In this document: in pieces, positions 1-64,000 of the stretch | Position numbering within the stretch: the first letter of the stretch is position 1 | Layout: every line of letters starts with the position of its first letter | Source of the DNA: Chitinophagales bacterium | Lineage (GTDB): Bacteria > Bacteroidota > Bacteroidia > Chitinophagales > UBA10324 | Assembly (NCBI GenBank): GCA_019694975.1 | Contig: JAIBAY010000006.1 | Span: 62,001 to 126,000 of the forward strand | Reading direction: 5' to 3' | DNA: 64,000 nucleotides | Notes under the pieces: generated by a model | Databases searched by the model: none | What the model was told of the DNA's origin: nothing | What the model saw: only the letters and a program-made list of their open reading frames with translations | Translations under genes and position numbers: made by a program

Positions 1-167
1 CGACCACAACCGATTTTGAAGTGGAACTGGCGAACATAACCGGTGAAAGATTGGCGTTGCTGAAAAATGAAAGCACGATCGATATGTCCAGTCTTGCGGC
101 AGGTGTATATTTTATAAAAATTGCTACCGCTGAGCAAACGGTTGTGAAGAAGGTGGTGAAGCGGTAA
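1..167 (+). CDS. T9SS cargo protein, C-terminal fragment
   Basis: The open frame enters from the left edge (first full codon at base 3) and stops at TAA 165-167, so only about 54 residues are visible. They form the end of a type A T9SS sorting domain: alternating beta-strand residues, an 'SSLAAGVYFIKI' strand, then a basic tail ending in KKVVKR. In this family the domain directs passage through the type IX secretion system and is cleaved at the cell surface. The functional part of the protein lies outside the window and cannot be named. A strong hairpin terminator follows 50 bases downstream. Confidence 0.8.
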   Translation, partial: TTTDFEVELANITGERLALLKNESTIDMSSLAAGVYFIKIATAEQTVVKKVVKR

Positions 168-216
168 TCAGTTATTGGTTATGCGTAGCGGGGAATTTAT
201 GCAGTAGCGAAGTCAT

Positions 217-249
217 AAACCCTGATGAGGAAACCCGTCAGGGTTTTTT
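217..249 (+). terminator. Rho-independent terminator
   Basis: A perfect 9-bp stem (AAACCCTGA at 217-225 with TCAGGGTTT at 238-246) with a 12-base loop runs into a T tract. It follows the T9SS cargo gene that ends at 167 and separates it from pheS. Confidence 0.85.
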
Positions 250-443
250 ATTGGGAAGGAAGATATTTTGTACAGGGCTGACGAATGCACTCGTCAAATT
301 TACATTCATAAATAATTGTCGAGGATGATGACCTCAGGCAAAATTACAATTGCTCGGTAGTACGGAACGCCACCGGCAAATTCATGGCACACATTGCCTG
401 TGAATTTGATTTTTCTTCACGTTCTTTGTGCTTCATAATTAAC

Positions 444-1451
444 ATGATGGCAAACGAACTATTCGAGAAGGTAGCTACCATGCTGCAGGAAATGGAAGCG
501 GAGGTGATTTCAAATGCGGCAGCACTGGAGCAATTCCGGATACGGTATCTCGGCAGCAAAAACGTGATCAAGGATGTGTTTGCTGAAATGAAGCAGGTGC
601 CCAATGAGCGCAAGAAGGAGTTCGGGCAGGTGGTGAATGCGCTGAAGCAAAAGGCAGAAGAGAAATTTCAACTTTTAAAAGATCAGCTTTCATCCACAAC
701 CACTTCATCCAAATCTGAAACAATTGATCTCTCCATGCCGGGCAATCCGATGGCACTGGGTTCAAGACATCCGGTGGCAGTGATCCGTAAAAAGGTGATT
801 GATATATTCGGACGCATCGGTTTCCAGGTGGCGGAAGGTCCGGAGATTGAAGATGAATGGCACAACTTCACGGCGTTGAACATTCCGGAAGATCATCCGG
901 CGCGTGACATGACGGATTCATTCTATATAGAAAATCCGGGTATCATTCTCCGTTCGCAAACCAGCAATGTGCAGATAAGGGTGATGGAAACACAAAAACC
1001 TCCCATCCGCATCATAGCGCCCGGACGTGTTTACCGCAACGAAACCATCACGTACAAACACCATGTTATTTTTCATCAGCTGGAAGGACTGTACGTTGAT
1101 AAAAATGTCTCCTTCGCCGATCTTAAACAGACGATGTATTATTTCTTCAAAGAATTTTTCGGGGATGATTTCGAATGGCGTTTCCGGCCTTCCTATTTTC
1201 CTTTTACGGAGGTATCCGCGGAACTGGACATCAGGCGGAAGGGAACTGTAAAATGGATGGAGATACTGGGCTGCGGTATGGTTCATCCGAAGGTGCTGGA
1301 GAATTGTAAGATTGATCCGGAAGTGTATACCGGCTATGCCTGGGGAATGGGTATTGAAAGATTAGTATTGCTCAAATATGATATCCCTGATATCCGCATG
1401 CTGTTTGAAAATGATGTGCGGTTCCTGGAGCAGTTTGAAGCAGCGAGGTAA
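444..1451 (+). CDS. pheS: Phenylalanine--tRNA ligase alpha subunit
   Basis: PheS charges tRNA-Phe with phenylalanine as part of the alpha2beta2 synthetase in the cytoplasm. The 335-residue product has the usual layout. A helical coiled-coil N-terminus (residues ~1-85) binds tRNA. A class II catalytic core follows, with motif 2 (RVYRNETI, then the FHQLEG signature) and motif 3 (GMGIERLVLLKY) near the C-terminus. The open frame extends upstream to 384, but those 20 residues do not fit the family; the MMANELFEK start at 444 (or the next ATG at 447) gives the normal length. pheT is not adjacent, which is common in Bacteroidota. Confidence 0.95.
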   Translation: MMANELFEKVATMLQEMEAEVISNAAALEQFRIRYLGSKNVIKDVFAEMKQVPNERKKEFGQVVNALKQKAEEKFQLLKDQLSSTTTSSKSETIDLSMPGNPMALGSRHPVAVIRKKVIDIFGRIGFQVAEGPEIEDEWHNFTALNIPEDHPARDMTDSFYIENPGIILRSQTSNVQIRVMETQKPPIRIIAPGRVYRNETITYKHHVIFHQLEGLYVDKNVSFADLKQTMYYFFKEFFGDDFEWRFRPSYFPFTEVSAELDIRRKGTVKWMEILGCGMVHPKVLENCKIDPEVYTGYAWGMGIERLVLLKYDIPDIRMLFENDVRFLEQFEAAR

Positions 1452-1477
1452 GAAAGTTATCAGGCAAAATCGGATGT

Positions 1478-2890
1478 TCAGAAAACTAATTTGTTCAACG
1501 CCTTCACCATATTTCTGCGGTTGCTGTATTTCACTTTAAATTCGTTGGTGAGTGATTTTGCAATGCTGATACCGGTCGGCAATGATTGAATCTTGCGCAG
1601 CATTTTTACCATGTATTCGTAGTGTTCACGTCCCATATTTTGTTCGGCATACCGCCGAAGGGCCACCCGGTAAATGTCTGCCAGTTCTTGCGGAAACCGG
1701 TCTTTCAGCAGATCATAGTACGTTTCCACAAATTCCAGCGATGCATTTTTTTGGACGAGTGCCAGCAGGCGCGGCCAGTATTTTTCTTCGGTATAAATAG
1801 CTGCCAATGCCCGGAAGCCCGGTAACCCGAAATGTGTTTCCGCTTTCAGCGAACTGATTATTTTTTCGACCTCCGCCGCCCACTTTTCAGATTCGTAAGT
1901 AGATTTCACGTGACGATAGTATTCGATGTTGAAACGGTCATAAAACAGCCGCAAGCCTGTCTGCCGTATAGTACGCTGGTCGTTTTCCAGCAGGGCGATT
2001 TTTAAAATCAGTATATCCCATTCCGAACTGCTATACAACCGTCCCTTCTGCATCTCGCTGCGTTTGCTTTCCTTCAGCAGTTCTTTAGCCGCAGCAAAAT
2101 CTTTCTTCATTATATATTCATCAATCAGCTGCCGCCTGAATGCCTTGATCCGCAGGTTGCCTTCCATCACCAGGTGCGCTTCCTCTACTCTGCCCATCTT
2201 TTCCAGCAGTTGTATCTTTTTCCGAAGAAAAAATTCTTCATACCGCTCATTAACTGCGCTTTTCTGCAGTTTACCAGATGCTGTAATCAGCTGTTCAAGC
2301 AATGACAGGATACGGTATTGCTGTTCTTCGTTTGCCGCACCGTCTAAGAGCAGGTTGATCCAGTCATCTGCCACGCCGGAGTGCCGGTATTCGTCTTTGA
2401 GCGCCTGCTGCAAAGCCGTTTCAAAGATGAGTTCTTTCAACTGAGGGCCGGCATCGGCATGCATGATATCATCGAGCAATGAAAAAGCCGCGATGACTTT
2501 TTGTTGCAGGAGCAGTTCGGGATCATCATGGCGTCCAAGGAGCGGATGAACGAATTCAATCAGCACCACTGCCAGGTGAAACGGGTCGAGGTAGTTTTTT
2601 GATGCTAATTGATCTGCCGCCTGCAACAGTAATGTATCGAGCCGCGCTGCAACAGTTGTTATATAGCCGCCGTTCGCTTCATCATCAGCGATAATCTGCT
2701 GAATGAGTAATTGGAATTTGTCTTTGCCTGAAATTTTAAGCCGGTCTGCAAACTTCAGCAGGAACGCTGTTTCAAAAGATTTGTTTTGCGCGGCGTAAGT
2801 CTCCATAAATTCACGCAGCTCTTTATCCCTTACTTTTTTCAGTAAGGAAGCAAACAGTGAAGTTGCGGAATGACGTAATGCCTTATCCAT
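1478..2890 (-). CDS. Helical-repeat protein of unknown function
   Basis: 470 residues, almost entirely predicted helix, rich in Leu, Ala, Glu and Lys, with no signal peptide or membrane segment. The pattern of paired amphipathic helices suggests TPR-like or HEAT-like repeats. The last ~100 residues (ADIYRVALRRYAEQ..., EHYEYMVKMLRKI..., VKYSNRRNMVKALNKL) resemble the C-terminal region of SWIM zinc-finger proteins, but I see no CxCx(n)CxH SWIM motif, so it may be a stand-alone version of that tail. It starts with ATG at 2890 and converges on pheS with a 26-base gap. A near-consensus minus-strand -7 box (TATCTTTA, 2974-2981) lies about 85 bases upstream. No function can be assigned. Confidence 0.6.
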   Translation of the reverse strand: MDKALRHSATSLFASLLKKVRDKELREFMETYAAQNKSFETAFLLKFADRLKISGKDKFQLLIQQIIADDEANGGYITTVAARLDTLLLQAADQLASKNYLDPFHLAVVLIEFVHPLLGRHDDPELLLQQKVIAAFSLLDDIMHADAGPQLKELIFETALQQALKDEYRHSGVADDWINLLLDGAANEEQQYRILSLLEQLITASGKLQKSAVNERYEEFFLRKKIQLLEKMGRVEEAHLVMEGNLRIKAFRRQLIDEYIMKKDFAAAKELLKESKRSEMQKGRLYSSSEWDILILKIALLENDQRTIRQTGLRLFYDRFNIEYYRHVKSTYESEKWAAEVEKIISSLKAETHFGLPGFRALAAIYTEEKYWPRLLALVQKNASLEFVETYYDLLKDRFPQELADIYRVALRRYAEQNMGREHYEYMVKMLRKIQSLPTGISIAKSLTNEFKVKYSNRRNMVKALNKLVF

Positions 2891-3234
2891 GGTCGGCGGC
2901 TGCTACAGGAAGCAGGAGTAACACGGGTGATGAATGTTTAACGCAGGTTTTCTCAAAGAGAGTTTAACTGGTAAAGATAGCAAGATGACAGGAAGTTAAT
3001 GTCTGCGCGTATGTATATTATCACTCAGTTTAAGCGCATCAGTCTGTCATTCGTTTGCTTCGGTGTTTGTCAGGAAAATCCGCATCATATATTCGCCATT
3101 ACCTGATTTGGAAGGCGGGTTAATTTGAAGCGCATGCACTGCTCCTGCCGGGCGAATGGAAGATGAATCGTTCAAGTGATCTTATTACACTGTAACTTGC
3201 AGTTCCGGCGCTGATGATCTTCAGTAGCGCAACC
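2891..3234. other. Intergenic region between divergent genes
   Basis: 344 bases with no credible gene, between the divergent helical-repeat gene and the 3-hydroxyacyl-CoA dehydrogenase. It must hold both promoters. On the minus strand TATCTTTA (2974-2981) is one base off the TAnnTTTG box. On the plus strand TAACTTGC (about 3193-3200) is a weaker match, 35 bases before the dehydrogenase ATG. No repeats or strong hairpins were seen. Confidence 0.5.
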
Positions 3235-4095
3235 ATGAAAACGATAGAACAAATCCATTCCATTGCAGTTGTTGGTGCAGGCACAATGGGCGCAGGCATA
3301 GCGCAGCTCGCCGCGCAGGCCGGTTACAATACCATTTTATATGATGTGGAAGATAAGGCTCTCCGTCATGGAATCGACGCTATCACGGATAACCTGACTA
3401 TTGCTGTTGAAAAAGGAAAAATTGATGCTGCAGAGCAGCAAAGGATATTGTCGCGCATTCATCCTTCCGGTAATTTCAGCGACCTGGCGGCAGACGTTGT
3501 GATTGAAGCGATCGTGGAGCGACTGGAAATTAAAACAAATCTCTTCCGGCAATTGGCGCAATTAACAGAAGCGGATGAATCCATTTTTTGTTCCAACACT
3601 TCTTCCATACCTATTACAATGCTGTCAGCAGCAATTCCTTACCCGGAACGTGTTGCGGGCATGCATTTTTTTAATCCTGCTTATCTCATGAAGCTGGTGG
3701 AAGTAGTGTCAGGAGAACGGACGGCGGAAGCCTGCGCCAAAACGGTTTTTGCGCTTGCCGTCAAAATGGGTAAACAGCCGGTGATGGCGAAAGACAAGCC
3801 GGGCTTTATCGTGAACCGTATCGGCAAGATGTATCATACCGAATCGCTCCGCCTGCTGGAGGAAAAAGTCGCTCCCGTTGCAGCTATTGATCAGTTGCTC
3901 GAATCACGCGGATTCAGGATGGGGCCTTTCAGGCTGATAGACCTCATCGGCGTAGATGCCAACCTGAACGTAACAAAATCATTGTATGAATTGATGCAGC
4001 ATGAGCCGCGTTTCAGGCCCAGTGACATTCAGCAGCAGATGGTGGATGCAGGATGCCTGGGGAAAAAGACCGGGCGCGGATTTTACCGCTATTGA
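3235..4095 (+). CDS. 3-hydroxybutyryl-CoA / 3-hydroxyacyl-CoA dehydrogenase
   Basis: A stand-alone 286-residue NAD-dependent 3-hydroxyacyl-CoA dehydrogenase that interconverts 3-hydroxyacyl-CoA and 3-ketoacyl-CoA in fatty-acid or butyrate-type metabolism. The N-terminal Rossmann fold carries GAGTMG at residues 14-19. The catalytic His lies in GMHFFNP and the following dimerisation domain ends in the typical GRGFYRY. Length agrees with the Hbd/PaaH family. The start is ATG 3235 (MKTIEQIHSIAVVG); the upstream in-frame ATG at 3214 adds seven residues not seen in the family. It stands alone, with no beta-oxidation partner beside it, so the physiological substrate is open. Confidence 0.9.
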   Translation: MKTIEQIHSIAVVGAGTMGAGIAQLAAQAGYNTILYDVEDKALRHGIDAITDNLTIAVEKGKIDAAEQQRILSRIHPSGNFSDLAADVVIEAIVERLEIKTNLFRQLAQLTEADESIFCSNTSSIPITMLSAAIPYPERVAGMHFFNPAYLMKLVEVVSGERTAEACAKTVFALAVKMGKQPVMAKDKPGFIVNRIGKMYHTESLRLLEEKVAPVAAIDQLLESRGFRMGPFRLIDLIGVDANLNVTKSLYELMQHEPRFRPSDIQQQMVDAGCLGKKTGRGFYRY

Positions 4096-4255
4096 TTGCT
4101 TCACCCGGAAATAAGATGACACCTGCATGCATAGCTGAACCTCGTTGAAAACGGTGCACGGTGATTGTGCTGATGCGATTGCAGCAGCGGCGGCATGTTC
4201 TCAAAATCAGGTTTCAGCGGCGGCTGCGCATACAGCAAAATGATAGTATAAAATC

Positions 4256-4263
4256 TATCTTTG
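4256..4263 (+). promoter_or_regulatory. gcvT promoter, -7 box
   Basis: TATCTTTG matches the Bacteroidota -7 consensus TAnnTTTG. It ends 30 bases before the gcvT ATG at 4294, giving a short leader. No clear TTTG -33 element is present at 19-21 bases upstream. Confidence 0.6.
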
Positions 4264-4293
4264 CGCAAACATTATGCACCCGTACTGCTTGCT

Positions 4294-5376
4294 ATGAAAA
4301 CAACACTCTTAACAGACACACATATAAAACTCGGCGCAAAGATGGCTGAGTTTGCAGGTTTCAATATGCCGATCTCCTATGCCGGCATCAATGCCGAGCA
4401 CCAATGTGTGCGTGAAAATGTAGGCGTGTTTGATGTTTCTCACATGGGTGAATTTGTGATCAAGGGTTCACGCGCGCTTGAGCTGATTCAGCTCGTTACT
4501 TCCAATGATGCATCAAAGCTGAAGATCGGCGATGTACAGTATAGCTGCCTGCCCAATGATAAAGGCGGTATTGTTGATGATTTGCTGGTGTATCACCTGC
4601 AGGATAATTCTTATATGCTGGTGGTGAATGCTTCCAATATTGAAAAGGACTGGAACTGGATCATGCAGCATAACACGTTTGGGGCGGAGATGAATAATAT
4701 CAGTGACCGTGCGGGATTGCTGGCTGTTCAGGGACCGAATGCCATTAAAGTGTTGCAGAAGCTGACCACTACCGACCTGTCGCAGATTCCTTATTACAAA
4801 TTTGCGCGCGGCGTTTTTGGCGGGGTAAAAAATGTGCTGATGTCAAACACCGGTTACACCGGCGCCGGCGGGTTTGAAATTTATTTTGATACGGCTGATG
4901 CGGGAGATCTGTGGTATAAGATTTTTGAAGCGGGCAAAGAATTCGGCATACAGCCAATCGGCCTCGGGGCAAGAGATACATTACGGCTGGAAATGGGTTT
5001 TTGCCTGTATGGTAATGATATAGATGATACCACATCACCGATTGAAGCAGGGCTTGGCTGGATCACCAAATTCACCAAGGATTTTGTTGCCAGGGATATC
5101 ATTGAAGCACAAAAAAAGAATGGTGTTGCACGTAAACTGGTAGGATTTGAAATGATTGATAAAGGGATTGCCCGTCACGGCCATAATATTGTGGATGCAG
5201 ATGGCAAGACGATCGGCACCGTAACGAGTGGAACGCAATCACTCACGCTGCAAAAGGCGATTGGTATGGGATATGTGCCGGTGGAGCTTTCCGCCGAAGG
5301 CAGTACCCTTTATATATCCATTCGCGACAGGCAATTGAAGGCCAGGGTGGTTAAGATGCCGTTTTTGAAAAAGTAA
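4294..5376 (+). CDS. gcvT: Aminomethyltransferase (glycine cleavage T protein)
   Basis: GcvT takes the aminomethyl group from the lipoylated H protein and transfers it to tetrahydrofolate, releasing ammonia, in the glycine cleavage system. The 360-residue product matches the family length. It starts with the conserved block ending [11 protein letters not shown] and contains the VQGPNA and [11 protein letters not shown] folate-domain motifs and the [12 protein letters not shown] segment. The C-terminal OB-like domain ends in VKMPFLKK. The ATG at 4294 is chosen over a TTG at 4261 because the TTG lies inside the -7 promoter box. gcvH and gcvP are not in the window, so the system is dispersed. 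Confidence 0.96.
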
Positions 5377-5736
5377 AGTTGTTGGCATGAAGCGGATCGC
5401 TTCTATGCACGCTCCGCTTCCTGGTAAGCAATCGTGTTCAGGTGAAGGATAATAAACAGCCTGTAGGAATGCGGTTGATTTCATCCTTAACAATTCATGG
5501 TTACAGCGTTGAGCAGGAATTTTCTCACGGGTCACTCTTGTCATGATGGAAAATATTTTCGTTCACCCGCCTGATGTTTGTGTTGAAGAATTGATTACCC
5601 GGAATCAATTCAGCTTAGGCGTCAAAAAAGTAACCGGATCATTCCATAATACGCGCCGTTTTATGAATAATGGTTGTGCCGGAAAAAGATAACATTAAAA
5701 ATTCTGGCTACCTTTCCACCACTAAAAGAATCGCAT
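5377..5736. other. Intergenic region with a perfect dyad
   Basis: 360 bases between gcvT and comB with no convincing gene. It holds one clear inverted repeat: GAATTGATT at 5588-5596 and AATCAATTC at 5603-5611, a 9-bp perfect stem with a 6-base loop. No T tract follows, so it is more likely an operator or RNA hairpin than a terminator. TACCTTTC (5709-5716), one base off the TAnnTTTG box, lies 20 bases before the proposed comB start. Confidence 0.5.
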
Positions 5737-6504
5737 TTGCCTGATAAATCAACCCTGGAAGTTTGCCTTACACCGGGCTTATTACCGCTGTATCCGATCA
5801 ATGGAAAAGTGGTGGTAGTGATAGATGTCTTGCGGGCAACCACAACCATGTGTGTGGCATTGGATCAGGGTGCCGAAAAGGTTATTCCTGTTGAAACGAT
5901 TGATGAATGCCTGAGCTACAAAGGGCGGGAGGGCTATATTTTAGCCGGTGAACGCAATGGCAGAAAAGTGGAGGGGTTTCATTTTGGCAATTCACCCTTT
6001 GAGTTTATGAATGGCGTAGTGAAAGGTAAAATACTCGTGCTCACCACTACTAACGGCACACGTGCCATCAAGATGACCGAGTCTTCTCACCAGGTGGTGA
6101 TTGGCGGCTTTCTCAATTTTTCCGCTTTGGCGAAATGGCTGATCAGCGAGGGGAAAGACACTTTATTGCTTTGTTCGGGCTGGCGCGATAAATTTAACCT
6201 CGAAGACACCGTGTTTGCAGGCGCACTGATTCATCATATCAAAGAGTTTTTCCTGGTGGATTCCGATTCCGCATTTGCCGCGGAAAAGCTCTACCTTAAC
6301 TCGAGGCGTAACATGTTTCATTTCATGAAGCAATCGTCTCATTACCGCCGGCTGGCACATCTTGGTGTCATCAACGATATCAAGTACTGCCTTCGCCCCG
6401 ACTTAACCGACGTGGTGCCGGTACTGAAAAACGGGGAGCTCGTGCGGGCCGACTACCGCAAGGATATGGAAGGAGAATTTTTCTCACTGAATGATCTGGA
6501 TTAA
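5737..6504 (+). CDS. comB: 2-phosphosulfolactate phosphatase family protein (ComB)
   Basis: ComB removes phosphate from 2-phosphosulfolactate to give sulfolactate, a step first described in archaeal coenzyme M synthesis. Homologues are widespread in bacteria that make no coenzyme M, where the role is less clear. The product carries the family blocks EVCLTPGLL, VVVIDVLRATTT, ILAGERNG, GNSPFEF and LTTTNGTRA. I place the start at TTG 5737 (reading MPDKSTLEVCL), giving 255 residues; the longer frame from TTG 5674 adds about 21 residues not typical of the family. The start is uncertain. No comA or comC is nearby. Confidence 0.85.
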   Translation: MPDKSTLEVCLTPGLLPLYPINGKVVVVIDVLRATTTMCVALDQGAEKVIPVETIDECLSYKGREGYILAGERNGRKVEGFHFGNSPFEFMNGVVKGKILVLTTTNGTRAIKMTESSHQVVIGGFLNFSALAKWLISEGKDTLLLCSGWRDKFNLEDTVFAGALIHHIKEFFLVDSDSAFAAEKLYLNSRRNMFHFMKQSSHYRRLAHLGVINDIKYCLRPDLTDVVPVLKNGELVRADYRKDMEGEFFSLNDLD

Positions 6505-6634
6505 CCTGCATGTTGCAGACTGGAGCAATCTGCCTTCCTGTTCAGTTATGAAAGTTTTTAATGAATGGTGATCGGCTTTTTTCGATCATGATAGTGCCGG
6601 TTATATACGCAAGGAATAAACTGATTTTTCAACA

Positions 6635-7015
6635 TTGAACAAACTGGTGCTCATTGTCGGTGTAGGTGGTTTCTTAGGTACGGTTGCCCGTTTTCTCTCG
6701 CAGCAACTCGTTTATAAACTCTATCCGGTGGTTTTTCCATACGGCACGCTTGCTGTAAACCTCACTGGTTGCTTCCTGATCGGCGTATTTTATGCAATGG
6801 CAGAAAAAAACAATCTGCTTTCACCGGAATGGCGGCTGTTTCTTACAACAGGATTCTGCGGCGGCTTCACCACGTTTTCCGCATTTACCTATGAAGGCGT
6901 GCAGATGATGGACAACAAGGATTATTTATACCTGGGAATATATGCAGCAGTCAGCGTAGCGGCAGGCATCGCCGCCACGTATCTCGGAATATGGCTGACA
7001 AAATCCGTTGGCTGA
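6635..7015 (+). CDS. crcB: Fluoride channel CrcB/Fluc
   Basis: CrcB proteins form dimeric fluoride-export channels in the cytoplasmic membrane. The 126-residue product has four hydrophobic segments and the family signatures GTLAVNLTGCF (Asn42) and GFCGGFTTFSAF (residues 73-84), whose Phe and Thr residues line the pore. Translation begins at TTG 6635 (MNKLVLIVGVGG); no ATG fits. I looked for a fluoride riboswitch upstream and found none. It lies just ahead of the complex I operon, same strand, 115 bases away, but is functionally unrelated. Confidence 0.92.
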   Translation: MNKLVLIVGVGGFLGTVARFLSQQLVYKLYPVVFPYGTLAVNLTGCFLIGVFYAMAEKNNLLSPEWRLFLTTGFCGGFTTFSAFTYEGVQMMDNKDYLYLGIYAAVSVAAGIAATYLGIWLTKSVG

Positions 7016-7130
7016 AAGTTAGGGCAGGCACCTAAAAAGATTTCCAGCTGCACGATTTATTAATTGTCGTTCTTCTCTTAACAGTATATTGTTCGAACAC
7101 ACTATATTCGTCCATCACTAATTTAATATC

Positions 7131-7481
7131 ATGGGTGCTTCATCGCTGATTGTGCTGATATGTGCTGCCGTGGCATTTTCCGCCGGCGGCATGGCTGTGG
7201 CTAAATTGCTGGTAAAAGGCAGCACCAATCCGGCTAAAGGACAAGCCTATGAATGTGGCATTCCTTCCAAAGGCACGCCATGGGATCAGTTTAATGTGGG
7301 CTATTATCTGTTTGCACTCATCTTTTTGATTTTTGATGTTGAACTGATTTTTATGTACCCGTGGGCCGTAGTGGTGAAGCAGGTCGGATGGCCCGCCCTG
7401 GTGGAGATCGTGATTTTTCTCTTCATCCTGTTCCTGGGTTTTCTGTATGCTCATAAAAAGGGAGCATTGAAATGGATGTGA
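7131..7481 (+). CDS. nuoA: NADH-quinone oxidoreductase subunit A
   Basis: NuoA is a small membrane subunit of complex I at the junction between the peripheral and membrane arms. 116 residues with three hydrophobic segments and the conserved loop YECGIPSKGTPWDQFNVGYY. The acidic second helix (FALIFLIFDVELIFMYPWA) is the family hallmark. It is the first gene of the nuo cluster. TATATTCG (7103-7110), one base off the -7 consensus, lies 20 bases before the ATG and may be the operon promoter. Confidence 0.95.
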   Translation: MGASSLIVLICAAVAFSAGGMAVAKLLVKGSTNPAKGQAYECGIPSKGTPWDQFNVGYYLFALIFLIFDVELIFMYPWAVVVKQVGWPALVEIVIFLFILFLGFLYAHKKGALKWM

Positions 7482-7558
7482 TGACTGAACCTGGTTATTC
7501 CGGTTACAGTAATCAGTTTTGATACAAACGATTTAATTTTCAAATTAAAATACGACGA

Positions 7559-8110
7559 TTGGAAGCAGCTGATCCGATAACAGAGAAGCAATCATTTCCG
7601 GGGCAGGTTCATGAATTGCCGGGCGGAGGCGTTGTGCTGAGTAAGCTGGATGAAGTGATCAACTGGGCACGATCCAATTCATTATGGCCGCTCACCTTTG
7701 CAACGAGTTGCTGTGGCATAGAAATGATGTCGGTGGCCGGCGCGAAATACGATTTTTCCAGGTTTGGATTTGAAGTGGCGCGCGCCACACCGCGGCAGGC
7801 CGATGTGATTATTATCGCAGGTACCATCGTGAACAAGATGGCGCCGGTGCTGAAGCGATTGTATGATCAGATGGCAGAACCGAAGTACGTGATTGCCATG
7901 GGTGCCTGCGCCATCAGCGGCGGCCCTTTTTTCTACAACACCTATTCCGTGGTGAAGGGCGCCGACCATGTGATTCCGGTAGATGTTTACGTTGCCGGAT
8001 GTCCGCCGCGCCCCGAGGCACTGCTCAACGCGCTCATCACCCTGCAGGAAAAAATAAGAAGTGGTGCCACACGGGAACAGATTAAAAGCGGAGCGCAGGA
8101 TATGCCGTAA
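7559..8110 (+). CDS. nuoB: NADH-quinone oxidoreductase subunit B
   Basis: NuoB holds cluster N2, the last iron-sulfur centre before quinone. The four ligands are visible: the tandem Cys51-Cys52 in TSCCGIEMM, Cys117 in MGACAISGG and Cys148 in VAGCPPRPE. 183 residues, normal length. The only plausible start is TTG 7559, just behind an AT-rich imperfect palindrome (about 7532-7550). It lies 77 bases after nuoA and 53 before nuoC. Confidence 0.95.
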
Positions 8111-8163
8111 CATCAACCGGCAAGATCGAATGACCTGTAAGGCATAAAAATGCCGGAAGAAAA

Positions 8164-8619
8164 ATGACCAACGAAGAATTAAAGACAAAAATCACCCTCC
8201 TTTCGCCGGGAGCCGCGTTTGAGGAAGCCACCGAATGGCTGACCGTGCTGGCCGATCCGTTGAACTGGAAGAATCTTGCAACGCAACTGCGCAATGATGA
8301 TTTATTGAAGTTCGACTACTTGTTCTGCCTCACCTGTGTCGACTGGAAATCACACCTGTCAGTCATCTATCATCTTACTTCCACTGCTTACCGTCACCAT
8401 GTAGTGGTGAAGGCAAAACTCGATCGCGGCAATCCGGAGATAGAAACCGTCAGTGACATCTGGCGCACGGCGGAATTTCATGAGCGGGAAGTATTTGAAT
8501 TATTCGGTGTCACATTTCTGCATCATCCTGATCTGCGGCGATTGATTCTGCCCGATGATTTTGAAGGATTTCCGTTGAGAAAAGATTTTGAAGATCCGGT
8601 GAATATGATAAAACTGTAA
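8164..8619 (+). CDS. nuoC: NADH-quinone oxidoreductase subunit C
   Basis: The 30-kDa subunit of the complex I connecting module. 151 residues carrying the family signature around HEREVFELFGVTFLHHPDLRRLILPDD. It is a separate gene from nuoD, unlike the nuoCD fusions of Bacteroides and enteric bacteria. ATG at 8164. It lies between nuoB and nuoD in the standard order. Confidence 0.94.
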   Translation: MTNEELKTKITLLSPGAAFEEATEWLTVLADPLNWKNLATQLRNDDLLKFDYLFCLTCVDWKSHLSVIYHLTSTAYRHHVVVKAKLDRGNPEIETVSDIWRTAEFHEREVFELFGVTFLHHPDLRRLILPDDFEGFPLRKDFEDPVNMIKL

Positions 8620-8685
8620 CCCAAAGAACAGGATGGCAGGAGCGGCATCATTTCAGCAGCAACCATCCGCTGTAAAAAAACAATT

Positions 8686-9801
8686 ATGACAGAAGAAGTA
8701 GGCACCACGCAAGAAGGCGACCTGATCATCAACATCGGGCCGCAGCATCCTTCCACGCATGGTGTGCTGCATCTTGTGGTAACGCTGAGAGGCGAAACCA
8801 TCCTGAAAGTAGAACCTCACCTTGGTTATATCCACCGTTCCATAGAAAAAATGTGCGAGTCGCTGACCTACCGGCAGTTCATCTATGTGACAAGCAGGAT
8901 GGATTACCTCTCCGCTCACATCAATAATCACGGTTGTGCCTTATGCGTGGAGAAGGGCATGCAGATAGAGATTCCGCCGCGGGCACAGGTGATACGCGTA
9001 CTGATGGATGAACTGACCCGTATCGCATCGCATGAGCTGTGGTGGGGAGCAATGTCAATGGACCTTGGCGCCTTCACTCCCTTCTTTCATGCTTTCCGCG
9101 AACGCGAAACCATTAACGATATCATGGAAGAAACCTGTGGTGCCCGGTTGACCATGAATTATATGGTGCCCGGCGGCGTGATGTACGACCTTCATCCCAA
9201 CTTCCAAAAACGGGTAAAGGATTTTCTGCAACTCTACAAACTGAAAATCGGCGAATATGATGACCTGATCACTGGCAATATTATTTTTCAAAACAGGATG
9301 AAGCAGGTAGGCATACTGAGTAAGGAAGATGCCATCTCCTATGGTTGTACCGGCCCGGTGGCACGGGGCAGCGGTGTCAGTTGCGACATCCGGAAGCTTT
9401 ATCCGTATGAAGTGTATGATAAGCTGCAGTTTGAAGAGGTGCTGGAACAGGGTGGCGATTCTTTTTCAAGATATCTCGTTAGACTGCGCGAGATGAATCA
9501 GTCCATCAGCATCGTCGAACAACTGATTGACAATATTCCCGAAGGAGACTTTCAGGCCAAAACAAAAGCAGTTTTAAAATTGCCGAAAGGAGAATTCTAT
9601 ACAAGAGTGGAAACTGCTCGCGGCGAACTCGGTGTATACATAGTGAGCGAAGGCGGCACAACGCCTTACCGGATCAAATTCCGTTCACCGGGCTTCTCCA
9701 ATCTTTCCGCGCTCAATCACATGGTGAAAGGCAGCAAGATCGGAGACCTTGTGGCTACGATGGGAACACTGGACCTGGTAATACCTGATATTGACAGATG
9801 A
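8686..9801 (+). CDS. nuoD: NADH-quinone oxidoreductase subunit D
   Basis: The 49-kDa subunit, related to the large subunit of NiFe hydrogenases, which forms the quinone pocket with NuoB and NuoH. 371 residues with the signatures GPQHPSTHGVLHL near the N-terminus, EPHLGYIHRSIEK, and the C-terminal block ending in GTLDLVIPDIDR. ATG 8686. In complete nuo operons nuoE, nuoF and nuoG would follow here; instead the next gene is nuoH, 85 bases on. Confidence 0.96.
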   Translation: MTEEVGTTQEGDLIINIGPQHPSTHGVLHLVVTLRGETILKVEPHLGYIHRSIEKMCESLTYRQFIYVTSRMDYLSAHINNHGCALCVEKGMQIEIPPRAQVIRVLMDELTRIASHELWWGAMSMDLGAFTPFFHAFRERETINDIMEETCGARLTMNYMVPGGVMYDLHPNFQKRVKDFLQLYKLKIGEYDDLITGNIIFQNRMKQVGILSKEDAISYGCTGPVARGSGVSCDIRKLYPYEVYDKLQFEEVLEQGGDSFSRYLVRLREMNQSISIVEQLIDNIPEGDFQAKTKAVLKLPKGEFYTRVETARGELGVYIVSEGGTTPYRIKFRSPGFSNLSALNHMVKGSKIGDLVATMGTLDLVIPDIDR

Positions 9802-9886
9802 TGCTACTCAAGAACTGCAGGATGAACGGAAAATATTCAGGGTTTAATGTTATGCATAACTGAACGGTTAACAATGACAATTAACA

Positions 9887-10963
9887 ATGTGGAGTTTTGA
9901 AGGCATAACCAATTGGGTGAATAACTGGCTGAATGCGACCTTTCATCCGGTTGTCGCATTATTGATTCAGTTTGTGCTGGTAGGCTTGATGGCCATCCTG
10001 TTGTTTGCCATCCTGGGATTGGTGCTTGTTTACATGGAAAGAAAAGTTTCTGCTTTCATGCAGATCCGCTTAGGCCCCAACAGGGTTGGGCCGCAGGGAA
10101 TTTTTCAGACACTGGCCGACACGTTAAAGCTTGTGATGAAAGAAGGTCTCACGCCTGCAGGCGCCGACAAATTTTTGTTTAATCTCGCGCCATACGTCGT
10201 GATGATAGTTGCCATGCTGATTCTTGCGCCGATGGCCTTCGCAAAGGGATTTCAGATGTGGGATATCAATATCGGCGTGCTCTACATATCTGCCGTTTCC
10301 TCCATTTCAGTTATTGGCATACTGATGGCAGGCTGGGCAAGCAACAACAAATATTCTTTGCTCGGTGCCATGCGGAGCGGTGCACAGATTGTCAGCTATG
10401 AGCTGTCGGCAGGGTTGGCCGTATTGTCCATCGTTATCCTTACTGGAAGCCTGAGTATATCCGACATCATTGCATCGCAGCAAAACGGATGGTGGATTTT
10501 TAAAGGACACATTCCCGCCGTCATCTCCTTCGTGATTTTCATGATTGCCGTTACGGCAGAAACCAACCGGGCTCCTTTCGACCTGGCAGAGGCCGAGTCC
10601 GAACTTACCGCCGGTTTTCACACAGAATACTCAGGCATGAAGTTCGCTTTGTTTTTCCTGGCGGAATATGTCAATATTTTCATCGTATGCGGTATCGGCG
10701 CAACACTTTTTTTCGGAGGATGGATGCCCTTTCATATCGGCCACTGGGATGCCTTTAACCGCATCATGGATTACATTCCCTCCTCACTCTGGTTCTTTGG
10801 GAAAACATTCTTTCTCATTTTCCTCATCATGTGGTTCCGCTGGACTTTCCCGCGGCTGCGCATTGATCAGTTGTTGAATCTTGAATGGAAATATCTCCTG
10901 CCTATCTCCATGTTTAATCTGTTGCTGATGACTTTCATCGCCATTATGGGATGGTATTTCTGA
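9887..10963 (+). CDS. nuoH: NADH-quinone oxidoreductase subunit H
   Basis: NuoH is the membrane subunit that builds the quinone-access tunnel and links to the first proton channel. 358 residues, about eight membrane segments. Conserved cytoplasmic loops are visible: KVSAFMQIRLGPNRVGPQG and the acidic AETNRAPFDLAEAESELTAG. It follows nuoD directly with no nuoEFG between. A candidate terminator lies immediately downstream. Confidence 0.96.
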   Translation: MWSFEGITNWVNNWLNATFHPVVALLIQFVLVGLMAILLFAILGLVLVYMERKVSAFMQIRLGPNRVGPQGIFQTLADTLKLVMKEGLTPAGADKFLFNLAPYVVMIVAMLILAPMAFAKGFQMWDINIGVLYISAVSSISVIGILMAGWASNNKYSLLGAMRSGAQIVSYELSAGLAVLSIVILTGSLSISDIIASQQNGWWIFKGHIPAVISFVIFMIAVTAETNRAPFDLAEAESELTAGFHTEYSGMKFALFFLAEYVNIFIVCGIGATLFFGGWMPFHIGHWDAFNRIMDYIPSSLWFFGKTFFLIFLIMWFRWTFPRLRIDQLLNLEWKYLLPISMFNLLLMTFIAIMGWYF

Positions 10964-10983
10964 AACAGGTTATAGCAGTGAAG

Positions 10984-11039
10984 AGCCGGTTTGATGATGC
11001 AGGCCGAAGTATCTGACAGGCTCATCCGGCTTTTTGTTT
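10984..11039 (+). terminator. Candidate terminator or attenuator between nuoH and nuoI
   Basis: AGCCG (10984-10988) and GATGA (10993-10997) can pair with TCATC (11022-11026) and CGGCT (11027-11031), leaving a small bulge and a 24-base loop. The sequence TTTTTGTTT follows. It lies in the 141-base gap after nuoH, the longest gap in the cluster. The stem is bulged, so this could be a partial terminator. Confidence 0.5.
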
Positions 11040-11092
11040 CACTGCCGCTGCCCGGAAAATTTATTGGGCTGAAATAACCGGACAAGTTTCAC

Positions 11093-11100
11093 TAAACTTG
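11093..11100 (+). promoter_or_regulatory. Possible nuoI promoter, -7 box
   Basis: TAAACTTG is one base off TAnnTTTG and ends 4 bases before the GTG start of nuoI. Together with the terminator-like hairpin just upstream it suggests renewed transcription for nuoIJKL. No good -33 element was found at normal spacing. Confidence 0.35.
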
Positions 11101-11104
11101 CTCT

Positions 11105-11578
11105 GTGTTTCTGGCGCAATACATTAAAGAAGTTTACCGGACGGTAAAGTCGCTGCTCACAGGCATGCGGATGACAGGTTACTATTTTTTTCACCCAAGG
11201 AAAGAAGTCATTACGCAGCTTTACCCGGAAACACCGCCGCAGTTACCGGAACGGTTTAAAGGCGAAGTGGTCATGCTGCATGATGGCAACAACGAACATG
11301 CCTGCACCGGATGCACAGCCTGCGAACTCGCCTGTCCCAACGGAACCATTAAGATCATCACTAAATTTGAAACAGGCGCCGATGGCAAAAAGAAGAAGGC
11401 GCTCGACACGTTCGTCTATCACCTTGAGTTATGTACGATGTGTAATTTGTGCATTGTGGCTTGCCCGACCGACGCTATAAAAATGGCGCAGACCTTCGAG
11501 CACAGTGTTTTCGACAGGAATAAATTAATAAGGAAACTTAACCGGCCCGGATCAAAAATAAGAGCCGGCATCGAGTAA
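11105..11578 (+). CDS. nuoI: NADH-quinone oxidoreductase subunit I
   Basis: The ferredoxin-like subunit that carries two 4Fe-4S clusters (N6a, N6b) between the input side and N2. Both CxxCxxCxxxC sets are present: Cys67/70/73/77 and Cys110/113/116/120, the latter followed by Pro. 157 residues. The start is GTG 11105 (MFLAQYIKEVYRTVKSL), which matches the N-terminus of related proteins. It is followed by nuoJ after 5 bases. Confidence 0.95.
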   Translation: MFLAQYIKEVYRTVKSLLTGMRMTGYYFFHPRKEVITQLYPETPPQLPERFKGEVVMLHDGNNEHACTGCTACELACPNGTIKIITKFETGADGKKKKALDTFVYHLELCTMCNLCIVACPTDAIKMAQTFEHSVFDRNKLIRKLNRPGSKIRAGIE

Positions 11579-11583
11579 GCAAT

Positions 11584-12117
11584 ATGACTGCATCACAAAT
11601 CATCTTTTACCTGATCGCTGCTTTTATGCTGGGTACCGGATTACTGGCCGTCACCACGCGTAAAGTTTTTCGAGCTGCCATCTGGTTGCTTTTTTCTTTG
11701 ATTGGTATAGCGGCGCTCTATTTCTGGATGGAGGTGGAGTTTATTGCAGCGGTTCAGATCATCGTGTATGTCGGCGGCATTGTTGTGCTGATTATTTTTT
11801 CAATTTTTCTGACACAGCATGCCGGCACAGAAATGAGTAAGCCAACCCTTACAAGATCGGTTGCCGCAGCGTGTGCTGCATTGTCGGGTTTTGCATTAAC
11901 CTACCTGCTTATTGTGCAGCACGGGTTCACCAGCTCCGGTAAAAGTTTCGGCTGGAATATGGGAATGATCGGCACACAGATGCTGGATACAGGCAGCAAT
12001 GGTTTCGCATTACCATTTGAAGTGGTGAGTATACTGTTGCTTGCTGCCATGGTGGGTTGTATTGTGATTGCAATAAAAAGCAAACGCAAACCCGTCAGTC
12101 AGGAATCAGTGACATGA
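11584..12117 (+). CDS. nuoJ: NADH-quinone oxidoreductase subunit J
   Basis: NuoJ is a membrane subunit of the proton-pumping arm. 177 residues with five hydrophobic segments and the conserved third helix AVQIIVYVGGIVVLIIFSI. The C-terminus is basic. It starts 5 bases after nuoI, so the two are probably translated together. Confidence 0.94.
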   Translation: MTASQIIFYLIAAFMLGTGLLAVTTRKVFRAAIWLLFSLIGIAALYFWMEVEFIAAVQIIVYVGGIVVLIIFSIFLTQHAGTEMSKPTLTRSVAAACAALSGFALTYLLIVQHGFTSSGKSFGWNMGMIGTQMLDTGSNGFALPFEVVSILLLAAMVGCIVIAIKSKRKPVSQESVT

Positions 12118-12174
12118 AGGACGTGCTGATTGCAGTTTCTTTTTTTCAACAGAGTATCATTAACCTGCAGTAAC

Positions 12175-12489
12175 ATGAGTGATGTACCAATGAATCATAT
12201 ACTGTTTGTGAGCACGGCGCTGTTCTTCATCGGTGTTTATGGTTTTCTCACCCGCCGCAACATGATTACCATGCTGATGTCGGTAGAGCTGATATTAAAC
12301 AGTGTGAACATCAATTTCGTCACCTTCAATAAATACCTCTACCCGGAACGGATGGATGGCATTTTCTTCACCGTATTCATCATTGCCATTGCGGCTGCTG
12401 AAGCGGCTGTTGCTATAGCCATCATCATCAATCTTTACAGGACTCATCAATCCATTGACGTGGAAGACGCATCGGAGATGAAGTTTTAA
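12175..12489 (+). CDS. nuoK: NADH-quinone oxidoreductase subunit K
   Basis: NuoK is the small membrane subunit related to the MnhC/MrpC antiporter subunit. 104 residues from ATG 12175 (MSDVPMNHILFVSTALF), which is normal. The open frame runs up to 12130, but that would add 15 residues not found in the family. Membrane glutamates needed for proton transfer are visible in MSVELILNSVN and in AAAEAAVAIAI. Confidence 0.94.
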   Translation: MSDVPMNHILFVSTALFFIGVYGFLTRRNMITMLMSVELILNSVNINFVTFNKYLYPERMDGIFFTVFIIAIAAAEAAVAIAIIINLYRTHQSIDVEDASEMKF

Positions 12490-12562
12490 CCCTTTAAAAG
12501 TCAGTCAGGCACCGGGCGACCGCTGTTGCAATGGCACACCCGGAGCTGAAATACCGCAACCA

Positions 12563-14521
12563 ATGAACTATCAATACACCGCTCTTATTCCGCTGTTACC
12601 GTTGGCAGGTTTTCTTCTGCTGGGTTTGTTTGGAAGAAAATACATTGGGAAATCTTCCGGTGCCATCGCCACGATGCTGCTCTTAATTTCAGCAGCCTTG
12701 TCTCTGCTGACCGCTTATACTTATTTTTTTGTAAACGGAAAGACAAACGGCATTTATCAGACCATTATGCCGCTTGATGTAATGTGGCTGAAGTTTTCTG
12801 ATACACTCAGTATCAGGATGGGTATAACGCTGGATCCTATTGGAGTGATGATGCTTGTAGTCGTCACCTTCGTTTCGCTGATGGTGCATATCTATTCCAC
12901 CGGCTACATGCAAGGTGAAGAACGGTTCAGTACTTATTTTTCATTTCTGCAGCTTTTTACCTTTTCCATGCTCGGACTGGTGATGGCAAGCAATATTTTT
13001 CAGATCTATGTTTTCTGGGAGCTGGTAGGTGTATCATCTTACCTGCTCATCGGATATTATTACGACCGTCCGTCTGCTGTTGCTGCCGCCAAGAAAGCAT
13101 TCATCGTTACACGCTTCGCTGATTTCGGATTCCTTATCGGTATTCTCATTCTTGCATTCTATGCCGAAACGCTGGACTTCGCATTACTCCTGCAACGTCT
13201 TACTACGCCTACACCACAACTGGCATCCATCATTTCAGCATCCTTTATGGGTGTCTCCGCCCTGAGTTGGGGACTGGTACTGGTGTTTATTGGCGGCGCC
13301 GGTAAGTCAGCCATGTTTCCATTGCATATCTGGTTGCCGGATGCCATGGAAGGTCCAACGCCTGTATCTGCTTTGATTCATGCCGCCACCATGGTAGTGG
13401 CAGGTGTTTTTTTAGTGGCCAGGTTATTTCCGGTTTTCGCTATGTCTGATCCTGTGGCATTGCAGGTGGTGGCTGCCGTTGGCGTTTTCTCAGCAATGCT
13501 CGCGGCAGTGATTGCCTGTACGCAAACGGATATTAAAAGGGTATTGGCTTATTCCACTATGTCGCAGATCGGGTATATGATGTTTGCATTGGGTGTGGCA
13601 GGTTATGGCGGTGAACATGGATTGGGTTACACGGCTTCGATGTTTCACTTGTTTACGCATGCATTCTTCAAGTCATTGCTGTTTCTGGGTGCCGGAGCCG
13701 TTATACATTTAGTACACAGTAATGAAATGAAGGATATGGGCGGACTGAGAAAAAAAATGCCTGTCGCGCACATCACGTTTCTGATTGCCTGTCTGGCCAT
13801 TTCGGGTGTACCGCCTTTTGCTGGATTCTTCAGTAAGGAAGAAATTCTGCATGCTGCGCATAGTTCAAACTTGCCTGTTTATTATATCGCACTCATCACT
13901 TCAGGCATCACAGCATTCTATATGTTCCGGTTGTACTTTTCCATATTCTGGAACAAAACAGCTTTCAATACAGCCATATCTGCACATGAAGTTCACGATC
14001 ATGCAGCGGAGCATGGAGAAGGAACATGGTCCATGAAGATTCCGCTACTCGTGCTGGCCTGCTGCACCCTGATAACCGGCTTTGTACCCTTTTCAGCATT
14101 TGTTACATCCGATGGTGTTCCGTTTCAAACACATTTCAACCTGGTTTTTTCAATACTGCCCGTATGCTTTGCCTTATCAGGAATAGCGATTGCCTTTTTG
14201 CTGTATCAAAAGCAAAATCAACGGGCCGAAAGGATTGCAGCGGGGCTCGGAGGTTTCTATAAAGCGGCGCTTGCAAAATTTTATATTGATGAAGTCTATC
14301 TGTTTATTACAAAAAAGATCGTTTTCAATTTGATCGGAAGGCCTGCTGCATGGTTTGACCGCAACATTGTGGATGGCACCATGAATGGCATTGCGTGGAC
14401 GACCGGACAGTTTTCTGCTTCCATCAAAGGTTTGCAATCGGGGAAAGTGCAGGGATATGCCATATATTTCTTCGGCGGCATCGTGATGCTGATGCTGATT
14501 TTTATTTACTGGTGGAATTGA
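12563..14521 (+). CDS. nuoL: NADH-quinone oxidoreductase subunit L
   Basis: NuoL is the distal antiporter-like proton pump of complex I, with the long lateral helix at its C-terminus. 652 residues, about 15-16 membrane segments. Key motifs are visible: YVFWELVGVSSYLLIGYYY (helix-5 Glu), GAGKSAMFPLHIWLPDAMEGPTP, and HAATMVVAGVFL. The last ~90 residues include the lateral-helix and final anchor segments. It is the last gene of the cluster: a perfect 14-bp terminator follows, so nuoM and nuoN are not part of this operon. Confidence 0.96.
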   Translation: MNYQYTALIPLLPLAGFLLLGLFGRKYIGKSSGAIATMLLLISAALSLLTAYTYFFVNGKTNGIYQTIMPLDVMWLKFSDTLSIRMGITLDPIGVMMLVVVTFVSLMVHIYSTGYMQGEERFSTYFSFLQLFTFSMLGLVMASNIFQIYVFWELVGVSSYLLIGYYYDRPSAVAAAKKAFIVTRFADFGFLIGILILAFYAETLDFALLLQRLTTPTPQLASIISASFMGVSALSWGLVLVFIGGAGKSAMFPLHIWLPDAMEGPTPVSALIHAATMVVAGVFLVARLFPVFAMSDPVALQVVAAVGVFSAMLAAVIACTQTDIKRVLAYSTMSQIGYMMFALGVAGYGGEHGLGYTASMFHLFTHAFFKSLLFLGAGAVIHLVHSNEMKDMGGLRKKMPVAHITFLIACLAISGVPPFAGFFSKEEILHAAHSSNLPVYYIALITSGITAFYMFRLYFSIFWNKTAFNTAISAHEVHDHAAEHGEGTWSMKIPLLVLACCTLITGFVPFSAFVTSDGVPFQTHFNLVFSILPVCFALSGIAIAFLLYQKQNQRAERIAAGLGGFYKAALAKFYIDEVYLFITKKIVFNLIGRPAAWFDRNIVDGTMNGIAWTTGQFSASIKGLQSGKVQGYAIYFFGGIVMLMLIFIYWWN

Positions 14522-14553
14522 AATGATCCTGGAACAAGCATTTCCCAAACATA

Positions 14554-14595
14554 AAAAGGGCGCAATGATTCACGATGCATTGCGCCCTTTTCTTT
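14554..14595. terminator. Bidirectional terminator between nuoL and the convergent T9SS gene
   Basis: A perfect 14-bp stem (AAAAGGGCGCAATG at 14554-14567 with CATTGCGCCCTTTT at 14578-14591) with a 10-base loop. An A tract on one side and a T tract on the other let it work in both directions, as expected between converging genes. Confidence 0.92.
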
Positions 14596-14609
14596 CCTGA
14601 AAGTCTAAG

Positions 14610-15965
14610 CTATTGAACGATCAGTTTCTGTATGGTTTCATATCCGTTGTTTTCCAGCTTCAGAAAATATACGCCGGTACCAAAACTGCTCATGTCTATT
14701 GCTTTCAACCAAAGTTGCGATTTGTCCTTGTAGCTCTCTTTCATCACCAGCCTGCCCATCGCATCGGTCACCTGCAGGTTAACGGGCAAATTGTTCTCCG
14801 CGTCAAAAGACAGGTAGAATAAGCCATTGGAAGGATTGGGATAAATTTTTGACTGGTAAGCTGATGTAGACGGTGCGATGCCTGTGGCAACGAATCCGCC
14901 ATCGTATTTGAAGACACCGCCCGTTGTGGCATCTAAATTAAATCCGCCTGCCCAGCCGGTGATGTTATCATAAAATTTTACTGTGGTATATTGAATACCG
15001 TCATCAATAGTCTCCCAGGTATCACCGCCATCCAGGCTATAGGATGATCCGATATCAGGTATTGTATAATCAACACCGGTGGAAACCAGTGTCATATCTG
15101 TTTTGGGTACATAACAGAATGAACCTTTATACATCATTCCGGAAGGAATCACCGCTGTCCAGCTGGCGCCGCCGTCCGTAGTACGCATAAAAGTGACGTT
15201 GGAACTTGCATCAATATATTTAGCCCAGCCCAGGTTTTCATCTTTGTAATCTATCTGTTGTAAATCAGTAAGCCCGGTCACCTGCACAACCGACCAGGTA
15301 GCGCCATGATCAGTAGTTTTATAAATTCTACCCTTATTGGTACCAAACCAGAAGATATCGTCCGACACGGCAAAAACACGCGTATAACCATATTCGCCTG
15401 AAAGCGGATCAGGAATATTGGCGCCGGCTACTGCCGACCACGTTGTGCCACCATCGGCAGTGGTATAGATCTCAAACTCATTGTTTACCGGATCACCCAC
15501 AGCGAGACCGGTATTGGCATCCCAGAAATAAAGCACATCAGGAAAGGAGGTGCTGGCTGTTGCGAAGATAACGCCGGTGCCTTGTTGCGTCCATGTTGCT
15601 CCGCCATCCGTGGTTTTGAAAATGCCACCGGTGGCAGCAGACGTATTTTTGAAAAACATCGCCCAGGCTGTGTTTTCATCGATAGCGGCGAGGCACGACC
15701 AGCTGAAATTGGTAGGAGCTGCTGAAACGGTTCCTGCTGTCCAGGTATTTCCACCATCGGTAGTTCTCGAGTAGTCGCGGACATTGGCACTGCCGCTTCC
15801 GGACCCGTTATAGGCGGTAACCCAGGCATTGTCATGGCTGGTGATTACAACCTGGTTAACGCCACGGCTTGCTGTAGAGAAGCCGGTGGCCTCTTCTATC
15901 CATTGGGCAAACACCGGTGCCGCAAGAAAAGAAGACATACATAAAGCGAGTAAGGTTTTTTTCAT
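14610..15965 (-). CDS. Secreted YCF48/BNR-like repeat protein with T9SS sorting domain
   Basis: 451 residues. A Sec signal peptide (MKKTLLALCMSSFLAAPVFAQ) leads into a beta-propeller-like region built of repeats with the pattern TTDGGxTWT or TTDHGATWS (for example near residues 68, 124, 171, 217 and 265), as in YCF48, sialidase BNR and Sortilin-type propellers. The last ~80 residues begin with IYPNPSNGLFYLSF and form a type A T9SS sorting domain ending in KLIVQ. It is therefore likely exported to the surface; the ligand or substrate is unknown. Transcription probably starts at the TAGATTTG box at 15985-15992. Confidence 0.88.
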   Translation of the reverse strand: MKKTLLALCMSSFLAAPVFAQWIEEATGFSTASRGVNQVVITSHDNAWVTAYNGSGSGSANVRDYSRTTDGGNTWTAGTVSAAPTNFSWSCLAAIDENTAWAMFFKNTSAATGGIFKTTDGGATWTQQGTGVIFATASTSFPDVLYFWDANTGLAVGDPVNNEFEIYTTADGGTTWSAVAGANIPDPLSGEYGYTRVFAVSDDIFWFGTNKGRIYKTTDHGATWSVVQVTGLTDLQQIDYKDENLGWAKYIDASSNVTFMRTTDGGASWTAVIPSGMMYKGSFCYVPKTDMTLVSTGVDYTIPDIGSSYSLDGGDTWETIDDGIQYTTVKFYDNITGWAGGFNLDATTGGVFKYDGGFVATGIAPSTSAYQSKIYPNPSNGLFYLSFDAENNLPVNLQVTDAMGRLVMKESYKDKSQLWLKAIDMSSFGTGVYFLKLENNGYETIQKLIVQ

Positions 15966-15984
15966 GGTTCTGGATTTAGTTAGT

Positions 15985-15992
15985 CAAATCTA
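15985..15992 (-). promoter_or_regulatory. Promoter -7 box of the YCF48/BNR-like gene
   Basis: On the minus strand TAGATTTG fits TAnnTTTG exactly and ends 19 bases before the ATG at 15965. No TTTG at consensus spacing was found. Confidence 0.55.
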
Positions 15993-16079
15993 ACTGATAT
16001 CTCTCAAATGAAGTATGCCTGACCGAAGATTGTTGGTACGCTGCCATGTAATTGTCGTTTCTCTAATGCCGAGAAGTCC

Positions 16080-16087
16080 TATTTTTG
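16080..16087 (+). promoter_or_regulatory. recR promoter, -7 box
   Basis: TATTTTTG fits TAnnTTTG. It ends only 6 bases before the recR ATG at 16094, so the transcript would have almost no leader. Confidence 0.55.
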
Positions 16088-16093
16088 CCAGTC

Positions 16094-16720
16094 ATGAATT
16101 TTCCTTCCAGATTAATTGAACAGGCGGTTAATGAGTTTGAAAAACTGCCCGGCATCGGAAAAAAAACCGCACTCCGGTTGGTGTTGCACCTGCTCAAGCA
16201 GGATGTGGCCACGGCGGAGCATTTTGGCGAGGCCATCATGCGCATGCGCAGGGAGATCCGCTTCTGTAAAAACTGCCACAACATTGCAGACCATGAGCTG
16301 TGCAGCATCTGCGAAAACCCCAAGCGCAATCAATCACTTGTATGCGTCGTGGAAAACATCCGCGATGTGATTGCCATAGAATCTACCAATCAGTACAACG
16401 GTTTGTATCATGTGCTGGGCGGCGTTATCAGTCCGCTGGAAGGCATTGGCCCGGAAGAGTTAAATATTGATTCATTGGGTGAGCGCTGCAGGCACGGTGA
16501 AGTAAAAGAAGTGATCATGGCATTGAATCCCACTATTGAAGGCGACACCACTATTTTCTATCTCTCGAAAAAACTGCAATCCCTTCCTGTTAAGATTACC
16601 AGTATTGCCCGTGGTATTTCCTTCGGCGGCGAACTGGAATATGTAGATGATATAACGCTGGCGAGGTCGATTGCCACGCGGATGCCGTATGAGAATTATT
16701 TGGTGAGGAGTGGGGAGTAG
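16094..16720 (+). CDS. recR: Recombination protein RecR
   Basis: RecR works with RecO and RecF to load RecA at gapped DNA. 208 residues. An N-terminal helix-hairpin-helix (KLPGIGKKTALRL, residues 18-30) is followed by a four-Cys zinc finger (Cys58, 61, 70, 73) and a Toprim domain beginning VCVVENIRDVIAIE. The ATG at 16094 is chosen; the in-frame TTG at 16085 lies inside the -7 promoter box. The gene stands alone. Confidence 0.96.
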   Translation: MNFPSRLIEQAVNEFEKLPGIGKKTALRLVLHLLKQDVATAEHFGEAIMRMRREIRFCKNCHNIADHELCSICENPKRNQSLVCVVENIRDVIAIESTNQYNGLYHVLGGVISPLEGIGPEELNIDSLGERCRHGEVKEVIMALNPTIEGDTTIFYLSKKLQSLPVKITSIARGISFGGELEYVDDITLARSIATRMPYENYLVRSGE

Positions 16721-16995
16721 TGAGTCGTTATTAGTTTTTGGAAGGCTGCCGTGGCATTGCGGCAATCAGTTGGCAATCGTAACTCGTGCTTCTGACCATG
16801 CTGCTTAAGCGGCAAACCTTGTGGATAGTGCTGACAGGGATATGCATGCTGCTTCCGTGAGTCCTGAGTTACTACCATCCGGACTTATGGAGAAAATGAT
16901 TTATAATCACCTGCAGACGTACACGTGATATGCCTGCCTTCATCGTTGAGGGGAAACAAATTTGTCAGGCAGCAGCCATTCCACCATTCATCACC
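16721..16995. other. Intergenic region after recR
   Basis: About 275 bases to the next promoter. Short spurious open frames only; no hairpin, repeat or RNA gene was recognised. Confidence 0.4.
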
Positions 16996-17027
16996 TTTGC
17001 GTATGGAAAAGTTTACTGCTAACTTTC
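16996..17027 (+). promoter_or_regulatory. Glycosyltransferase promoter (-33 and -7)
   Basis: TTTG at 16996-16999, a 20-base spacer, then TAACTTTC at 17020-17027 (one base off the TAnnTTTG box). The box ends 4 bases before the ATG at 17032, predicting a leaderless message. Confidence 0.6.
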
Positions 17028-17031
17028 GCCA

Positions 17032-19032
17032 ATGCTTCAGCTTTCAGTCATCATTGTCAATTACAATGTCCGGTTCTTCCTGGAACAGGCATTATTATCT
17101 GTGAAGAAGGCAGTGCGGCATTTATCAGCAGAAATTATTGTCGTGGATAATAATTCGGTAGATGGTACCGGCGATATGATGCGGGAAAAATTTCCGGATG
17201 TGATATACCTGGAAAATAAAGAGAACATAGGCTTTGCAAAAGCCAACAATCAGGGCATCGGCATCGCCAAAGGCAAGTATGTTTTATTGCTCAATCCTGA
17301 TACAATTGTAGAGGAAGACACTTTTGAAAAATGTATTCAGTTCATGGAAGCGCATCCTGATGCGGGTGCACTCGGCGTGAAGATGCTCGATGGTAAAGGA
17401 AATTTTCTGCCGGAATCGAAGCGCGGATTTCCCACTCCTTCCGTAGGATTTTATAAAGCGTTCGGTTTATCCAGGCTTTTTCCTAAATCAAAAACTTTCG
17501 GCAGCTACCACCTCGGTTATCTTTCAGAAAATGAAACACATGAAGTGGATGTGCTGGCAGGCGCTTTCATGTTCATCCGGAAAACCGCATTGGATAAAGC
17601 CGGCTGGCTCGATGAAGCCTTCTTCATGTATGGTGAAGACATTGATCTTTCTTACCGCATTGTGAAAGCCGGTTACAAAAATTACTACTTCGCCGACACG
17701 CGCATCATTCACTATAAGGGCGAAAGCACCCGGAAAGGCACGATGAATTATGTGCGCATGTTTTACCAGGCTATGATCATTTTTGCGCAGAAGCATTTCA
17801 GCAGCAGCGGTGCCGGCATTTACATACTCATGCTGAAAGCGGCAATTTATCTGCGCGCCCTGCTGTCTGTCATTTATTCCGTCATGCATCGCTGGAGTTT
17901 ACCCGTTGTGGATGCACTCACGATGTACGGTGGCATGTTACTGCTCAAGAATTACTGGCAATACAATGTAAAGGTGGCCGAAGGTCTTACCTACCCTGAA
18001 GAATATATCTACTTTATTATTCCCGGTTACATTTTGATCTGGCTGCTCTCCGTTTTTTTCAGCGGCGGCTATGAAAAAAATGCCAGGCCGGCCCGCATTA
18101 TACGTGGCCTTTTTTTCGGAACAGTGGTGATTGCAGCCATTTATGGTTTCCTGCCCGACACCATGCGCTTTTCCCGCGCCATGATCATACTCGGATTTAT
18201 TTTCGGCCTGTTTTCCATGATCGGTATCCGGCTGCTCCTTCATTTTGCCAGGTATAAAAATTTGAGGCTGGATGAGACCATGGAAAAGAAGCTGGTCATC
18301 GTCGGCAACAGAGAAGAATCATCACGCGTGGAGATGCTCCTTAACCAGGCCAAAGTAAAAAACGATTATATCGGTTACGTTTCCACGAGGAAGGAAACCC
18401 AATACAGTGCCCATCACCTGGGTGAAGTGGATCAACTGTCGGAAATCGCCCGCATCTATAAAATTGATGAAGTGATCTTTTGTTCCAAAGATATTTCTGC
18501 GCAAAGGATTATTGAATGGATGAGCAGGCTGGGAACCGACCTGGAATACAAAATTGTTCCGGAAGATTCACTCAGCATCATTGGCAGCAATTCGAAAGAT
18601 GCACCGGGCGAATTATATACCATTGAAATCAAACTCGCTATAGCAACGTCGTTTAACAAAAGAAGCAAGCGGCTGTTTGACCTGGCTGCCGCACTCTTCC
18701 TGCTGCTGACCTTGCCGGTGAATATTCTTATTGTAAGCAACCCTGCCGGATTGGCGGCCAATATTTTCAGGGTTTTTGCCGGAAGAAAAAGCTGGGTTGG
18801 CTATGCCGGTGGCATAGAGCAGCAATACCAGCTTCCGCCCTTGCGCGAAGCGGTACTCACACCGCTGGATGAATTGAAAAATCTGCAGCTGAATGATGCC
18901 GCCATTTCCCGTATTAACCTTTTGTATGCAAAGGATTATTCCACATCGCATGATGCCGAGTTGTTTATTAAATGCTACCGTTCGCTGGGTTCGGTGAGTG
19001 CGCCGGCAGCAGCACAGGATACTTCGCATTAA
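17032..19032 (+). CDS. GT2 glycosyltransferase fused to membrane and CoA-binding-like domain
   Basis: 666 residues in three parts. Residues ~1-260 are a GT-A family 2 glycosyltransferase: VIIVNYN at the start, LLLNPDT as the DxD-like metal site, and FMYGEDIDLSYR near the acceptor site. Next come about four membrane segments (~290-400). Then a Rossmann-like domain (KKLVIVGNREESSRVEMLL, ~425-530) resembles the CoA-binding-like domain found in polyprenyl-phosphate sugar transferases such as WcaJ, but no sugar-phosphotransferase catalytic domain follows; the protein ends after two further hydrophobic stretches. It probably builds a surface polysaccharide or glycolipid. Acceptor and donor are unknown. 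Confidence 0.85.
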   Translation: MLQLSVIIVNYNVRFFLEQALLSVKKAVRHLSAEIIVVDNNSVDGTGDMMREKFPDVIYLENKENIGFAKANNQGIGIAKGKYVLLLNPDTIVEEDTFEKCIQFMEAHPDAGALGVKMLDGKGNFLPESKRGFPTPSVGFYKAFGLSRLFPKSKTFGSYHLGYLSENETHEVDVLAGAFMFIRKTALDKAGWLDEAFFMYGEDIDLSYRIVKAGYKNYYFADTRIIHYKGESTRKGTMNYVRMFYQAMIIFAQKHFSSSGAGIYILMLKAAIYLRALLSVIYSVMHRWSLPVVDALTMYGGMLLLKNYWQYNVKVAEGLTYPEEYIYFIIPGYILIWLLSVFFSGGYEKNARPARIIRGLFFGTVVIAAIYGFLPDTMRFSRAMIILGFIFGLFSMIGIRLLLHFARYKNLRLDETMEKKLVIVGNREESSRVEMLLNQAKVKNDYIGYVSTRKETQYSAHHLGEVDQLSEIARIYKIDEVIFCSKDISAQRIIEWMSRLGTDLEYKIVPEDSLSIIGSNSKDAPGELYTIEIKLAIATSFNKRSKRLFDLAAALFLLLTLPVNILIVSNPAGLAANIFRVFAGRKSWVGYAGGIEQQYQLPPLREAVLTPLDELKNLQLNDAAISRINLLYAKDYSTSHDAELFIKCYRSLGSVSAPAAAQDTSH

Positions 19033-19137
19033 TACTGTATGAAAATCGTGATAGAGCACAGCGTTTAGCTGCAGGCAGCAGCCAGGCCGCCGGTGCAATG
19101 TTTTATGAATATTTTTACGCGGCACAAAATTTTAATC

Positions 19138-20625
19138 ATGCAACAAAATGACTTTTTGCAAAGGGAAGAGACACTCGATCCGGATGACTGGACGGCTGAC
19201 CGGCAACTGGGCGGAGAGATGGTTGCTGACATGATGCAGTTTCTGCAAAATGTACGCAGCCGCGCCGCCTGGCAACCACCATCACCACAGGCAAAAGCAC
19301 ACTTCAAAGCTGAAGTGCCATTAGAAGGCATGGCACTTGAAAAAGTATACGCCGAATTCAAAAAATATATTCTTCCTTATCCTACGGGCAATATTCATCC
19401 GCGCTTTTGGGGTTGGGTGATGGGCAATGGTTCGTCGTCGGCTATGCTGGCCGATATGCTGGCCTCAGCCATTAACCTCAACCAGGGCGGCGGTAATCAG
19501 ATAGGCGGCTGGGTGGAAGCACAGGTGATCAACTGGTTCAAAAAACTTTTCAGTTTTCCGGACGAAGCCAGCGGGCTGGTAGTCAGTGGCGGTTCCATGG
19601 CCAACCTGATCGGCCTCACTGTGGCACGGTATGCGAAAGCCGGTTATGATTTGAGGAAGGAAGGCGTCTATGGCGCGAAGAAAAGAATGATGGTGTATGC
19701 ATCCTCAGAGGTGCACAACTGTTCAAACAAGGCGGTTGAATTGCTGGGATTGGGAAGCGATTCGCTGCGGCTGATAGCGGTGAATGATCAGTATCAAATG
19801 GATCTTACTGCACTTGCCTTGCAAATCAGCAAAGACCGCGAAGAAGGAAGGCAACCGTTCTGCATTGTTGGGAATGCTGTAACCGTGAACACAGGAGCAG
19901 TAGATGATTTGCAGGCGATTGCGGATCTCTGCGAAAAGGAAAATTTATGGTTTCATGTGGATGGTGCCATTGGCGCCATGCTTGCATTGTCTGAAAAATA
20001 CAGGCACCTGATCAAAGGCATGGAGCGTGCCGATTCCATTGCCTTTGACCTGCACAAATGGATGTATATTCCTTATGAAGCCGGCTGCACCCTGGTGAGA
20101 AAGGGGTTGCAGCACTACCAGGCATTTTCCATGCATGCCGATTATCTTGCACATGAAGACAGGGGCGTGGCGGCCGGTGATATCTGGTTCAGCGACTATG
20201 GTGTAGAACTGTCGCGCGGATTCAAAGCACTGAAGATCTGGATGAGCATGAAAGAACATGGTGTGAAGAAACTGGGCCGGCTCGTGGCACAAAATGTGGA
20301 ACAGGTGCAATACCTTAAATCATTAATAGCCGATAACAGTAAACTGGAACTGCTGGCACCGGCGCCCGTGAATATTCTCTGTTTCCGGTATGTGGTGCCA
20401 TCACTTGGCCCGGAGCAGCTCAATAAACTTAATAAGGAACTGTTGCTGCGGATGCATGAAAGCGGCGTGGCAGTTCCTTCTTACACCGTTTTACAGGGAA
20501 GATATGCATTGCGTGTAGCCAATACCAACCACCGGACAAGAAGAGCGGATTTCGATCTGCTGATCAGTAAAGTGATTGAACTCGGTGATGCGCTGGCAGA
20601 TGAATACAGCAAGCCACTGCAATAA
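19138..20625 (+). CDS. PLP-dependent group II decarboxylase (aromatic amino acid type)
   Basis: 495 residues from ATG 19138 (MQQNDFLQREETLD); the open frame upstream to 19093 is not family-like. Fold-type I PLP enzyme: the NIHPRFWGWVMG segment, VSGGSMANLIGL for phosphate binding, HVDGAIGA with the PLP-contacting Asp, and the Schiff-base Lys307 in FDLHKWMYIPYEAG. This set is typical of aromatic-L-amino-acid decarboxylases and related glutamate or diaminobutyrate decarboxylases. Substrate cannot be fixed from sequence; aromatic amino acids are the best guess. The neighbouring D-amino-acid oxidase 59 bases downstream suggests shared amino-acid catabolism. Confidence 0.85.
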   Translation: MQQNDFLQREETLDPDDWTADRQLGGEMVADMMQFLQNVRSRAAWQPPSPQAKAHFKAEVPLEGMALEKVYAEFKKYILPYPTGNIHPRFWGWVMGNGSSSAMLADMLASAINLNQGGGNQIGGWVEAQVINWFKKLFSFPDEASGLVVSGGSMANLIGLTVARYAKAGYDLRKEGVYGAKKRMMVYASSEVHNCSNKAVELLGLGSDSLRLIAVNDQYQMDLTALALQISKDREEGRQPFCIVGNAVTVNTGAVDDLQAIADLCEKENLWFHVDGAIGAMLALSEKYRHLIKGMERADSIAFDLHKWMYIPYEAGCTLVRKGLQHYQAFSMHADYLAHEDRGVAAGDIWFSDYGVELSRGFKALKIWMSMKEHGVKKLGRLVAQNVEQVQYLKSLIADNSKLELLAPAPVNILCFRYVVPSLGPEQLNKLNKELLLRMHESGVAVPSYTVLQGRYALRVANTNHRTRRADFDLLISKVIELGDALADEYSKPLQ

Positions 20626-20684
20626 CCGGTTGAAGGAAAAGAGATGCCGCTGCAGCATGTGCGGAGTAACTCACGGATCATACC

Positions 20685-21632
20685 ATGAAAAAGAAAATCA
20701 CCATTGCGGGTTGCGGCGTTATCGGACTCAGCACCGGACTTCGCCTGCTGGAAGAAGGATATGAAGTGGCGCTGGTTACACGCGATTTTCCAAAACATAC
20801 AACGTCCAATAAGGCGGCGGCCTTCTGGTTTCCATATCATGTGCGCGACAGTGCCAAAATCCTTGACTGGAGCATGCTGTCCTATCAAAAATTTGAAGCG
20901 CTTGCATCCATTGCCGGCAGCGGCGTTCACCTGGTGCCCGTGATCAAGCTCGGCAACGAGATCAATGAAATTGAGCAACGTATCAGGGCTACATTGCGAG
21001 CCGAAAGATTTCGCCCATTGCGCAAGGATGAATTAATGGGTGGATTCGACAGCGGATGGCATATCATGGTACCGCTGATTGAAACACCAGTTTATCTTCC
21101 GTATTTATTCAATGCATTTGTTGCTGCCGGCGGGAAGATAACCGTACAAACCATTCAATCGCTCGATGAGTTGTTATCGGATACAACGATCGTGGTTAAT
21201 TGTACCGGACTTGCGGCACGCGAACTTGCGGATGACAAAGAAGTAATTCCTGTACGCGGACAAATTGTTTTGCTGAAAGCTGAAAACAGGCACCGCATTG
21301 TGCTGGAAGACCTTGCTCCCACATACATCGTGTACCGCACCGATGGCTGTGTTTGCGGCGGCACCTATGAGATGCAGTGCGAAGAAATGCTGACCGAACC
21401 TGATACACTGCAAAAAATCCGGCAAAGGTGCGTTGATCTCGATCCTTCCTTAAAAGATGCTGCGGTAATTGACAGCTGGGCCGGGCTGCGACCCTACCGC
21501 GCAGACATCAGGGTGGAACAGGAAACAGGGAAAGCGCTCATTCATAATTACGGACACGGCGGTTCGGGGTTTACCGTTTCCTGGGGTTGCGCTGAAGAGG
21601 TGGTGGGTTTGATAGAAAGAATGCAGCAATAA
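20685..21632 (+). CDS. D-amino-acid oxidase family FAD enzyme
   Basis: 315 residues. The N-terminal FAD-binding Rossmann motif reads ITIAGCGVIGLSTGLRLLE. The C-terminal signature HNYGHGGSGFTVSWGCA and the substrate-carboxylate Arg region GLRPYRADIRVE are those of D-amino-acid and D-aspartate oxidases, which oxidise D-amino acids to keto acids with release of H2O2 and ammonia. No signal peptide, so it is cytoplasmic. D-amino acids from peptidoglycan turnover are a plausible substrate, but this is inference. It lies 59 bases after the decarboxylase on the same strand. Confidence 0.88.
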   Translation: MKKKITIAGCGVIGLSTGLRLLEEGYEVALVTRDFPKHTTSNKAAAFWFPYHVRDSAKILDWSMLSYQKFEALASIAGSGVHLVPVIKLGNEINEIEQRIRATLRAERFRPLRKDELMGGFDSGWHIMVPLIETPVYLPYLFNAFVAAGGKITVQTIQSLDELLSDTTIVVNCTGLAARELADDKEVIPVRGQIVLLKAENRHRIVLEDLAPTYIVYRTDGCVCGGTYEMQCEEMLTEPDTLQKIRQRCVDLDPSLKDAAVIDSWAGLRPYRADIRVEQETGKALIHNYGHGGSGFTVSWGCAEEVVGLIERMQQ

Positions 21633-21640
21633 CTAAAGCA

Positions 21641-24475
21641 TCATTGTTCAAATGCCTTATCAATAATTTCCAGTTGTTCCTTCGCATGCAGTTTTGAAAA
21701 TCCGGTGGCAGGTGAAGCGCTTGCCTTACGGGTGATGTTAAACAGTTCACCGTTTTTCCAGTTCATTTTCAGAAAAGCATAAGCGCCCATGTTGTTTGGT
21801 TCTTCCTGTACCCAGATGAACCGCGCAGCTTTATAACGGGCAGCAACGGCATCCAGTTGTTTTTGCGGGAAAGGCGCCAGCTGTTCAATACGTACAATGG
21901 CAAGATCTTCCCGGTTTTCTTTTTCCTGCCTTTCCAGCAAGTCGTAATAAATTTTGCCCGAGCAAAGTAAAACACGGCGCACTTTAGCGGCATCATGAAC
22001 GGATGCATCGTCAATTACCTCGCGAAATCCGCCTTGCGTCATTTCCTCCACGGCACTCACACATTTCGGATGACGCAACAGGCTTTTCGGACTCATTACA
22101 ATCAGTGGCTTGCGGAATGGCCGAACCAATTGTCTTCTTAATGCATGAAAGAAGTTGGCCGGCGATGTGATATTGACCACCGACATGTTGTATTCGGCTG
22201 ATTGCTGTAAAAATCTTTCCAGCCGAGCACTCGAATGTTCAGGGCCTTGTCCTTCATACCCGTGCGGCAACAGCAAAGTGAGCCCGCTCATGCGCTGCCA
22301 TTTGCTTTCTGATGCAATGATAAACTGATCGATGATGGTTTGTGCGCCATTGCTGAAATCGCCGAACTGTGCTTCCCAGATGGTAAGCGTCTGCGGATTG
22401 GCTAATGCATAACCGAATTCAAAACCCAGCACGGCAAATTCAGAAAGCAGGGAATTATAAATCATGAATTTTCCCTGCTTGTCGGTCAAGGCACTCAGCC
22501 TGTTGTGTCCTTTGTTGTTTGACTCATCATAAATAACAGCATGCCGGTGAGAAAACGTGCCCCTGATGGCATCCTGCCCGCTCAGCCGCACATCATGTCC
22601 TTCCATCAGCAGGGAACCGTAGGCCATCAGCTCACTCCATGCCCAGTCCACCTTTTTTTCCTTCTCAAAAAAATCTTTGCCACGCTGAAGGATCTGTTCA
22701 ATTTTTTTTAACGGGGTAAAACCTTCCGGAATAGCGGTGATGCGCTGTGCAATATGCGACAGCGTTTCCATCGGCACGGAAGTTTCCGGCGATGCATCAA
22801 AGTCTCCGGGGTTCGATTTGCGTAATTTCTTCCAGGCCAGCTCAGGTTCCTGGTAAGTATATGGCAACGGATTTTGTTTAACGAAATCGAGCCGGTCCTG
22901 CAGTTGTTTCCAGAAACTCTTATCCATTTCCTTTGCCAGCTCCGCGTCAATATCACCACGCTCCATCAGGATTCGTGTATACACCTCCCGCGGATTCGGA
23001 TGTTTGGAGATGGCATCATACAACCTTGGTTGTGTGAACTTCGGATCATCACCTTCATTGTGTCCGTAACGGCGGTAACAAACCATATCAACAAACACAT
23101 CCTTGTTGAAGCGTTGCCGGTATTCCACGGCAAGTTCCACGGCAAAAACCACTGCCTCGGGATCATCACCGTTCACGTGCATGACCGGTGCCAGCACCGT
23201 GGCAGCATAGCTTGTGCAGTAGTTGGAGGTGCGTGCATCATCAAAATCAGTGGTGAAGCCGATCTGGTTATTGATGACAAAATGAAGAGATCCGCCCGTA
23301 GCATAACCATTGAGCTGCGACATCTGCAGGCATTCATATACCACGCCTTGTCCTGCCACGGCCGCGTCGCCGTGAATGATGACAGGCATGATAAAATCAT
23401 ACTCACCGCCATATAGCGTATCGGCTTTTGCCCTTGTAAAACCGCTGACCACAGGGTTCACGGCTTCGAGGTGTGAAGGATTGGGAGAAAGCTTTAAATA
23501 AATTTTACCGGAAGCGGCAGTCTCCAGCTCCGATGAATAACCGAGGTGATATTTTACATCACCGTCCCCCATCGTGGTATCCGGATTTACATTGCCTTCA
23601 AACTCATTAAAGATATTTTCATACGTTTTGCCCATGATGTTGGCCAGCACATTCAGCCTTCCGCGGTGCGCCATACCCATGGTGATTTCCTTCACACCGG
23701 ATACAGCGGCTTTATTGATGATAGCATCGAGCGCGGCAATGGTGGTTTCGCCGCCTTCCAGCGAAAAACGTTTCTGCCCGATGTATTTCGTACCTAGGAA
23801 TTTTTCAAACACCACGGCATCATTCAGCTTCGAGAGGATTCTTTTTTTCTGATCGAGTGAAAACTCCATATTGGCATAACCCTGCTCAAACCGTTCTTGC
23901 AGCCATGCTAACTCCCCGGGTTCTACGATGTAAGTGTATTCGATGCCAATGGAACGGCAGTAGATTTTCTGTAACCGGTCAAGTATTTGCTGTAGCGTGG
24001 CCTTTCCCAGCCCGAGAACGGTGCCTGCAAAAAATTCCTTTTGCAGGTCTGCATCCGATAGTCCGAAAAATGACAGGTCGAGATTCGCATGGCGATCTTT
24101 TCGTTTGCGGATCGGATTGGTATTGCTGAGCAGGTGTGCTTTTTCCCGGTAGGCGCAGATCAGCTGGTAAACGCCTGCTTCACGGGCAAGATCAGTCTGC
24201 GTTGTTGTGGAGTGCGCTGCAATGGCGGAATGATCTTCCTTTGAAGGGGCAGCAACAGGTGCAAGCGTTGTTTTTTCCTCACCTGCTTCTGTAGTTACAA
24301 CGGCAACATCGTTTCCGTTGGAAGACAGATTGCTTACCGCAAAATCAAATCCTTCAAAAAATTTTTTCCATTCGGATTCAATGGCGGCCGGATCATTTTT
24401 GAATTGCTGATAGAGAGATTCAATATAAGCGGGATCAGCGTTGGATATGTAAGAGAAGGTATTCATGGTTTTCAT
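21641..24475 (-). CDS. sucA: 2-oxoglutarate dehydrogenase E1 component
   Basis: SucA is the thiamine-diphosphate E1 subunit that decarboxylates 2-oxoglutarate in the TCA cycle. 944 residues, normal length. The N-terminal E2-binding segment (SYISNADPAYIESLYQQFK) is present, then the catalytic domain with GMAHRGRLNVLAN and HGDAAVAGQGVVYECLQM, and the C-terminal transketolase-like part with GYEGQGPEHSSARLERFLQ. Start ATG 24475, with a second in-frame ATG at 24466. It converges on the D-amino-acid oxidase gene with an 8-base gap. sucB and lpd are not adjacent. Confidence 0.96.
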   Translation of the reverse strand: MKTMNTFSYISNADPAYIESLYQQFKNDPAAIESEWKKFFEGFDFAVSNLSSNGNDVAVVTTEAGEEKTTLAPVAAPSKEDHSAIAAHSTTTQTDLAREAGVYQLICAYREKAHLLSNTNPIRKRKDRHANLDLSFFGLSDADLQKEFFAGTVLGLGKATLQQILDRLQKIYCRSIGIEYTYIVEPGELAWLQERFEQGYANMEFSLDQKKRILSKLNDAVVFEKFLGTKYIGQKRFSLEGGETTIAALDAIINKAAVSGVKEITMGMAHRGRLNVLANIMGKTYENIFNEFEGNVNPDTTMGDGDVKYHLGYSSELETAASGKIYLKLSPNPSHLEAVNPVVSGFTRAKADTLYGGEYDFIMPVIIHGDAAVAGQGVVYECLQMSQLNGYATGGSLHFVINNQIGFTTDFDDARTSNYCTSYAATVLAPVMHVNGDDPEAVVFAVELAVEYRQRFNKDVFVDMVCYRRYGHNEGDDPKFTQPRLYDAISKHPNPREVYTRILMERGDIDAELAKEMDKSFWKQLQDRLDFVKQNPLPYTYQEPELAWKKLRKSNPGDFDASPETSVPMETLSHIAQRITAIPEGFTPLKKIEQILQRGKDFFEKEKKVDWAWSELMAYGSLLMEGHDVRLSGQDAIRGTFSHRHAVIYDESNNKGHNRLSALTDKQGKFMIYNSLLSEFAVLGFEFGYALANPQTLTIWEAQFGDFSNGAQTIIDQFIIASESKWQRMSGLTLLLPHGYEGQGPEHSSARLERFLQQSAEYNMSVVNITSPANFFHALRRQLVRPFRKPLIVMSPKSLLRHPKCVSAVEEMTQGGFREVIDDASVHDAAKVRRVLLCSGKIYYDLLERQEKENREDLAIVRIEQLAPFPQKQLDAVAARYKAARFIWVQEEPNNMGAYAFLKMNWKNGELFNITRKASASPATGFSKLHAKEQLEIIDKAFEQ

Positions 24476-24597
24476 CAGTCGGTGAAGTTAATGTTTCGCC
24501 CAGGAAATACTTCAGTACAGCGTTTAAAGGGCGTGTATTTAAAATGGGTGGAAGGATACTGCGGCAGCCATCCTTGCTGCAGTTAAATGGCAAAAGA

Positions 24598-25518
24598 CTA
24601 AGCGTGCTGAGCCGCCTTACCCTTCACGTAGTAACCGGTACCGTCATACACTCTTTTTCTGGGATGCTCACGGCAGGCATCGCTGCAGGTGCCTTCATAT
24701 TTCCATCCGCATGCTTCGCACATGGCAAAATGATTGTTGCATTCCGGATTGGCACAGTTCACCATCCTGGCAGATAATGTGCCGCAGCGGAGACAATGGG
24801 AAATGATGTTTGGATTTACCTCATTCACGTCCACCGTGATCCGTTCATCAAACACATAGCATTTGCCGTCGAAATCTTTACCTCCTGTTTGTTTCCCGTA
24901 TTCAATGATGCCTCCATGCAGATGATATACATCCCTGAAGCCGTTTTCCAGCAGGAATGCTGTTGCCTTTTCGCAACGTATTCCGCCGGTGCAGTAAGCG
25001 AGGATCTTTTTGTCTTTGAACTTTTCCAGTTCCGGTAAAAATTGCGGCAGGTCGCGGAAATGATTGATCGGCAATGCCACGGCATTTTTGAATCTGCCCA
25101 CTTCCCATTCTATCTTGTTGCGCACATCCAGCACCACCGTGTCAGGATCATCTTTTGCCTGCTGAAAAACAGCGGGCTCAAGGTATTTGCCGGCATGCTC
25201 CCACACATTTACTTCCGGCCTGTTGAAGTTGACGATCTCCTTTTTATACCTGACAAATATTTTTGCCAGCGAGGGTGCATCTTCTTCATCGATCTTGAAA
25301 GCCATATCAGCAAAGCGCGGATCCTGATGCAGGTGATCCATGTATTGACGGCATTGCTCCACGGTGCCGGAAGCGGTTCCGTTCAGACCTTCATCGGCAA
25401 CCAGAATTCTTCCCTTGATGTCGATGGATTTGCAGAATTGCAGGTGATCGTGTGCGAATTTTTCAGCGTCCTGTATGCGGACATACTTGTAGAAGAGCAG
25501 CGAGCTGTATGGTTTCAT
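24598..25518 (-). CDS. trhO: tRNA uridine(34) hydroxylase, rhodanese family
   Basis: TrhO (YceA family) hydroxylates uridine-34 of certain tRNAs with O2, the first step to 5-(carboxy)methoxyuridine. 306 residues from ATG 25518 (MKPYSSLLFYKYV). An N-terminal acylphosphatase-like domain is followed by a rhodanese domain with the active loop YCTGGIRCEKA (Cys176, Cys182). A Cys-rich tail (~255-290) contains CxxC pairs that probably bind zinc. The open frame extends upstream to 25608, but the promoter at 25562-25591 excludes that start. Confidence 0.92.
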   Translation of the reverse strand: MKPYSSLLFYKYVRIQDAEKFAHDHLQFCKSIDIKGRILVADEGLNGTASGTVEQCRQYMDHLHQDPRFADMAFKIDEEDAPSLAKIFVRYKKEIVNFNRPEVNVWEHAGKYLEPAVFQQAKDDPDTVVLDVRNKIEWEVGRFKNAVALPINHFRDLPQFLPELEKFKDKKILAYCTGGIRCEKATAFLLENGFRDVYHLHGGIIEYGKQTGGKDFDGKCYVFDERITVDVNEVNPNIISHCLRCGTLSARMVNCANPECNNHFAMCEACGWKYEGTCSDACREHPRKRVYDGTGYYVKGKAAQHA

Positions 25519-25561
25519 GGCAGTAAACCGGGTGTAAACCGGATTAATTGGTAATGAACTG

Positions 25562-25591
25562 CAAAAATAAACAATGTTGTACAGTCGCAAA
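25562..25591 (-). promoter_or_regulatory. trhO promoter, full consensus
   Basis: On the minus strand TTTG (25588-25591), a 19-base spacer and TATTTTTG (25562-25569) give an exact match to the Bacteroidota consensus TTTG-N19-TAnnTTTG. Transcription would begin near 25556, about 38 bases before the trhO ATG. This is the best promoter in the window. Confidence 0.85.
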
Positions 25592-25811
25592 CCGGTGGAC
25601 TGCAACATCTATGGCGCTGTGCCGCATGATGCCGCGCCGTAGTTGTTGTTTCAAAGGATAATGATGTTATGATTGATAATGATGTTACGGCCATTGAAGG
25701 TATTCATAACAAAAACCATTGATGCTGCCGATGAAGGCGGAGAATATTAACGGTAAGTTGAACATGACTGCATAGTTGCTGCACAGCAAATCGGAATAAC
25801 TTCGCAAAGAG

Positions 25812-26702
25812 ATGGATACCCTGACCATTGATACGCCGCATGAATTCAGTTATCAGCAGGCACTGCATTTTCTGAAAAGATCACCACAGGAAGTGTTGCA
25901 TTTCATACAGCACGAACGGATAGAAAAGGTGATTTACATTGATGAAAAGCCGGTGCTGATGGCAGTAACCGCAAATGGAAAGCAACTGCAGGTGTCTGTA
26001 TTGAATCAGCGGATTAGTGCTGCCATGAAGGAGGTGCTGATCCAATACATGGAAGACTGGTTTGATTTGAAAACCGACCTGCAGCCATTCTATGCCATGG
26101 CGATGAAAGACCGGCTGCTGCGTACATTGGTGATTAAATATGCCGGCTATCGCATTATTGGTATTCCTGATCTTTTCGAATCGTTGTGTTGGGCCATCAT
26201 TGGTCAGCAGATCAATCTCTCCTTTGCCTATAAACTGAAACGGAGTTTTGTGATGGCTTTTGGAAGAAAATTTAGCCGGAAAGGTAATACATATTTTCAT
26301 TTTCCATTGCCTGAAGCCATTGCCTCCCTTGATCCGGATGACTTGTTACAGCTGCAATTTTCCCGTCAGAAGGCGCAATATGTGATCAATGTTGCTGAAG
26401 CATTTGTTGCAGGTACCATTGCAAAAAACCGGCTTTCCATACTTTCCTTTCAAGCGGCAAAAGAAGCATTGATGTCGCTGAAAGGGATTGGTAACTGGAC
26501 TGCCAACTACGCTCTTATGAAAACATTTCATTTTCCCAATGCCTTTCCATTGCAGGATGCAGGGCTTCATCAGGCTATTGCGAAACAGCTCAACCTGCAA
26601 AAGAAACCGACACTCCTGCAGATTGAAGAACAGTTTAAAAAGTACATGGGATGGGAAGCATACGCTACTTTATATTTGTGGAGAAGCCTGTCGGATGATT
26701 AG
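25812..26702 (+). CDS. DNA-3-methyladenine glycosylase II family
   Basis: An AlkA-type monofunctional DNA glycosylase that removes alkylated purines in base excision repair. 296 residues. The helix-hairpin-helix LKGIGNWTANYALMK is followed by the catalytic Asp249 in FPLQDAGL; the WAIIGQQINLSFA helix before it is also typical. The N-terminal ~100 residues correspond to the AlkA beta domain. ATG 25812; TAACTTCG just upstream is a weak -7 match. No ada gene is nearby. Confidence 0.9.
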   Translation: MDTLTIDTPHEFSYQQALHFLKRSPQEVLHFIQHERIEKVIYIDEKPVLMAVTANGKQLQVSVLNQRISAAMKEVLIQYMEDWFDLKTDLQPFYAMAMKDRLLRTLVIKYAGYRIIGIPDLFESLCWAIIGQQINLSFAYKLKRSFVMAFGRKFSRKGNTYFHFPLPEAIASLDPDDLLQLQFSRQKAQYVINVAEAFVAGTIAKNRLSILSFQAAKEALMSLKGIGNWTANYALMKTFHFPNAFPLQDAGLHQAIAKQLNLQKKPTLLQIEEQFKKYMGWEAYATLYLWRSLSDD

Positions 26703-26816
26703 CGTTTTGCCCGCAGCCTCAGAGAAAGTGCAGGCACCGTAATGAGTGCAAGGCTGTACTGACATTGATTTTTAAGCAAGGCCAGTTTTTCTTCATCCAT
26801 CATAAAATTCATTACC

Positions 26817-27557
26817 ATGAATCTGAACCATGCAAAGGTGCTTATTACAGGAGGCAGTTCCGGCCTCGGATATGAAACCGCCCGGCAATTGATTGCAAAA
26901 GGTGCCAGGGTGATCATCAACGGCAGAAACAAATCCAGTCTTGATGCTGCGGCGAAGGCACTCGGTGCGGATGCCGTTGCCGGCGATGTAAGCAGGGAAG
27001 AAGATGTGTTGCGGATGATTGAAACCACCATCAAGACTTTCGGCGGTTTCAATGTGCTCATCAACAATGCAGCGTTCGGCCATTTTGAATTACTGGTGAA
27101 TATGGATACGGAGAAGATGCGCAGACTCTACGAGACCAATGTGCTCGGTGCCATGATGGTGGCACGTGAATCAGCCCGCCATTTCATTGAAAATCAATAC
27201 GGGCATATTATCAATATTTCTTCCACGGCAGGAAGGACAGGGTTTTCCGGCGGTACCGCTTATGCAGCTACAAAATTTGCAGTAAGCGCGATGACGGAGT
27301 GCTGGCGGGCGGAGCTTCGTCAACACAACATCAGGGTTATGCAGGTGAATCCAAGTGAGGTGCAAACGAACTTCGGCCCGAATGCCGGCCGTCCGCCGAA
27401 GCAGTTTAATGCCACTAAGCTCCAGTCGCCGGATATCGCACACACCATCGTCAGCATGCTGGAAATGGATGATCGGGCATTCATCACAGAGGCAACCGTT
27501 TGGGCCACGAATCCGAAAGACCGATGTATGCCGGTACAGGGTTTGCCGGCTGATTAA
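26817..27557 (+). CDS. Short-chain dehydrogenase/reductase
   Basis: A classical SDR of 246 residues. It has the cofactor motif TGGSSGLG near the N-terminus, NNA at 'INNAAFG', the catalytic Ser in ISSTAG and the YAATK pair of Tyr and Lys. The NGRN after the second strand suggests NADP preference. It resembles 3-ketoacyl-ACP reductase-like and sepiapterin-reductase-like oxidoreductases of Bacteroidota; the substrate is unknown. It is the first of three same-strand genes with modest spacing. Confidence 0.88.
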   Translation: MNLNHAKVLITGGSSGLGYETARQLIAKGARVIINGRNKSSLDAAAKALGADAVAGDVSREEDVLRMIETTIKTFGGFNVLINNAAFGHFELLVNMDTEKMRRLYETNVLGAMMVARESARHFIENQYGHIINISSTAGRTGFSGGTAYAATKFAVSAMTECWRAELRQHNIRVMQVNPSEVQTNFGPNAGRPPKQFNATKLQSPDIAHTIVSMLEMDDRAFITEATVWATNPKDRCMPVQGLPAD

Positions 27558-27619
27558 CGCCGGATAATTTTTATTAGAAATTCCGCTTAATTTATTTTCT
27601 TGATAGTAAATACAGGATC

Positions 27620-28129
27620 ATGAACCGCATTGTTTTGAAATACCTTATCATGGCCATCGGTTTCGCCGTTGTATGGATACTCATTGAACATGTGCTTGGC
27701 TTTAATACCGCGCGCCATGAAATTGGCCAGTACACGCGCAATGCCACCATGATTTTTTTCTGGGTCACCATCTTTCTCGCGCTGCGCGAAACGAAAAAAA
27801 ATCAGGGGCATCAGCTCAGCTTTATGCATGGTTTCATGTTAGGAGCAATGTATTCCATACTGTTCAGCCTCGCGTTTGTCATCGTCATATTGCTGTATGT
27901 GAAATTGATCAACCCTGCTTTTTATGCTACCTACCGGGAATTTACACTGAATCAGCTGATCGCTTCTCATGCCACGCCCAAAGCAATCAAAGAAGCCATG
28001 CATGAAGTGGATATGTCTTATAATGGCTCAATGCAATCCTATGTATTGCTCTTTTTGTTTTCCACGCTCTTCGGTGTGTTCATCTCACTGATAGCTGCAT
28101 TCGTCTATCGCACAAAATCAAATGCATGA
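27620..28129 (+). CDS. DUF4199-family membrane protein
   Basis: 169 residues with four hydrophobic segments (about 8-27, 42-58, 72-94, 137-160) and a soluble loop between the third and fourth. This layout and the sequence EFTLNQLIASHATPKAIKEA fit the DUF4199 family, which is common in Bacteroidota and of unknown function. Its stop overlaps the start of the next gene (ATGA at 28126-28129), so the two are translationally coupled. Confidence 0.75.
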   Translation: MNRIVLKYLIMAIGFAVVWILIEHVLGFNTARHEIGQYTRNATMIFFWVTIFLALRETKKNQGHQLSFMHGFMLGAMYSILFSLAFVIVILLYVKLINPAFYATYREFTLNQLIASHATPKAIKEAMHEVDMSYNGSMQSYVLLFLFSTLFGVFISLIAAFVYRTKSNA

Positions 28130-28578
28130 AAATTCAAATGGCTACCGCTGAGCACCTGGAAGAGCTGGCGCTTCTATTTGACGCATACAGGATGTTTTAC
28201 AGAAAGCAGCCTGATATAGCGGGTGCACGGCAGTTCCTGCAGGAACGCATGGCAAAGGGAGAATCTGTCATCTTCATTGCCACCGATGCACATGGCACTG
28301 TTGCGGGCTTCACCCAACTCTATCCGTTATTTTCTTCCACGCACATGAAACGCTGGTGGCTGCTCAATGATTTGTTTGTGCATCCGGATTTCCGCGGCAA
28401 GGGAGTTTCCAAATTGCTCATCGGGCGGTGCAAAGCACTGGCCATAGAAACGCATGCTGCCGGCCTTTCACTGGAAACAGAGATCACCAATCATATCGGC
28501 AACCGGCTGTATCCTGATGTTGGGTTTGAACTGGACCGTGAGCACAACTATTACTACTGGGAAAATACATTGCAATAA
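28126..28578 (+). CDS. GNAT-family N-acetyltransferase
   Basis: 150 residues with the GNAT fold. FVHPDFRGKGVSKLLIGR is the acetyl-CoA pyrophosphate-binding motif A. The N-terminal part (ATAEHLEELALLFDAYRMFYRK) and C-terminal LYPDVGFELDREHNYYYW complete the domain. The acceptor substrate is unknown. It overlaps the DUF4199 gene by 4 bases. Confidence 0.88.
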   Translation: MKIQMATAEHLEELALLFDAYRMFYRKQPDIAGARQFLQERMAKGESVIFIATDAHGTVAGFTQLYPLFSSTHMKRWWLLNDLFVHPDFRGKGVSKLLIGRCKALAIETHAAGLSLETEITNHIGNRLYPDVGFELDREHNYYYWENTLQ

Positions 28579-28656
28579 ACATGTTCTTGCCGGTTTACGT
28601 ATATGACTGCTGCATAGCACCGGGCAAACATGGCATGCAATTCAATCATATCAGAT

Positions 28657-28781
28657 GCTATCGCAAAACAGGCAATCAAGGCTGTCATGCAGGATGTATT
28701 TCGGCAACTGTCAGTGAATTGGATAGATCCTGATCATGATCAATCAGGACAGGATGACTCCAGGTATTTTGCAACAGCTTC
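28657..28781 (+). repeat. Dispersed 125-bp repeat, copy A
   Basis: Ungapped alignment by hand to the reverse complement of 58908-59032 gives 100 identities in 125. The best-kept blocks are TATTTCGGCA and GGACAGGATGACTCC. The centre is a perfect 12-base palindrome, TGATCATGATCA (28731-28742); copy B has TGATCCGGATCA, a compensatory change. It sits between the convergent ends of the GNAT gene and the ABC exporter. The open frame through it is a by-product and is not called as a gene. Confidence 0.85.
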
Positions 28782-28801
28782 CGGTATTAGCCCGCAATAT
28801 C

Positions 28802-30628
28802 TCACAGCATCTGCAGGTCAACGAGGTGTTTGTAAACCCCGTCTTTTGCCAAAAGCTCCTTGTGTGTGCCGCGTTCTTCAAGCCTGCCTTTGCGCAACAC
28901 AAATATTTCATCAGCATTTTGTATGGTGGAAAGGCGATGTGCGATCACGATGCTGGTGCGGTTTTCCATCAGCTTGTACAGGGCAGTCTGCACGAGCCGT
29001 TCAGATTCCGTGTCGAGCGATGAAGTCGCTTCATCAAGAATCAATATGGGCGGATTTTTAAGCACCGCCCGTGCAATCGTCAGCCTTTGCTTTTCGCCGC
29101 CGCTTAATTTGCCGCCACGATCGCCGATGATGGTCTGGTATCCATTTTCAAGGCGTGAAATAAAATCATGTGCATTCGCAACTTTTGCGGCATTGATCAC
29201 GGCCGCTTCGGTTACGTTTTCCATGCCGAAGGCAAGATTGTTATGCACCGTATCATTGAACAGCACCGGTTCCTGCGATACCATACCGATCAACCCGCGC
29301 AGATCCTTGATCCTGTAATTCCTGATGTCGGTGCCGTCGATCAGGATAGCTCCGTCGGTAGGATCATAGAATCGCGGCAATAAATCAGCGAACGTTGTTT
29401 TTCCTGAACCCGAAGGCCCCACGAGGGCAATCACTTTTCCTTTTGGAATAACAACGCTGATGTTGTTCAGTGCATATCGTTTGTCCTCGTACCCAAAAGA
29501 AACACTCCTGAATTCAATTTGTCCGTTGAACGATTGAATAGCTATTGCATCAGGCCTTTCTTTTATCATCACCGGTTCATCAATAATTTTCAGCACGCGC
29601 TCACCGGATGCCAGCCCGCGCTGTATGCTTGTGACTGCCGATGAAATATTTTTTGCCGGTGGCAGAATCTGTGAATACAAAGCGATGAATGCAATAAACT
29701 CGCTGGCCGACAGCCCCGACTGCTGCGATAAAACCATTGTGCCGCCATAGATCATGATGCCCACCACTACGGCAATGGAGAATGTTTCGGTAACCGGTGC
29801 AGCCAGCTCACGCGTGTTTAGGATCGCTTTGGTAGACTGCCGGAAACGGTTGTTTTCTCTGGTGAATTTGGCGCGCAGCATGGGTTCGGCATTGAAGGCG
29901 CGGATGATTTTACTGCCGCTGATCGTTTCTTCAGAGATCGCCATGATGGCACCAAGGAGGCTCTGGCTGTTGATGGATTCTTTTTTCAGCCGGCGTGAAA
30001 TCACACTGATGATTATGCCCGATATGGGAAGAAAAACCAAGGTGAACAGGGTGAGCTTCGCCGATATCACAAATAACAGCGTGAAGTAGGCGATGATGGT
30101 AGCCGGATCACGGAAGAAGACCTGTATGGAAGTGACCACAGAGCTTTCGATTTCCTGTACATCATTCGAGATGACGGACAGCAAGTCACCTTTCTTCTGC
30201 CGCTGAAAATAACCGGCCTGTATGTCGAGGAACTGATTGTGCAGGGCGGAACGGATGTTGCGGATCAGGTTAGTGCGCATACGTGCAAGGACGCGCAGCG
30301 ACCAGTAACGGAACACATTGGCCAGCGTAATGCTGCACATGATCACCATGCACACATACCATAAAGCGCCAACTTTTCCGCGTTCTGCAAGAATATGCTG
30401 AAAGAAATAGTTGAACGTATTGATGAAATACGCAGCGGAAAAGGTGAATTCGGGTTTCACCGCATCCTGCTGCAACTGCACCGTGCCGAATAAAACGTTC
30501 AGCAAAGGTACAATCAGCGAAAAATTCAGTGCCCCGAAAATAACGCTGAGAAAAGCGAGCACAACATATTCAGGCATGTAGCCCGAATACGGCCTGGAAA
30601 AGGTCAGCAGCCGGAGATAAGTTTTCAA
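28802..30628 (-). CDS. MsbA-like ABC exporter, fused permease and ATPase
   Basis: 608 residues. Residues ~1-330 form an ABC type I exporter membrane domain with six helices; the C-terminal ATPase has Walker A GPSGSGKTT, signature LSGGEKQRL, Walker B ILILDEATSSLD and the H-loop IAHRLST. Such half-transporters dimerise and flip lipid A, lipids or drugs; the MsbA/LmrA group is the nearest. The start is TTG 30628 (MKTYLRLLTF), as no ATG fits. The substrate cannot be told from sequence. Confidence 0.9.
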   Translation of the reverse strand: MKTYLRLLTFSRPYSGYMPEYVVLAFLSVIFGALNFSLIVPLLNVLFGTVQLQQDAVKPEFTFSAAYFINTFNYFFQHILAERGKVGALWYVCMVIMCSITLANVFRYWSLRVLARMRTNLIRNIRSALHNQFLDIQAGYFQRQKKGDLLSVISNDVQEIESSVVTSIQVFFRDPATIIAYFTLLFVISAKLTLFTLVFLPISGIIISVISRRLKKESINSQSLLGAIMAISEETISGSKIIRAFNAEPMLRAKFTRENNRFRQSTKAILNTRELAAPVTETFSIAVVVGIMIYGGTMVLSQQSGLSASEFIAFIALYSQILPPAKNISSAVTSIQRGLASGERVLKIIDEPVMIKERPDAIAIQSFNGQIEFRSVSFGYEDKRYALNNISVVIPKGKVIALVGPSGSGKTTFADLLPRFYDPTDGAILIDGTDIRNYRIKDLRGLIGMVSQEPVLFNDTVHNNLAFGMENVTEAAVINAAKVANAHDFISRLENGYQTIIGDRGGKLSGGEKQRLTIARAVLKNPPILILDEATSSLDTESERLVQTALYKLMENRTSIVIAHRLSTIQNADEIFVLRKGRLEERGTHKELLAKDGVYKHLVDLQML

Positions 30629-31001
30629 ATGGTTGGTTGGTGGCGCATATTGCCTGACTGGTGGAAAGGGTTTGGCGCCGGGGTTTTAATGTGATAAAAC
30701 AGTACAACTGCGATTTAATCAATCAAAGATCATCGTGTTCACGGATATTTCAAACTTTGCGGCATCGAATTGTGCACTTCGGCAGCATAATCTGCTCAGC
30801 GATGTTTCGCTTGATCATACCGGCATACGATTATCCGTCAAAAATATTTTTAGCGGTTGCACTTTATTCCCATAAATTCGTTCCCATGGATGACTGTTGT
30901 TAATCCTGCAAAACAGTTTCACAGCCGGCAATATCCCTGACGGCCCGTGGCAAAGCAGGGTATTTTGCCTTATTTAATATTCATTTTCATGCTGACTTCA
31001 T
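30629..31001. other. Intergenic region between divergent genes
   Basis: 373 bases between the ABC exporter and rbfA. Only spurious open frames are present. No consensus TAnnTTTG box was found on either strand near the starts, and no strong hairpin. Confidence 0.4.
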
Positions 31002-31373
31002 ATGGAAACCATTAAACAGAAGAAGATTGCCAAACTGATCAAAGAAGTGTTGAGTGAAATCTTTCAGCGCGACGGCCTGTCGATGACGCACGGTGGAATG
31101 ATCACCATATCGCATGTTACCGTTTCAGGCGATCTGGTAGCTGCAAAGGTGTACCTCAGTTTTTTCCAGGTGAAAGACCAGGAAGCAGTGCTAGCATCGC
31201 TGACAGAGCAAGAAAGGGAAATGCGTCATAAGCTGGGTAATGCCATCAGGAACCAGGTGCGCAGAATTCCGGAACTGCACTTTTTGGTTGATGATTCATT
31301 AACCGAGGTATTCAGGATGGAAGAGATCTTTAAAAAAATTAAGGAAGAAGAAAAGAAGAACGCTGGTTCATGA
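31002..31373 (+). CDS. rbfA: Ribosome-binding factor A
   Basis: RbfA assists late maturation of the 30S subunit and 16S rRNA 5'-end processing. 123 residues with the single KH-like domain: KKIAKLIKEVLSEIF at the start, ISHVTVSGDLVAAKVYLSF in the middle and RIPELHFLVDDSL near the end, then a charged tail. ATG 31002. It is followed by the permease gene, same strand. Confidence 0.95.
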   Translation: METIKQKKIAKLIKEVLSEIFQRDGLSMTHGGMITISHVTVSGDLVAAKVYLSFFQVKDQEAVLASLTEQEREMRHKLGNAIRNQVRRIPELHFLVDDSLTEVFRMEEIFKKIKEEEKKNAGS

Positions 31374-31451
31374 TACAGGATATCTTCCCGCGGAAGGCCT
31401 GCAATGTCTCCGCTTCTGTCCGTAAATTCCGCAATCACAAAATATTTTTGT

Positions 31452-32678
31452 TTGAATCTTCCGCTGTCATTCGCTTACCGTTACCTGTTCAGCAAGAAGT
31501 CCAGTAATGCCGTCAACATCATTTCCTGGGTTTCTGTACTGGGCATGCTGGTTGGTTCATTAGGGTTGATACTGGTGCTTTCAGTCTTCAACGGATTTGA
31601 AGGACTCGTGATATCACTTTACAATTCCTTCAATCCCGACTTCACCATCACTGCCAGGGAAGGCAAATCCTTTACACCTGATTCAATGCAGCTCTTACAG
31701 CTAAAAAAGCTGGAAGGTGTCAGAGCGCTCACGCAGGTGGTGGAAGAAAATGCCTTGCTTACTTATGCCGACCGGCAATATATTGCAACGGTAAAAGGAG
31801 TGGAGCCCGGTTACGGATCAATCAGCGGAATAGATGGTTCCATGTATTATGGTGATTTTAAAATTAAAAACGGTGAGGAAGATCTTGCGATAGTGGGATT
31901 GGGAATAGAACAGGCGTTAGGTATCAACTACGATAATCCGTTTGGATTTTTAACGGTGTACATTCCGCGAAAAGACAAAACAACAGCCATCAATCCGGAA
32001 GATGCATTCAACCGTGCAGCCATCAAACCTGTCGGCAGTTTTGCCATACAGTCGGAGTTCGACAGCAAATATGTTTTTGTGCCGATCAGCTTTGCAAGAT
32101 GGCTGACCGAATATGATAAGCAGGTGTCATACCTGGAAGTCGCCACCAACCGAGGCAGCGATGAAGTGCGGCTGCAGCAACAGATTGAGCAGCTGATGGG
32201 ACCGGCATTCGAGGTAAGAAACCGGTTGCAGCAGAATGCAGTACTCTACAAAGTAATGCGCACGGAAAAATGGGCGGTGTATGCTATTCTCACCTTCATC
32301 ATGATCATTGCGGCCTTTAATATCGTGGGTTCGCTCAGCATGCTGGTGATTGAAAAAAAGAAAGACATCGCCATCCTGAAAGCGATGGGTGCAGATGAAG
32401 GCCTTATCAGGAAGATTTTTTTATTCGAAGGATCACTGCTGTCGTTAGCCGGCTGCGGCGCCGGTTTTTTGCTGGCACTCATTATCATCATTGTACAGCA
32501 GCAGTTTCAGCTATTGAAAATAGGAGGAGGCTCCTTTGTCATCGATGCCTATCCGGTAGAGATGAAGCCGTTGGATTTTTTACTTGTCTTCGTAACCGTC
32601 CTCTCTATCGGATTGCTGGCATCATGGTTCCCTTCCTGGCGCGCTGCAAAAAATGAATACAGGCTGATGGAAGAATAG
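31452..32678 (+). CDS. LolC/LolE-like ABC permease (FtsX family)
   Basis: 408 residues: one N-terminal membrane helix (~25-50), a large periplasmic MacB-like domain, then three helices, as in the lipoprotein-releasing LolCDE permeases. Motifs include VLSVFNGFEGLV near the N-terminus and KKDIAILKAMGADEGLIRKIFL after helix 2. The likely start is TTG 31452, giving MNLPLSFAYRYLFSKKS, the usual N-terminus for Bacteroidota homologues; an ATG at 31404 would add 16 atypical residues. The ATPase partner is not adjacent, so the cargo (probably outer-membrane lipoproteins) is inferred. Confidence 0.85.
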   Translation: MNLPLSFAYRYLFSKKSSNAVNIISWVSVLGMLVGSLGLILVLSVFNGFEGLVISLYNSFNPDFTITAREGKSFTPDSMQLLQLKKLEGVRALTQVVEENALLTYADRQYIATVKGVEPGYGSISGIDGSMYYGDFKIKNGEEDLAIVGLGIEQALGINYDNPFGFLTVYIPRKDKTTAINPEDAFNRAAIKPVGSFAIQSEFDSKYVFVPISFARWLTEYDKQVSYLEVATNRGSDEVRLQQQIEQLMGPAFEVRNRLQQNAVLYKVMRTEKWAVYAILTFIMIIAAFNIVGSLSMLVIEKKKDIAILKAMGADEGLIRKIFLFEGSLLSLAGCGAGFLLALIIIIVQQQFQLLKIGGGSFVIDAYPVEMKPLDFLLVFVTVLSIGLLASWFPSWRAAKNEYRLMEE

Positions 32679-32974
32679 TACTGACCGGCTGTCTGCGGAC
32701 AATGATGAACCTGCAAGCTACTATAGGAAATGCATCAATAACCCATCCATTTACCCATTGCTTTTAAGTTTCAGTATCAGGTAAAAATGTATTGTGGCAA
32801 TTGCCAGTCACAATAATCGAATGGCATTTTCAAACCAAACCTTAATGATCAGTGGAGATTTTCATTTTCTCGTATTAAGGCTGCCTGATCTTATCGATGA
32901 TTGTTGTGATTCCGGATGAAGGCCTCAAACGTTTGCCTTCATGCTGCTTATCACACACTTCTTAACTAATCTGC
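32679..32974. other. Intergenic region with two hairpins upstream of hpt
   Basis: About 300 bases without a gene. One perfect hairpin: ATGAAGGC at 32916-32923 with GCCTTCAT at 32935-32942. A nested structure lies upstream: CCTTAAT and ATTAAGG enclose a GAGA/TCTC pair, roughly 32839-32881. Neither is followed by a T tract. They may be regulatory or end the upstream transcript weakly. Confidence 0.45.
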
Positions 32975-32982
32975 TATTTTTG
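32975..32982 (+). promoter_or_regulatory. hpt promoter, -7 box
   Basis: TATTTTTG fits TAnnTTTG and ends 4 bases before the hpt ATG at 32987. The predicted message would be leaderless. Confidence 0.55.
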
Positions 32983-32986
32983 CCTG

Positions 32987-33520
32987 ATGGATGTTGTACG
33001 ACTGCACGATCTGAAGTTCCGCACTTATATTGCTGCTGAAACCATTCGCAAGAGAGTCAGTGAGCTGGGCGCCGAAATGAACCACGACCTGCGCCATGAG
33101 AAGCCGCTTTTCATTGGTATTCTCAATGGTGTTTTCATGTTTGCCGGCGAACTGATACAGCAACTGCAGATCGAGTGTGAAATTACTTTCGTGAAACTTG
33201 CTTCCTATCAGGGTACATCATCCTCCGGCGAAGTGAAAACACTTATTGGACTGAACACCGGCGTGAAAGGCCGGAATGTGGTGGTGCTGGAAGACATCGT
33301 GGATACCGGCAGAACGGTAAGCGAGTTTCTGAAATATCTTCATACACTCGAACCTGAAAGTGTGCGTGTGGCGGCTTTGTTGTTTAAACCGGATGCCCTG
33401 GAGTCTGATATGGAAATTGATTATATCGGCTTCAAAGTGCCTAATGAATTTCTGGTTGGCTTTGGACTGGATTATGACGGGCTGGGCAGAAACCTGAAAG
33501 ATATTTATGTGAAGGTATGA
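32987..33520 (+). CDS. hpt: Hypoxanthine phosphoribosyltransferase
   Basis: Salvages hypoxanthine and guanine to IMP and GMP with PRPP. 177 residues. The PRPP-binding motif VVVLEDIVDTGRT spans residues 98-110, and the purine-site segment FKVPNEFLVGFGLDY is near the C-terminus. It starts a same-strand run hpt-adk-obgE, an order common in Bacteroidota. Confidence 0.94.
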   Translation: MDVVRLHDLKFRTYIAAETIRKRVSELGAEMNHDLRHEKPLFIGILNGVFMFAGELIQQLQIECEITFVKLASYQGTSSSGEVKTLIGLNTGVKGRNVVVLEDIVDTGRTVSEFLKYLHTLEPESVRVAALLFKPDALESDMEIDYIGFKVPNEFLVGFGLDYDGLGRNLKDIYVKV

Positions 33521-33695
33521 CGGAAAGAATGCTATGCTTTACAAGTTGTTTCAGGAGCTATTCGTAGTGCATGTTTCAACCGGTTATCAGCTTTTCCTGC
33601 AGCAGGTCCTGTAACAAAACAACTAACCGGCCATTCCATCAATCGATATTCACAACAACCTTCTATCAACAGCAAAAAATAAATTTTACAGACCC

Positions 33696-34289
33696 ATGTT
33701 AAACATCATCCTCTTCGGACCACCGGGCAGCGGCAAAGGAACACAAGCTGTGAAGCTGAAAGAAAAATATGGCCTCGCACATATTTCTACCGGCGATATT
33801 TTCAGGGCAGTAATCACCACGCCTTCGGCACTGGGAACCGAATTGAAGTCATACATGGATCACGGGCAACTGGTTCCTGATGAACTTACTTTTCGCGTGC
33901 TCGCCGATTACATTGATGGCAAACAACTCATGAAAAGTGAGGGTATCATTTTCGATGGGTTTCCGAGAACCATTCCGCAGGCTGCCGCGCTCGATCGGTT
34001 TTTCCTGGACCGGAATGCAGACATCACCATCGTTTTATCGCTGCTGGTACAGGAAGAAGAGGTGGTGCAGCGGCTGTTGCTGCGCGGACAAACGTCAGGC
34101 CGCACAGACGATAACAATGAAGTGGTGATCCGTAAGCGCATGCAGGTTTATCGAGATCAGACACTGCCATTGGCTGCTTACTACAGCGATCAGCATAAAT
34201 TTATTGAACTGAAGGGTGAAGGTTCCGTGGAGGAAGTGTTTGAATTGCTTTGCATGGAAGTGGACCGCCTGCGCACAGGCAAGCCTTAA
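33696..34289 (+). CDS. adk: Adenylate kinase
   Basis: Interconverts 2 ADP with ATP and AMP. 197 residues. P-loop GPPGSGKGT (residues 8-16), AMP-binding region HISTGDIFR and FDGFPRTIPQA, and a short LID (LLLRGQTSGRTDDNNEVVIRKR) without zinc cysteines, so it is the short-LID form. ATG 33696, 175 bases after hpt. Confidence 0.95.
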   Translation: MLNIILFGPPGSGKGTQAVKLKEKYGLAHISTGDIFRAVITTPSALGTELKSYMDHGQLVPDELTFRVLADYIDGKQLMKSEGIIFDGFPRTIPQAAALDRFFLDRNADITIVLSLLVQEEEVVQRLLLRGQTSGRTDDNNEVVIRKRMQVYRDQTLPLAAYYSDQHKFIELKGEGSVEEVFELLCMEVDRLRTGKP

Positions 34290-34361
34290 CCACCTGTCAT
34301 TGCTTACCTTCATTTTACACATAACCGGATTGGTTACTGCCGCATATTATTCATACACATA

Positions 34362-35354
34362 GTGGAAGGTTCTAACTTTGTTGATTACGTAAAAATATTC
34401 TGCCGGAGCGGTCATGGCGGCGCCGGAAGCGTACACTTCAGGCATGATAAACTTACTGCCAAAGGCGGCCCTGACGGTGGTGACGGCGGAAGAGGCGGAC
34501 ATGTCATGCTGCGTGGCAACAAACAACTGTGGACACTGCTGCACCTTAAGTACCGCAAACATATACATGCCAAAAACGGAACGCCAGGCGGTGATGCACG
34601 GCGTACCGGAGCAAATGGCAAAGACATGCTCCTGGAAGTGCCGCTTGGCACGGTAGCGAAAGATGCAGAAACGGGAAATGTGCTTTTTGAAATTACCGGT
34701 GACGGGCAGGAAGAAATCCTGGTGAAGGGTGGTCGCGGCGGACAAGGCAACTGGCATTTCAGGAGCTCCACCAACCAGGTTCCGTTATATGCGCAGGATG
34801 GGGAATCAGGCGATGAAGGATGGAAAATCCTGGAGCTGAAACTGTTGGCAGATGTTGGGCTGGTAGGATTTCCCAATGCAGGAAAATCTACGCTGCTCTC
34901 CACCGTGAGCGCTGCCAGGCCGGAGATTGGCAATTATCCGTTTACAACACTGGTTCCCAACCTTGGCATTGTATCCTATCATAACAACCAGTCATTTGTG
35001 ATGGCCGACCTTCCTGGCATTATTGAAGGTGCTCATGAAGGCCGAGGGCTTGGGCAACGGTTTTTACGGCATATAGAACGCAATAGCATGTTGTTGTTTA
35101 TGGTGTCAGCCGACAGTGATGACATTAAAAAGGAGTATAAAATATTGTACAATGAACTCAAACAATATAATCCCGACCTGCTCATCAAGCCGCGGTTGCT
35201 TGCCATCACAAAGAGTGATCTGATTGATGAAGAGCTTGAAAAAATGCTGAAAAAGGAATTGCCCCGCACACTGCCGCATATTTTCATTTCTTCCTTAACC
35301 GGAAAAAATATAGACAAGCTGAAAGATAAGATCTGGAAGACTTTGAATGAGTGA
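34362..35354 (+). CDS. obgE: GTPase Obg
   Basis: Obg is a conserved GTPase acting in 50S ribosome assembly and stress control. 330 residues. The glycine-rich Obg fold occupies ~1-158 ([14 protein letters not shown]), then the G domain with G1 [10 protein letters not shown]3 [16 protein letters not shown] and G4 TKSDL. No C-terminal OCT domain. The start is GTG 34362 ([13 protein letters not shown]), matching the family N-terminus; a TAACTTTG string at 34373-34380 lies inside the gene and is coding. Confidence 0.95.
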
Positions 35355-35444
35355 GTGCTGTAGCGGCAGGTTTATCGTTTAACAGCCGTATGCTGTTGCG
35401 GATGGCTGTGCAGTCAGTTTCAGCACCTGCAGCAATCAAAAATA

Positions 35445-37214
35445 TTACCGGACAACAAGCACCGTTCCTTTTGCTTCTATGTGTTTCTTATTGCCGTCAA
35501 CCACTACTACCTGGTAAGCATAGGCTCCCTGTTGAACGATCACGCCATTTTCGCGCCCGTCCCAACCCTCATCAGGATCGGATGATGTGAAAATTTCTTT
35601 CCCCCAACGGTTGAAAACAGAAAAGGTGAAAGAGGAAACGGTTTCCATATTCAGGATGGGTTTAAAGATGTTATTGTTTCCTTCCGGCGCAAAAGCATTG
35701 GGCATATAGATCTGACTGGGCTGATTGAGACATAACGTGTTGGAGCGGCTGTGAACCGTATCAATGATGCCATTAGGGAATATCATGGAATCAATTGCTT
35801 CCACATAATAGCATGGTGTTGGTACAGGAATATTGCCTTCATTGTATTCATTCGTGGCTTCATCAAATAGTGCTACGCTGTTAAAGCCAATGCCGTCATC
35901 GCGGAACAGGTTATACCCCGTTACCGATCCATACTGAAGATACGATTCATCCCATCGCACTAAAAAACTCAGGTCGCTGAATGCATAACCGCTCAGCAGT
36001 ACACTCTTGCCGATGGACGAGGTGTCGAGGTTACCACAGCTGTCACTGGCAATGATGCGGTAATAGTAACTCAGCTGGCCGGTAAGCGCTGTGGAATCCG
36101 TGTAGACATTGATGACAGAAAGATTTGCCGGCGGAAGAATGGAAGCGATCTGCGTAAACCCGGTACTGTCGAGGCTGCGCTGAATCTTGAGGCTGAATAG
36201 ATCGGCGATCGGATCCACGGAATAGTAAACATTCACTTTTCCGGGCGCAACAACGGAAACATTACGGATAAATAAATCGCCGGAAGGTTGCACCACATTC
36301 AGTTTCGCGCAAAGATCATTGGAGGTGGAAGTGATGAGCGTTGCAGTTTGCGTAGCAACCACGCGGAAGCAGATCACATCACCGTCATTTAAGCTGGTAA
36401 CCTGGCACGTAAGGATATTCGGCGGTAATGTCTGTATGATGTTGTAGGGTCCGCCGTTTACCGAAACCATGACATCATATTGCAGCACATCAGGCTGCCA
36501 GTGATTGTAAGCATACCAGTTAAGCGTGACGGTATTGCTGCAGCGGTCCACTTCCTGTTGCAGAAAAATAGTATGCTGCGGAAGTGAGTTGATTGGCCCG
36601 GTATTAAAACAGCTGTCTATGGATGCAAGCGTATAGCTGGCTGAATCAACATTGACGGCAGCAGTGAGGTCGGTATAGCTTGTATTATTTTTCCCATACA
36701 CGGTATCGATAGGTATAAAGAGGCTGTTCGTCACCCTGTAAATAATATAACCATATGTTTCCGGCGAATTGCCCGGCTCCCACTTGATTTCAGCGGCATT
36801 ATTCAGCACGGATACATACGTGATGACGGGCGGTTCAGGGTCGCTGCTGTCGAGGGTATCGGATTGCAACACGGTAAATCCCGGGCAGTTGAAGTCGCTC
36901 TCCATATAGTAATAGTACACGATGCTGCTATTGCCCACATTATCATCATAAGAGGTGGCAGCCTGATTGGTTTCAGAATAGATCAGCGTATAAGGTCCGT
37001 TCAATGCCGTGCTCCTGTAAATGTAATAGGCATTAAAAGGCCCGCAGCTATTAACCGGCGGCGTCCAGATGAGGCGCACGAAAATATTGCCATTGATGGA
37101 AACATTGGTGACACAGTCGAGCTCCGGTGCCATGATAAACTGTGCACGGAGCGGCGAAGCAGCCAGGAGGCAGCAGGAGAGGAGTAATGGCCAAATGCCG
37201 CGATGCTTTTTCAT
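35445..37214 (-). CDS. Secreted fibronectin-like protein with gliding-type T9SS C-terminus
   Basis: 589 residues. Signal peptide MKKHRGIWPLLLSCCLLAASPLRAQ. Several fibronectin type III-like modules follow (repeated 'YYYR', 'YYIYR' and 'VRWDES' strands). The C-terminal ~85 residues, from IYMPNAFAPEGNNNIFKP through FSVFNRWGKEIFTS and GWDGRENG to the end, form the 'gliding motility-associated C-terminal' (type B) T9SS domain. It is probably a surface protein or adhesin; no enzyme motif is visible. It is convergent with obgE and sits beside the M16 gene on the same strand, 45 bases away. Confidence 0.88.
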   Translation of the reverse strand: MKKHRGIWPLLLSCCLLAASPLRAQFIMAPELDCVTNVSINGNIFVRLIWTPPVNSCGPFNAYYIYRSTALNGPYTLIYSETNQAATSYDDNVGNSSIVYYYYMESDFNCPGFTVLQSDTLDSSDPEPPVITYVSVLNNAAEIKWEPGNSPETYGYIIYRVTNSLFIPIDTVYGKNNTSYTDLTAAVNVDSASYTLASIDSCFNTGPINSLPQHTIFLQQEVDRCSNTVTLNWYAYNHWQPDVLQYDVMVSVNGGPYNIIQTLPPNILTCQVTSLNDGDVICFRVVATQTATLITSTSNDLCAKLNVVQPSGDLFIRNVSVVAPGKVNVYYSVDPIADLFSLKIQRSLDSTGFTQIASILPPANLSVINVYTDSTALTGQLSYYYRIIASDSCGNLDTSSIGKSVLLSGYAFSDLSFLVRWDESYLQYGSVTGYNLFRDDGIGFNSVALFDEATNEYNEGNIPVPTPCYYVEAIDSMIFPNGIIDTVHSRSNTLCLNQPSQIYMPNAFAPEGNNNIFKPILNMETVSSFTFSVFNRWGKEIFTSSDPDEGWDGRENGVIVQQGAYAYQVVVVDGNKKHIEAKGTVLVVR

Positions 37215-37259
37215 GGTTGCTGACAGGTGACGTTGTTGAACAGCTGCGTATCGGGTTTA

Positions 37260-38582
37260 CTATGCGGAAATAATAGAAGGGCTGTCTGCCGGAACAAGAT
37301 CCGGATTCCCGGCTACTACTTCCAGTATACCTTCCTGCCCGAGATATTGATTAGCCAGTCGCTGCACATCGGCCGGCGTGATCGTACGGATGGTTTGAAT
37401 CAGGTTATAGAAGAAATCTTCCTTCAAGCCATACACTTCAAGACCACGCATCACTTCCGCTACATTAAAAGCGCCATCAACATCAGAAAGAAAAACGCCC
37501 AGCAGGTAATTCTTCACCAGCTGCAGTTCCTCATCGGGCACGGGTTCCAGCCTTAAACGCTCCATTTCATGATAAATTTCCTGCACCGCATTCCAGGTTA
37601 CTTCTCCTCCCACTTCCGTTGTCACATACCAGTGCGCATCATGCAGGTAAGATGAGATGGAAGAATGTACACCATAACAATAACCTTTGTCTTCGCGCAG
37701 GTTCTGCATCAGCCGGCTTCCGAAGTATCCGCCAAAAATGGTGTTGAGCACCCTGAGCGCAGGATAATCCGGATGGAGTTTGTTCACCAGCATCTTGCCG
37801 ATCCGGATGCCTGATTGCACGGCGTCCTTTTTGGCGGTGAACAATTTACCGATGCTGCTTTTCGCGATTGAATGACTGTAAGGTGCCGTGATATTTTCGG
37901 CAATGGATGTTTTGCCAAAATAAGATTCGAGCAGGCCGAGCAGGTGATCCGTTATTTTTCCGGCAATGATAATTTTACATGATCCGCTGCGGTATTGCGA
38001 TGCATGAAATGACCGCAGCAACGATGCGTCTATCTTATCATAATCTTCGGGTGATGTGGTGTACCCCGACGGATAATTACTGCTATACAATTGTTCATTA
38101 AACGTTTTATGCGCCAGGAAATCCACCTTTTGAAGGTTTACCAGCAGCCGCTGTTTGCTGTTTTGTATATATGTGGTTAATTCCTTTTCAGGAAAAGCTG
38201 CCTCATAGATCACTTCCTGCAACAGCGGAAACAACCGGTCCAGGTGCTTGTTGAGTGTGAAGAGTGAAACCTGCGCATAATCAATGGTCGCATCTGCGGT
38301 AAGGCTGGCACCATAAAATTCAACCGATTCCGCCACTTCCTGCGCTGATTTATGTTTTGTGCCTTCCATCAGCAGTTTGCTGGTGGTGGCAGCAACAGCG
38401 CGCCGTGGTTCCTGCCAGCGGCCGGCATTAAAGATCAGCTCCACTTTAGTAACTTCCTGGCTTCCTGCATTGATACTTACCACCGGAATGCCATTGCTGA
38501 GTTGCAGCCGGTTGATGGGCGGAAGTGTAATAGATTCAATATCTCGCAGCGGCGGAGCCTGGGCCCTTTCGGTTTGGTTCAT
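37260..38582 (-). CDS. M16-family peptidase-like protein, inactive-type subunit
   Basis: 440 residues with the M16 (pitrilysin/MPP) fold: an N-terminal half resembling the zinc peptidase domain (QLSNGIPVVSINAGSQEVTKVEL) and a C-terminal half with the GGYFGSRLMQNLREDKGYCYGVHS segment. The HxxEH zinc motif is absent at its expected place, so it is probably the non-catalytic partner of a two-subunit protease, as in bacterial MPP-like pairs. The catalytic partner is likely the gene at 41461-42699. Start ATG 38582 (MNQTERAQAPP); the longer frame from 38609 is less likely. Confidence 0.85.
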   Translation of the reverse strand: MNQTERAQAPPLRDIESITLPPINRLQLSNGIPVVSINAGSQEVTKVELIFNAGRWQEPRRAVAATTSKLLMEGTKHKSAQEVAESVEFYGASLTADATIDYAQVSLFTLNKHLDRLFPLLQEVIYEAAFPEKELTTYIQNSKQRLLVNLQKVDFLAHKTFNEQLYSSNYPSGYTTSPEDYDKIDASLLRSFHASQYRSGSCKIIIAGKITDHLLGLLESYFGKTSIAENITAPYSHSIAKSSIGKLFTAKKDAVQSGIRIGKMLVNKLHPDYPALRVLNTIFGGYFGSRLMQNLREDKGYCYGVHSSISSYLHDAHWYVTTEVGGEVTWNAVQEIYHEMERLRLEPVPDEELQLVKNYLLGVFLSDVDGAFNVAEVMRGLEVYGLKEDFFYNLIQTIRTITPADVQRLANQYLGQEGILEVVAGNPDLVPADSPSIISA

Positions 38583-38843
38583 AGGCTGGTAAAAATACAA
38601 AAAAGACATTGAGCGGTGAGTAGTTGCTCATCTGCTTTGCAATTGTCCTACCGGCTCTTGTGACAGCATGGATAACGATGCCAATTGAAAAATGAGGTGG
38701 CGGTGAACAACAGGATTCCGGCAGATTTTTCAGCAATTAATTAACTATACACCGTTGAAGGCATTCATCCGGAAGCTGCCAATATCAGTATATTGCGAGA
38801 TTAGCTAAGGCATTTTTTTCAACTGCCTGCATCAAAATCAGTA

Positions 38844-39512
38844 ATGATGTTAAAGTCAATTTTTCTTGTTCTTCTTGCTCTGTGCTTACACTACATTCCG
38901 GCAGCGCATGCGCAAATTGCGGAAGGCGAACAAATACGTTTTGCCAATCCGGGCATTCAGAAATGGTATGCGGGCTGGTACATTTCACTGCAGGGCGATA
39001 CTGTTCCCGGCTTCATCTACTTGTCTAACCAGGTGGACAATCAGTTACAACTGAAATATGCCACGGAAAATCCGCCTGTATCTCCGGTAAAAACCATAGT
39101 GCCGGCAGCGGCAAAGGGCTTTCGCGTGAAGGATCGTGTGTATCAGTCGCTGCTGACGGAGGCCACCAAAAATGCAGAGCCTATGTTTTTCAGAAGGATG
39201 GAATCGGGCCGGATTAACTTATATGCATGGTATGCTATTCCGATAAATGGAATGATGCAGGAAGGGAATAAGAAACGGCTTGTTACCGCCAATGATGAAA
39301 AATTTCATGAGCAGGTTTTTTATCTCCAGACAGGGGATGAACTTCCCTTCCGTGTGCCGGACAGTGAACATTTCGCGGCGGATATGAGCAGGCTGCTGGC
39401 TGACGATGAAGTGCTTGCCGGCCGCATCGCTCAGGAGATGAAGAGTTATCGTGCCACAGACATTCTCAACATTGTACAGCAATATAACAAGTGGTACAGT
39501 GATCACCACTAA
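38844..39512 (+). CDS. Secreted protein of unknown function
   Basis: 222 residues. A signal peptide (MMLKSIFLVLLALCLHYIPAAHAQ) precedes a soluble domain with several beta strands, e.g. GWYISLQGDTVPGFIYLSNQ. I do not recognise a family. The gene is inserted, on the opposite strand, between the two M16 genes together with the deiminase gene, and converges on the latter with a 27-base gap. Confidence 0.7.
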   Translation: MMLKSIFLVLLALCLHYIPAAHAQIAEGEQIRFANPGIQKWYAGWYISLQGDTVPGFIYLSNQVDNQLQLKYATENPPVSPVKTIVPAAAKGFRVKDRVYQSLLTEATKNAEPMFFRRMESGRINLYAWYAIPINGMMQEGNKKRLVTANDEKFHEQVFYLQTGDELPFRVPDSEHFAADMSRLLADDEVLAGRIAQEMKSYRATDILNIVQQYNKWYSDHH

Positions 39513-39539
39513 CAGTTACTGCAGGCGGCAATGCACTTA

Positions 39540-41351
39540 TCAGCGGTACAGGATGAATTTTTTGGTGAAGAATTGATTTGCTGCCGTCATTTCCACGAAG
39601 TAGATACCGGCCGTTTCATTGCCCGGTATAAAATCAAAGCGATGGTTGCCCGCACTTAGATTGCCCTCCGCCAGCACCGCCACATTTTTTCCAACCACAT
39701 CCCTGATGATCACCTTGCATGGCATATCCTCCGGCAGCGTGACACCAATCGTTACCCTGCCGGAAGCAGGATTCGGATAAGGATCGTACAAGACCGGCAA
39801 CTCAGCAACGGATTCATCAGACTTAAGCTGATTGAAATAAACAGGCATGGGGAAGATAGTGGCATTGCTGTAATTGCGTTTTTTTGTAACGGCAAACTCC
39901 CAGTAACCATCCGGTGCAGTCATCGGTTTGCTGATGCTTCTGCCGCTGTTGGATGCAGCATGGATGTAGTAGAAAACTTTCGTTGGCGTTTGCTGTGCAG
40001 GCAGGTAAGCATAAAAGGTATCATTGGCTGCGGCAGTCATCGGCACTTCCGTATAGCCGGCGGCAGTATCCACCGACCAGAACACCGAAGCATCACTTAC
40101 CCCTGAAGGTGTTTTGATTTTCGCTTCCACCAGTATAGGGCTTGCAGATACTGCCTTTTCCTGCAATGGTGCATGCGAAATCCACAGCGGATCACCGGCG
40201 GAAATTTCTTTGGTGATACAATGCACGGCACCTAATGCGGAAATGATAGGTGAATTGCCATCATCGCAGTCAATCGTCACAATTTTATAGCCGGGCATGT
40301 TTTCTTTATAGATACGGATGGCTGTTGTGTCATACTCCTGCCGGTAGGTTGGCAAGATCACGGTTTTATTCACAATCACCGAATTGGTGTAGGTGCGGTA
40401 ATAAGTCTGGGGAACATATTTACCGGTAGTGCTCGGTGGCATGGGAATGCGAACAATTTTATACGGCCTTCCAAAGCAACTCAGGTAGTTATCCTGTATG
40501 TATTGAATGTTGGCTTCAATCTGCGGTCCGTCTGCCACGCCTGCCGGAAATTCTCCTACCAGCAGTGTTTCTTCATCCAGCAGCTTCATGTGCATGTCAA
40601 TGTGATGGATCTCATCATAGGGAAGTGTTTCCATCAGCACATAGCGGTTGATGCCCATGTATTTCTTCAGGATAGTATCAATATCAGCAACCGATTTAAC
40701 CGATGCATTGAAATCATTGCCCGGCCCGTTGTCAGTAAGGATCAGCTTGGAAGAGAAGCCGGTATTGTGGCCATCCACCATAAAATTGCCTCCTGTATGC
40801 ACGAGGTCATACGGTGCCACGGTTGTCTGATAAATGGGTAAACCAATGAAAGTAGCCAGTGCTCCGGGCACTACATCATCTTTAGGCCGCGGGCGGTTGT
40901 AGATCCAGTCAATGAGTGAGAGCTGCGTTACATCGTCCTTATAAATATTCCAGGGGCCATAGTCGCGGCACCAGACAGAGTCAAATGTTTTAATCACAAA
41001 CTTGATGTTCGTTAAAGGGATGCCGGCGGAAGTAAGCGTATTTTTTACGCTATTGGAATCAGTACATACGATATATACCTTGCATTCCTGCTGCGCCGCC
41101 GCCACAATTGGTTTCAGTATAGAAGTGTAGCTCGTCCAGGTTATCACCAATCCCTGTATCTCTTCCCATTCAGCCGCAGTTCTTGGTGTGAATGCAGGTG
41201 GATTTACGTCACGGATGCCTTCGGTATTGATGAGATATGTGGGAAGGAGGGCACGTTCTTCTTCAGTTATCCAGTGTGGCAGATTCTGGCTATTTGTGTT
41301 TCCGGTAATGAAAAGCAGGGATAGCGAAAGAATGGTAAATATTTTTTTCAT
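39540..41351 (-). CDS. Secreted peptidylarginine/agmatine deiminase family protein with T9SS domain
   Basis: 603 residues. Signal peptide, then a Porphyromonas-type PAD/agmatine-deiminase domain (~60-395). Candidate active-site residues line up with the family: Asp130 in WCRDYGPW, His250 and Asp252 in HHIDMHMK, Asn323 in TYTNSV and the nucleophile Cys378 in GAVHC. A beta-rich Ig-like region follows (~396-500), then a type A T9SS sorting domain (YDPYPNPASGRVTIGV to the end). By analogy with P. gingivalis PPAD it may convert arginine residues of proteins to citrulline outside the cell; free agmatine is the alternative substrate. Confidence 0.88.
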   Translation of the reverse strand: MKKIFTILSLSLLFITGNTNSQNLPHWITEEERALLPTYLINTEGIRDVNPPAFTPRTAAEWEEIQGLVITWTSYTSILKPIVAAAQQECKVYIVCTDSNSVKNTLTSAGIPLTNIKFVIKTFDSVWCRDYGPWNIYKDDVTQLSLIDWIYNRPRPKDDVVPGALATFIGLPIYQTTVAPYDLVHTGGNFMVDGHNTGFSSKLILTDNGPGNDFNASVKSVADIDTILKKYMGINRYVLMETLPYDEIHHIDMHMKLLDEETLLVGEFPAGVADGPQIEANIQYIQDNYLSCFGRPYKIVRIPMPPSTTGKYVPQTYYRTYTNSVIVNKTVILPTYRQEYDTTAIRIYKENMPGYKIVTIDCDDGNSPIISALGAVHCITKEISAGDPLWISHAPLQEKAVSASPILVEAKIKTPSGVSDASVFWSVDTAAGYTEVPMTAAANDTFYAYLPAQQTPTKVFYYIHAASNSGRSISKPMTAPDGYWEFAVTKKRNYSNATIFPMPVYFNQLKSDESVAELPVLYDPYPNPASGRVTIGVTLPEDMPCKVIIRDVVGKNVAVLAEGNLSAGNHRFDFIPGNETAGIYFVEMTAANQFFTKKFILYR

Positions 41352-41460
41352 GGCGTAATTTTTTTAATTGAAAACGGCTTTGAACAGCGCATCTAAATTA
41401 AGGAATAAATATTACTGCTGACCGTAATGGCGGTGGGCAGCGGCATAGTGGTAATGTTTC

Positions 41461-42699
41461 TCAGTTTTTTGAATGATAATACAGGACGGAGCAGTTATCC
41501 TCCGTAAAAATAGCCTGTGCCTGTTGTAAGATGTCGTCGGCAGTGGTATCCAGGTAATGATTCGCTTCTTCATTCACGAGGTTCGCATCACCAAGCAATT
41601 CGTAATAAGCCAGGTTCATTGCTTTATTCAGTAATTCTGTCTCAGAAAAAATGATCTGTGCTTCCACGCGGTTTTTCACCTTCACCAACTCTGTTTCGTC
41701 AATGCGTTCACCGGTAATCCTGCTGATCTCTTCATCAATCGCCTTTCCTGCCTGTTCCATTTTCACTCCTTTCACCAGTTTCCCTTCCACCACAATCAGC
41801 CCCGGATCAATAGAGCCGGTCTGATAAGCATTGATTTCGGAAAACAATTTCTTCTCTTTCACGAGAGCCTGGTAAAGCCTGCCGGATTTGCCGCCTGATA
41901 ATACATCGGTGATAAGGTCGGCGGCATAGTAGCGCGGATCCATCCTCGCCGGCATGTGCCAGGTTTTATAGATCGCGTCTAACGGAACATCTGCTTTTAT
42001 CGTCAGGCTCTTTAATCCGTGTTGTGCAGGTTCCTGCGGAATATTCCTGGGAGGCTTGTGACCAGCAGGAATATCACCGAACCATTTTTCTGCCAGCCGG
42101 AAAATATCATCGGCCTTCACGCAACCTGCCACCACCAGTATTGCATTGTCGGGACGATAATGCCGGTAAAAAAATGATTTCACATCACCGAGTGTTGCTT
42201 CTTCAATGTGTGATAGTTTTTTACCGATGGTAGGCCACTGATATGGATGTGTACTGTAAGAGAGTGCGCGGAGTTGATGCCAGACATCTCCATACGGCTG
42301 ATTGATATAGTGTTCTTTAAATTCTTCACAAACCACTTTTCGCTGCACATCCAGTGAATGTTCGCTGAAGGCAAGTTCATTCATGCGATCCGACTCCAGC
42401 CACAAGGCGGTTTCCAGGTTTGGTGCCGGCAGCGTTTCATAATAGTTGGTAATATCGGTGGAGGTGAAGGCATTATTTTCACCGCTTGCCTTTTGCAATG
42501 GCTCATCAAATACCGGGATGTTGCGCGATCCGCCAAACATGAGGTGTTCAAACAAGTGTGCGAAGCCGGTCTGTTCCGGTGTCTCATCCCTCGAACCTAC
42601 ATCATACAACAGGTTGACAGCGGCAAGCGGCGTGGCGTTATCCTCATGTACAATCACCTTCAGTCCGTTTTCCAGTATGTGCTTTTGATATCCGATCAT
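41461..42699 (-). CDS. M16-family zinc peptidase, catalytic subunit
   Basis: 412 residues. The inverted zinc motif HLFEH is at residues 48-52, followed by a helix with the third ligand region (ALWLESDRM). The C-terminal half has the GGKSGRLYQALVKEKKL segment. Bacterial proteins of this type pair with a non-catalytic M16 subunit to degrade peptides. Start: ATG 42699 (MIGYQKHILENGLKV) rather than ATG 42729, because a good promoter (42717-42747) lies between and would exclude the longer form. Confidence 0.92.
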   Translation of the reverse strand: MIGYQKHILENGLKVIVHEDNATPLAAVNLLYDVGSRDETPEQTGFAHLFEHLMFGGSRNIPVFDEPLQKASGENNAFTSTDITNYYETLPAPNLETALWLESDRMNELAFSEHSLDVQRKVVCEEFKEHYINQPYGDVWHQLRALSYSTHPYQWPTIGKKLSHIEEATLGDVKSFFYRHYRPDNAILVVAGCVKADDIFRLAEKWFGDIPAGHKPPRNIPQEPAQHGLKSLTIKADVPLDAIYKTWHMPARMDPRYYAADLITDVLSGGKSGRLYQALVKEKKLFSEINAYQTGSIDPGLIVVEGKLVKGVKMEQAGKAIDEEISRITGERIDETELVKVKNRVEAQIIFSETELLNKAMNLAYYELLGDANLVNEEANHYLDTTADDILQQAQAIFTEDNCSVLYYHSKN

Positions 42700-42716
42700 G
42701 CTCGTTGGTTGAGTGT

Positions 42717-42747
42717 CAAAAGTAAACAATAGGGAATAATGTCCAAC
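42717..42747 (-). promoter_or_regulatory. Promoter of the M16 peptidase gene
   Basis: On the minus strand GTTG (42744-42747), a 19-base spacer and TACTTTTG (42717-42724). The -7 box is exact and the -33 element is one base off TTTG. It fixes the downstream ATG (42699) as the start. Confidence 0.65.
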
Positions 42748-42874
42748 GGCTACTCTTTCAGCGCTGAGGCATCACATGCCGGTTAAATGGAAAGTACGCA
42801 CACTCATTCCGTATTCAGGTGAAGCTCAAAAACAGCAAGCCATGAAGGCATGCAACATTTCAACATTTACCGCC

Positions 42875-42882
42875 TATCTTTG
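42875..42882 (+). promoter_or_regulatory. mqnC promoter, -7 box
   Basis: TATCTTTG fits TAnnTTTG. It ends 10 bases before the ATG at 42893, and lies inside the longer open frame from 42776, which is therefore not all coding. Confidence 0.6.
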
Positions 42883-42892
42883 TTCTTCTGTC

Positions 42893-44017
42893 ATGCATAC
42901 CGGTAAACTTTTACAACGCGCATTGGACATGCAGTTTCTTTCCATCGAGGAAGGAATGCATTTATTTGAACAGGTGCCCACTGCAGAACTGATGGCCGTG
43001 GGGCATTCATTGCGCATGCAGCAGAAGCCGGAAAAAGTGGTTACGTGGATCATCGACAGGAACGTAAACACTACCAATGTATGCATCGCCAACTGTAAGT
43101 TCTGCAACTTTTTCCGCAAGCCCGGCGCACCGGATGCATACATCACTACCATTGAGCAATACAAACAAAAAATTGACGAAACCTATCGCTTGGGCGGCGA
43201 ACAGTTATTGTTACAGGGAGGCCACCATCCTGATCTCGGGCTGCGTTTTTATGTGGATCTTTTCAGGGAACTGAAATCTTTATATCCCGGGCTGAAGCTT
43301 CACTCACTCGGCCCTCCCGAAATCGCGCACATCACCAAACTTGAAAAGTCAACGCATACCGAGGTGCTGAAAGCCCTGATGGAAGCCGGCCTCGATTCAT
43401 TGCCGGGTGCAGGTGCAGAAATTCTGAACGACCGTGTGCGGCGCCTTATATCCAAAGGTAAGTGCAGCGGACAGGAATGGCTGAACGTGATGCGTGCCGC
43501 TCATCAGCTGCGGCTGACCACTTCCGCCACCATGATGTTTGGACATGTGGAAACACTCTATGAACGGTTTGAGCATCTGGTATGGCTTCGGCAGGTGCAG
43601 GAAGAAAAACCTGCTGACGCAAAAGGATTCATCGCCTTTATTCCATGGCCGTTCCAGGATGAAGGCACATTGCTGAGAAAGGTGCGCGGCGTAAGGAACA
43701 GCGTGAATGGTGACGAATACATACGAATGATTGCCATGAGCCGCATCATGCTGCCGAACATAAAAAATATCCAGGCCTCCTGGCTTACTGTTGGCAAAGA
43801 TATCGCCCAAATCTGCCTGCATGCAGGGGCCAACGATTTCGGATCTATCATGATTGAAGAAAATGTAGTGAGTGCCGCAGGGGCGCCACATCGTTTTACC
43901 GCCGATGGTATTCAGCAAGCCATTCGCGAAGCGGGCTATGAGCCGCGACTGCGGAATCAACAGTATGCATACCGCGAACTGCCTGCTGCTATAGAACAAC
44001 AGGTGATTAATTACTGA
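42893..44017 (+). CDS. mqnC: Cyclic dehypoxanthinyl futalosine synthase
   Basis: MqnC is the radical-SAM enzyme that cyclises dehypoxanthine futalosine in the futalosine pathway to menaquinone. 374 residues. The CxxxCxxC cluster motif is at Cys64, Cys68 and Cys71 (CIANCKFC). Downstream family motifs are QGGHHPDL, SLPGAGAEIL and TSATMMFGHVET. The ATG at 42893 is chosen: it fits the family length and follows a -7 box, while the frame upstream to 42776 does not look like the family. No other mqn gene is in the window. Menaquinone would be the electron acceptor for the complex I encoded at 7-14 kb. Confidence 0.93.
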   Translation: MHTGKLLQRALDMQFLSIEEGMHLFEQVPTAELMAVGHSLRMQQKPEKVVTWIIDRNVNTTNVCIANCKFCNFFRKPGAPDAYITTIEQYKQKIDETYRLGGEQLLLQGGHHPDLGLRFYVDLFRELKSLYPGLKLHSLGPPEIAHITKLEKSTHTEVLKALMEAGLDSLPGAGAEILNDRVRRLISKGKCSGQEWLNVMRAAHQLRLTTSATMMFGHVETLYERFEHLVWLRQVQEEKPADAKGFIAFIPWPFQDEGTLLRKVRGVRNSVNGDEYIRMIAMSRIMLPNIKNIQASWLTVGKDIAQICLHAGANDFGSIMIEENVVSAAGAPHRFTADGIQQAIREAGYEPRLRNQQYAYRELPAAIEQQVINY

Positions 44018-44032
44018 AGCAACGGGAAGATT

Positions 44033-45721
44033 TTATATGGCGGGATTATTAAACAACACTTTCGCCAGCCGTGTATCATGTCCGTAAATATCCTTTCGGA
44101 AATTTAACCGCCCTTTTCGGTCAACCCACGCTGTGAAATAGGCAATAAAAACCGGAACAGGTGTCTTCAGCGAAACGGTAGTCTCCTTATTGCTGTTCAT
44201 CGCAACAGCGATTTTCTCCGGTGTCCATAATGAATCATTACGCAGCAGGTACTCCGCCAGCCTTACCGGTTCACCAACCCTGATGCAGCCATGGCTGAAG
44301 GCCCGCGCCGGTTCATTGAACAGGCTCTTCGAGGGCGTATCATGCAGATAAATCGAATAGTTGTTGGGGAAAAGAAACTTGACACGGCCCAGGGAATTAT
44401 TCGGCCCCGGTTTTTGACGGATGGCATAAGGGAAATTGTATCCGGAATAGTTGCTCCAGTTCACAGCGGAAGGACTGATTACTTTTCCGCCTCCCACCAC
44501 TTCCATGTTATGGCTTGAGATATAGTTTGCATTTCGTTTCGCCGCCGGTAATATTTCCTTTGCAATAATACTGGCGGGAATATTCCAGTAAGGGCTGAAG
44601 ACGATATACCGCATATTGTCGTTGAAAATCACGGTCTGATTGGTAACAGAACCTACCACCACATTACATTCCCACATCATGGAATCATGTTCATACACAT
44701 GCAGCCTGAATTCCGGGATGTTCACCGCCAGGTAATCTCCTTCCAGTTTCGCCGGCACCCAGCGGCTGCGCTCCATGTTCACAATGATCTGCTGTATGCG
44801 CAGGCTGACAGGAATGTTCAATGCTTCTATCATCGCATTGCCGATTACACCGTCCACTGCAAGGCCGTGGCGGTCCTGGAAATTCTTCACCGCCGCTTCC
44901 AGCTGATCATCATAATGCGGGCTCAGTGTATCAGCGGTTGTCAAATCTTCCAGCAGATAAAGCCGTTTGCGGATCGTACGGATCACTTGCGAGGAATCGC
45001 CCGGTTTATAGGATTTCTTATCAGCCACAATGGTTTCCCAATCGTGCCGCTGTTCGAGCGCGTAATATTTTTTGAGTTGTGTCTTTAGCAGATCGTACTG
45101 ACGGTACACCGTTTTTTGCTGCGCGAAATACGCAGGATTCGACAGCATCGAATCAAGGATGGCTACATAAGGCAACCGCTTGCGTTTAATGAACCAATCG
45201 AAATCCTTCAGTTCCTGATCACCGATGCCGCCCCATATCTCCTGTGCATACTTAAAGAAGGAAGCGGATAGCAGCAACTCTGTTTCTGTGATCACAGGGT
45301 CAACGCCTTGCATGACATAAGCGCCGCCTGACAGTGAATCATAGAGCAATTTAAGGCGGGGATGAAAGACCGTTGTATCGGTAATGCCTTCTTCGCGGTA
45401 GTTCATCAGCATGTTCATGAAATTGGCTGCCTGTTCAGCCATGCCATCATTATTGAACCAGGCAAACTGATAGTTACGCGGTTGATAAAACTTCCACAAC
45501 TGATCATGCTGCGCTTTAAATTCAGGATGCGTGTCCAGGAATTGGGCGAGGGCAGCACTGTCGAGGAACAGATTATTCACACTGGCCGGTTGAATCCAGG
45601 CGCTGTCGGACTGATGCTCATCACCCGTGACGGAACGCTTACCTGTTTCCGCTCCGCATCCATATAACATTATTAATGCAGCAAAAAGGAATGACAAAGC
45701 CGGCCGGACGTGTGATATCAT
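44033..45721 (-). CDS. Lipoprotein L,D-transpeptidase (YcbB/LdtD-like)
   Basis: 562 residues. N-terminal signal ends in a lipobox (LIMLYGC), so the protein is probably a periplasmic lipoprotein. A scaffold region contains a PG_binding_1 domain (AAVKNFQDRHGLAVDGVIGNAMIEA, near ~290). The YkuD catalytic domain follows (SRWVPAKLEGDYLAVNIPEFRLHVYE) with the nucleophile Cys in FSHGCIRVGEP. Such enzymes make 3-3 peptidoglycan cross-links. ATG 45721. It converges on mqnC with a 15-base gap. Confidence 0.9.
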   Translation of the reverse strand: MISHVRPALSFLFAALIMLYGCGAETGKRSVTGDEHQSDSAWIQPASVNNLFLDSAALAQFLDTHPEFKAQHDQLWKFYQPRNYQFAWFNNDGMAEQAANFMNMLMNYREEGITDTTVFHPRLKLLYDSLSGGAYVMQGVDPVITETELLLSASFFKYAQEIWGGIGDQELKDFDWFIKRKRLPYVAILDSMLSNPAYFAQQKTVYRQYDLLKTQLKKYYALEQRHDWETIVADKKSYKPGDSSQVIRTIRKRLYLLEDLTTADTLSPHYDDQLEAAVKNFQDRHGLAVDGVIGNAMIEALNIPVSLRIQQIIVNMERSRWVPAKLEGDYLAVNIPEFRLHVYEHDSMMWECNVVVGSVTNQTVIFNDNMRYIVFSPYWNIPASIIAKEILPAAKRNANYISSHNMEVVGGGKVISPSAVNWSNYSGYNFPYAIRQKPGPNNSLGRVKFLFPNNYSIYLHDTPSKSLFNEPARAFSHGCIRVGEPVRLAEYLLRNDSLWTPEKIAVAMNSNKETTVSLKTPVPVFIAYFTAWVDRKGRLNFRKDIYGHDTRLAKVLFNNPAI

Positions 45722-45837
45722 TGGATAAATGAATGAAGGCTAAAATTACAGAGGAATTGAAAGATGTGTTTTACAGTGAGATACTATGGCGGCAAGATAT
45801 TGCATTATGACGCAGCAAAAGCTGATACCGGCACCAT

Positions 45838-46380
45838 TCATTGTTTTATTTTCGGCGGCATCTTCCGGTCCTTCTTCCTGAACGGAAATCTTTTTTCATC
45901 CCTGAATCCAACCACGCTGATATTGCCGTTCGTCTCCAGTTTGGCGATACTCACATCGCTGATGCTTTCGAAACCGTTTTCCCGGATGGCACCTTCCAGT
46001 TCATTTTCCGTGATCTGTTCCTTGCGGATATTGGCCGATACCGCTTTACCGTGATAGATCAGCAGGACAGGATCACCTTCAATCAGCTTGCTGAATTCCC
46101 TGTTTTTATACATGAGCCGTTTGAAAAGAAAGTTTAATAAGAAAAGGGTTACGGCAGAGGCAATGCCTGCCAACAGGCTGTCCCAGTCACCATTAACCAT
46201 AGCATTCTGAACAGCATTGCTGATCAGCAACAGGAATACAAGATCGGTGATGGATAACTGGCCAATCTCGCGCTTGCCGAATGCAATTATGGCAAACACC
46301 AGGAACAGGTACACACTTGCAGTAGCCAGTACCACAATCAGGTAATTCGGATGAGTGGCAGCGGATGAGAGTATATTCAT
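45838..46380 (-). CDS. DUF421 (YetF-like) membrane protein
   Basis: 180 residues from ATG 46380 (MNILSSAATHPN). Three hydrophobic segments at the N-terminus are followed by the DUF421 soluble domain: GKREIGQLSITDLVFLLLISNAVQNAM, then IEGDPVLLIYHGKAVSANIRKEQITENEL. The tail is strongly basic. Bacillus homologues (YetF, YrbG) have been linked to spore germination and membrane lipid metabolism; the role here is unknown. An upstream in-frame ATG at 46410 is less likely. Confidence 0.85.
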   Translation of the reverse strand: MNILSSAATHPNYLIVVLATASVYLFLVFAIIAFGKREIGQLSITDLVFLLLISNAVQNAMVNGDWDSLLAGIASAVTLFLLNFLFKRLMYKNREFSKLIEGDPVLLIYHGKAVSANIRKEQITENELEGAIRENGFESISDVSIAKLETNGNISVVGFRDEKRFPFRKKDRKMPPKIKQ

Positions 46381-46612
46381 CAACGGATAAGGTTTAGATG
46401 TTGCTCCCAAGTTCGGATTTATTTTGCAGTAGTCCGTCGGCGCTGCCGCATGCTGGCAGGTCAGTCAGCTTTTATGCTATCCAATACGGAGCGTATCCGG
46501 ACTTGATGTTGCATTTTTGTTTACCGCAGATTACAACGGGTTCAGCATAAAATCTCATATTACAGGTGCACTGAGGTATGATGAGGCATAATCATACAGC
46601 AGGCGGCAAGTC

Positions 46613-47104
46613 ATGAAAGATAACCGGACCCTCTTCTCCCTGTTGCTGTCGAACCTGTTTTTTACAATGCTACAGCCCGGCATTGTCGCAGGATTGATAC
46701 CTGTACTGATTGTAAAAGATGAACTGCATAAATCATTCGACGTTTCATTCACATGGGTGCACTATACAGGAACAGCGTTTTTTATAACAGGCCTGATCAT
46801 CCTGTTGCACTGTATCATCCGTTTTGCGGTTAAAGGCCGTGGCACGCTTTCTCCCGTTGATCCGGCTACACGGCTGGTGGTTTCAGGGCTGTATCGTTAT
46901 ACCCGCAATCCAATGTATGTCGGCGTCATGATGATGTTATGCGGTGAAGCCATTTTTTTCAAGTCAAACTGCCTCTGGTTTTATTCAATCATTGCCTTTG
47001 CAGCTTTTAATGCATTTATCATTTTATACGAAGAGCCGCGCCTGCGGAAAACTTTCGGGCAGGAATATGAAGCCTATCTGAACAGCACCGGCAGATGGTT
47101 CTGA
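46613..47104 (+). CDS. Isoprenylcysteine methyltransferase (ICMT)-like membrane protein
   Basis: 163 residues with four hydrophobic segments. The C-terminal half carries the conserved LVVSGLYRYTRNPMYVGVMMML and EEPRLRKTFGQEYEAY blocks typical of ICMT and phospholipid N-methyltransferase relatives, which use S-adenosylmethionine in the membrane. The bacterial substrate is usually unknown. ATG 46613. Confidence 0.82.
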   Translation: MKDNRTLFSLLLSNLFFTMLQPGIVAGLIPVLIVKDELHKSFDVSFTWVHYTGTAFFITGLIILLHCIIRFAVKGRGTLSPVDPATRLVVSGLYRYTRNPMYVGVMMMLCGEAIFFKSNCLWFYSIIAFAAFNAFIILYEEPRLRKTFGQEYEAYLNSTGRWF

Positions 47105-47245
47105 TGCATTGAGCCGGCCGGCAAAGCCGGTATGCGCCGTATCGCTGCATTCAATTTAACAATCCTTGAACAGCATTGAATAATTGGATTTTATTACATG
47201 AATAATTGTAGATTAGTACACAGCAACCAGTCATAAAACCTGCAC

Positions 47246-47668
47246 ATGGCAAAAAATAAAACCACGGTAACCACGGCAAGTGTAAAAGGCTATATCAATG
47301 CCGTAAAAGATGAAACCAAACGTAAAGACAGTTTCGCGCTGCTCGGGCTTTTCAAAAAAATAACCGGCATGGAACCACGGTTATGGGGTCCGTCTATCAT
47401 CGGTTTTGGCAGCTATCATTACCGTTATGAAAGCGGACGGGAGGGAGATAGCCCGCTGATAGCATTTTCTCCCAGGGCAGCTGCCATCACCATATACCTT
47501 TCCGGAAATTTTGACAAGCGGGATGAATTGCTGGCGCAGCTGGGTAAGCACAAAACAGAAAAGGGATGCATCTACATCAGGAAGCTGGAAGATATCAATA
47601 CCGTGATTTTGCAAAAAATGATTGCCGCTCATATACGGCATATTCAGCAACTTTATCCGTCCAAATAA
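47246..47668 (+). CDS. DUF1801 domain protein
   Basis: 140 residues with the YdhG-like DUF1801 fold. Visible family blocks are GYINAVKDETKRKDSFALL, MEPRLWGPSIIGFGSYHYRYESGREGD and the C-terminal KGCIYIRKLEDINTVILQKMI. No enzymatic activity is established for the family. ATG 47246. Cytoplasmic, single gene. Confidence 0.85.
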   Translation: MAKNKTTVTTASVKGYINAVKDETKRKDSFALLGLFKKITGMEPRLWGPSIIGFGSYHYRYESGREGDSPLIAFSPRAAAITIYLSGNFDKRDELLAQLGKHKTEKGCIYIRKLEDINTVILQKMIAAHIRHIQQLYPSK

Positions 47669-47720
47669 ATTCCGCTGTTATTGATCATGCAATTGTTTAC
47701 CGCTTCATCAGTATATAAAC

Positions 47721-48374
47721 ATGCACAGCAATAAAGAATTGACGGAAAACGGGCCGAAAGCGACCGCGCGCATAGAAGCCTTCAGCGATGGTGTTTTTGC
47801 CATAGCCATCACGCTGCTGATTTTAGAACTGATTCAGATCATTCATGTAAAGGGAGCGGAAGGATTACAGGCGTTGCTGCTTGGTCACTGGGAGTCGTTA
47901 CTGGCATTCATGCTCGGATTTATCACGATACTCATCTGTTGGATCAATCATCACCTGGCCTTCTGCTATATCAGCAAAACGGACAGCCACCTGATGTGGG
48001 TGAATGGTTTTGTATTGCTGGTGGTGACATTCACTCCATTTCCAACCGCCATTCTTGCCGGATACTTTGAGCGGGAGACGAACTATGCCCTTGCCTTTTT
48101 CGGGTTCAACTATTTTATGATGTCAGTAGCGGCCTACAGCCTGTGCGCCTATGTTTACTATAAAAAACTGATCGCAGACAGCAGCCGCGGTTTATTCTAT
48201 CGCTTAACCCTGCTTTACGGCTGTGCGATCGTTTATACACTGATCATATTTTTTATCTGCTTTGTTTCTGTTCCTGTTGCCATCATCTGTTACTGCCTGC
48301 TGTTTGTGGTTTTTGCCTATCCGAAGGAGTTTGCGGAAAGGTTACCGGCACGAAGCAGCAGCAGCAAAGCGTGA
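47721..48374 (+). CDS. TMEM175-family potassium channel
   Basis: 217 residues with six hydrophobic segments. The N-terminal RIEAFSDGVFAIAITLLILEL contains the FSD motif of the bacterial TMEM175 (DUF1211) channels, whose first helix forms the pore in a tetramer. Bacterial members conduct potassium with low selectivity. ATG 47721. It is the last gene of normal base composition before the AT-rich defence region. Confidence 0.88.
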   Translation: MHSNKELTENGPKATARIEAFSDGVFAIAITLLILELIQIIHVKGAEGLQALLLGHWESLLAFMLGFITILICWINHHLAFCYISKTDSHLMWVNGFVLLVVTFTPFPTAILAGYFERETNYALAFFGFNYFMMSVAAYSLCAYVYYKKLIADSSRGLFYRLTLLYGCAIVYTLIIFFICFVSVPVAIICYCLLFVVFAYPKEFAERLPARSSSSKA

Positions 48375-48401
48375 AAGGGTGATCTGGTTGCGACTATATT
48401 A

Positions 48402-48416
48402 CTGTTATCGGTAACT
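48402..48416 (+). repeat. Left imperfect direct repeat flanking the AT-rich island
   Basis: CTGTTATCGGTAACT; 14 of 15 bases match CTGTTATCAGTAACT at 54880-54894, in the same orientation, on the other side of the Detocs-like operon. It may be an attachment site or target duplication. Such a match can also arise by chance, so this is tentative. Confidence 0.35.
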
Positions 48417-48567
48417 CTATTGGCGACCGTGCAGACATCAAACGGGCAGTTTAAGACAAACCAGACGACTTGACACCGCTACTCATTGACAGCAGACGCT
48501 TCAAAATAAATAATTAAAAAAACGTCAACGCACAAAAAAATAATTTGAATTTCTATGGTAGCCGCAC

Positions 48568-48632
48568 AAAACACACTTTCATTTTTTTGCTCACCCTCAA
48601 ACCCACCCCGAAAAAAAATGAAAGAGTGTTTT
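48568..48632. repeat. Inverted repeat upstream of the Detocs-like operon
   Basis: Two 21-base arms, 48568-48588 and 48612-48632, are reverse complements at 20 of 21 positions, with a 23-base C-rich loop. It lies just before the operon promoter. The 9-base motif GCCAACGCT follows at 48634-48642 and recurs at 54296-54304 beyond the operon. It could be a cassette boundary or the terminator of an earlier neighbour. Confidence 0.8.
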
Positions 48633-48643
48633 CGCCAACGCTT

Positions 48644-48676
48644 TTTGAAATTCAGAAACATTAAAACTTATCTTTG
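48644..48676 (+). promoter_or_regulatory. Promoter of the Detocs-like operon
   Basis: TTTG at 48644-48647, a 21-base spacer, then TATCTTTG at 48669-48676. Both elements match the Bacteroidota consensus. The TTG at 48674 is part of the -7 box and cannot be the start codon if this promoter is used; GTG 48689 is then the first in-frame candidate. Confidence 0.75.
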
Positions 48677-48688
48677 AAAACAAAAAAG

Positions 48689-51600
48689 GTGATAGAAACA
48701 AAACATAAGGTTGTATCTCATAAGGCAGATGAAATTGCTTTAGGTAAAAGGATTGCTAGATCGCAATTCAGCTTTATCGTTGGCGCAAAGAAGGACAGGC
48801 GGAGAGCTTACTACCGTTTAAAAAACACTCTTGAATATCCTGCCCTTTGTGCTGCTGCTGATTTTGTTGACAGAAATATTCCTGAAAACTTCAGAGAACT
48901 CATGTTTGGAAATGCCTTGCCAAAGAGTTACAAAGAGTTAGGCAAATGCGACTTTTCATACACAACAGAACATTTCATCAACGAAATAAACTGGACTTTA
49001 ATTTCAATTCGCAAATATGCCTATCAAATAAATTTGTTCTTAGTATACAAAGAACTTTATGAGACCAATCTTCTATTAGGTGATTATGAAGAAGCAGAAA
49101 AGTATCTTGATAAAATTGAGCAAGAGATTTGTTTTTCTCTCTGGACTTTAGAGAACAGATTTCTTATTAAGGAATACAATGGTTCAAGTGCAGACAGCAA
49201 GGATTTCTTAAGTCAGTTCAATGAGGAAAACCAATCAGATGCTTATACAAAGTCATTAGCTCATTATTTAAGTTTGAGAGCAGAGCGGACATTGTCAGTA
49301 AACCGTTTCAATGCCGACTTAGAATTAGCGTTAAGCAAAATTCAAGGAGACAAGAAGCAAGAGCACATTGACTACTACCTTTTCAAGTTATCCTTTTTAA
49401 ATCATTTGAAGTTTACAAACTATGTAGAGATTATCGCTTACGATTTTCAGCATAGTGTTATTGACAGATATTTGAATTTAAGAAAAGTTTTAATAAATCT
49501 TCTGACTACTGCTAATCAAATGGTGGAGAAAGTTGAAGATGGAAAAACAATCAAAGCGTATGTTCTAAATCGCATAAACTATCTAATCCGAAAAATCAAC
49601 GACCCTACTTTGTTTAAACTAAAACTTTTCGCAAGTGAAAAGTTATTTCCTGCATTTGACGAAGCGGAAAGCAAAGCAGAGGTTTCAATTATTGACAAAT
49701 ACACAACGGGTTTTTATCAAGAAGCAGAGGAAGAATTGAGGGAACTTCTTTTGAAGAAGCCAACTCAATTTGACCTTTACGACTTGTATGTAAAATCACT
49801 CATCTATCAGAAGAAGCCATTTGCAACAGTTGGCAATTCCAAAAGCATTCAAAACCAGATTCTACATGAAATGTATCGTATTGTTTCTGTTAGTATGAAT
49901 CCGACAGAAGCAGGAATAAATCTTTTGCGAATAGCAAACAACATTACAAGTTGTGTATTGAGTTATGGTATTGCAGATTTTGTTTTTCATCAGACAAAGG
50001 GGAAAGAAGAAAGAAAACTTTTAGCGAGGCTATGTTTCAATGCGGCCAATCCTGCCATCAATGAAATCTACACTGACACAGAATCACAATTGAACTATCT
50101 TGAATTTCTCAAAACGAAATTTCCAACTTCAATCACGATTGATTTCTTTTTAAATAAGATTCAGAACATTGACAATATTTCTTTCTTTGAAAAGAAACTA
50201 CCTGATGTAAAATACAAAACTGAACTTGCAAAAGCACTTCAAAGAAAGAATGACTTTGAAGGAGCAGCAAGAATATGGGAATACCTAATTGAAAAGTATC
50301 AGGAAACAGTTCCTGTTTTAGAAACCGCAATAAAAAATCTTTACATCTGCTATGAAGAATTGAAGCGATTTGATGATTGCGTAAAACTTTTCGTTGATAG
50401 TTTTTTTCACAACAACTTTATCATTGACAAGATTGAAGTCCAGTCGTTGCTGAAAAAGATTAAAGAAAATCGTTTCAAAGTTGTAAGCCCCAATATTGAA
50501 CTTCCCATTTTCTACACGATAGTTTCGGCAGACGAGAACGAAACTCACACCGCATTTGAAAGATTCAATTTTAGTTTCGGAGTTTGCAAGCCTTCTGAAT
50601 TAATTCCAAGTTTTGATAAGTTAGAAAGCCATAAAATAATTTTCTATTTAAAGCATACTTGTGGAGCAGAAATATTAAAGCACTCCATTCACATCAACGG
50701 ATCAAAAGAGCGGCTTGAAGAGAGATTAGCGATTTGTAAATTTCTAATAGACAAGGATGCTGAGGATAAAACTTTCTATGATGATGAAATTAAATCTATC
50801 ACCAACATTCTGATTATTCAAAAAGGCTTGCTTGAACTTGATGAGAGTAAAATTTATGTGAATGAGCAAGGAATAATTTCAAATGAGTTAAAAGAATGCG
50901 AAGCAATTTATAGTCGCTTTAAAAACATTGCTAAGATTGCAGACAAAAGTAAGATTTGGTTGCTTGATAAAAGAGGAAGATTAACAACCCTAACTTATAC
51001 AGAGGAGTCCACATTATCAGAGAAGGTGGAGTATTCCAGCAATCCTGTTTATGACATTTACAAAGAACTGTTTGATGAGATAAAAGAAAAATTTCTTCAC
51101 AGCAAGTTTGGAATTGTCGCTTATTTGAGCACACGAATAAGACATGGAGTATTGCTGGGTGAAATCAGACCAATATTTGAGAAGCATAAACTAATAACAC
51201 AGAAAGAAGGGGAAACATCTACATACAAAAAAAATCAACACTGGGAAAATATGTATCCGTATGAATCTAACCTCAGTAAAGGAAAGATTCAAACTCTGCT
51301 GAAAGATTTTTCTTACAGCATTGACGGTTTAATTTTTGATCTGATTAAAAAGTATCTGCAAGTTTTAGACAAAGAAAAGAATCCTGATGCTTGGTTTGAT
51401 TATGATTTTGAGGATGAGGACTTGTATTGGTTTTCAATCAGAGCAATTAAGACGAAGGACTTCAACCAATTTGCAAAGGATGTGTTTGAAATACTTTGGG
51501 AAAAGACAGACCAAAATCTCAACCTGATACGTGAAAAAATTCAGAATGACATTGCTAAACAATTCAATGAATTATTTGACTGCCTTGAAAAAGACATGGT

Positions 51601-52207
51601 TGAATTGTTGGGGGCAAACACTGCACAAAGTATAGTTACAGAAATAAAAGCATGTTCAACTGAAACCCAAACTGTAATTCGGAGAGTTAGTAGTTGGTTT
51701 AAGAGAAGTGGAACACAGACATCTGACTTCCAATTAAACAATTTGGTGGACATTGTAATGGAACACTCAAACAAAACACACCAGAACAAGCGAATTAACC
51801 TTGACAGGCAAATGGATTTCAACTGCACAATTAAAGGAGAATTCTATACACACTTTGCAGATTTGCTTCGCATCTTCTTTGAAAACATTTTAAAACATGC
51901 TGACGATAAAGTTCTAATTATTAATTCAAAAATTACAACCAGCTCAATAGACAACTATTTGACGATAACAATTGAAAACAATGTAACCAATGCAGCCAGC
52001 ATTGAAGCATTAAAAAATGTTTGGGGTGCAGAGACAATGAATGTTTCAAAACTATTAAGTGAAGGGAAATCAGGGTTTCACAAAGCGAACAAAATTGTCA
52101 AATCTGATTTTAAGAACGACACCAATTCACTATTCACAGCATTAGACGAATCAGAAGTTGTTTTTACTGTTGGTGCTAAAATCAGTTTATCAGAAATAAC
52201 AACATGA
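48689..52207 (+). CDS. TPR sensor histidine-kinase-like protein, DtcA-like (Detocs)
   Basis: About 1172 residues. The N-terminal ~800 are helical, with TPR-like stretches (e.g. YKELYETNLLLGDYEEAEKYL; KALQRKNDFEGAARIWEYL). A candidate phospho-acceptor His is in LSTRIRHGVLLGEIR (about residue 819 from this start). The C-terminal part is a degenerate HATPase domain with the N-box FFENILKHADDK and a later EGKSGFHKANKIV glycine segment. No membrane segment, so it is a cytoplasmic sensor. The order kinase, receiver, receiver-nucleosidase matches Detocs, where the kinase senses phage infection and phosphorylates the effector. The start could also be TTG 48674. Very AT-rich compared with neighbours. 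It overlaps the next gene by ATGA. Confidence 0.85.
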   Translation: MIETKHKVVSHKADEIALGKRIARSQFSFIVGAKKDRRRAYYRLKNTLEYPALCAAADFVDRNIPENFRELMFGNALPKSYKELGKCDFSYTTEHFINEINWTLISIRKYAYQINLFLVYKELYETNLLLGDYEEAEKYLDKIEQEICFSLWTLENRFLIKEYNGSSADSKDFLSQFNEENQSDAYTKSLAHYLSLRAERTLSVNRFNADLELALSKIQGDKKQEHIDYYLFKLSFLNHLKFTNYVEIIAYDFQHSVIDRYLNLRKVLINLLTTANQMVEKVEDGKTIKAYVLNRINYLIRKINDPTLFKLKLFASEKLFPAFDEAESKAEVSIIDKYTTGFYQEAEEELRELLLKKPTQFDLYDLYVKSLIYQKKPFATVGNSKSIQNQILHEMYRIVSVSMNPTEAGINLLRIANNITSCVLSYGIADFVFHQTKGKEERKLLARLCFNAANPAINEIYTDTESQLNYLEFLKTKFPTSITIDFFLNKIQNIDNISFFEKKLPDVKYKTELAKALQRKNDFEGAARIWEYLIEKYQETVPVLETAIKNLYICYEELKRFDDCVKLFVDSFFHNNFIIDKIEVQSLLKKIKENRFKVVSPNIELPIFYTIVSADENETHTAFERFNFSFGVCKPSELIPSFDKLESHKIIFYLKHTCGAEILKHSIHINGSKERLEERLAICKFLIDKDAEDKTFYDDEIKSITNILIIQKGLLELDESKIYVNEQGIISNELKECEAIYSRFKNIAKIADKSKIWLLDKRGRLTTLTYTEESTLSEKVEYSSNPVYDIYKELFDEIKEKFLHSKFGIVAYLSTRIRHGVLLGEIRPIFEKHKLITQKEGETSTYKKNQHWENMYPYESNLSKGKIQTLLKDFSYSIDGLIFDLIKKYLQVLDKEKNPDAWFDYDFEDEDLYWFSIRAIKTKDFNQFAKDVFEILWEKTDQNLNLIREKIQNDIAKQFNELFDCLEKDMVELLGANTAQSIVTEIKACSTETQTVIRRVSSWFKRSGTQTSDFQLNNLVDIVMEHSNKTHQNKRINLDRQMDFNCTIKGEFYTHFADLLRIFFENILKHADDKVLIINSKITTSSIDNYLTITIENNVTNAASIEALKNVWGAETMNVSKLLSEGKSGFHKANKIVKSDFKNDTNSLFTALDESEVVFTVGAKISLSEITT

Positions 52208-52653
52208 AAATATTATTCATAGAAGACCATCCATATAAGTTAGGACAAGTAATGAACTTTCTTTCTGAAGCATTTCCCGATGCAGAAGTTGAGACAAGAG
52301 GTTCATACAACAGCGGTTTAAAGGAATTAATACTCCACAGCAAAAAATATGATTTCCTTCTCCTTGACATTAGTATGCCAAACTATGACATTTCTCCTGA
52401 GGAGAACGGTGGAGATTTTTTGCCATTAGCAGGAAAGCTAATCTTGAAGGAAATGTATTTGCGTGAGATTCCTACAAAAGCAATCGTAGTTACAATGCAC
52501 GGCAGTTTTGAAGACGGAACAAAACTTTCAGAGCTTGATACAAAATTGAAAACTGAGTTCAGCGATAATTACGTTGGACATGTTTACTTTACAGCAGTCA
52601 GCACAGAATGGAAAGAACAACTTGAAAAACTTATCAAACAACTACACAAATGA
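52204..52653 (+). CDS. Stand-alone receiver protein, DtcB-like (Detocs)
   Basis: 149 residues, a single response-regulator receiver domain with no output domain. The acidic pair Glu7-Asp8, the phosphate acceptor Asp55 (LLLDISMP) and Thr97 (VVTMHG) are present. The conserved Lys after strand 5 seems missing: the region reads HVYFTAVSTEW. In Detocs the free receiver acts as a phosphate sink that drains the kinase and prevents accidental activation of the toxic effector; that role is inferred here from gene order. It overlaps both neighbours by 4 bases (ATGA), so production is coupled. Confidence 0.85.
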   Translation: MKILFIEDHPYKLGQVMNFLSEAFPDAEVETRGSYNSGLKELILHSKKYDFLLLDISMPNYDISPEENGGDFLPLAGKLILKEMYLREIPTKAIVVTMHGSFEDGTKLSELDTKLKTEFSDNYVGHVYFTAVSTEWKEQLEKLIKQLHK

Positions 52654-53900
52654 TTCAGATATTGGTTGTTGAGGATAATCCTCACAAACAAGAAAACATT
52701 CGGCAGATTATCCGAGACATCACAAACATCAAAGAAGATGATTTGCAAATTGTCAGTAGCGTTAAGGAAGCGAGAAAACTTCTTTACGACAACTATTATG
52801 ATTTGATGATTTTAGATTTGGTATTGCCTATTGAAACTGGAATGGATGCAGATGCAAAACATGGGGTTCAATTTCTTGAAGACATTCATTCAAGTCCAAT
52901 GTTGAAACCACCAATTCATATTGTCGGGCTTTCTCAATTCGGAGAACTTGTGGCTAAGTATCATGACCAGTTCAGTAAAAAACTTTGGAACTTGATAGAT
53001 TATCATGCTGATTCAACTGGTTGGCAAGACCAACTGAAAACAATAATTTTTCACTTGGTTAAAACAAGACAAAGATTTATTCAAACAACAGTGAAGAAAC
53101 ATCTTTATGATGTTGCAATTATCACAGCACTTCCTGCACCTGAGTTTGAAGCAATCCTACGCTTAAACAAAGGAAAGTGGGAATCGGTTGTTGTTGAAGA
53201 TGATTTCATCAAATATTTCAAAACAACATTTACAGACGGCAAAAAAGAAAGAACAATCATCGCAGCATCATCAGATCAAATGGGAATGACTGCTGCAAGC
53301 CACTTGGCAACTAAAATGATTTTGTATTTCAAGCCGCGATATTTGATAATGGGTGGAATCACCGCAGGAATCCGAGATAGGGAACTTGGCTTTGGTGATA
53401 TTTTAGTTGCAGAACAATCTTGGGATTATGGAAGCGGAAAAATTGTTGAGAAAGTAACAAACGATACTGAAATCACAGACATTTCATTTCAGCCTGACAC
53501 AAGAGACATTCAGTTGAGTGCAGATTTAAAAGCAAAAGTTTCAGATTTTAAACTAACAAAATCTGAGTTACTTGACAGAATTCAAAACGAGTGGCCAGGT
53601 GATGCACCAAGCACTAAACTAAAACTTCATTTGGGACCAGTTGCAAGCGGCTCTTATGTTATTTCAAGCGAATCAACTTTATCTGAAATAAAAGAGCATC
53701 AAAGAAAATTGTTGGGTGTAGAAATGGAAACCTATGGAGTTTACTATGCAGCCGAACACAGTCCAGAACCAGCAACAAAGGCAATCTCAATAAAATCTGT
53801 TTGCGATTATGGAGATGGAAAGAAGAATGACAAGTATCAGAAATATGCGGCTTACACAAGTGCAAGATTCATTTACGATTTTATCATGACAGAGCTTTAA
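52650..53900 (+). CDS. Receiver fused to nucleoside-phosphorylase-fold effector, DtcC-like (Detocs)
   Basis: 416 residues. Residues 1-~145 are a receiver domain (Glu8-Asp9, acceptor Asp56 in MILDLVLP), ending in a STGWQDQL helix much like that of the preceding protein, again without the usual Lys. Residues ~155-416 are a PNP/MTAN-type nucleosidase domain: DVAIITALPAPEFEA, MGGITAGIRDRELGFGDILVA, the VEMETYG ribose-site Glu-Met-Glu (358-360) and the likely catalytic Asp386 in CDYGDG. In Detocs this effector, once phosphorylated, cleaves the N-glycosidic bond of ATP and stops phage growth. Cytoplasmic. Confidence 0.88.
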   Translation: MIQILVVEDNPHKQENIRQIIRDITNIKEDDLQIVSSVKEARKLLYDNYYDLMILDLVLPIETGMDADAKHGVQFLEDIHSSPMLKPPIHIVGLSQFGELVAKYHDQFSKKLWNLIDYHADSTGWQDQLKTIIFHLVKTRQRFIQTTVKKHLYDVAIITALPAPEFEAILRLNKGKWESVVVEDDFIKYFKTTFTDGKKERTIIAASSDQMGMTAASHLATKMILYFKPRYLIMGGITAGIRDRELGFGDILVAEQSWDYGSGKIVEKVTNDTEITDISFQPDTRDIQLSADLKAKVSDFKLTKSELLDRIQNEWPGDAPSTKLKLHLGPVASGSYVISSESTLSEIKEHQRKLLGVEMETYGVYYAAEHSPEPATKAISIKSVCDYGDGKKNDKYQKYAAYTSARFIYDFIMTEL

Positions 53901-54247
53901 TGGAAATAGATACTTTACAAACTTTAGATGTGATTGAAGCAATGGAAAATTTCATTGCAAGAAAAAGACCGCCTGAACATATCAGAGAGAAACTTGACTT
54001 AGGTTATAAGATTGAAGACCAAAATATTTTTGTGTTTGAAATCAGACCACAGTTTGACAAGCCCGAAGAAAAGACAGAGCACCCAGTTGCTAAAGCAACA
54101 TTTGTGAAAACGAAAAATCACTGGAAAGTTTTTTGGATGTGAGCAGATTTGAATTGGCACAGCTACGAACACAAGCCAACAGTGAAGAGAGTGAATGAAT
54201 TTTGCAAACTTGTGGAAGAGGATAAACAACATTGGTTTTTCGGATGA
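53900..54247 (+). pseudogene. DUF3024 family gene interrupted by in-frame TGA
   Basis: ATG 53900 overlaps the stop of the nucleosidase gene (TAATG). The frame reads 80 residues (MEIDTLQTLDVIEAMENFI..., NHWKVFWM) to TGA at 54140-54142. Beyond it the same frame continues with ADLNWHSYE...VKRVNEFCKLVEEDKQHWFFG to TGA 54245-54247, which is the normal C-terminal half of DUF3024 proteins. The TGA stands where the family usually has Arg (WKVFWM-R-ADL), so a single CGA or AGA to TGA change explains it. Either a recent nonsense mutation, a sequencing error, or a functional 80-residue short form. The function of DUF3024 is unknown. Confidence 0.8.
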
Positions 54248-54276
54248 AGAAAGAAGCCACCACTCACAAAAACACC

Positions 54277-54323
54277 CTCTTAAAAACCATTTCAAGCCAA
54301 CGCTAAACCAAAGTTTTTAAGAG
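54277..54323. repeat. Inverted repeat after the Detocs-like operon
   Basis: CTCTTAAAAAC (54277-54287) and GTTTTTAAGAG (54313-54323) form a perfect 11-bp stem with a 25-base loop. The loop contains GCCAACGCT, also found beside the left inverted repeat. It may terminate the operon or mark a cassette end. ATTGGTTTTTC occurs on either side, at 54231-54241 and 54324-54334. Confidence 0.7.
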
Positions 54324-54469
54324 ATTGGTTTTTCTCCCACCCAATAATAATTTTTGCCGACCCTTTTTTAAAAAAGAAATTTATTTTTCCCAGCCGCACT
54401 GGTTACTGCTAACTTGACATGACATCGCATTTAATGTAAATCGCATTTAACTATCTTTGTTGTGAAATG

Positions 54470-54611
54470 AAACAGTAGCGCTTCGGACAGGCAGCACCAC
54501 ATGCAGCTAGCGTAAGATTAAAAGAAATTATAAAAAAAGGGCTTTGTTCGCTAATCAAACAGTAGTGCTTCTAACAGGCAGTGGTGCGTTAACGAACTGT
54601 GGTGCTTCTAA
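54470..54611 (+). repeat. Degenerate direct repeats
   Basis: A 25-base unit beginning AAACAGTAG at 54470-54494 recurs at 54557-54581 with three mismatches. A third, shorter unit (GAACTGTGGTGCTTCTAA) is at 54594-54611. Spacing is irregular (87 and 37 bases), so it is not a CRISPR array. Confidence 0.6.
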
Positions 54612-54879
54612 TCCCTTTTTCGTTGTTGTTGGTCGTAGCACCGGCCTTCATGAGGAATAGATCAACAACCTGTGAAAATGAAGTATTTGAATGCACAAAC
54701 GAACCAAAACCACTTACCAAATTCCATTTACCTGGTTGTAAAGTAATTTGTATGTTGGCTTCCTGAAACGGTCTTCTCGCTGACAGAGAGTTCCTCATCG
54801 CAGAAAGATTTGATCATCGGTTAAAGTTTTGCCGCCAATGCTGGTCAGATCGGATATTCATTGATTACACGGTGCTTGC

Positions 54880-54894
54880 CTGTTATCAGTAACT
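54880..54894 (+). repeat. Right imperfect direct repeat flanking the AT-rich island
   Basis: CTGTTATCAGTAACT, partner of 48402-48416 with one mismatch. Together they bracket the operon and its flanking inverted repeats, a span of about 6.5 kb. No integrase is present in that span. Confidence 0.35.
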
Positions 54895-55007
54895 AACCCA
54901 GGGTTCCCCGCTCTTCACATGTGCATAAGTTACCTTCACAAATACAGAAAAAATATTAAATATACATTATCTTCAATGAGTTTTTTAACCCTCAAAATTC
55001 AGCACTT

Positions 55008-55448
55008 ATGAACACAAAAACCTTGCTTGCTGCACTTGCCGGCGCGGTGGCAGCTTTTTTCCTCGGATGGCTGCTCTTCGGTAACCTTTTAATGCCATTC
55101 TATTCTGCTCATACGATTCAGTATGAAGGGTTGATGAAAGATATGGAACAACCTGCCGGTTCCATGCTTGTGCTGATATTCATTGCCAACTTTTGCTGGT
55201 CACTGGCCATTGCATTGGTGTGTTCCTGGTCTGCCATGACAGGCATTATGAAAGGAGCCGTCATTGGAGGTACCCTTGGCTTTCTCCTGCAACTGTCCTT
55301 CGACTTGTTTATGTATTCCACCATGAATATGTACGACGGGACGCTTGTCATCGTGGATGTTCTGGTGAATGCCGCATTTAGCGCGGTGATCGGTGCCATT
55401 ATCGGATGGGTGATGGCAAGAGGCGGTAACAAAGCTGCAGCAGCATAG
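55008..55448 (+). CDS. Small conserved-type membrane protein
   Basis: 146 residues with four hydrophobic segments (about 6-28, 52-72, 77-103, 113-137) and small-residue-rich helices (AALAGAVAAFFLGWLLFG; AVIGAIIGWVMARGG). I do not recognise a named family. ATG 55008. A clear terminator follows at 55475, so it is transcribed alone. Confidence 0.75.
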   Translation: MNTKTLLAALAGAVAAFFLGWLLFGNLLMPFYSAHTIQYEGLMKDMEQPAGSMLVLIFIANFCWSLAIALVCSWSAMTGIMKGAVIGGTLGFLLQLSFDLFMYSTMNMYDGTLVIVDVLVNAAFSAVIGAIIGWVMARGGNKAAAA

Positions 55449-55474
55449 TCAGCATCACCACTTTATAGCTTAAT

Positions 55475-55520
55475 AGCCTTCCTGCAACCTGCTTTTTCGC
55501 AGGAGGCAGGAAGGCTTTGT
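55475..55520 (+). terminator. Terminator after the small membrane protein gene
   Basis: AGCCTTCCTGC (55475-55485) and GCAGGAAGGCT (55506-55516) form a perfect 11-bp stem; CCTGC/GCAGG inside can extend it. A short T-rich stretch follows. Confidence 0.75.
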
Positions 55521-55677
55521 GTTAGTATTGTTGCGATAGCAGCCGGCAATAATGTATTTGCCCTGTTCAGAAACGTTCAGAATAGCTTCAAGTCACTGCG
55601 GGAAGAATGGTGTGTTCTGTTATTTTTGTTTTCCGCGCAGCGGCAATAAAGTGACGTATGGATTCCGCTTGATTTGA

Positions 55678-56628
55678 CTATTTCAGCAAATCACTTTTTA
55701 GTTTTTTAAATGCTTCCATGGCGCCCATCGATTCGCAGGTTCGTGCGCCTGCCATATTCGCTTTTGCAACAATATCCAGCCAGGCTTCCAGGGGCAGTTC
55801 ATGCAACGGCACCTGCGTAATCTCACTCAGCTGATACAGTACAGCGCCTGTAAATGCATCACCGGCTCCGGTTGTGTCAACACATTCGATGGAGATGCTC
55901 GGTACCGTAATCATCTCTTCCCGGTATCCGAGCAAGGTGCCTGCAGCGCCCATGGTAATGGCGAAAACAGCATTGGATTTTTTCCGGAAGGCACGTCCCG
56001 CCTCTTCCGGTGTTGTGTTGCCGGTAAGCAGCAATGCCTCTTCATCACTAACTTTGAAGAAGCCGGCATGTTGTATGTAATGCCACGACTGATCGGTAAA
56101 TGAAGATAGATTGTTGCCGAAAAGAGCTTCACGGTAGTTGGGATCGAAACTCACAAACACACCCTTTTGCAAGGAGCGTTTCAGCAGCAATAAATAAGTT
56201 TCCTGCAGCGGTCCTCCCAGGAAGGCCGTTGCGCTGCCGAAGTGTACAATACCATAATCCTCCGGCTTGATCGCATCCGCCTCTGCAGGTGTAAGTTCCC
56301 GGTCAGCACCCCTGTGAAAAACGAAATCCCGCTCGCCCCGCTCATCCAGGGAAACATAGGCCATGGTGGTGAAGTGCTCCTTATCCTGCAACATCCATTT
56401 CGTAGAAACACCGAATTCTTTCATCACCTGTATCAGCTGCCTGCCAAAGGGATCTGCACCTACTTTTGCTGCAAGATCCACTGTGCCGCCCAGTGAAGCG
56501 ATGGCTGCGGCGACATTGGTGGGAGCACCACCCGGTTTTTTGATGAAGTGCTCTGCGGCGGATAGATTGGTACATCGCTCCAGGCAAAACATATCAATCA
56601 GCGCCTCACCGATGCAGAGAATTTTCAT
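55678..56628 (-). CDS. PfkB-family carbohydrate kinase, fructokinase-like
   Basis: 316 residues. N-terminal GEALIDMF and the GGAPTNVAAAIASLGG sugar-binding signature, then the PfkB signature 2 with the catalytic Asp in DTTGAGDAFTGAVL. This pattern and length are those of fructokinases, phosphorylating fructose with ATP; other sugars remain possible. ATG 56628. It is followed on the same strand, upstream by 87 bases, by the YgiD-like gene. Confidence 0.87.
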   Translation of the reverse strand: MKILCIGEALIDMFCLERCTNLSAAEHFIKKPGGAPTNVAAAIASLGGTVDLAAKVGADPFGRQLIQVMKEFGVSTKWMLQDKEHFTTMAYVSLDERGERDFVFHRGADRELTPAEADAIKPEDYGIVHFGSATAFLGGPLQETYLLLLKRSLQKGVFVSFDPNYREALFGNNLSSFTDQSWHYIQHAGFFKVSDEEALLLTGNTTPEEAGRAFRKKSNAVFAITMGAAGTLLGYREEMITVPSISIECVDTTGAGDAFTGAVLYQLSEITQVPLHELPLEAWLDIVAKANMAGARTCESMGAMEAFKKLKSDLLK

Positions 56629-56715
56629 GGAATGGATTATGAATGACCTTTGTAACGAAGATCAGAGAAAAAAACAGAAATGAAAAGACGTCCGTTTACC
56701 GGTAAGAAAATAAGA

Positions 56716-57615
56716 TTATGCCTGATCAATTCTGACCGATGTCATGGTCAGTGAACCGCCAATGGCTTTATCGTTGAAAAGCGTAATTTTTTCACCTTTT
56801 GCCTGTAGTGCCAGTACATAAAGCAATGGCAGGTAATGTTCGGGCGAAGGAATGGCTAACTCAAATGCTTTGCCTTGCGATTTATAGCGTATGAGTGACG
56901 GATGGTCGCCATCCAAAATAAATTGCTTCATCTCCGACCTTGCTTCCAGTGCCCAGTCGTATCCATATTCAGGAGCATTCAGCTTGTCCCAGGCAACCAT
57001 ACGGAGATTGTGCACCATATTTCCGCTGCCGATAATCAGCACACCTTTACTGCGCAGCACTGCCAGCTCTTGTGCCAGCTCATAATGATATTGCGGCCCC
57101 TGAGAATAATCGAGGCTCATCTGAATAACCGGTACATCCGCATCCGGATAGAGATGCTTGATTACGCTCCATGCGCCGTGGTCAAGTCCCCACTGATCAT
57201 CCAGGCCAACCGTTGTTTTCCTGATAATTGATTTTGTTTCATTCGCCAGCGCAGGACTGCCCGGTGCCGGATATTGCACATCGAATAGGGCCTGCGGAAA
57301 TCCGCCAAAGTCGTGAATGGTAGCGGGTTTTTCCATCGCTGTTACAAAGGTGCCTTTCGTTTCCCAGTGAGCCGACACACAAAGAATGGCGTTTGGCCTG
57401 GGAATGGTTTTGCCGGTGTTTCTGAAACCTGCCACAAACTCATTTTCTTCAATGGCATTCATCGGGCTTCCATGTCCGAGAAACAGCACAGGCATCTTTT
57501 CCGTGTTCCCAAAAGGAGCTGTCATTTTATTCAGTTCAGTAATTTTCATGGCGTTGGCTGCTAATGGTGCCGCGGCAAGCGGAACGAGAGATTTTAGAAA
57601 CTGCATCCTGTCCAT
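56716..57615 (-). CDS. YgiD-like extradiol dioxygenase (DODA family)
   Basis: 299 residues, similar throughout to 4,5-DOPA extradiol dioxygenases (LigB superfamily) that open catechol rings with Fe or Zn. Metal-site and family motifs are LFLGHGSPMNAIEEN, SAHWETKG, DQWGLDHGAWSVIKHLYPDADVPVIQMSLD and IIGSGNMVHNLR. An N-terminal hydrophobic stretch (MDRMQFLKSLVPLAAAPLAANA) looks like an export signal, which is absent from E. coli YgiD; alternatively translation starts at Met23. The substrate is unknown. Confidence 0.87.
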   Translation of the reverse strand: MDRMQFLKSLVPLAAAPLAANAMKITELNKMTAPFGNTEKMPVLFLGHGSPMNAIEENEFVAGFRNTGKTIPRPNAILCVSAHWETKGTFVTAMEKPATIHDFGGFPQALFDVQYPAPGSPALANETKSIIRKTTVGLDDQWGLDHGAWSVIKHLYPDADVPVIQMSLDYSQGPQYHYELAQELAVLRSKGVLIIGSGNMVHNLRMVAWDKLNAPEYGYDWALEARSEMKQFILDGDHPSLIRYKSQGKAFELAIPSPEHYLPLLYVLALQAKGEKITLFNDKAIGGSLTMTSVRIDQA

Positions 57616-58019
57616 CTTTAAAATGCGGAAGGTTATGTTGTCTGATTAATAAATTGTACTGCATCGCACACAAGCATGCCACCGGATGCACAGCTGGAAT
57701 AAAGGATGACTGATCGAACTTTTAATAAGTTGTCCTGCAAATGCCGGTAAGGTGTATCATGCTCTTGGCAAAGATACTGCATTGCACAGTCCCGTATGGA
57801 TGGCAGCTTACGGTAGCGATGCTCTTTTGATTTTGAAGAGTCGTTAGTATTGAAAGTCAACCTGTCTGACTTACTTCAGTTTCTTTGTTTGTAACGGAAA
57901 GTGCCCGCCCTGCATGCAAGAGGAACTGTTCACCATAAAATGCGGCATTGTAAATTGCATAATGACAAATATCATGGAAAAGAGCGCTTTCAGCATACAA
58001 ACAATTGCAATTCATAGCT
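57616..58019. other. Intergenic region between divergent genes
   Basis: About 400 bases between the YgiD-like gene and the OmpA-like gene. A minus-strand open frame of 75 codons (57633-57860) is not recognisable and is taken as chance. No repeat or strong hairpin was seen. Confidence 0.4.
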
Positions 58020-58027
58020 TACTTTTG
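58020..58027 (+). promoter_or_regulatory. Promoter -7 box of the OmpA-like gene
   Basis: TACTTTTG fits TAnnTTTG and ends 19 bases before the ATG at 58047. It lies within the upstream open-frame extension (from 58005), so it rules out that longer start. Confidence 0.6.
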
Positions 58028-58046
58028 TGCTAAATCTAAAAAAACT

Positions 58047-58892
58047 ATGAACCTGAGAAATTTAACGTTGTTCATCGCTCTATCAATGGTGATGACAGCA
58101 TGTGTGAGCACAAAAAAATTTAACAGCCAGGTGGCTAAATACGATTCGTTGAAGACGGATTATGCAAAGGTGGAAGATCAGTTAAAGACCTGCCTGACGC
58201 AAAAGGAAGTAAATGACAAGAAGGTGGCTGACCTGGAAAAGGAAAATGCTTTTTACAAAGAAAACTATACTACAGCGGTTAATCAGCTGCAAAACCTGTC
58301 AGTAATATCTGCAACGCAGGCTGAGAGTATCAAGAAGTCGCTCGACAACCTGAATCTGAAAGATGCTTATATCAAGGACCTGCAGGTTTCCATGGCGAAA
58401 AAGGATTCCCTCAATATGGCGTTGGTGATGAACCTGAAAGGAGCCCTGAAGGATGTAAATGACAAAGATGTGGAGATCAAGGTGGAAGGCAGCGCGGTAT
58501 TCATTTCCATTTCCGACAAAATGCTGTTCAAGAGCGGAAGCTATGAAGTTACGCCCGCTGCAAAAGCCGTTTTGGGTAAAGTTGCCGCCGTGGTGAACGG
58601 ACAACCGGATATTCAGTTTATGGTGGAAGGTCATACCGACAATAAACCGATCAAGACGAGCTTTATCAAAGATAACTGGGACCTCAGTGTTTTACGGGCA
58701 ACAGCGGTTACCCGCATTCTGCAAAAAGACTATGCCGTTGATCCCAAGCGCATGATTGCCGCCGGCAGAAGTGAATATATTTCTGTTGCAGCGAATGATA
58801 CCGATGAGGGCCGTGCCGCTAACCGCCGCACACGCATCGTGATTCTTCCGCAGCTCGATCAGTTCTTTAAATTGCTGGAAACACAGAAGTAA
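58047..58892 (+). CDS. OmpA-family peptidoglycan-binding lipoprotein
   Basis: 281 residues. Lipoprotein signal with lipobox MTAC (MNLRNLTLFIALSMVMTAC), a coiled-coil region (~25-140) and a C-terminal OmpA domain (VEGHTDNKPI, NWDLSVLRATAV, RMIAAGRSEY, AANRRTRIVI) that binds diaminopimelate peptides of peptidoglycan. It probably tethers the outer membrane to the cell wall. ATG 58047, just after the -7 box. Confidence 0.92.
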   Translation: MNLRNLTLFIALSMVMTACVSTKKFNSQVAKYDSLKTDYAKVEDQLKTCLTQKEVNDKKVADLEKENAFYKENYTTAVNQLQNLSVISATQAESIKKSLDNLNLKDAYIKDLQVSMAKKDSLNMALVMNLKGALKDVNDKDVEIKVEGSAVFISISDKMLFKSGSYEVTPAAKAVLGKVAAVVNGQPDIQFMVEGHTDNKPIKTSFIKDNWDLSVLRATAVTRILQKDYAVDPKRMIAAGRSEYISVAANDTDEGRAANRRTRIVILPQLDQFFKLLETQK

Positions 58893-58907
58893 AAACGCAG
58901 ATAAATA

Positions 58908-59032
58908 GAAGCTATCTCAAAATACCCGGAGTCATCCTGTCCCGATTGATCCGGATCAGGTTCTCTTCCATTCATGCACAGATGCCGAAATAAATCCGGC
59001 ATGACCGCATTGATTACCGATTTGGAGATAAC
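58908..59032 (-). repeat. Dispersed 125-bp repeat, copy B
   Basis: On the minus strand it aligns without gaps to 28657-28781 (100 of 125 identical). The central palindrome is TGATCCGGATCA (58947-58958). It begins 15 bases after the OmpA-like gene. As in copy A, one strand translates to a '...FRHL...DPDQSGQDD' peptide; I regard this as the repeat itself and not a gene. Confidence 0.85.
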
Positions 59033-59160
59033 TTCTCGCATTTATGCAACAGGCAGTGACTGCATCACTGCCTGTTTTTTTTGCAGTGACCTGCTGTCAC
59101 AAGTTATTAAACAGTGCTTGCTGCGGCACGTTACAAGGCGGCATTGTCGCTGCTCCTGAA

Positions 59161-59168
59161 TATCTTTG
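59161..59168 (+). promoter_or_regulatory. Promoter -7 box of the membrane glycosyltransferase gene
   Basis: TATCTTTG fits TAnnTTTG and ends 27 bases before ATG 59196. The open-frame extension start at 59166 lies inside the box and is rejected. Confidence 0.6.
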
Positions 59169-59195
59169 AGATACTGTGTACCGCCGGCAGTCATT

Positions 59196-60656
59196 ATGAA
59201 GATAACCACTCCTCCTTCTGCAGCAGATTATTTGATGCCTGTGCTGCTGCTGCTTTGCCTGCTGCCGGTATCGGTATTACTGCCATTCAATGGCTTGTAT
59301 GGGCAGGATGCGCATGAATATCTCCGGCTTACCCGTTCATTGCAGGCTTATATGAACGATGGAACACCCGTTACGCATTCCTATTTTCCCATTACTTATC
59401 CGCTTGTTACGTGGCTATTATCCCTTGCGGGTTTCAGCGATATCATGGCATCGCAACTTGTATCAATGCTTGCACTGACCGCTGCATTTGCATACATGAA
59501 AGAATTGACCGGCTTGCTGTTTCGTGAGAAAAATGAATCCGTTGCCTATCTCATTGCCTGTTTCTTCTTATCGCCTTATGTATTTCGTTTCGGATTGCTC
59601 AGCATGTCCGACATGCTCTGCTTGTTCTTTGTGATGGCCGCGCTTTTCCATTGCCTGCGTTATGTTAAAATGCATTCGCTGAAGGATGCAGCCCTATTCT
59701 CACTTTTTGCGGGCTGTGCCGTGTCGGCGAGATATGCGGTATTGATCCTCCTGCTGATTCCGGCTGTTTATATACTGCTATCCATCATACGCAGCAGCGA
59801 TTACAGGGCTGTCATCCTGATGATGCTGTTGTTCTGTTGTGCATTGCTTCCAGACTGGTTCATCCGCGGCCGGATTCTTTTTTTGCAATGGGAAGGGGCG
59901 GGTTTCATCATCGACTATGCTTCGAATGCATACGCCTGGTCGCCGCAGCATTTTTTCCGGAATGAATTTCAGAATCCTGATGGTCAACAGCACTATGCTG
60001 TGTGGAACATCGTGGCGGCAACATTCAATATCATGCATCCTGCTTTCCTGTTTGCCGGTATCTTCCTGCTGTTCTTCCTCAGGCGGGAAGATTTTTCGAT
60101 GCCGGAAATGAGGATGCTGGCTGCCATGGTAATTCTTTACGGCTTGTATATCGCGGGATTACATTACCAGAATAACCGTTACCTGCTGCAAAGTTTTCCG
60201 CCCGTACTACTGATTTTTTATCCTGCCTTCCGGAGAATGAAGACCAGGTTTATTACCAGCAAAACGGCCGGATGGATAACGTTTTTACTGGTCGTCATTA
60301 TACAACTCACGCTGTTCTGCTTTTCATTTCAGAAAATCTATACGATCAATTGCACGGAAAGAGAGATCGCCGCCTCACTGAAATCGTATGAAGGGCAAAC
60401 TGTTTACACGTGCGACATTACCGGAGCGCTTTCCACTTACAACGTAAAAAACCCGGTGATCGATCTGTACTTCAACCGTGTTTCGCCGCCGCAGGAGAAT
60501 GCATTGCTGCTTTTCAACTATGATTATTTTTCGGAACACTATCAGCAGAAGAATCCAATGCTGAACTGGGCCTATTTACAGGATCATTTACGGCTCCGTA
60601 TCCTGCAAAGTTATCCCGGAGGCTGGGCCTTATATGCTATGGAAGGCAGTCGCTAA
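59196..60656 (+). CDS. Multispanning membrane glycosyltransferase (GT-C type)
   Basis: 486 residues with about ten to twelve hydrophobic segments. The first extracytoplasmic loop holds GQDAHEYLRL, an acidic motif placed as in GT-C enzymes of the PMT/ArnT (dolichyl-phosphate mannose or related lipid-sugar using) group. A soluble C-terminal tail (~400-486) follows. It probably transfers a sugar from a polyprenyl-phosphate donor; donor and acceptor are unknown. Start ATG 59196. Confidence 0.75.
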   Translation: MKITTPPSAADYLMPVLLLLCLLPVSVLLPFNGLYGQDAHEYLRLTRSLQAYMNDGTPVTHSYFPITYPLVTWLLSLAGFSDIMASQLVSMLALTAAFAYMKELTGLLFREKNESVAYLIACFFLSPYVFRFGLLSMSDMLCLFFVMAALFHCLRYVKMHSLKDAALFSLFAGCAVSARYAVLILLLIPAVYILLSIIRSSDYRAVILMMLLFCCALLPDWFIRGRILFLQWEGAGFIIDYASNAYAWSPQHFFRNEFQNPDGQQHYAVWNIVAATFNIMHPAFLFAGIFLLFFLRREDFSMPEMRMLAAMVILYGLYIAGLHYQNNRYLLQSFPPVLLIFYPAFRRMKTRFITSKTAGWITFLLVVIIQLTLFCFSFQKIYTINCTEREIAASLKSYEGQTVYTCDITGALSTYNVKNPVIDLYFNRVSPPQENALLLFNYDYFSEHYQQKNPMLNWAYLQDHLRLRILQSYPGGWALYAMEGSR

Positions 60657-60716
60657 TCGGCAAACAGCGCCATAACAATTCATGTTGGTGACGGATGACA
60701 GGATGAACACTGTAAT

Positions 60717-61349
60717 TCAGGTAATGATGGTTTTATACAACAGGCGGGCGCCAAAATAAATTATGCCGCAGCCAACGGCCTTGGAGATGATATTCATGGT
60801 GCGTTGTGTCAGCAGGTGCTTCACCCTGTTGGCAAGAAAGGTTTTCAGCAGGTCGAAGAAAAAATTGCAGATAACGGCCGCACCAAAAAAAAGGATCTTC
60901 TCCGCTTCATTGTATTCCTTGTCAATGGAAACGATGCTTACCGCGCTGAGCCAGTAGATAAAAACAAATGGATTAAGCGTATTGATCACCAAACCTTTGA
61001 TGATAAACAACAGGTGACTGAAATGAGATGGCCTTGTGATGTCAATCGTTTTTGGCGTGGCAACGGGTTTCCACAAATGATACAGGCCGAAAATCAGCAA
61101 CAGCGCTCCGCCTGATGCCCCAACCACATTAGATACCGTTTCATGCTGCATCAAAGTGCCAACGCTGAAGAAGGAAGCACAGATGATGAGTATATCACTC
61201 AATAATACACCTATGGCGATACTGATGGCCAGGCGATGACCGCGGGTAATACTCGTTTCAATGATGGTAAAGAAAATGGGGCCGAATGAAAAGGCTGTTA
61301 TTACGCCCAATAAAACACCCTTGTAAATCAGTTCAAATATGGTATGCAT
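60717..61349 (-). CDS. LysE-family exporter
   Basis: 210 residues with six hydrophobic segments. The N-terminal GVLLGVITAFSFGPIFFTIIETSITRGHRLAISIAIGVLLSD block carries the conserved GP and G(x)R features of LysE/RhtB amino-acid exporters. Such proteins export lysine, homoserine, threonine or similar; the substrate here is unknown. ATG 61349. It converges on the glycosyltransferase gene. Confidence 0.87.
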   Translation of the reverse strand: MHTIFELIYKGVLLGVITAFSFGPIFFTIIETSITRGHRLAISIAIGVLLSDILIICASFFSVGTLMQHETVSNVVGASGGALLLIFGLYHLWKPVATPKTIDITRPSHFSHLLFIIKGLVINTLNPFVFIYWLSAVSIVSIDKEYNEAEKILFFGAAVICNFFFDLLKTFLANRVKHLLTQRTMNIISKAVGCGIIYFGARLLYKTIIT

Positions 61350-61528
61350 GAAGGCTGCCGGAGAGGTTCGCTGTTCTTATTTGAGGAAGATAGATAAAAT
61401 TACACACTGCATTGTATGCAAGATTTAAAAGTTGAGGAAATATGACCGCTCTTCTTAAATTTGAAGATCCGTCATTCCTGCAGGCTGAATCACCACCGTG
61501 ATGACAGCTTAACCATCATCTTCCGTCT

Positions 61529-62914
61529 ATGTATGCCATCCTCGATATTGAAACCACCGGTAACCATGCGGAGCGGCATCATATCACAGAGATCGCAATT
61601 CTCCATTTCGACGGAAAGGAAATCACCGACCGCTACACCACACTGGTCAGGCCCGATTCGTATATTCCTTCCTTCATCACGCAGCTGACAGGTATTACCA
61701 ATGAGATGGTGGAAAACGCGCCTCACTTTTCTGCTATTGCAACTGAGCTGGATTTTTTTCTGCGAAACCGTATCGTGGTTGCGCACAACGCCCACTTTGA
61801 TTATACATTTCTTAAGCATGCCTTCCATCGCGAAGGAATAATTTTTCAGCGCAGGTTGCTGTGTACACTGCGGCTCAGCAGGAAGATTATCCCGGGACTG
61901 AAATCCTATGCACTCGACAACCTCTGCCGCACGCTGCAGATTGCCCAGCGGCCAGTGCATCGGGCGGAAAGCGATGCTGTTGCCGCGCTTGCATTATTCA
62001 ATTACCTGCAGTGGTCAGACAAGGAAGGCGTGATAGAAGGATTTCTGAAAAAGAAAACCACGGAAGCCAACTTTCCTCCTCATCTGCCTAAAGATGCTGT
62101 TACATCCTTACCGGCTGCAGCCGGTGTATATTATTTCCTGGATGCACAGGGCAAGGTGTTGTATGTTGGAAAGGCAAAAAACCTGAAGCAGAGAGTGCTT
62201 GGCCATTTTTCGGGCACTTCGCCTACGCGATCGAGCACCCGGCTGATGAACCAGATTCACCGTATCCGCCATCAGCTGTGCGGCAATGAGCTGGTGGCTA
62301 TGTTGCTGGAGTCTGCCGAGATCAAAAAGTATTTTCCGCCATTTAATACCGCACAAAAAATTGCTGATGGCAATTACGGTTTGTATTGTTATGAAGATGG
62401 TAAAGGCTATCACCGCTTTGGCATCAGGAAGCTGAAGCCGCTCGACCGGCCGGCGGTATCGTTTGCAACGCTGGAAACGGCCCGTGCATTCCTCGTGCAG
62501 CAGCAGCGTGCATATAAGCTGTGTCCTAAACTTTGCGGATTGCAACAATCACGCGGCGCCTGTTATGATCATGAAGCGGGAACATGCGATGGAGCCTGTT
62601 GCGGCAAGGTGAACGCTGCAACTTACAATGAACGGGTGAAGGAAGTATTGACCGCTGCGCAATCAGGCAGCAGAAGTTATGCACTCATCGGCAACGGCCG
62701 AACAGCGGATGAATGCAGCGTGATTGTGATGGAAGATGGCAAATATCTTGGCTTTGGTTTCACCGACAGGCGCCATGCGCCGTGTGATATGGATACGGCA
62801 AAAAATGTTATTGAACACTATAAGGATAACCGTGAAGTGCAGGGCATCATACAAAGTTATTTACAGCAGCATAAAGATTTTGAGATGATCAGCGCTCACG
62901 CAATGGCCTTATGA
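61529..62914 (+). CDS. DnaQ-like exonuclease fused to GIY-YIG nuclease domain
   Basis: 461 residues. Residues 1-~170 are a DEDDh 3'-5' exonuclease: ILDIETTG (Asp6, Glu8), HNAHFDYTFL and HRAESDAVAA. A GIY-YIG domain follows (~190-275: AGVYYF, then LYVGKAKNLKQRVLGHF), as in UvrC and Cho. A Cys-rich stretch (CPKLCG...CYDHEAGTCDGACCG, ~330-365) resembles the UvrC cluster-binding region. The fusion is a known architecture, thought to act in DNA repair. ATG 61529. Confidence 0.9.
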   Translation: MYAILDIETTGNHAERHHITEIAILHFDGKEITDRYTTLVRPDSYIPSFITQLTGITNEMVENAPHFSAIATELDFFLRNRIVVAHNAHFDYTFLKHAFHREGIIFQRRLLCTLRLSRKIIPGLKSYALDNLCRTLQIAQRPVHRAESDAVAALALFNYLQWSDKEGVIEGFLKKKTTEANFPPHLPKDAVTSLPAAAGVYYFLDAQGKVLYVGKAKNLKQRVLGHFSGTSPTRSSTRLMNQIHRIRHQLCGNELVAMLLESAEIKKYFPPFNTAQKIADGNYGLYCYEDGKGYHRFGIRKLKPLDRPAVSFATLETARAFLVQQQRAYKLCPKLCGLQQSRGACYDHEAGTCDGACCGKVNAATYNERVKEVLTAAQSGSRSYALIGNGRTADECSVIVMEDGKYLGFGFTDRRHAPCDMDTAKNVIEHYKDNREVQGIIQSYLQQHKDFEMISAHAMAL

Positions 62915-62935
62915 TACATACTGATCCTGATCGGG

Positions 62936-64000
62936 TTATGGCTGCTTCGCGGTTTCTTTCAGCGCCAGCTGCACCGCATAATAGGCATTCACCACACCAC
63001 CGCTGACACATAACTTTTTGAGCTTTATCATTTTTGTTTTTTCTGCTTTTGCAGGAAGCTCAACCTTTTCGGGCATCTTCACCACCGATTTCATCATGAT
63101 CGCCTTGACCTGCGGCGCAGTCAGCTCCGGGAAGTAGGAACGGAGCAGTGTGGCAACGCCGGCTGCCACCGGTGCTGCCATGCTTGTTCCCTGCAGGTTG
63201 CGGTATTTGTTTCCCGGAGCAGTTGAGTAGATGGCCACGCCGGGTGCAAAAAGATCTACGACCTTTCTTCCATAATTGCTGAAGGAAGCTACATTGTTGT
63301 CATACGAAGAAGCGCCTACTTCAATCCAGCTGGAGGAAGAAGTGCCATCCAGAAACTGGTTGCTCGGATAATGCGGCACCTTATCATTGTTCACGGCGTC
63401 ATTACCTGCGGCATGAATCAACAGTACATCTTTGGAGATTGCATATTTCACGGCATCATCAACTGCCTTCTTATCATAACTGTATGCTTTACCAAAGCTC
63501 ATGTTTATCACTTTGGCGCCGTTGTCGGCTGCATAACGTATGCTGTTGGCCACATCTTTGTCGCGTTCATCACCATCGGGCACTGCACGCAGTATCATCA
63601 GCTTTGCCGCATCTGCAATACCATTTATACCGGTGCCATTCGTACGGTCGGCGCCGATAATGCCGGCCACATGTGTTCCGTGCAGCGTGTTCAGGCAGGC
63701 AACATCAGGATTACCGTAATAACGTTCCATCGCATCTTCGTAGTTATCGCCTACGATGCTGCGCGGGTTAAAATCAGGATTGTAATGATAAAGCGCATCG
63801 GTGGCCAGGTCATTGACTTCATCTTTCAGGTTATTCATTACATCCTCCACGGAACCGCCTTCCTTTAAAATTCCGATCAGCACCTGTTGCACTATCAGCA
63901 AACTGTCGCCCGCAGGCTGATAGGCTTCCACCTGTTCAAGGGTCGGGTTTTCCATGCCCATCACCTGCAGCATGGAGGCGATTGATCGCCGGAGGCCATT
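62936..64000 (-). CDS. Subtilisin-like S8 peptidase, N-terminus outside window
   Basis: The frame stays open to the right edge of the window, so at least 354 residues are C-terminal to the missing start; the ATG at 63973 is internal or unproven. The active-site His is in LHGTHVAGIIGA, the oxyanion Asn in IHAAGNDA and the Ser in QGTSMAAPVAAG. The catalytic Asp and signal peptide should lie beyond 64000. About 100 residues at the left of the His form an insertion seen in many Bacteroidota subtilases. No T9SS domain: it ends soon after the protease domain. Confidence 0.9.
   Translation of the reverse strand, partial: NGLRRSIASMLQVMGMENPTLEQVEAYQPAGDSLLIVQQVLIGILKEGGSVEDVMNNLKDEVNDLATDALYHYNPDFNPRSIVGDNYEDAMERYYGNPDVACLNTLHGTHVAGIIGADRTNGTGINGIADAAKLMILRAVPDGDERDKDVANSIRYAADNGAKVINMSFGKAYSYDKKAVDDAVKYAISKDVLLIHAAGNDAVNNDKVPHYPSNQFLDGTSSSSWIEVGASSYDNNVASFSNYGRKVVDLFAPGVAIYSTAPGNKYRNLQGTSMAAPVAAGVATLLRSYFPELTAPQVKAIMMKSVVKMPEKVELPAKAEKTKMIKLKKLCVSGGVVNAYYAVQLALKETAKQP

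Follow-up and report, generated by a model that had tools for sequence, protein, structure and literature searches.

A decayed 130-bp repeat family in a Chitinophagales genome, probably mobilised by an IS5-type transposase, encloses a core resembling a pair of CGTC-type REPs

The window analysed here, a 64,000-nucleotide stretch of a Chitinophagales bacterium genome (assembly GCA_019694975.1, contig JAIBAY010000006.1, positions 62,001 to 126,000), holds two copies of a dispersed repeat. Positions 28657–28781 (forward strand) and 58908–59032 (reverse strand) align without gaps at exactly 100 of 125 positions, as the initial annotation had reported, and the runner-up ungapped matches of the copy 1 125-mer within the window reached only 53/125 (reverse strand) and 52/125 (forward strand); the resemblance of the two copies is real and above chance. 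The whole units exceed the 125 bp first described, spanning 28653–28782 (+; 130 bp; profile match of 140.8 bits over the whole model, 1–130) and 58907–59036 (−; 130 bp; 155.8 bits, again 1–130), with 103 of 130 positions identical. In copy 1, a left terminal inverted repeat (TIR) that differs from the consensus TIR by two changes (AGATGCTATCGCAAAA; 28653–28668, +) and a right TIR (28767–28782, −) enclose two REP-like hairpins, placed by alignment and fold: hairpin A (beginning GTCATGC; 28684–28708, +) and hairpin B, opposite to A in direction (28726–28758, −). Copy 2 is built in the same way on the other strand, with its left TIR at 59021–59036 (−), hairpin A at 58981–59005 (−), hairpin B, again opposite to A, at 58931–58963 (+) and a right TIR at 58907–58922 that, by pattern match, reads exactly AGAAGCTATCTCAAAA on the forward strand (G000:C6:120907–120922 in contig coordinates, G000 being the source genome). 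Copy 1 lies in convergent intergenic DNA between a GNAT gene (+) and an ABC-transporter gene (−), and copy 2 lies in intergenic DNA 15 bp past the stop of an OmpA-family gene and ahead of another forward-strand open reading frame (ORF).

Genome-wide, the repeat forms a family of at least 85 copies (profile search, E at most 1 × 10−9; 4.30 Mb, 14 contigs), and the finding of no more than two copies, which the initial annotation had named as speaking against its reading, did not materialise. A first genome search with copy 2 returned at least 40 long copies (the best 40 of 130 candidates scored). The profile, built from 31 aligned copies, gave 125 matches, of which 87 were carried into the analysis; two of less than 50 bits are excluded from the 85, as are reverse-strand reflections of listed copies and matches weaker than E = 6.6 × 10−4, many of which are REP clusters. 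Because 150 of 2,776 candidates were scored, 85 is a lower bound. The consensus unit of the 31 aligned copies is approximately 130 bp long, starting with AGAAGCTATCTCAAAA (a 16-bp TIR) and closing with its reverse complement; individual copies measure 130 bp (46 copies), 122 bp (13 copies) or 80–82 bp (four copies, each with both TIRs retained and one hairpin between them). Mean pairwise identities of 0.82 (130-bp class) and 0.83 (122-bp class) imply that the family is old. The element has no coding capacity and, at approximately 130 bp with 16-bp TIRs and at least 85 copies, it has the properties of a MITE (70–300 bp, TIRs of 15–30 bp, non-coding, multicopy). By a long-ORF proxy, 42 of the 85 copies have unidirectional neighbours, 21 convergent and 17 divergent, with four at edges and one within an ORF, and the median distance is 60 bp to gene 3′ ends versus 129 bp to 5′ ends; the 3′ intergenic placement noted initially holds for both window copies but not generally for the family. 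The same element was absent from 15 other genomes of the bacterial family at the search sensitivity used; across the order, only partial matches of 19–43 bp (E at most 0.01) were obtained, in 17 other genomes (two candidates scored per genome), and the exact TIR pair occurred in 2 of the 396 order genomes, the source genome and one other (G113).

CGTC REPs are abundant in alphaproteobacteria and present in several other phyla, and the interior of the element resembles them. Between the TIRs, the two hairpins point in opposite directions, hairpin A being GTCATGCCG[GA]ATTTATTTCGGCATC and hairpin B, in the 122-bp class, reading GTCATCCTGAACTTGTTTCAGGATC on the other strand. With stems that start with complementary AT and an HH arrangement, they look like CGTC-superfamily REP hairpins joined as an HH dimer with tags outward. 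Where CGTC REPs have CGTC (or TGTC, CCTC) as the tag preceding the stem, the element reads GGTC and AGTC, and clusters of the same genome read CGTC and AGTC. Hairpin A also occurs outside the elements, in tandem clusters that are partly CGTC-tagged (C7:108–110 kb and C7:118 kb, contig numbers here and below being those of the source genome unless another is named), with related hairpins at C7:8–10 kb, C2:22–24 kb, C12:73–75 kb, C12:88–89 kb and C1:431–432 kb. Because closely similar REPs thus also stand alone in the genome, one mobile family appears to be nested in another. As far as the sections consulted here describe them, the CGTC-tagged REP HH dimers of Di Nocera et al. (2013, PMC3733652) share with the element the inverted hairpins, the outward GTC tag, AT as the first stem bases and the heterodimeric make-up, whereas the element differs in having G or A instead of C before GTC, longer loops and an enclosure of TIRs. 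For the last of these, the nearest precedent in those sections is H. neapolitanus, all of whose CGTC-1 dimers lie within 41-bp palindromes (PMC3733652). Separately, REP pairs outside the MITE copies form tandem arrays with units of approximately 143–374 bp on C7, C2, C12 and C1 (L238–L242, L244 and L245).

The TIRs have a wider distribution than the element. We scanned a GTDB collection (84,980 species) for AGCTNTCTCAAAA followed, after a gap of 76–106, by the reverse complement of AGCTNTCTCAAAA, and recovered 28 stretches, against approximately 0.03 expected in random DNA by our estimate, from records labelled Bacteroidota, Acidobacteria, Deltaproteobacteria, Ignavibacteria, Bdellovibrionales and, in one case, Clostridiales. 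Across these stretches the TIR was constant and the core variable: GTCAT near the left TIR together with ATGAC near the right TIR (each within 20 bp) was found in 11 of the 28, all labelled Bacteroidota, Ignavibacteria or Clostridiales, and in none of the 11 stretches of Acidobacteria, Deltaproteobacteria or Bdellovibrionales. The TIR recurred in all 22 searchable carrier genomes, mostly well above a reversed-pattern control. The Bacteroidales genome CSMAG_801 has two stretches (L167:5411–5537 and L179:1440–1566) with the same TIR and spacing and a core without the GTCAT hairpin pair.

The same TIR also bounds IS5-type elements in three genomes of Acidobacteria and Deltaproteobacteria: in G412 (contig C38), a TIR pair 827 bp apart surrounds two overlapping ORFs of an IS5-family transposase, and in G410 (C1) and G401 (C178) NF033580 transposases have the TIR on both sides. 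The source genome itself contains two C-terminal fragments of IS5-type transposases (39–42% identity, E about 1 × 10−8), 4.6 kb apart, both of which stop one base before a one-mismatch TIR (L039, G000:C12:27500–34500; L208, L209); we take these as the probable fossil of the insertion sequence (IS) that moved the repeat. Judged by the match to autonomous elements in G412, G410 and G401 and to the fragments in the source genome, the element's TIR is, at the sequence level, that of IS5-family insertion sequences (NCBIfam NF033580, transpos_IS5_3 type). An intact IS5 of the TIR-matching type was not found in the source genome, and the NF033580 profile had no match there and matches in 7 of the 23 carrier genomes; beyond the TIR, we saw no sequence common to the MITE and the IS. 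One candidate autonomous copy, a TIR pair spanning 1,126 bp (C6:57469–58594; L034:1470–2595), was rejected as a MITE split by a second insertion sequence, whose broken ORFs bear a weak likeness to the IS4 family. Three lone TIR-like matches (C1:149088, C1:221208 and C2:281013) had no opposite partner with at most two mismatches in the surrounding stretches, and literature searches for the TIR sequence returned only papers unrelated by title.

Target duplications of 2–9 bp at offsets of −4 to 4 in the flanks of the copies did not exceed shuffles (best Z of 2.6 among several hundred tests). TA was counted separately because an invariant TA is invisible to the shuffle test; 17 of the 85 copies have it next to the GAAGC end on each side. 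Among the stretches from the TIR-pair scan, TA stands on both sides of 9 of the 11 small elements of Acidobacteria, Deltaproteobacteria and Bdellovibrionales and of none of the 17 others, and it lies beside both TIRs of the IS5 elements in G412 and G410, though not in G401. Two-ORF, TA-duplicating members of the IS5 family form the IS427 group. A weak flank preference is common to both ends of the family's copies (TWAYY before and RRTWA after the element). Insertion into hairpins was considered and rejected, the flanks not being complementary copy by copy.

Together, these observations make it probable that the repeat is a decayed MITE, mobilised by IS5, whose core is a CGTC-type REP pair. In favour of this reading, at least 85 copies have TIRs at both ends; the same TIR bounds IS5-type transposase genes in G412, G410 and G401, that is, in other phyla; transposase fragments abut a one-mismatch TIR in the source genome; the TIR pair recurs at similar spacing around other cores in the 28 stretches, far above the chance expectation; and the core is REP-like, with hairpin A also clustered outside the element and no coding capacity within it. 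Against it stand the missing intact IS5 of the TIR-matching type and missing NF033580 match in the source genome, the low share of copies with TA on both sides and no other visible target duplication, the limitation of the MITE–IS likeness to the TIR and the absence of the element, at the search sensitivity used, from 15 family relatives. Mechanistically, an IS5-family transposase supplied in trans would have moved the 130-bp unit into intergenic DNA throughout the genome; the IS itself would since have been reduced to the two fragments, with the MITE copies decaying (approximately 82% pairwise identity). We infer that this transposase moved the copies and that the core, an inverted pair of CGTC-type REPs (HH dimer), was captured rather than being an original part of the IS. 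Relative to MITEs derived from the IS5 family, the repeat shares the TIR sequence, small size, non-coding nature, intergenic dispersal and presence of IS fragments in the genome, but differs in having a REP hairpin pair in place of IS remnants at its core and in showing no TA duplication in most copies. IS5 is not named in the consulted portions of a 2024 MITE review (PMC10969869).

The C7:108–110 kb cluster of CGTC-type REP dimers contains the gene of a 112-residue GIY-YIG nuclease (Pfam PF01541, E = 2 × 10−15; G000:C7, about 109.0–109.4 kb, −; L238:2030–2365). Relatives were sought in a plasmid collection, giving 32 records (a Sinorhizobium query recovered mostly the same ones), and the loci of 17 were analysed, near-duplicates and two Neisseria gonorrhoeae records being left out; five of the 17 records were unannotated at the locus, and their gene start was assumed by analogy. 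Using a tagged-hairpin finder, REPs were detected within 250 bp of the GIY-YIG gene on both sides at 12 of the 17 loci and on at least one side at 15, compared with 0 and 8, respectively, of 54 control genes assessed with the same finder (from 9 of the 17 loci, genes near the GIY-YIG gene excluded). Because the 17 loci include orthologous sites (three Sphingobium, two Shinella), they amount to 14 independent sites, 9 of which had REPs on both sides by the finder. At the two loci that the finder missed (Spirosoma and Planktothrix), longer-loop GTCAT palindromes were visible by eye at the gene. The upstream REP was co-oriented with the GIY-YIG gene and ended 24 bp before it at five loci, a set that includes one orthologous pair and one locus whose gene start was assumed. 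REP sequences varied by lineage with the tag kept (CGTCATCCTCGGG.., CGTCATCCCCGCG.., CGTCACCCCGGG.., CGTCGCCCCGTG.. and CCTCATTCCTGTG..).

Some sites lack the gene. On a plasmid of Sphingobium TYG64, a single palindrome, CGTCACCCCGGGTCAAGCCCGGGGTGACG, replaces REP–gene–REP and equals the outer arms of both REPs fused; an altered form of the fused palindrome occurs in TYG74, and both REP and gene are missing from TYG72 (plasmids; L268, L269 and L270 against L264). The Azospirillum block, located between sufB and sufC, is missing from A. oryzae, A. ramasamyi and strain B510, with diverged intergenic DNA and an inexact junction; Sinorhizobium, with no clean alignment, was excluded from this comparison. 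The gene-less sites are compatible with a putative mobile REP–nuclease–REP unit that gives rise to versions without the gene. As deletion between the short direct repeats in the arms would also account for them, transposition is not proven. According to the sections consulted of the CGTC study, these repeats lack a dedicated transposase and are not associated with transposase genes, and none was found at tyrosine transposase genes (PMC3733652); the portions consulted of a 2025 REP survey mention neither nuclease nor transposase nor RAYT (PMC12306157), and our literature searches found no paper linking GIY-YIG genes with REPs. The arrangement recalls REPtrons and TIRtrons, in which RAYT genes lie between REPs or TIRs, in that GIY-YIG genes lie between outward CGTC REPs, but the protein here is a GIY-YIG nuclease and theirs is an HUH tyrosine transposase. 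On the basis of the association and the gene-less sites, CGTC REPs may have their missing partner in the GIY-YIG nuclease. We tentatively propose, as a lead that we hold to be somewhat less likely than not, that this small single-domain nuclease is a dedicated CGTC-REP partner, that solitary and dimeric REPs are its gene-less, non-autonomous derivatives, and that IS5-type MITEs in Bacteroidota later acquired such dimers, giving the repeat in the window.

A GIY-YIG gene within a cluster of the same REPs, and CGTC REPs flanking such genes elsewhere, would also suit an account in which the REP system itself moved the element, the inner REP pair being copied with the nuclease and the outer TIRs carried along. 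We regard this as unlikely: the boundaries of the repeated unit are the TIRs, not the REPs; in other phyla the same TIRs surround cores without such REPs; and the 82-bp copies have lost one hairpin and kept both TIRs.

Genes for REP-associated tyrosine transposases (RAYTs) sit between GTAG REPs, and the source genome has three RAYT genes, two of them identical and 4.8 kb apart (L041:1831–2355 and L041:6603–7127, both −; L040:1744–2295, +). The REP-associated transposase that the initial annotation had suggested looking for therefore exists, but none of the three genes adjoins the repeat, which was not found near any of the three loci, and they are flanked by inverted repeats of their own, different from the element and 43–52 bp long (in a search confined to stretches already extracted); the element consensus, moreover, has no GTAG tag. 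That the repeat is a REP or REPIN moved as the non-autonomous partner of one of these RAYTs would agree with their presence in the genome, with the lack of a visible target duplication, as expected of single-strand transposition, and with a Bacteroidetes subclass of RAYT proteins that, in the parts consulted of one account, reportedly has atypical flanking structures of which further copies exist in the genome (PMC6006769). Given RAYT loci without the repeat and with different inverted repeats, and 16-bp TIRs that the element has in common with a DDE transposase, we rejected RAYT as the mobiliser and consider such an origin very improbable. A 252-bp stretch was found to be 95% common to a C12 region (L039:4780–5031) and the downstream flank of the C3 RAYT gene (L040).

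Finally, we assessed the structure of the copies. The initial annotation had seen a compensatory change in a central 12-base palindrome, TGATCATGATCA in copy 1 (28731–28742) and TGATCCGGATCA in copy 2 (58947–58958), and the letters are as it gave them: the 12-mer is TGATC-NN-GATCA, with NN self-complementary in the window copies (AT and CG). The compensation was not borne out. In the copy alignment, the 12-mer is complete in 63 of the 85 copies and gapped in 22; a perfect palindrome occurs in three of the 63, two of which are the window's own, and CC occupies the middle in 37 of the 63. Of 68 cells, 4 had a standard middle pair, and the six pairs covaried no more than in shuffles (406 of 500 equal or exceed the observed value). 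The middle dinucleotide is unconstrained, and the 'compensatory' palindrome is chance; further copies break it, an outcome that the initial annotation had itself named as speaking against its reading. Taken as a whole, the consensus structure, made up of the TIR stem and both hairpins, had 85.6% of cells paired across the 85 copies versus 85.1% in shuffles, and its covariation score was 0.076 versus 0.069 (7 of 500 shuffles equal or exceed it), where kin sequences may outscore shuffles without any structure; both-side changes were no commoner than in versions of the structure slid by one to three columns. We read this as base pairs decaying without compensation, with no sign of an RNA structure under selection. 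Of the suggested mobile or RNA-structured element of REP/MITE type, the mobile part stands, MITE-like outside and REP-like inside, but the RNA part does not. A functional RNA or terminator whose structure is kept by selection, for which one could cite the strong fold of the consensus (−59 kcal/mol) and the proximity of copies to gene 3′ ends, is the least credible explanation, since pairs are lost without compensation, 17 of the 85 copies lie between divergent genes and no Rfam family matches the element.

MITEs and REPs are both established kinds of element. A MITE with a REP pair as its core, its TIR constant across phyla while the core changes, would amount to one mobile system carrying another. 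The GIY-YIG lead bears on what moves CGTC REPs, a question that it opens to experiment with a single small protein and hairpin oligonucleotides; if the lead is true, CGTC REPs would have a dedicated partner, and the repeat in the window would be two mobile systems nested in each other.
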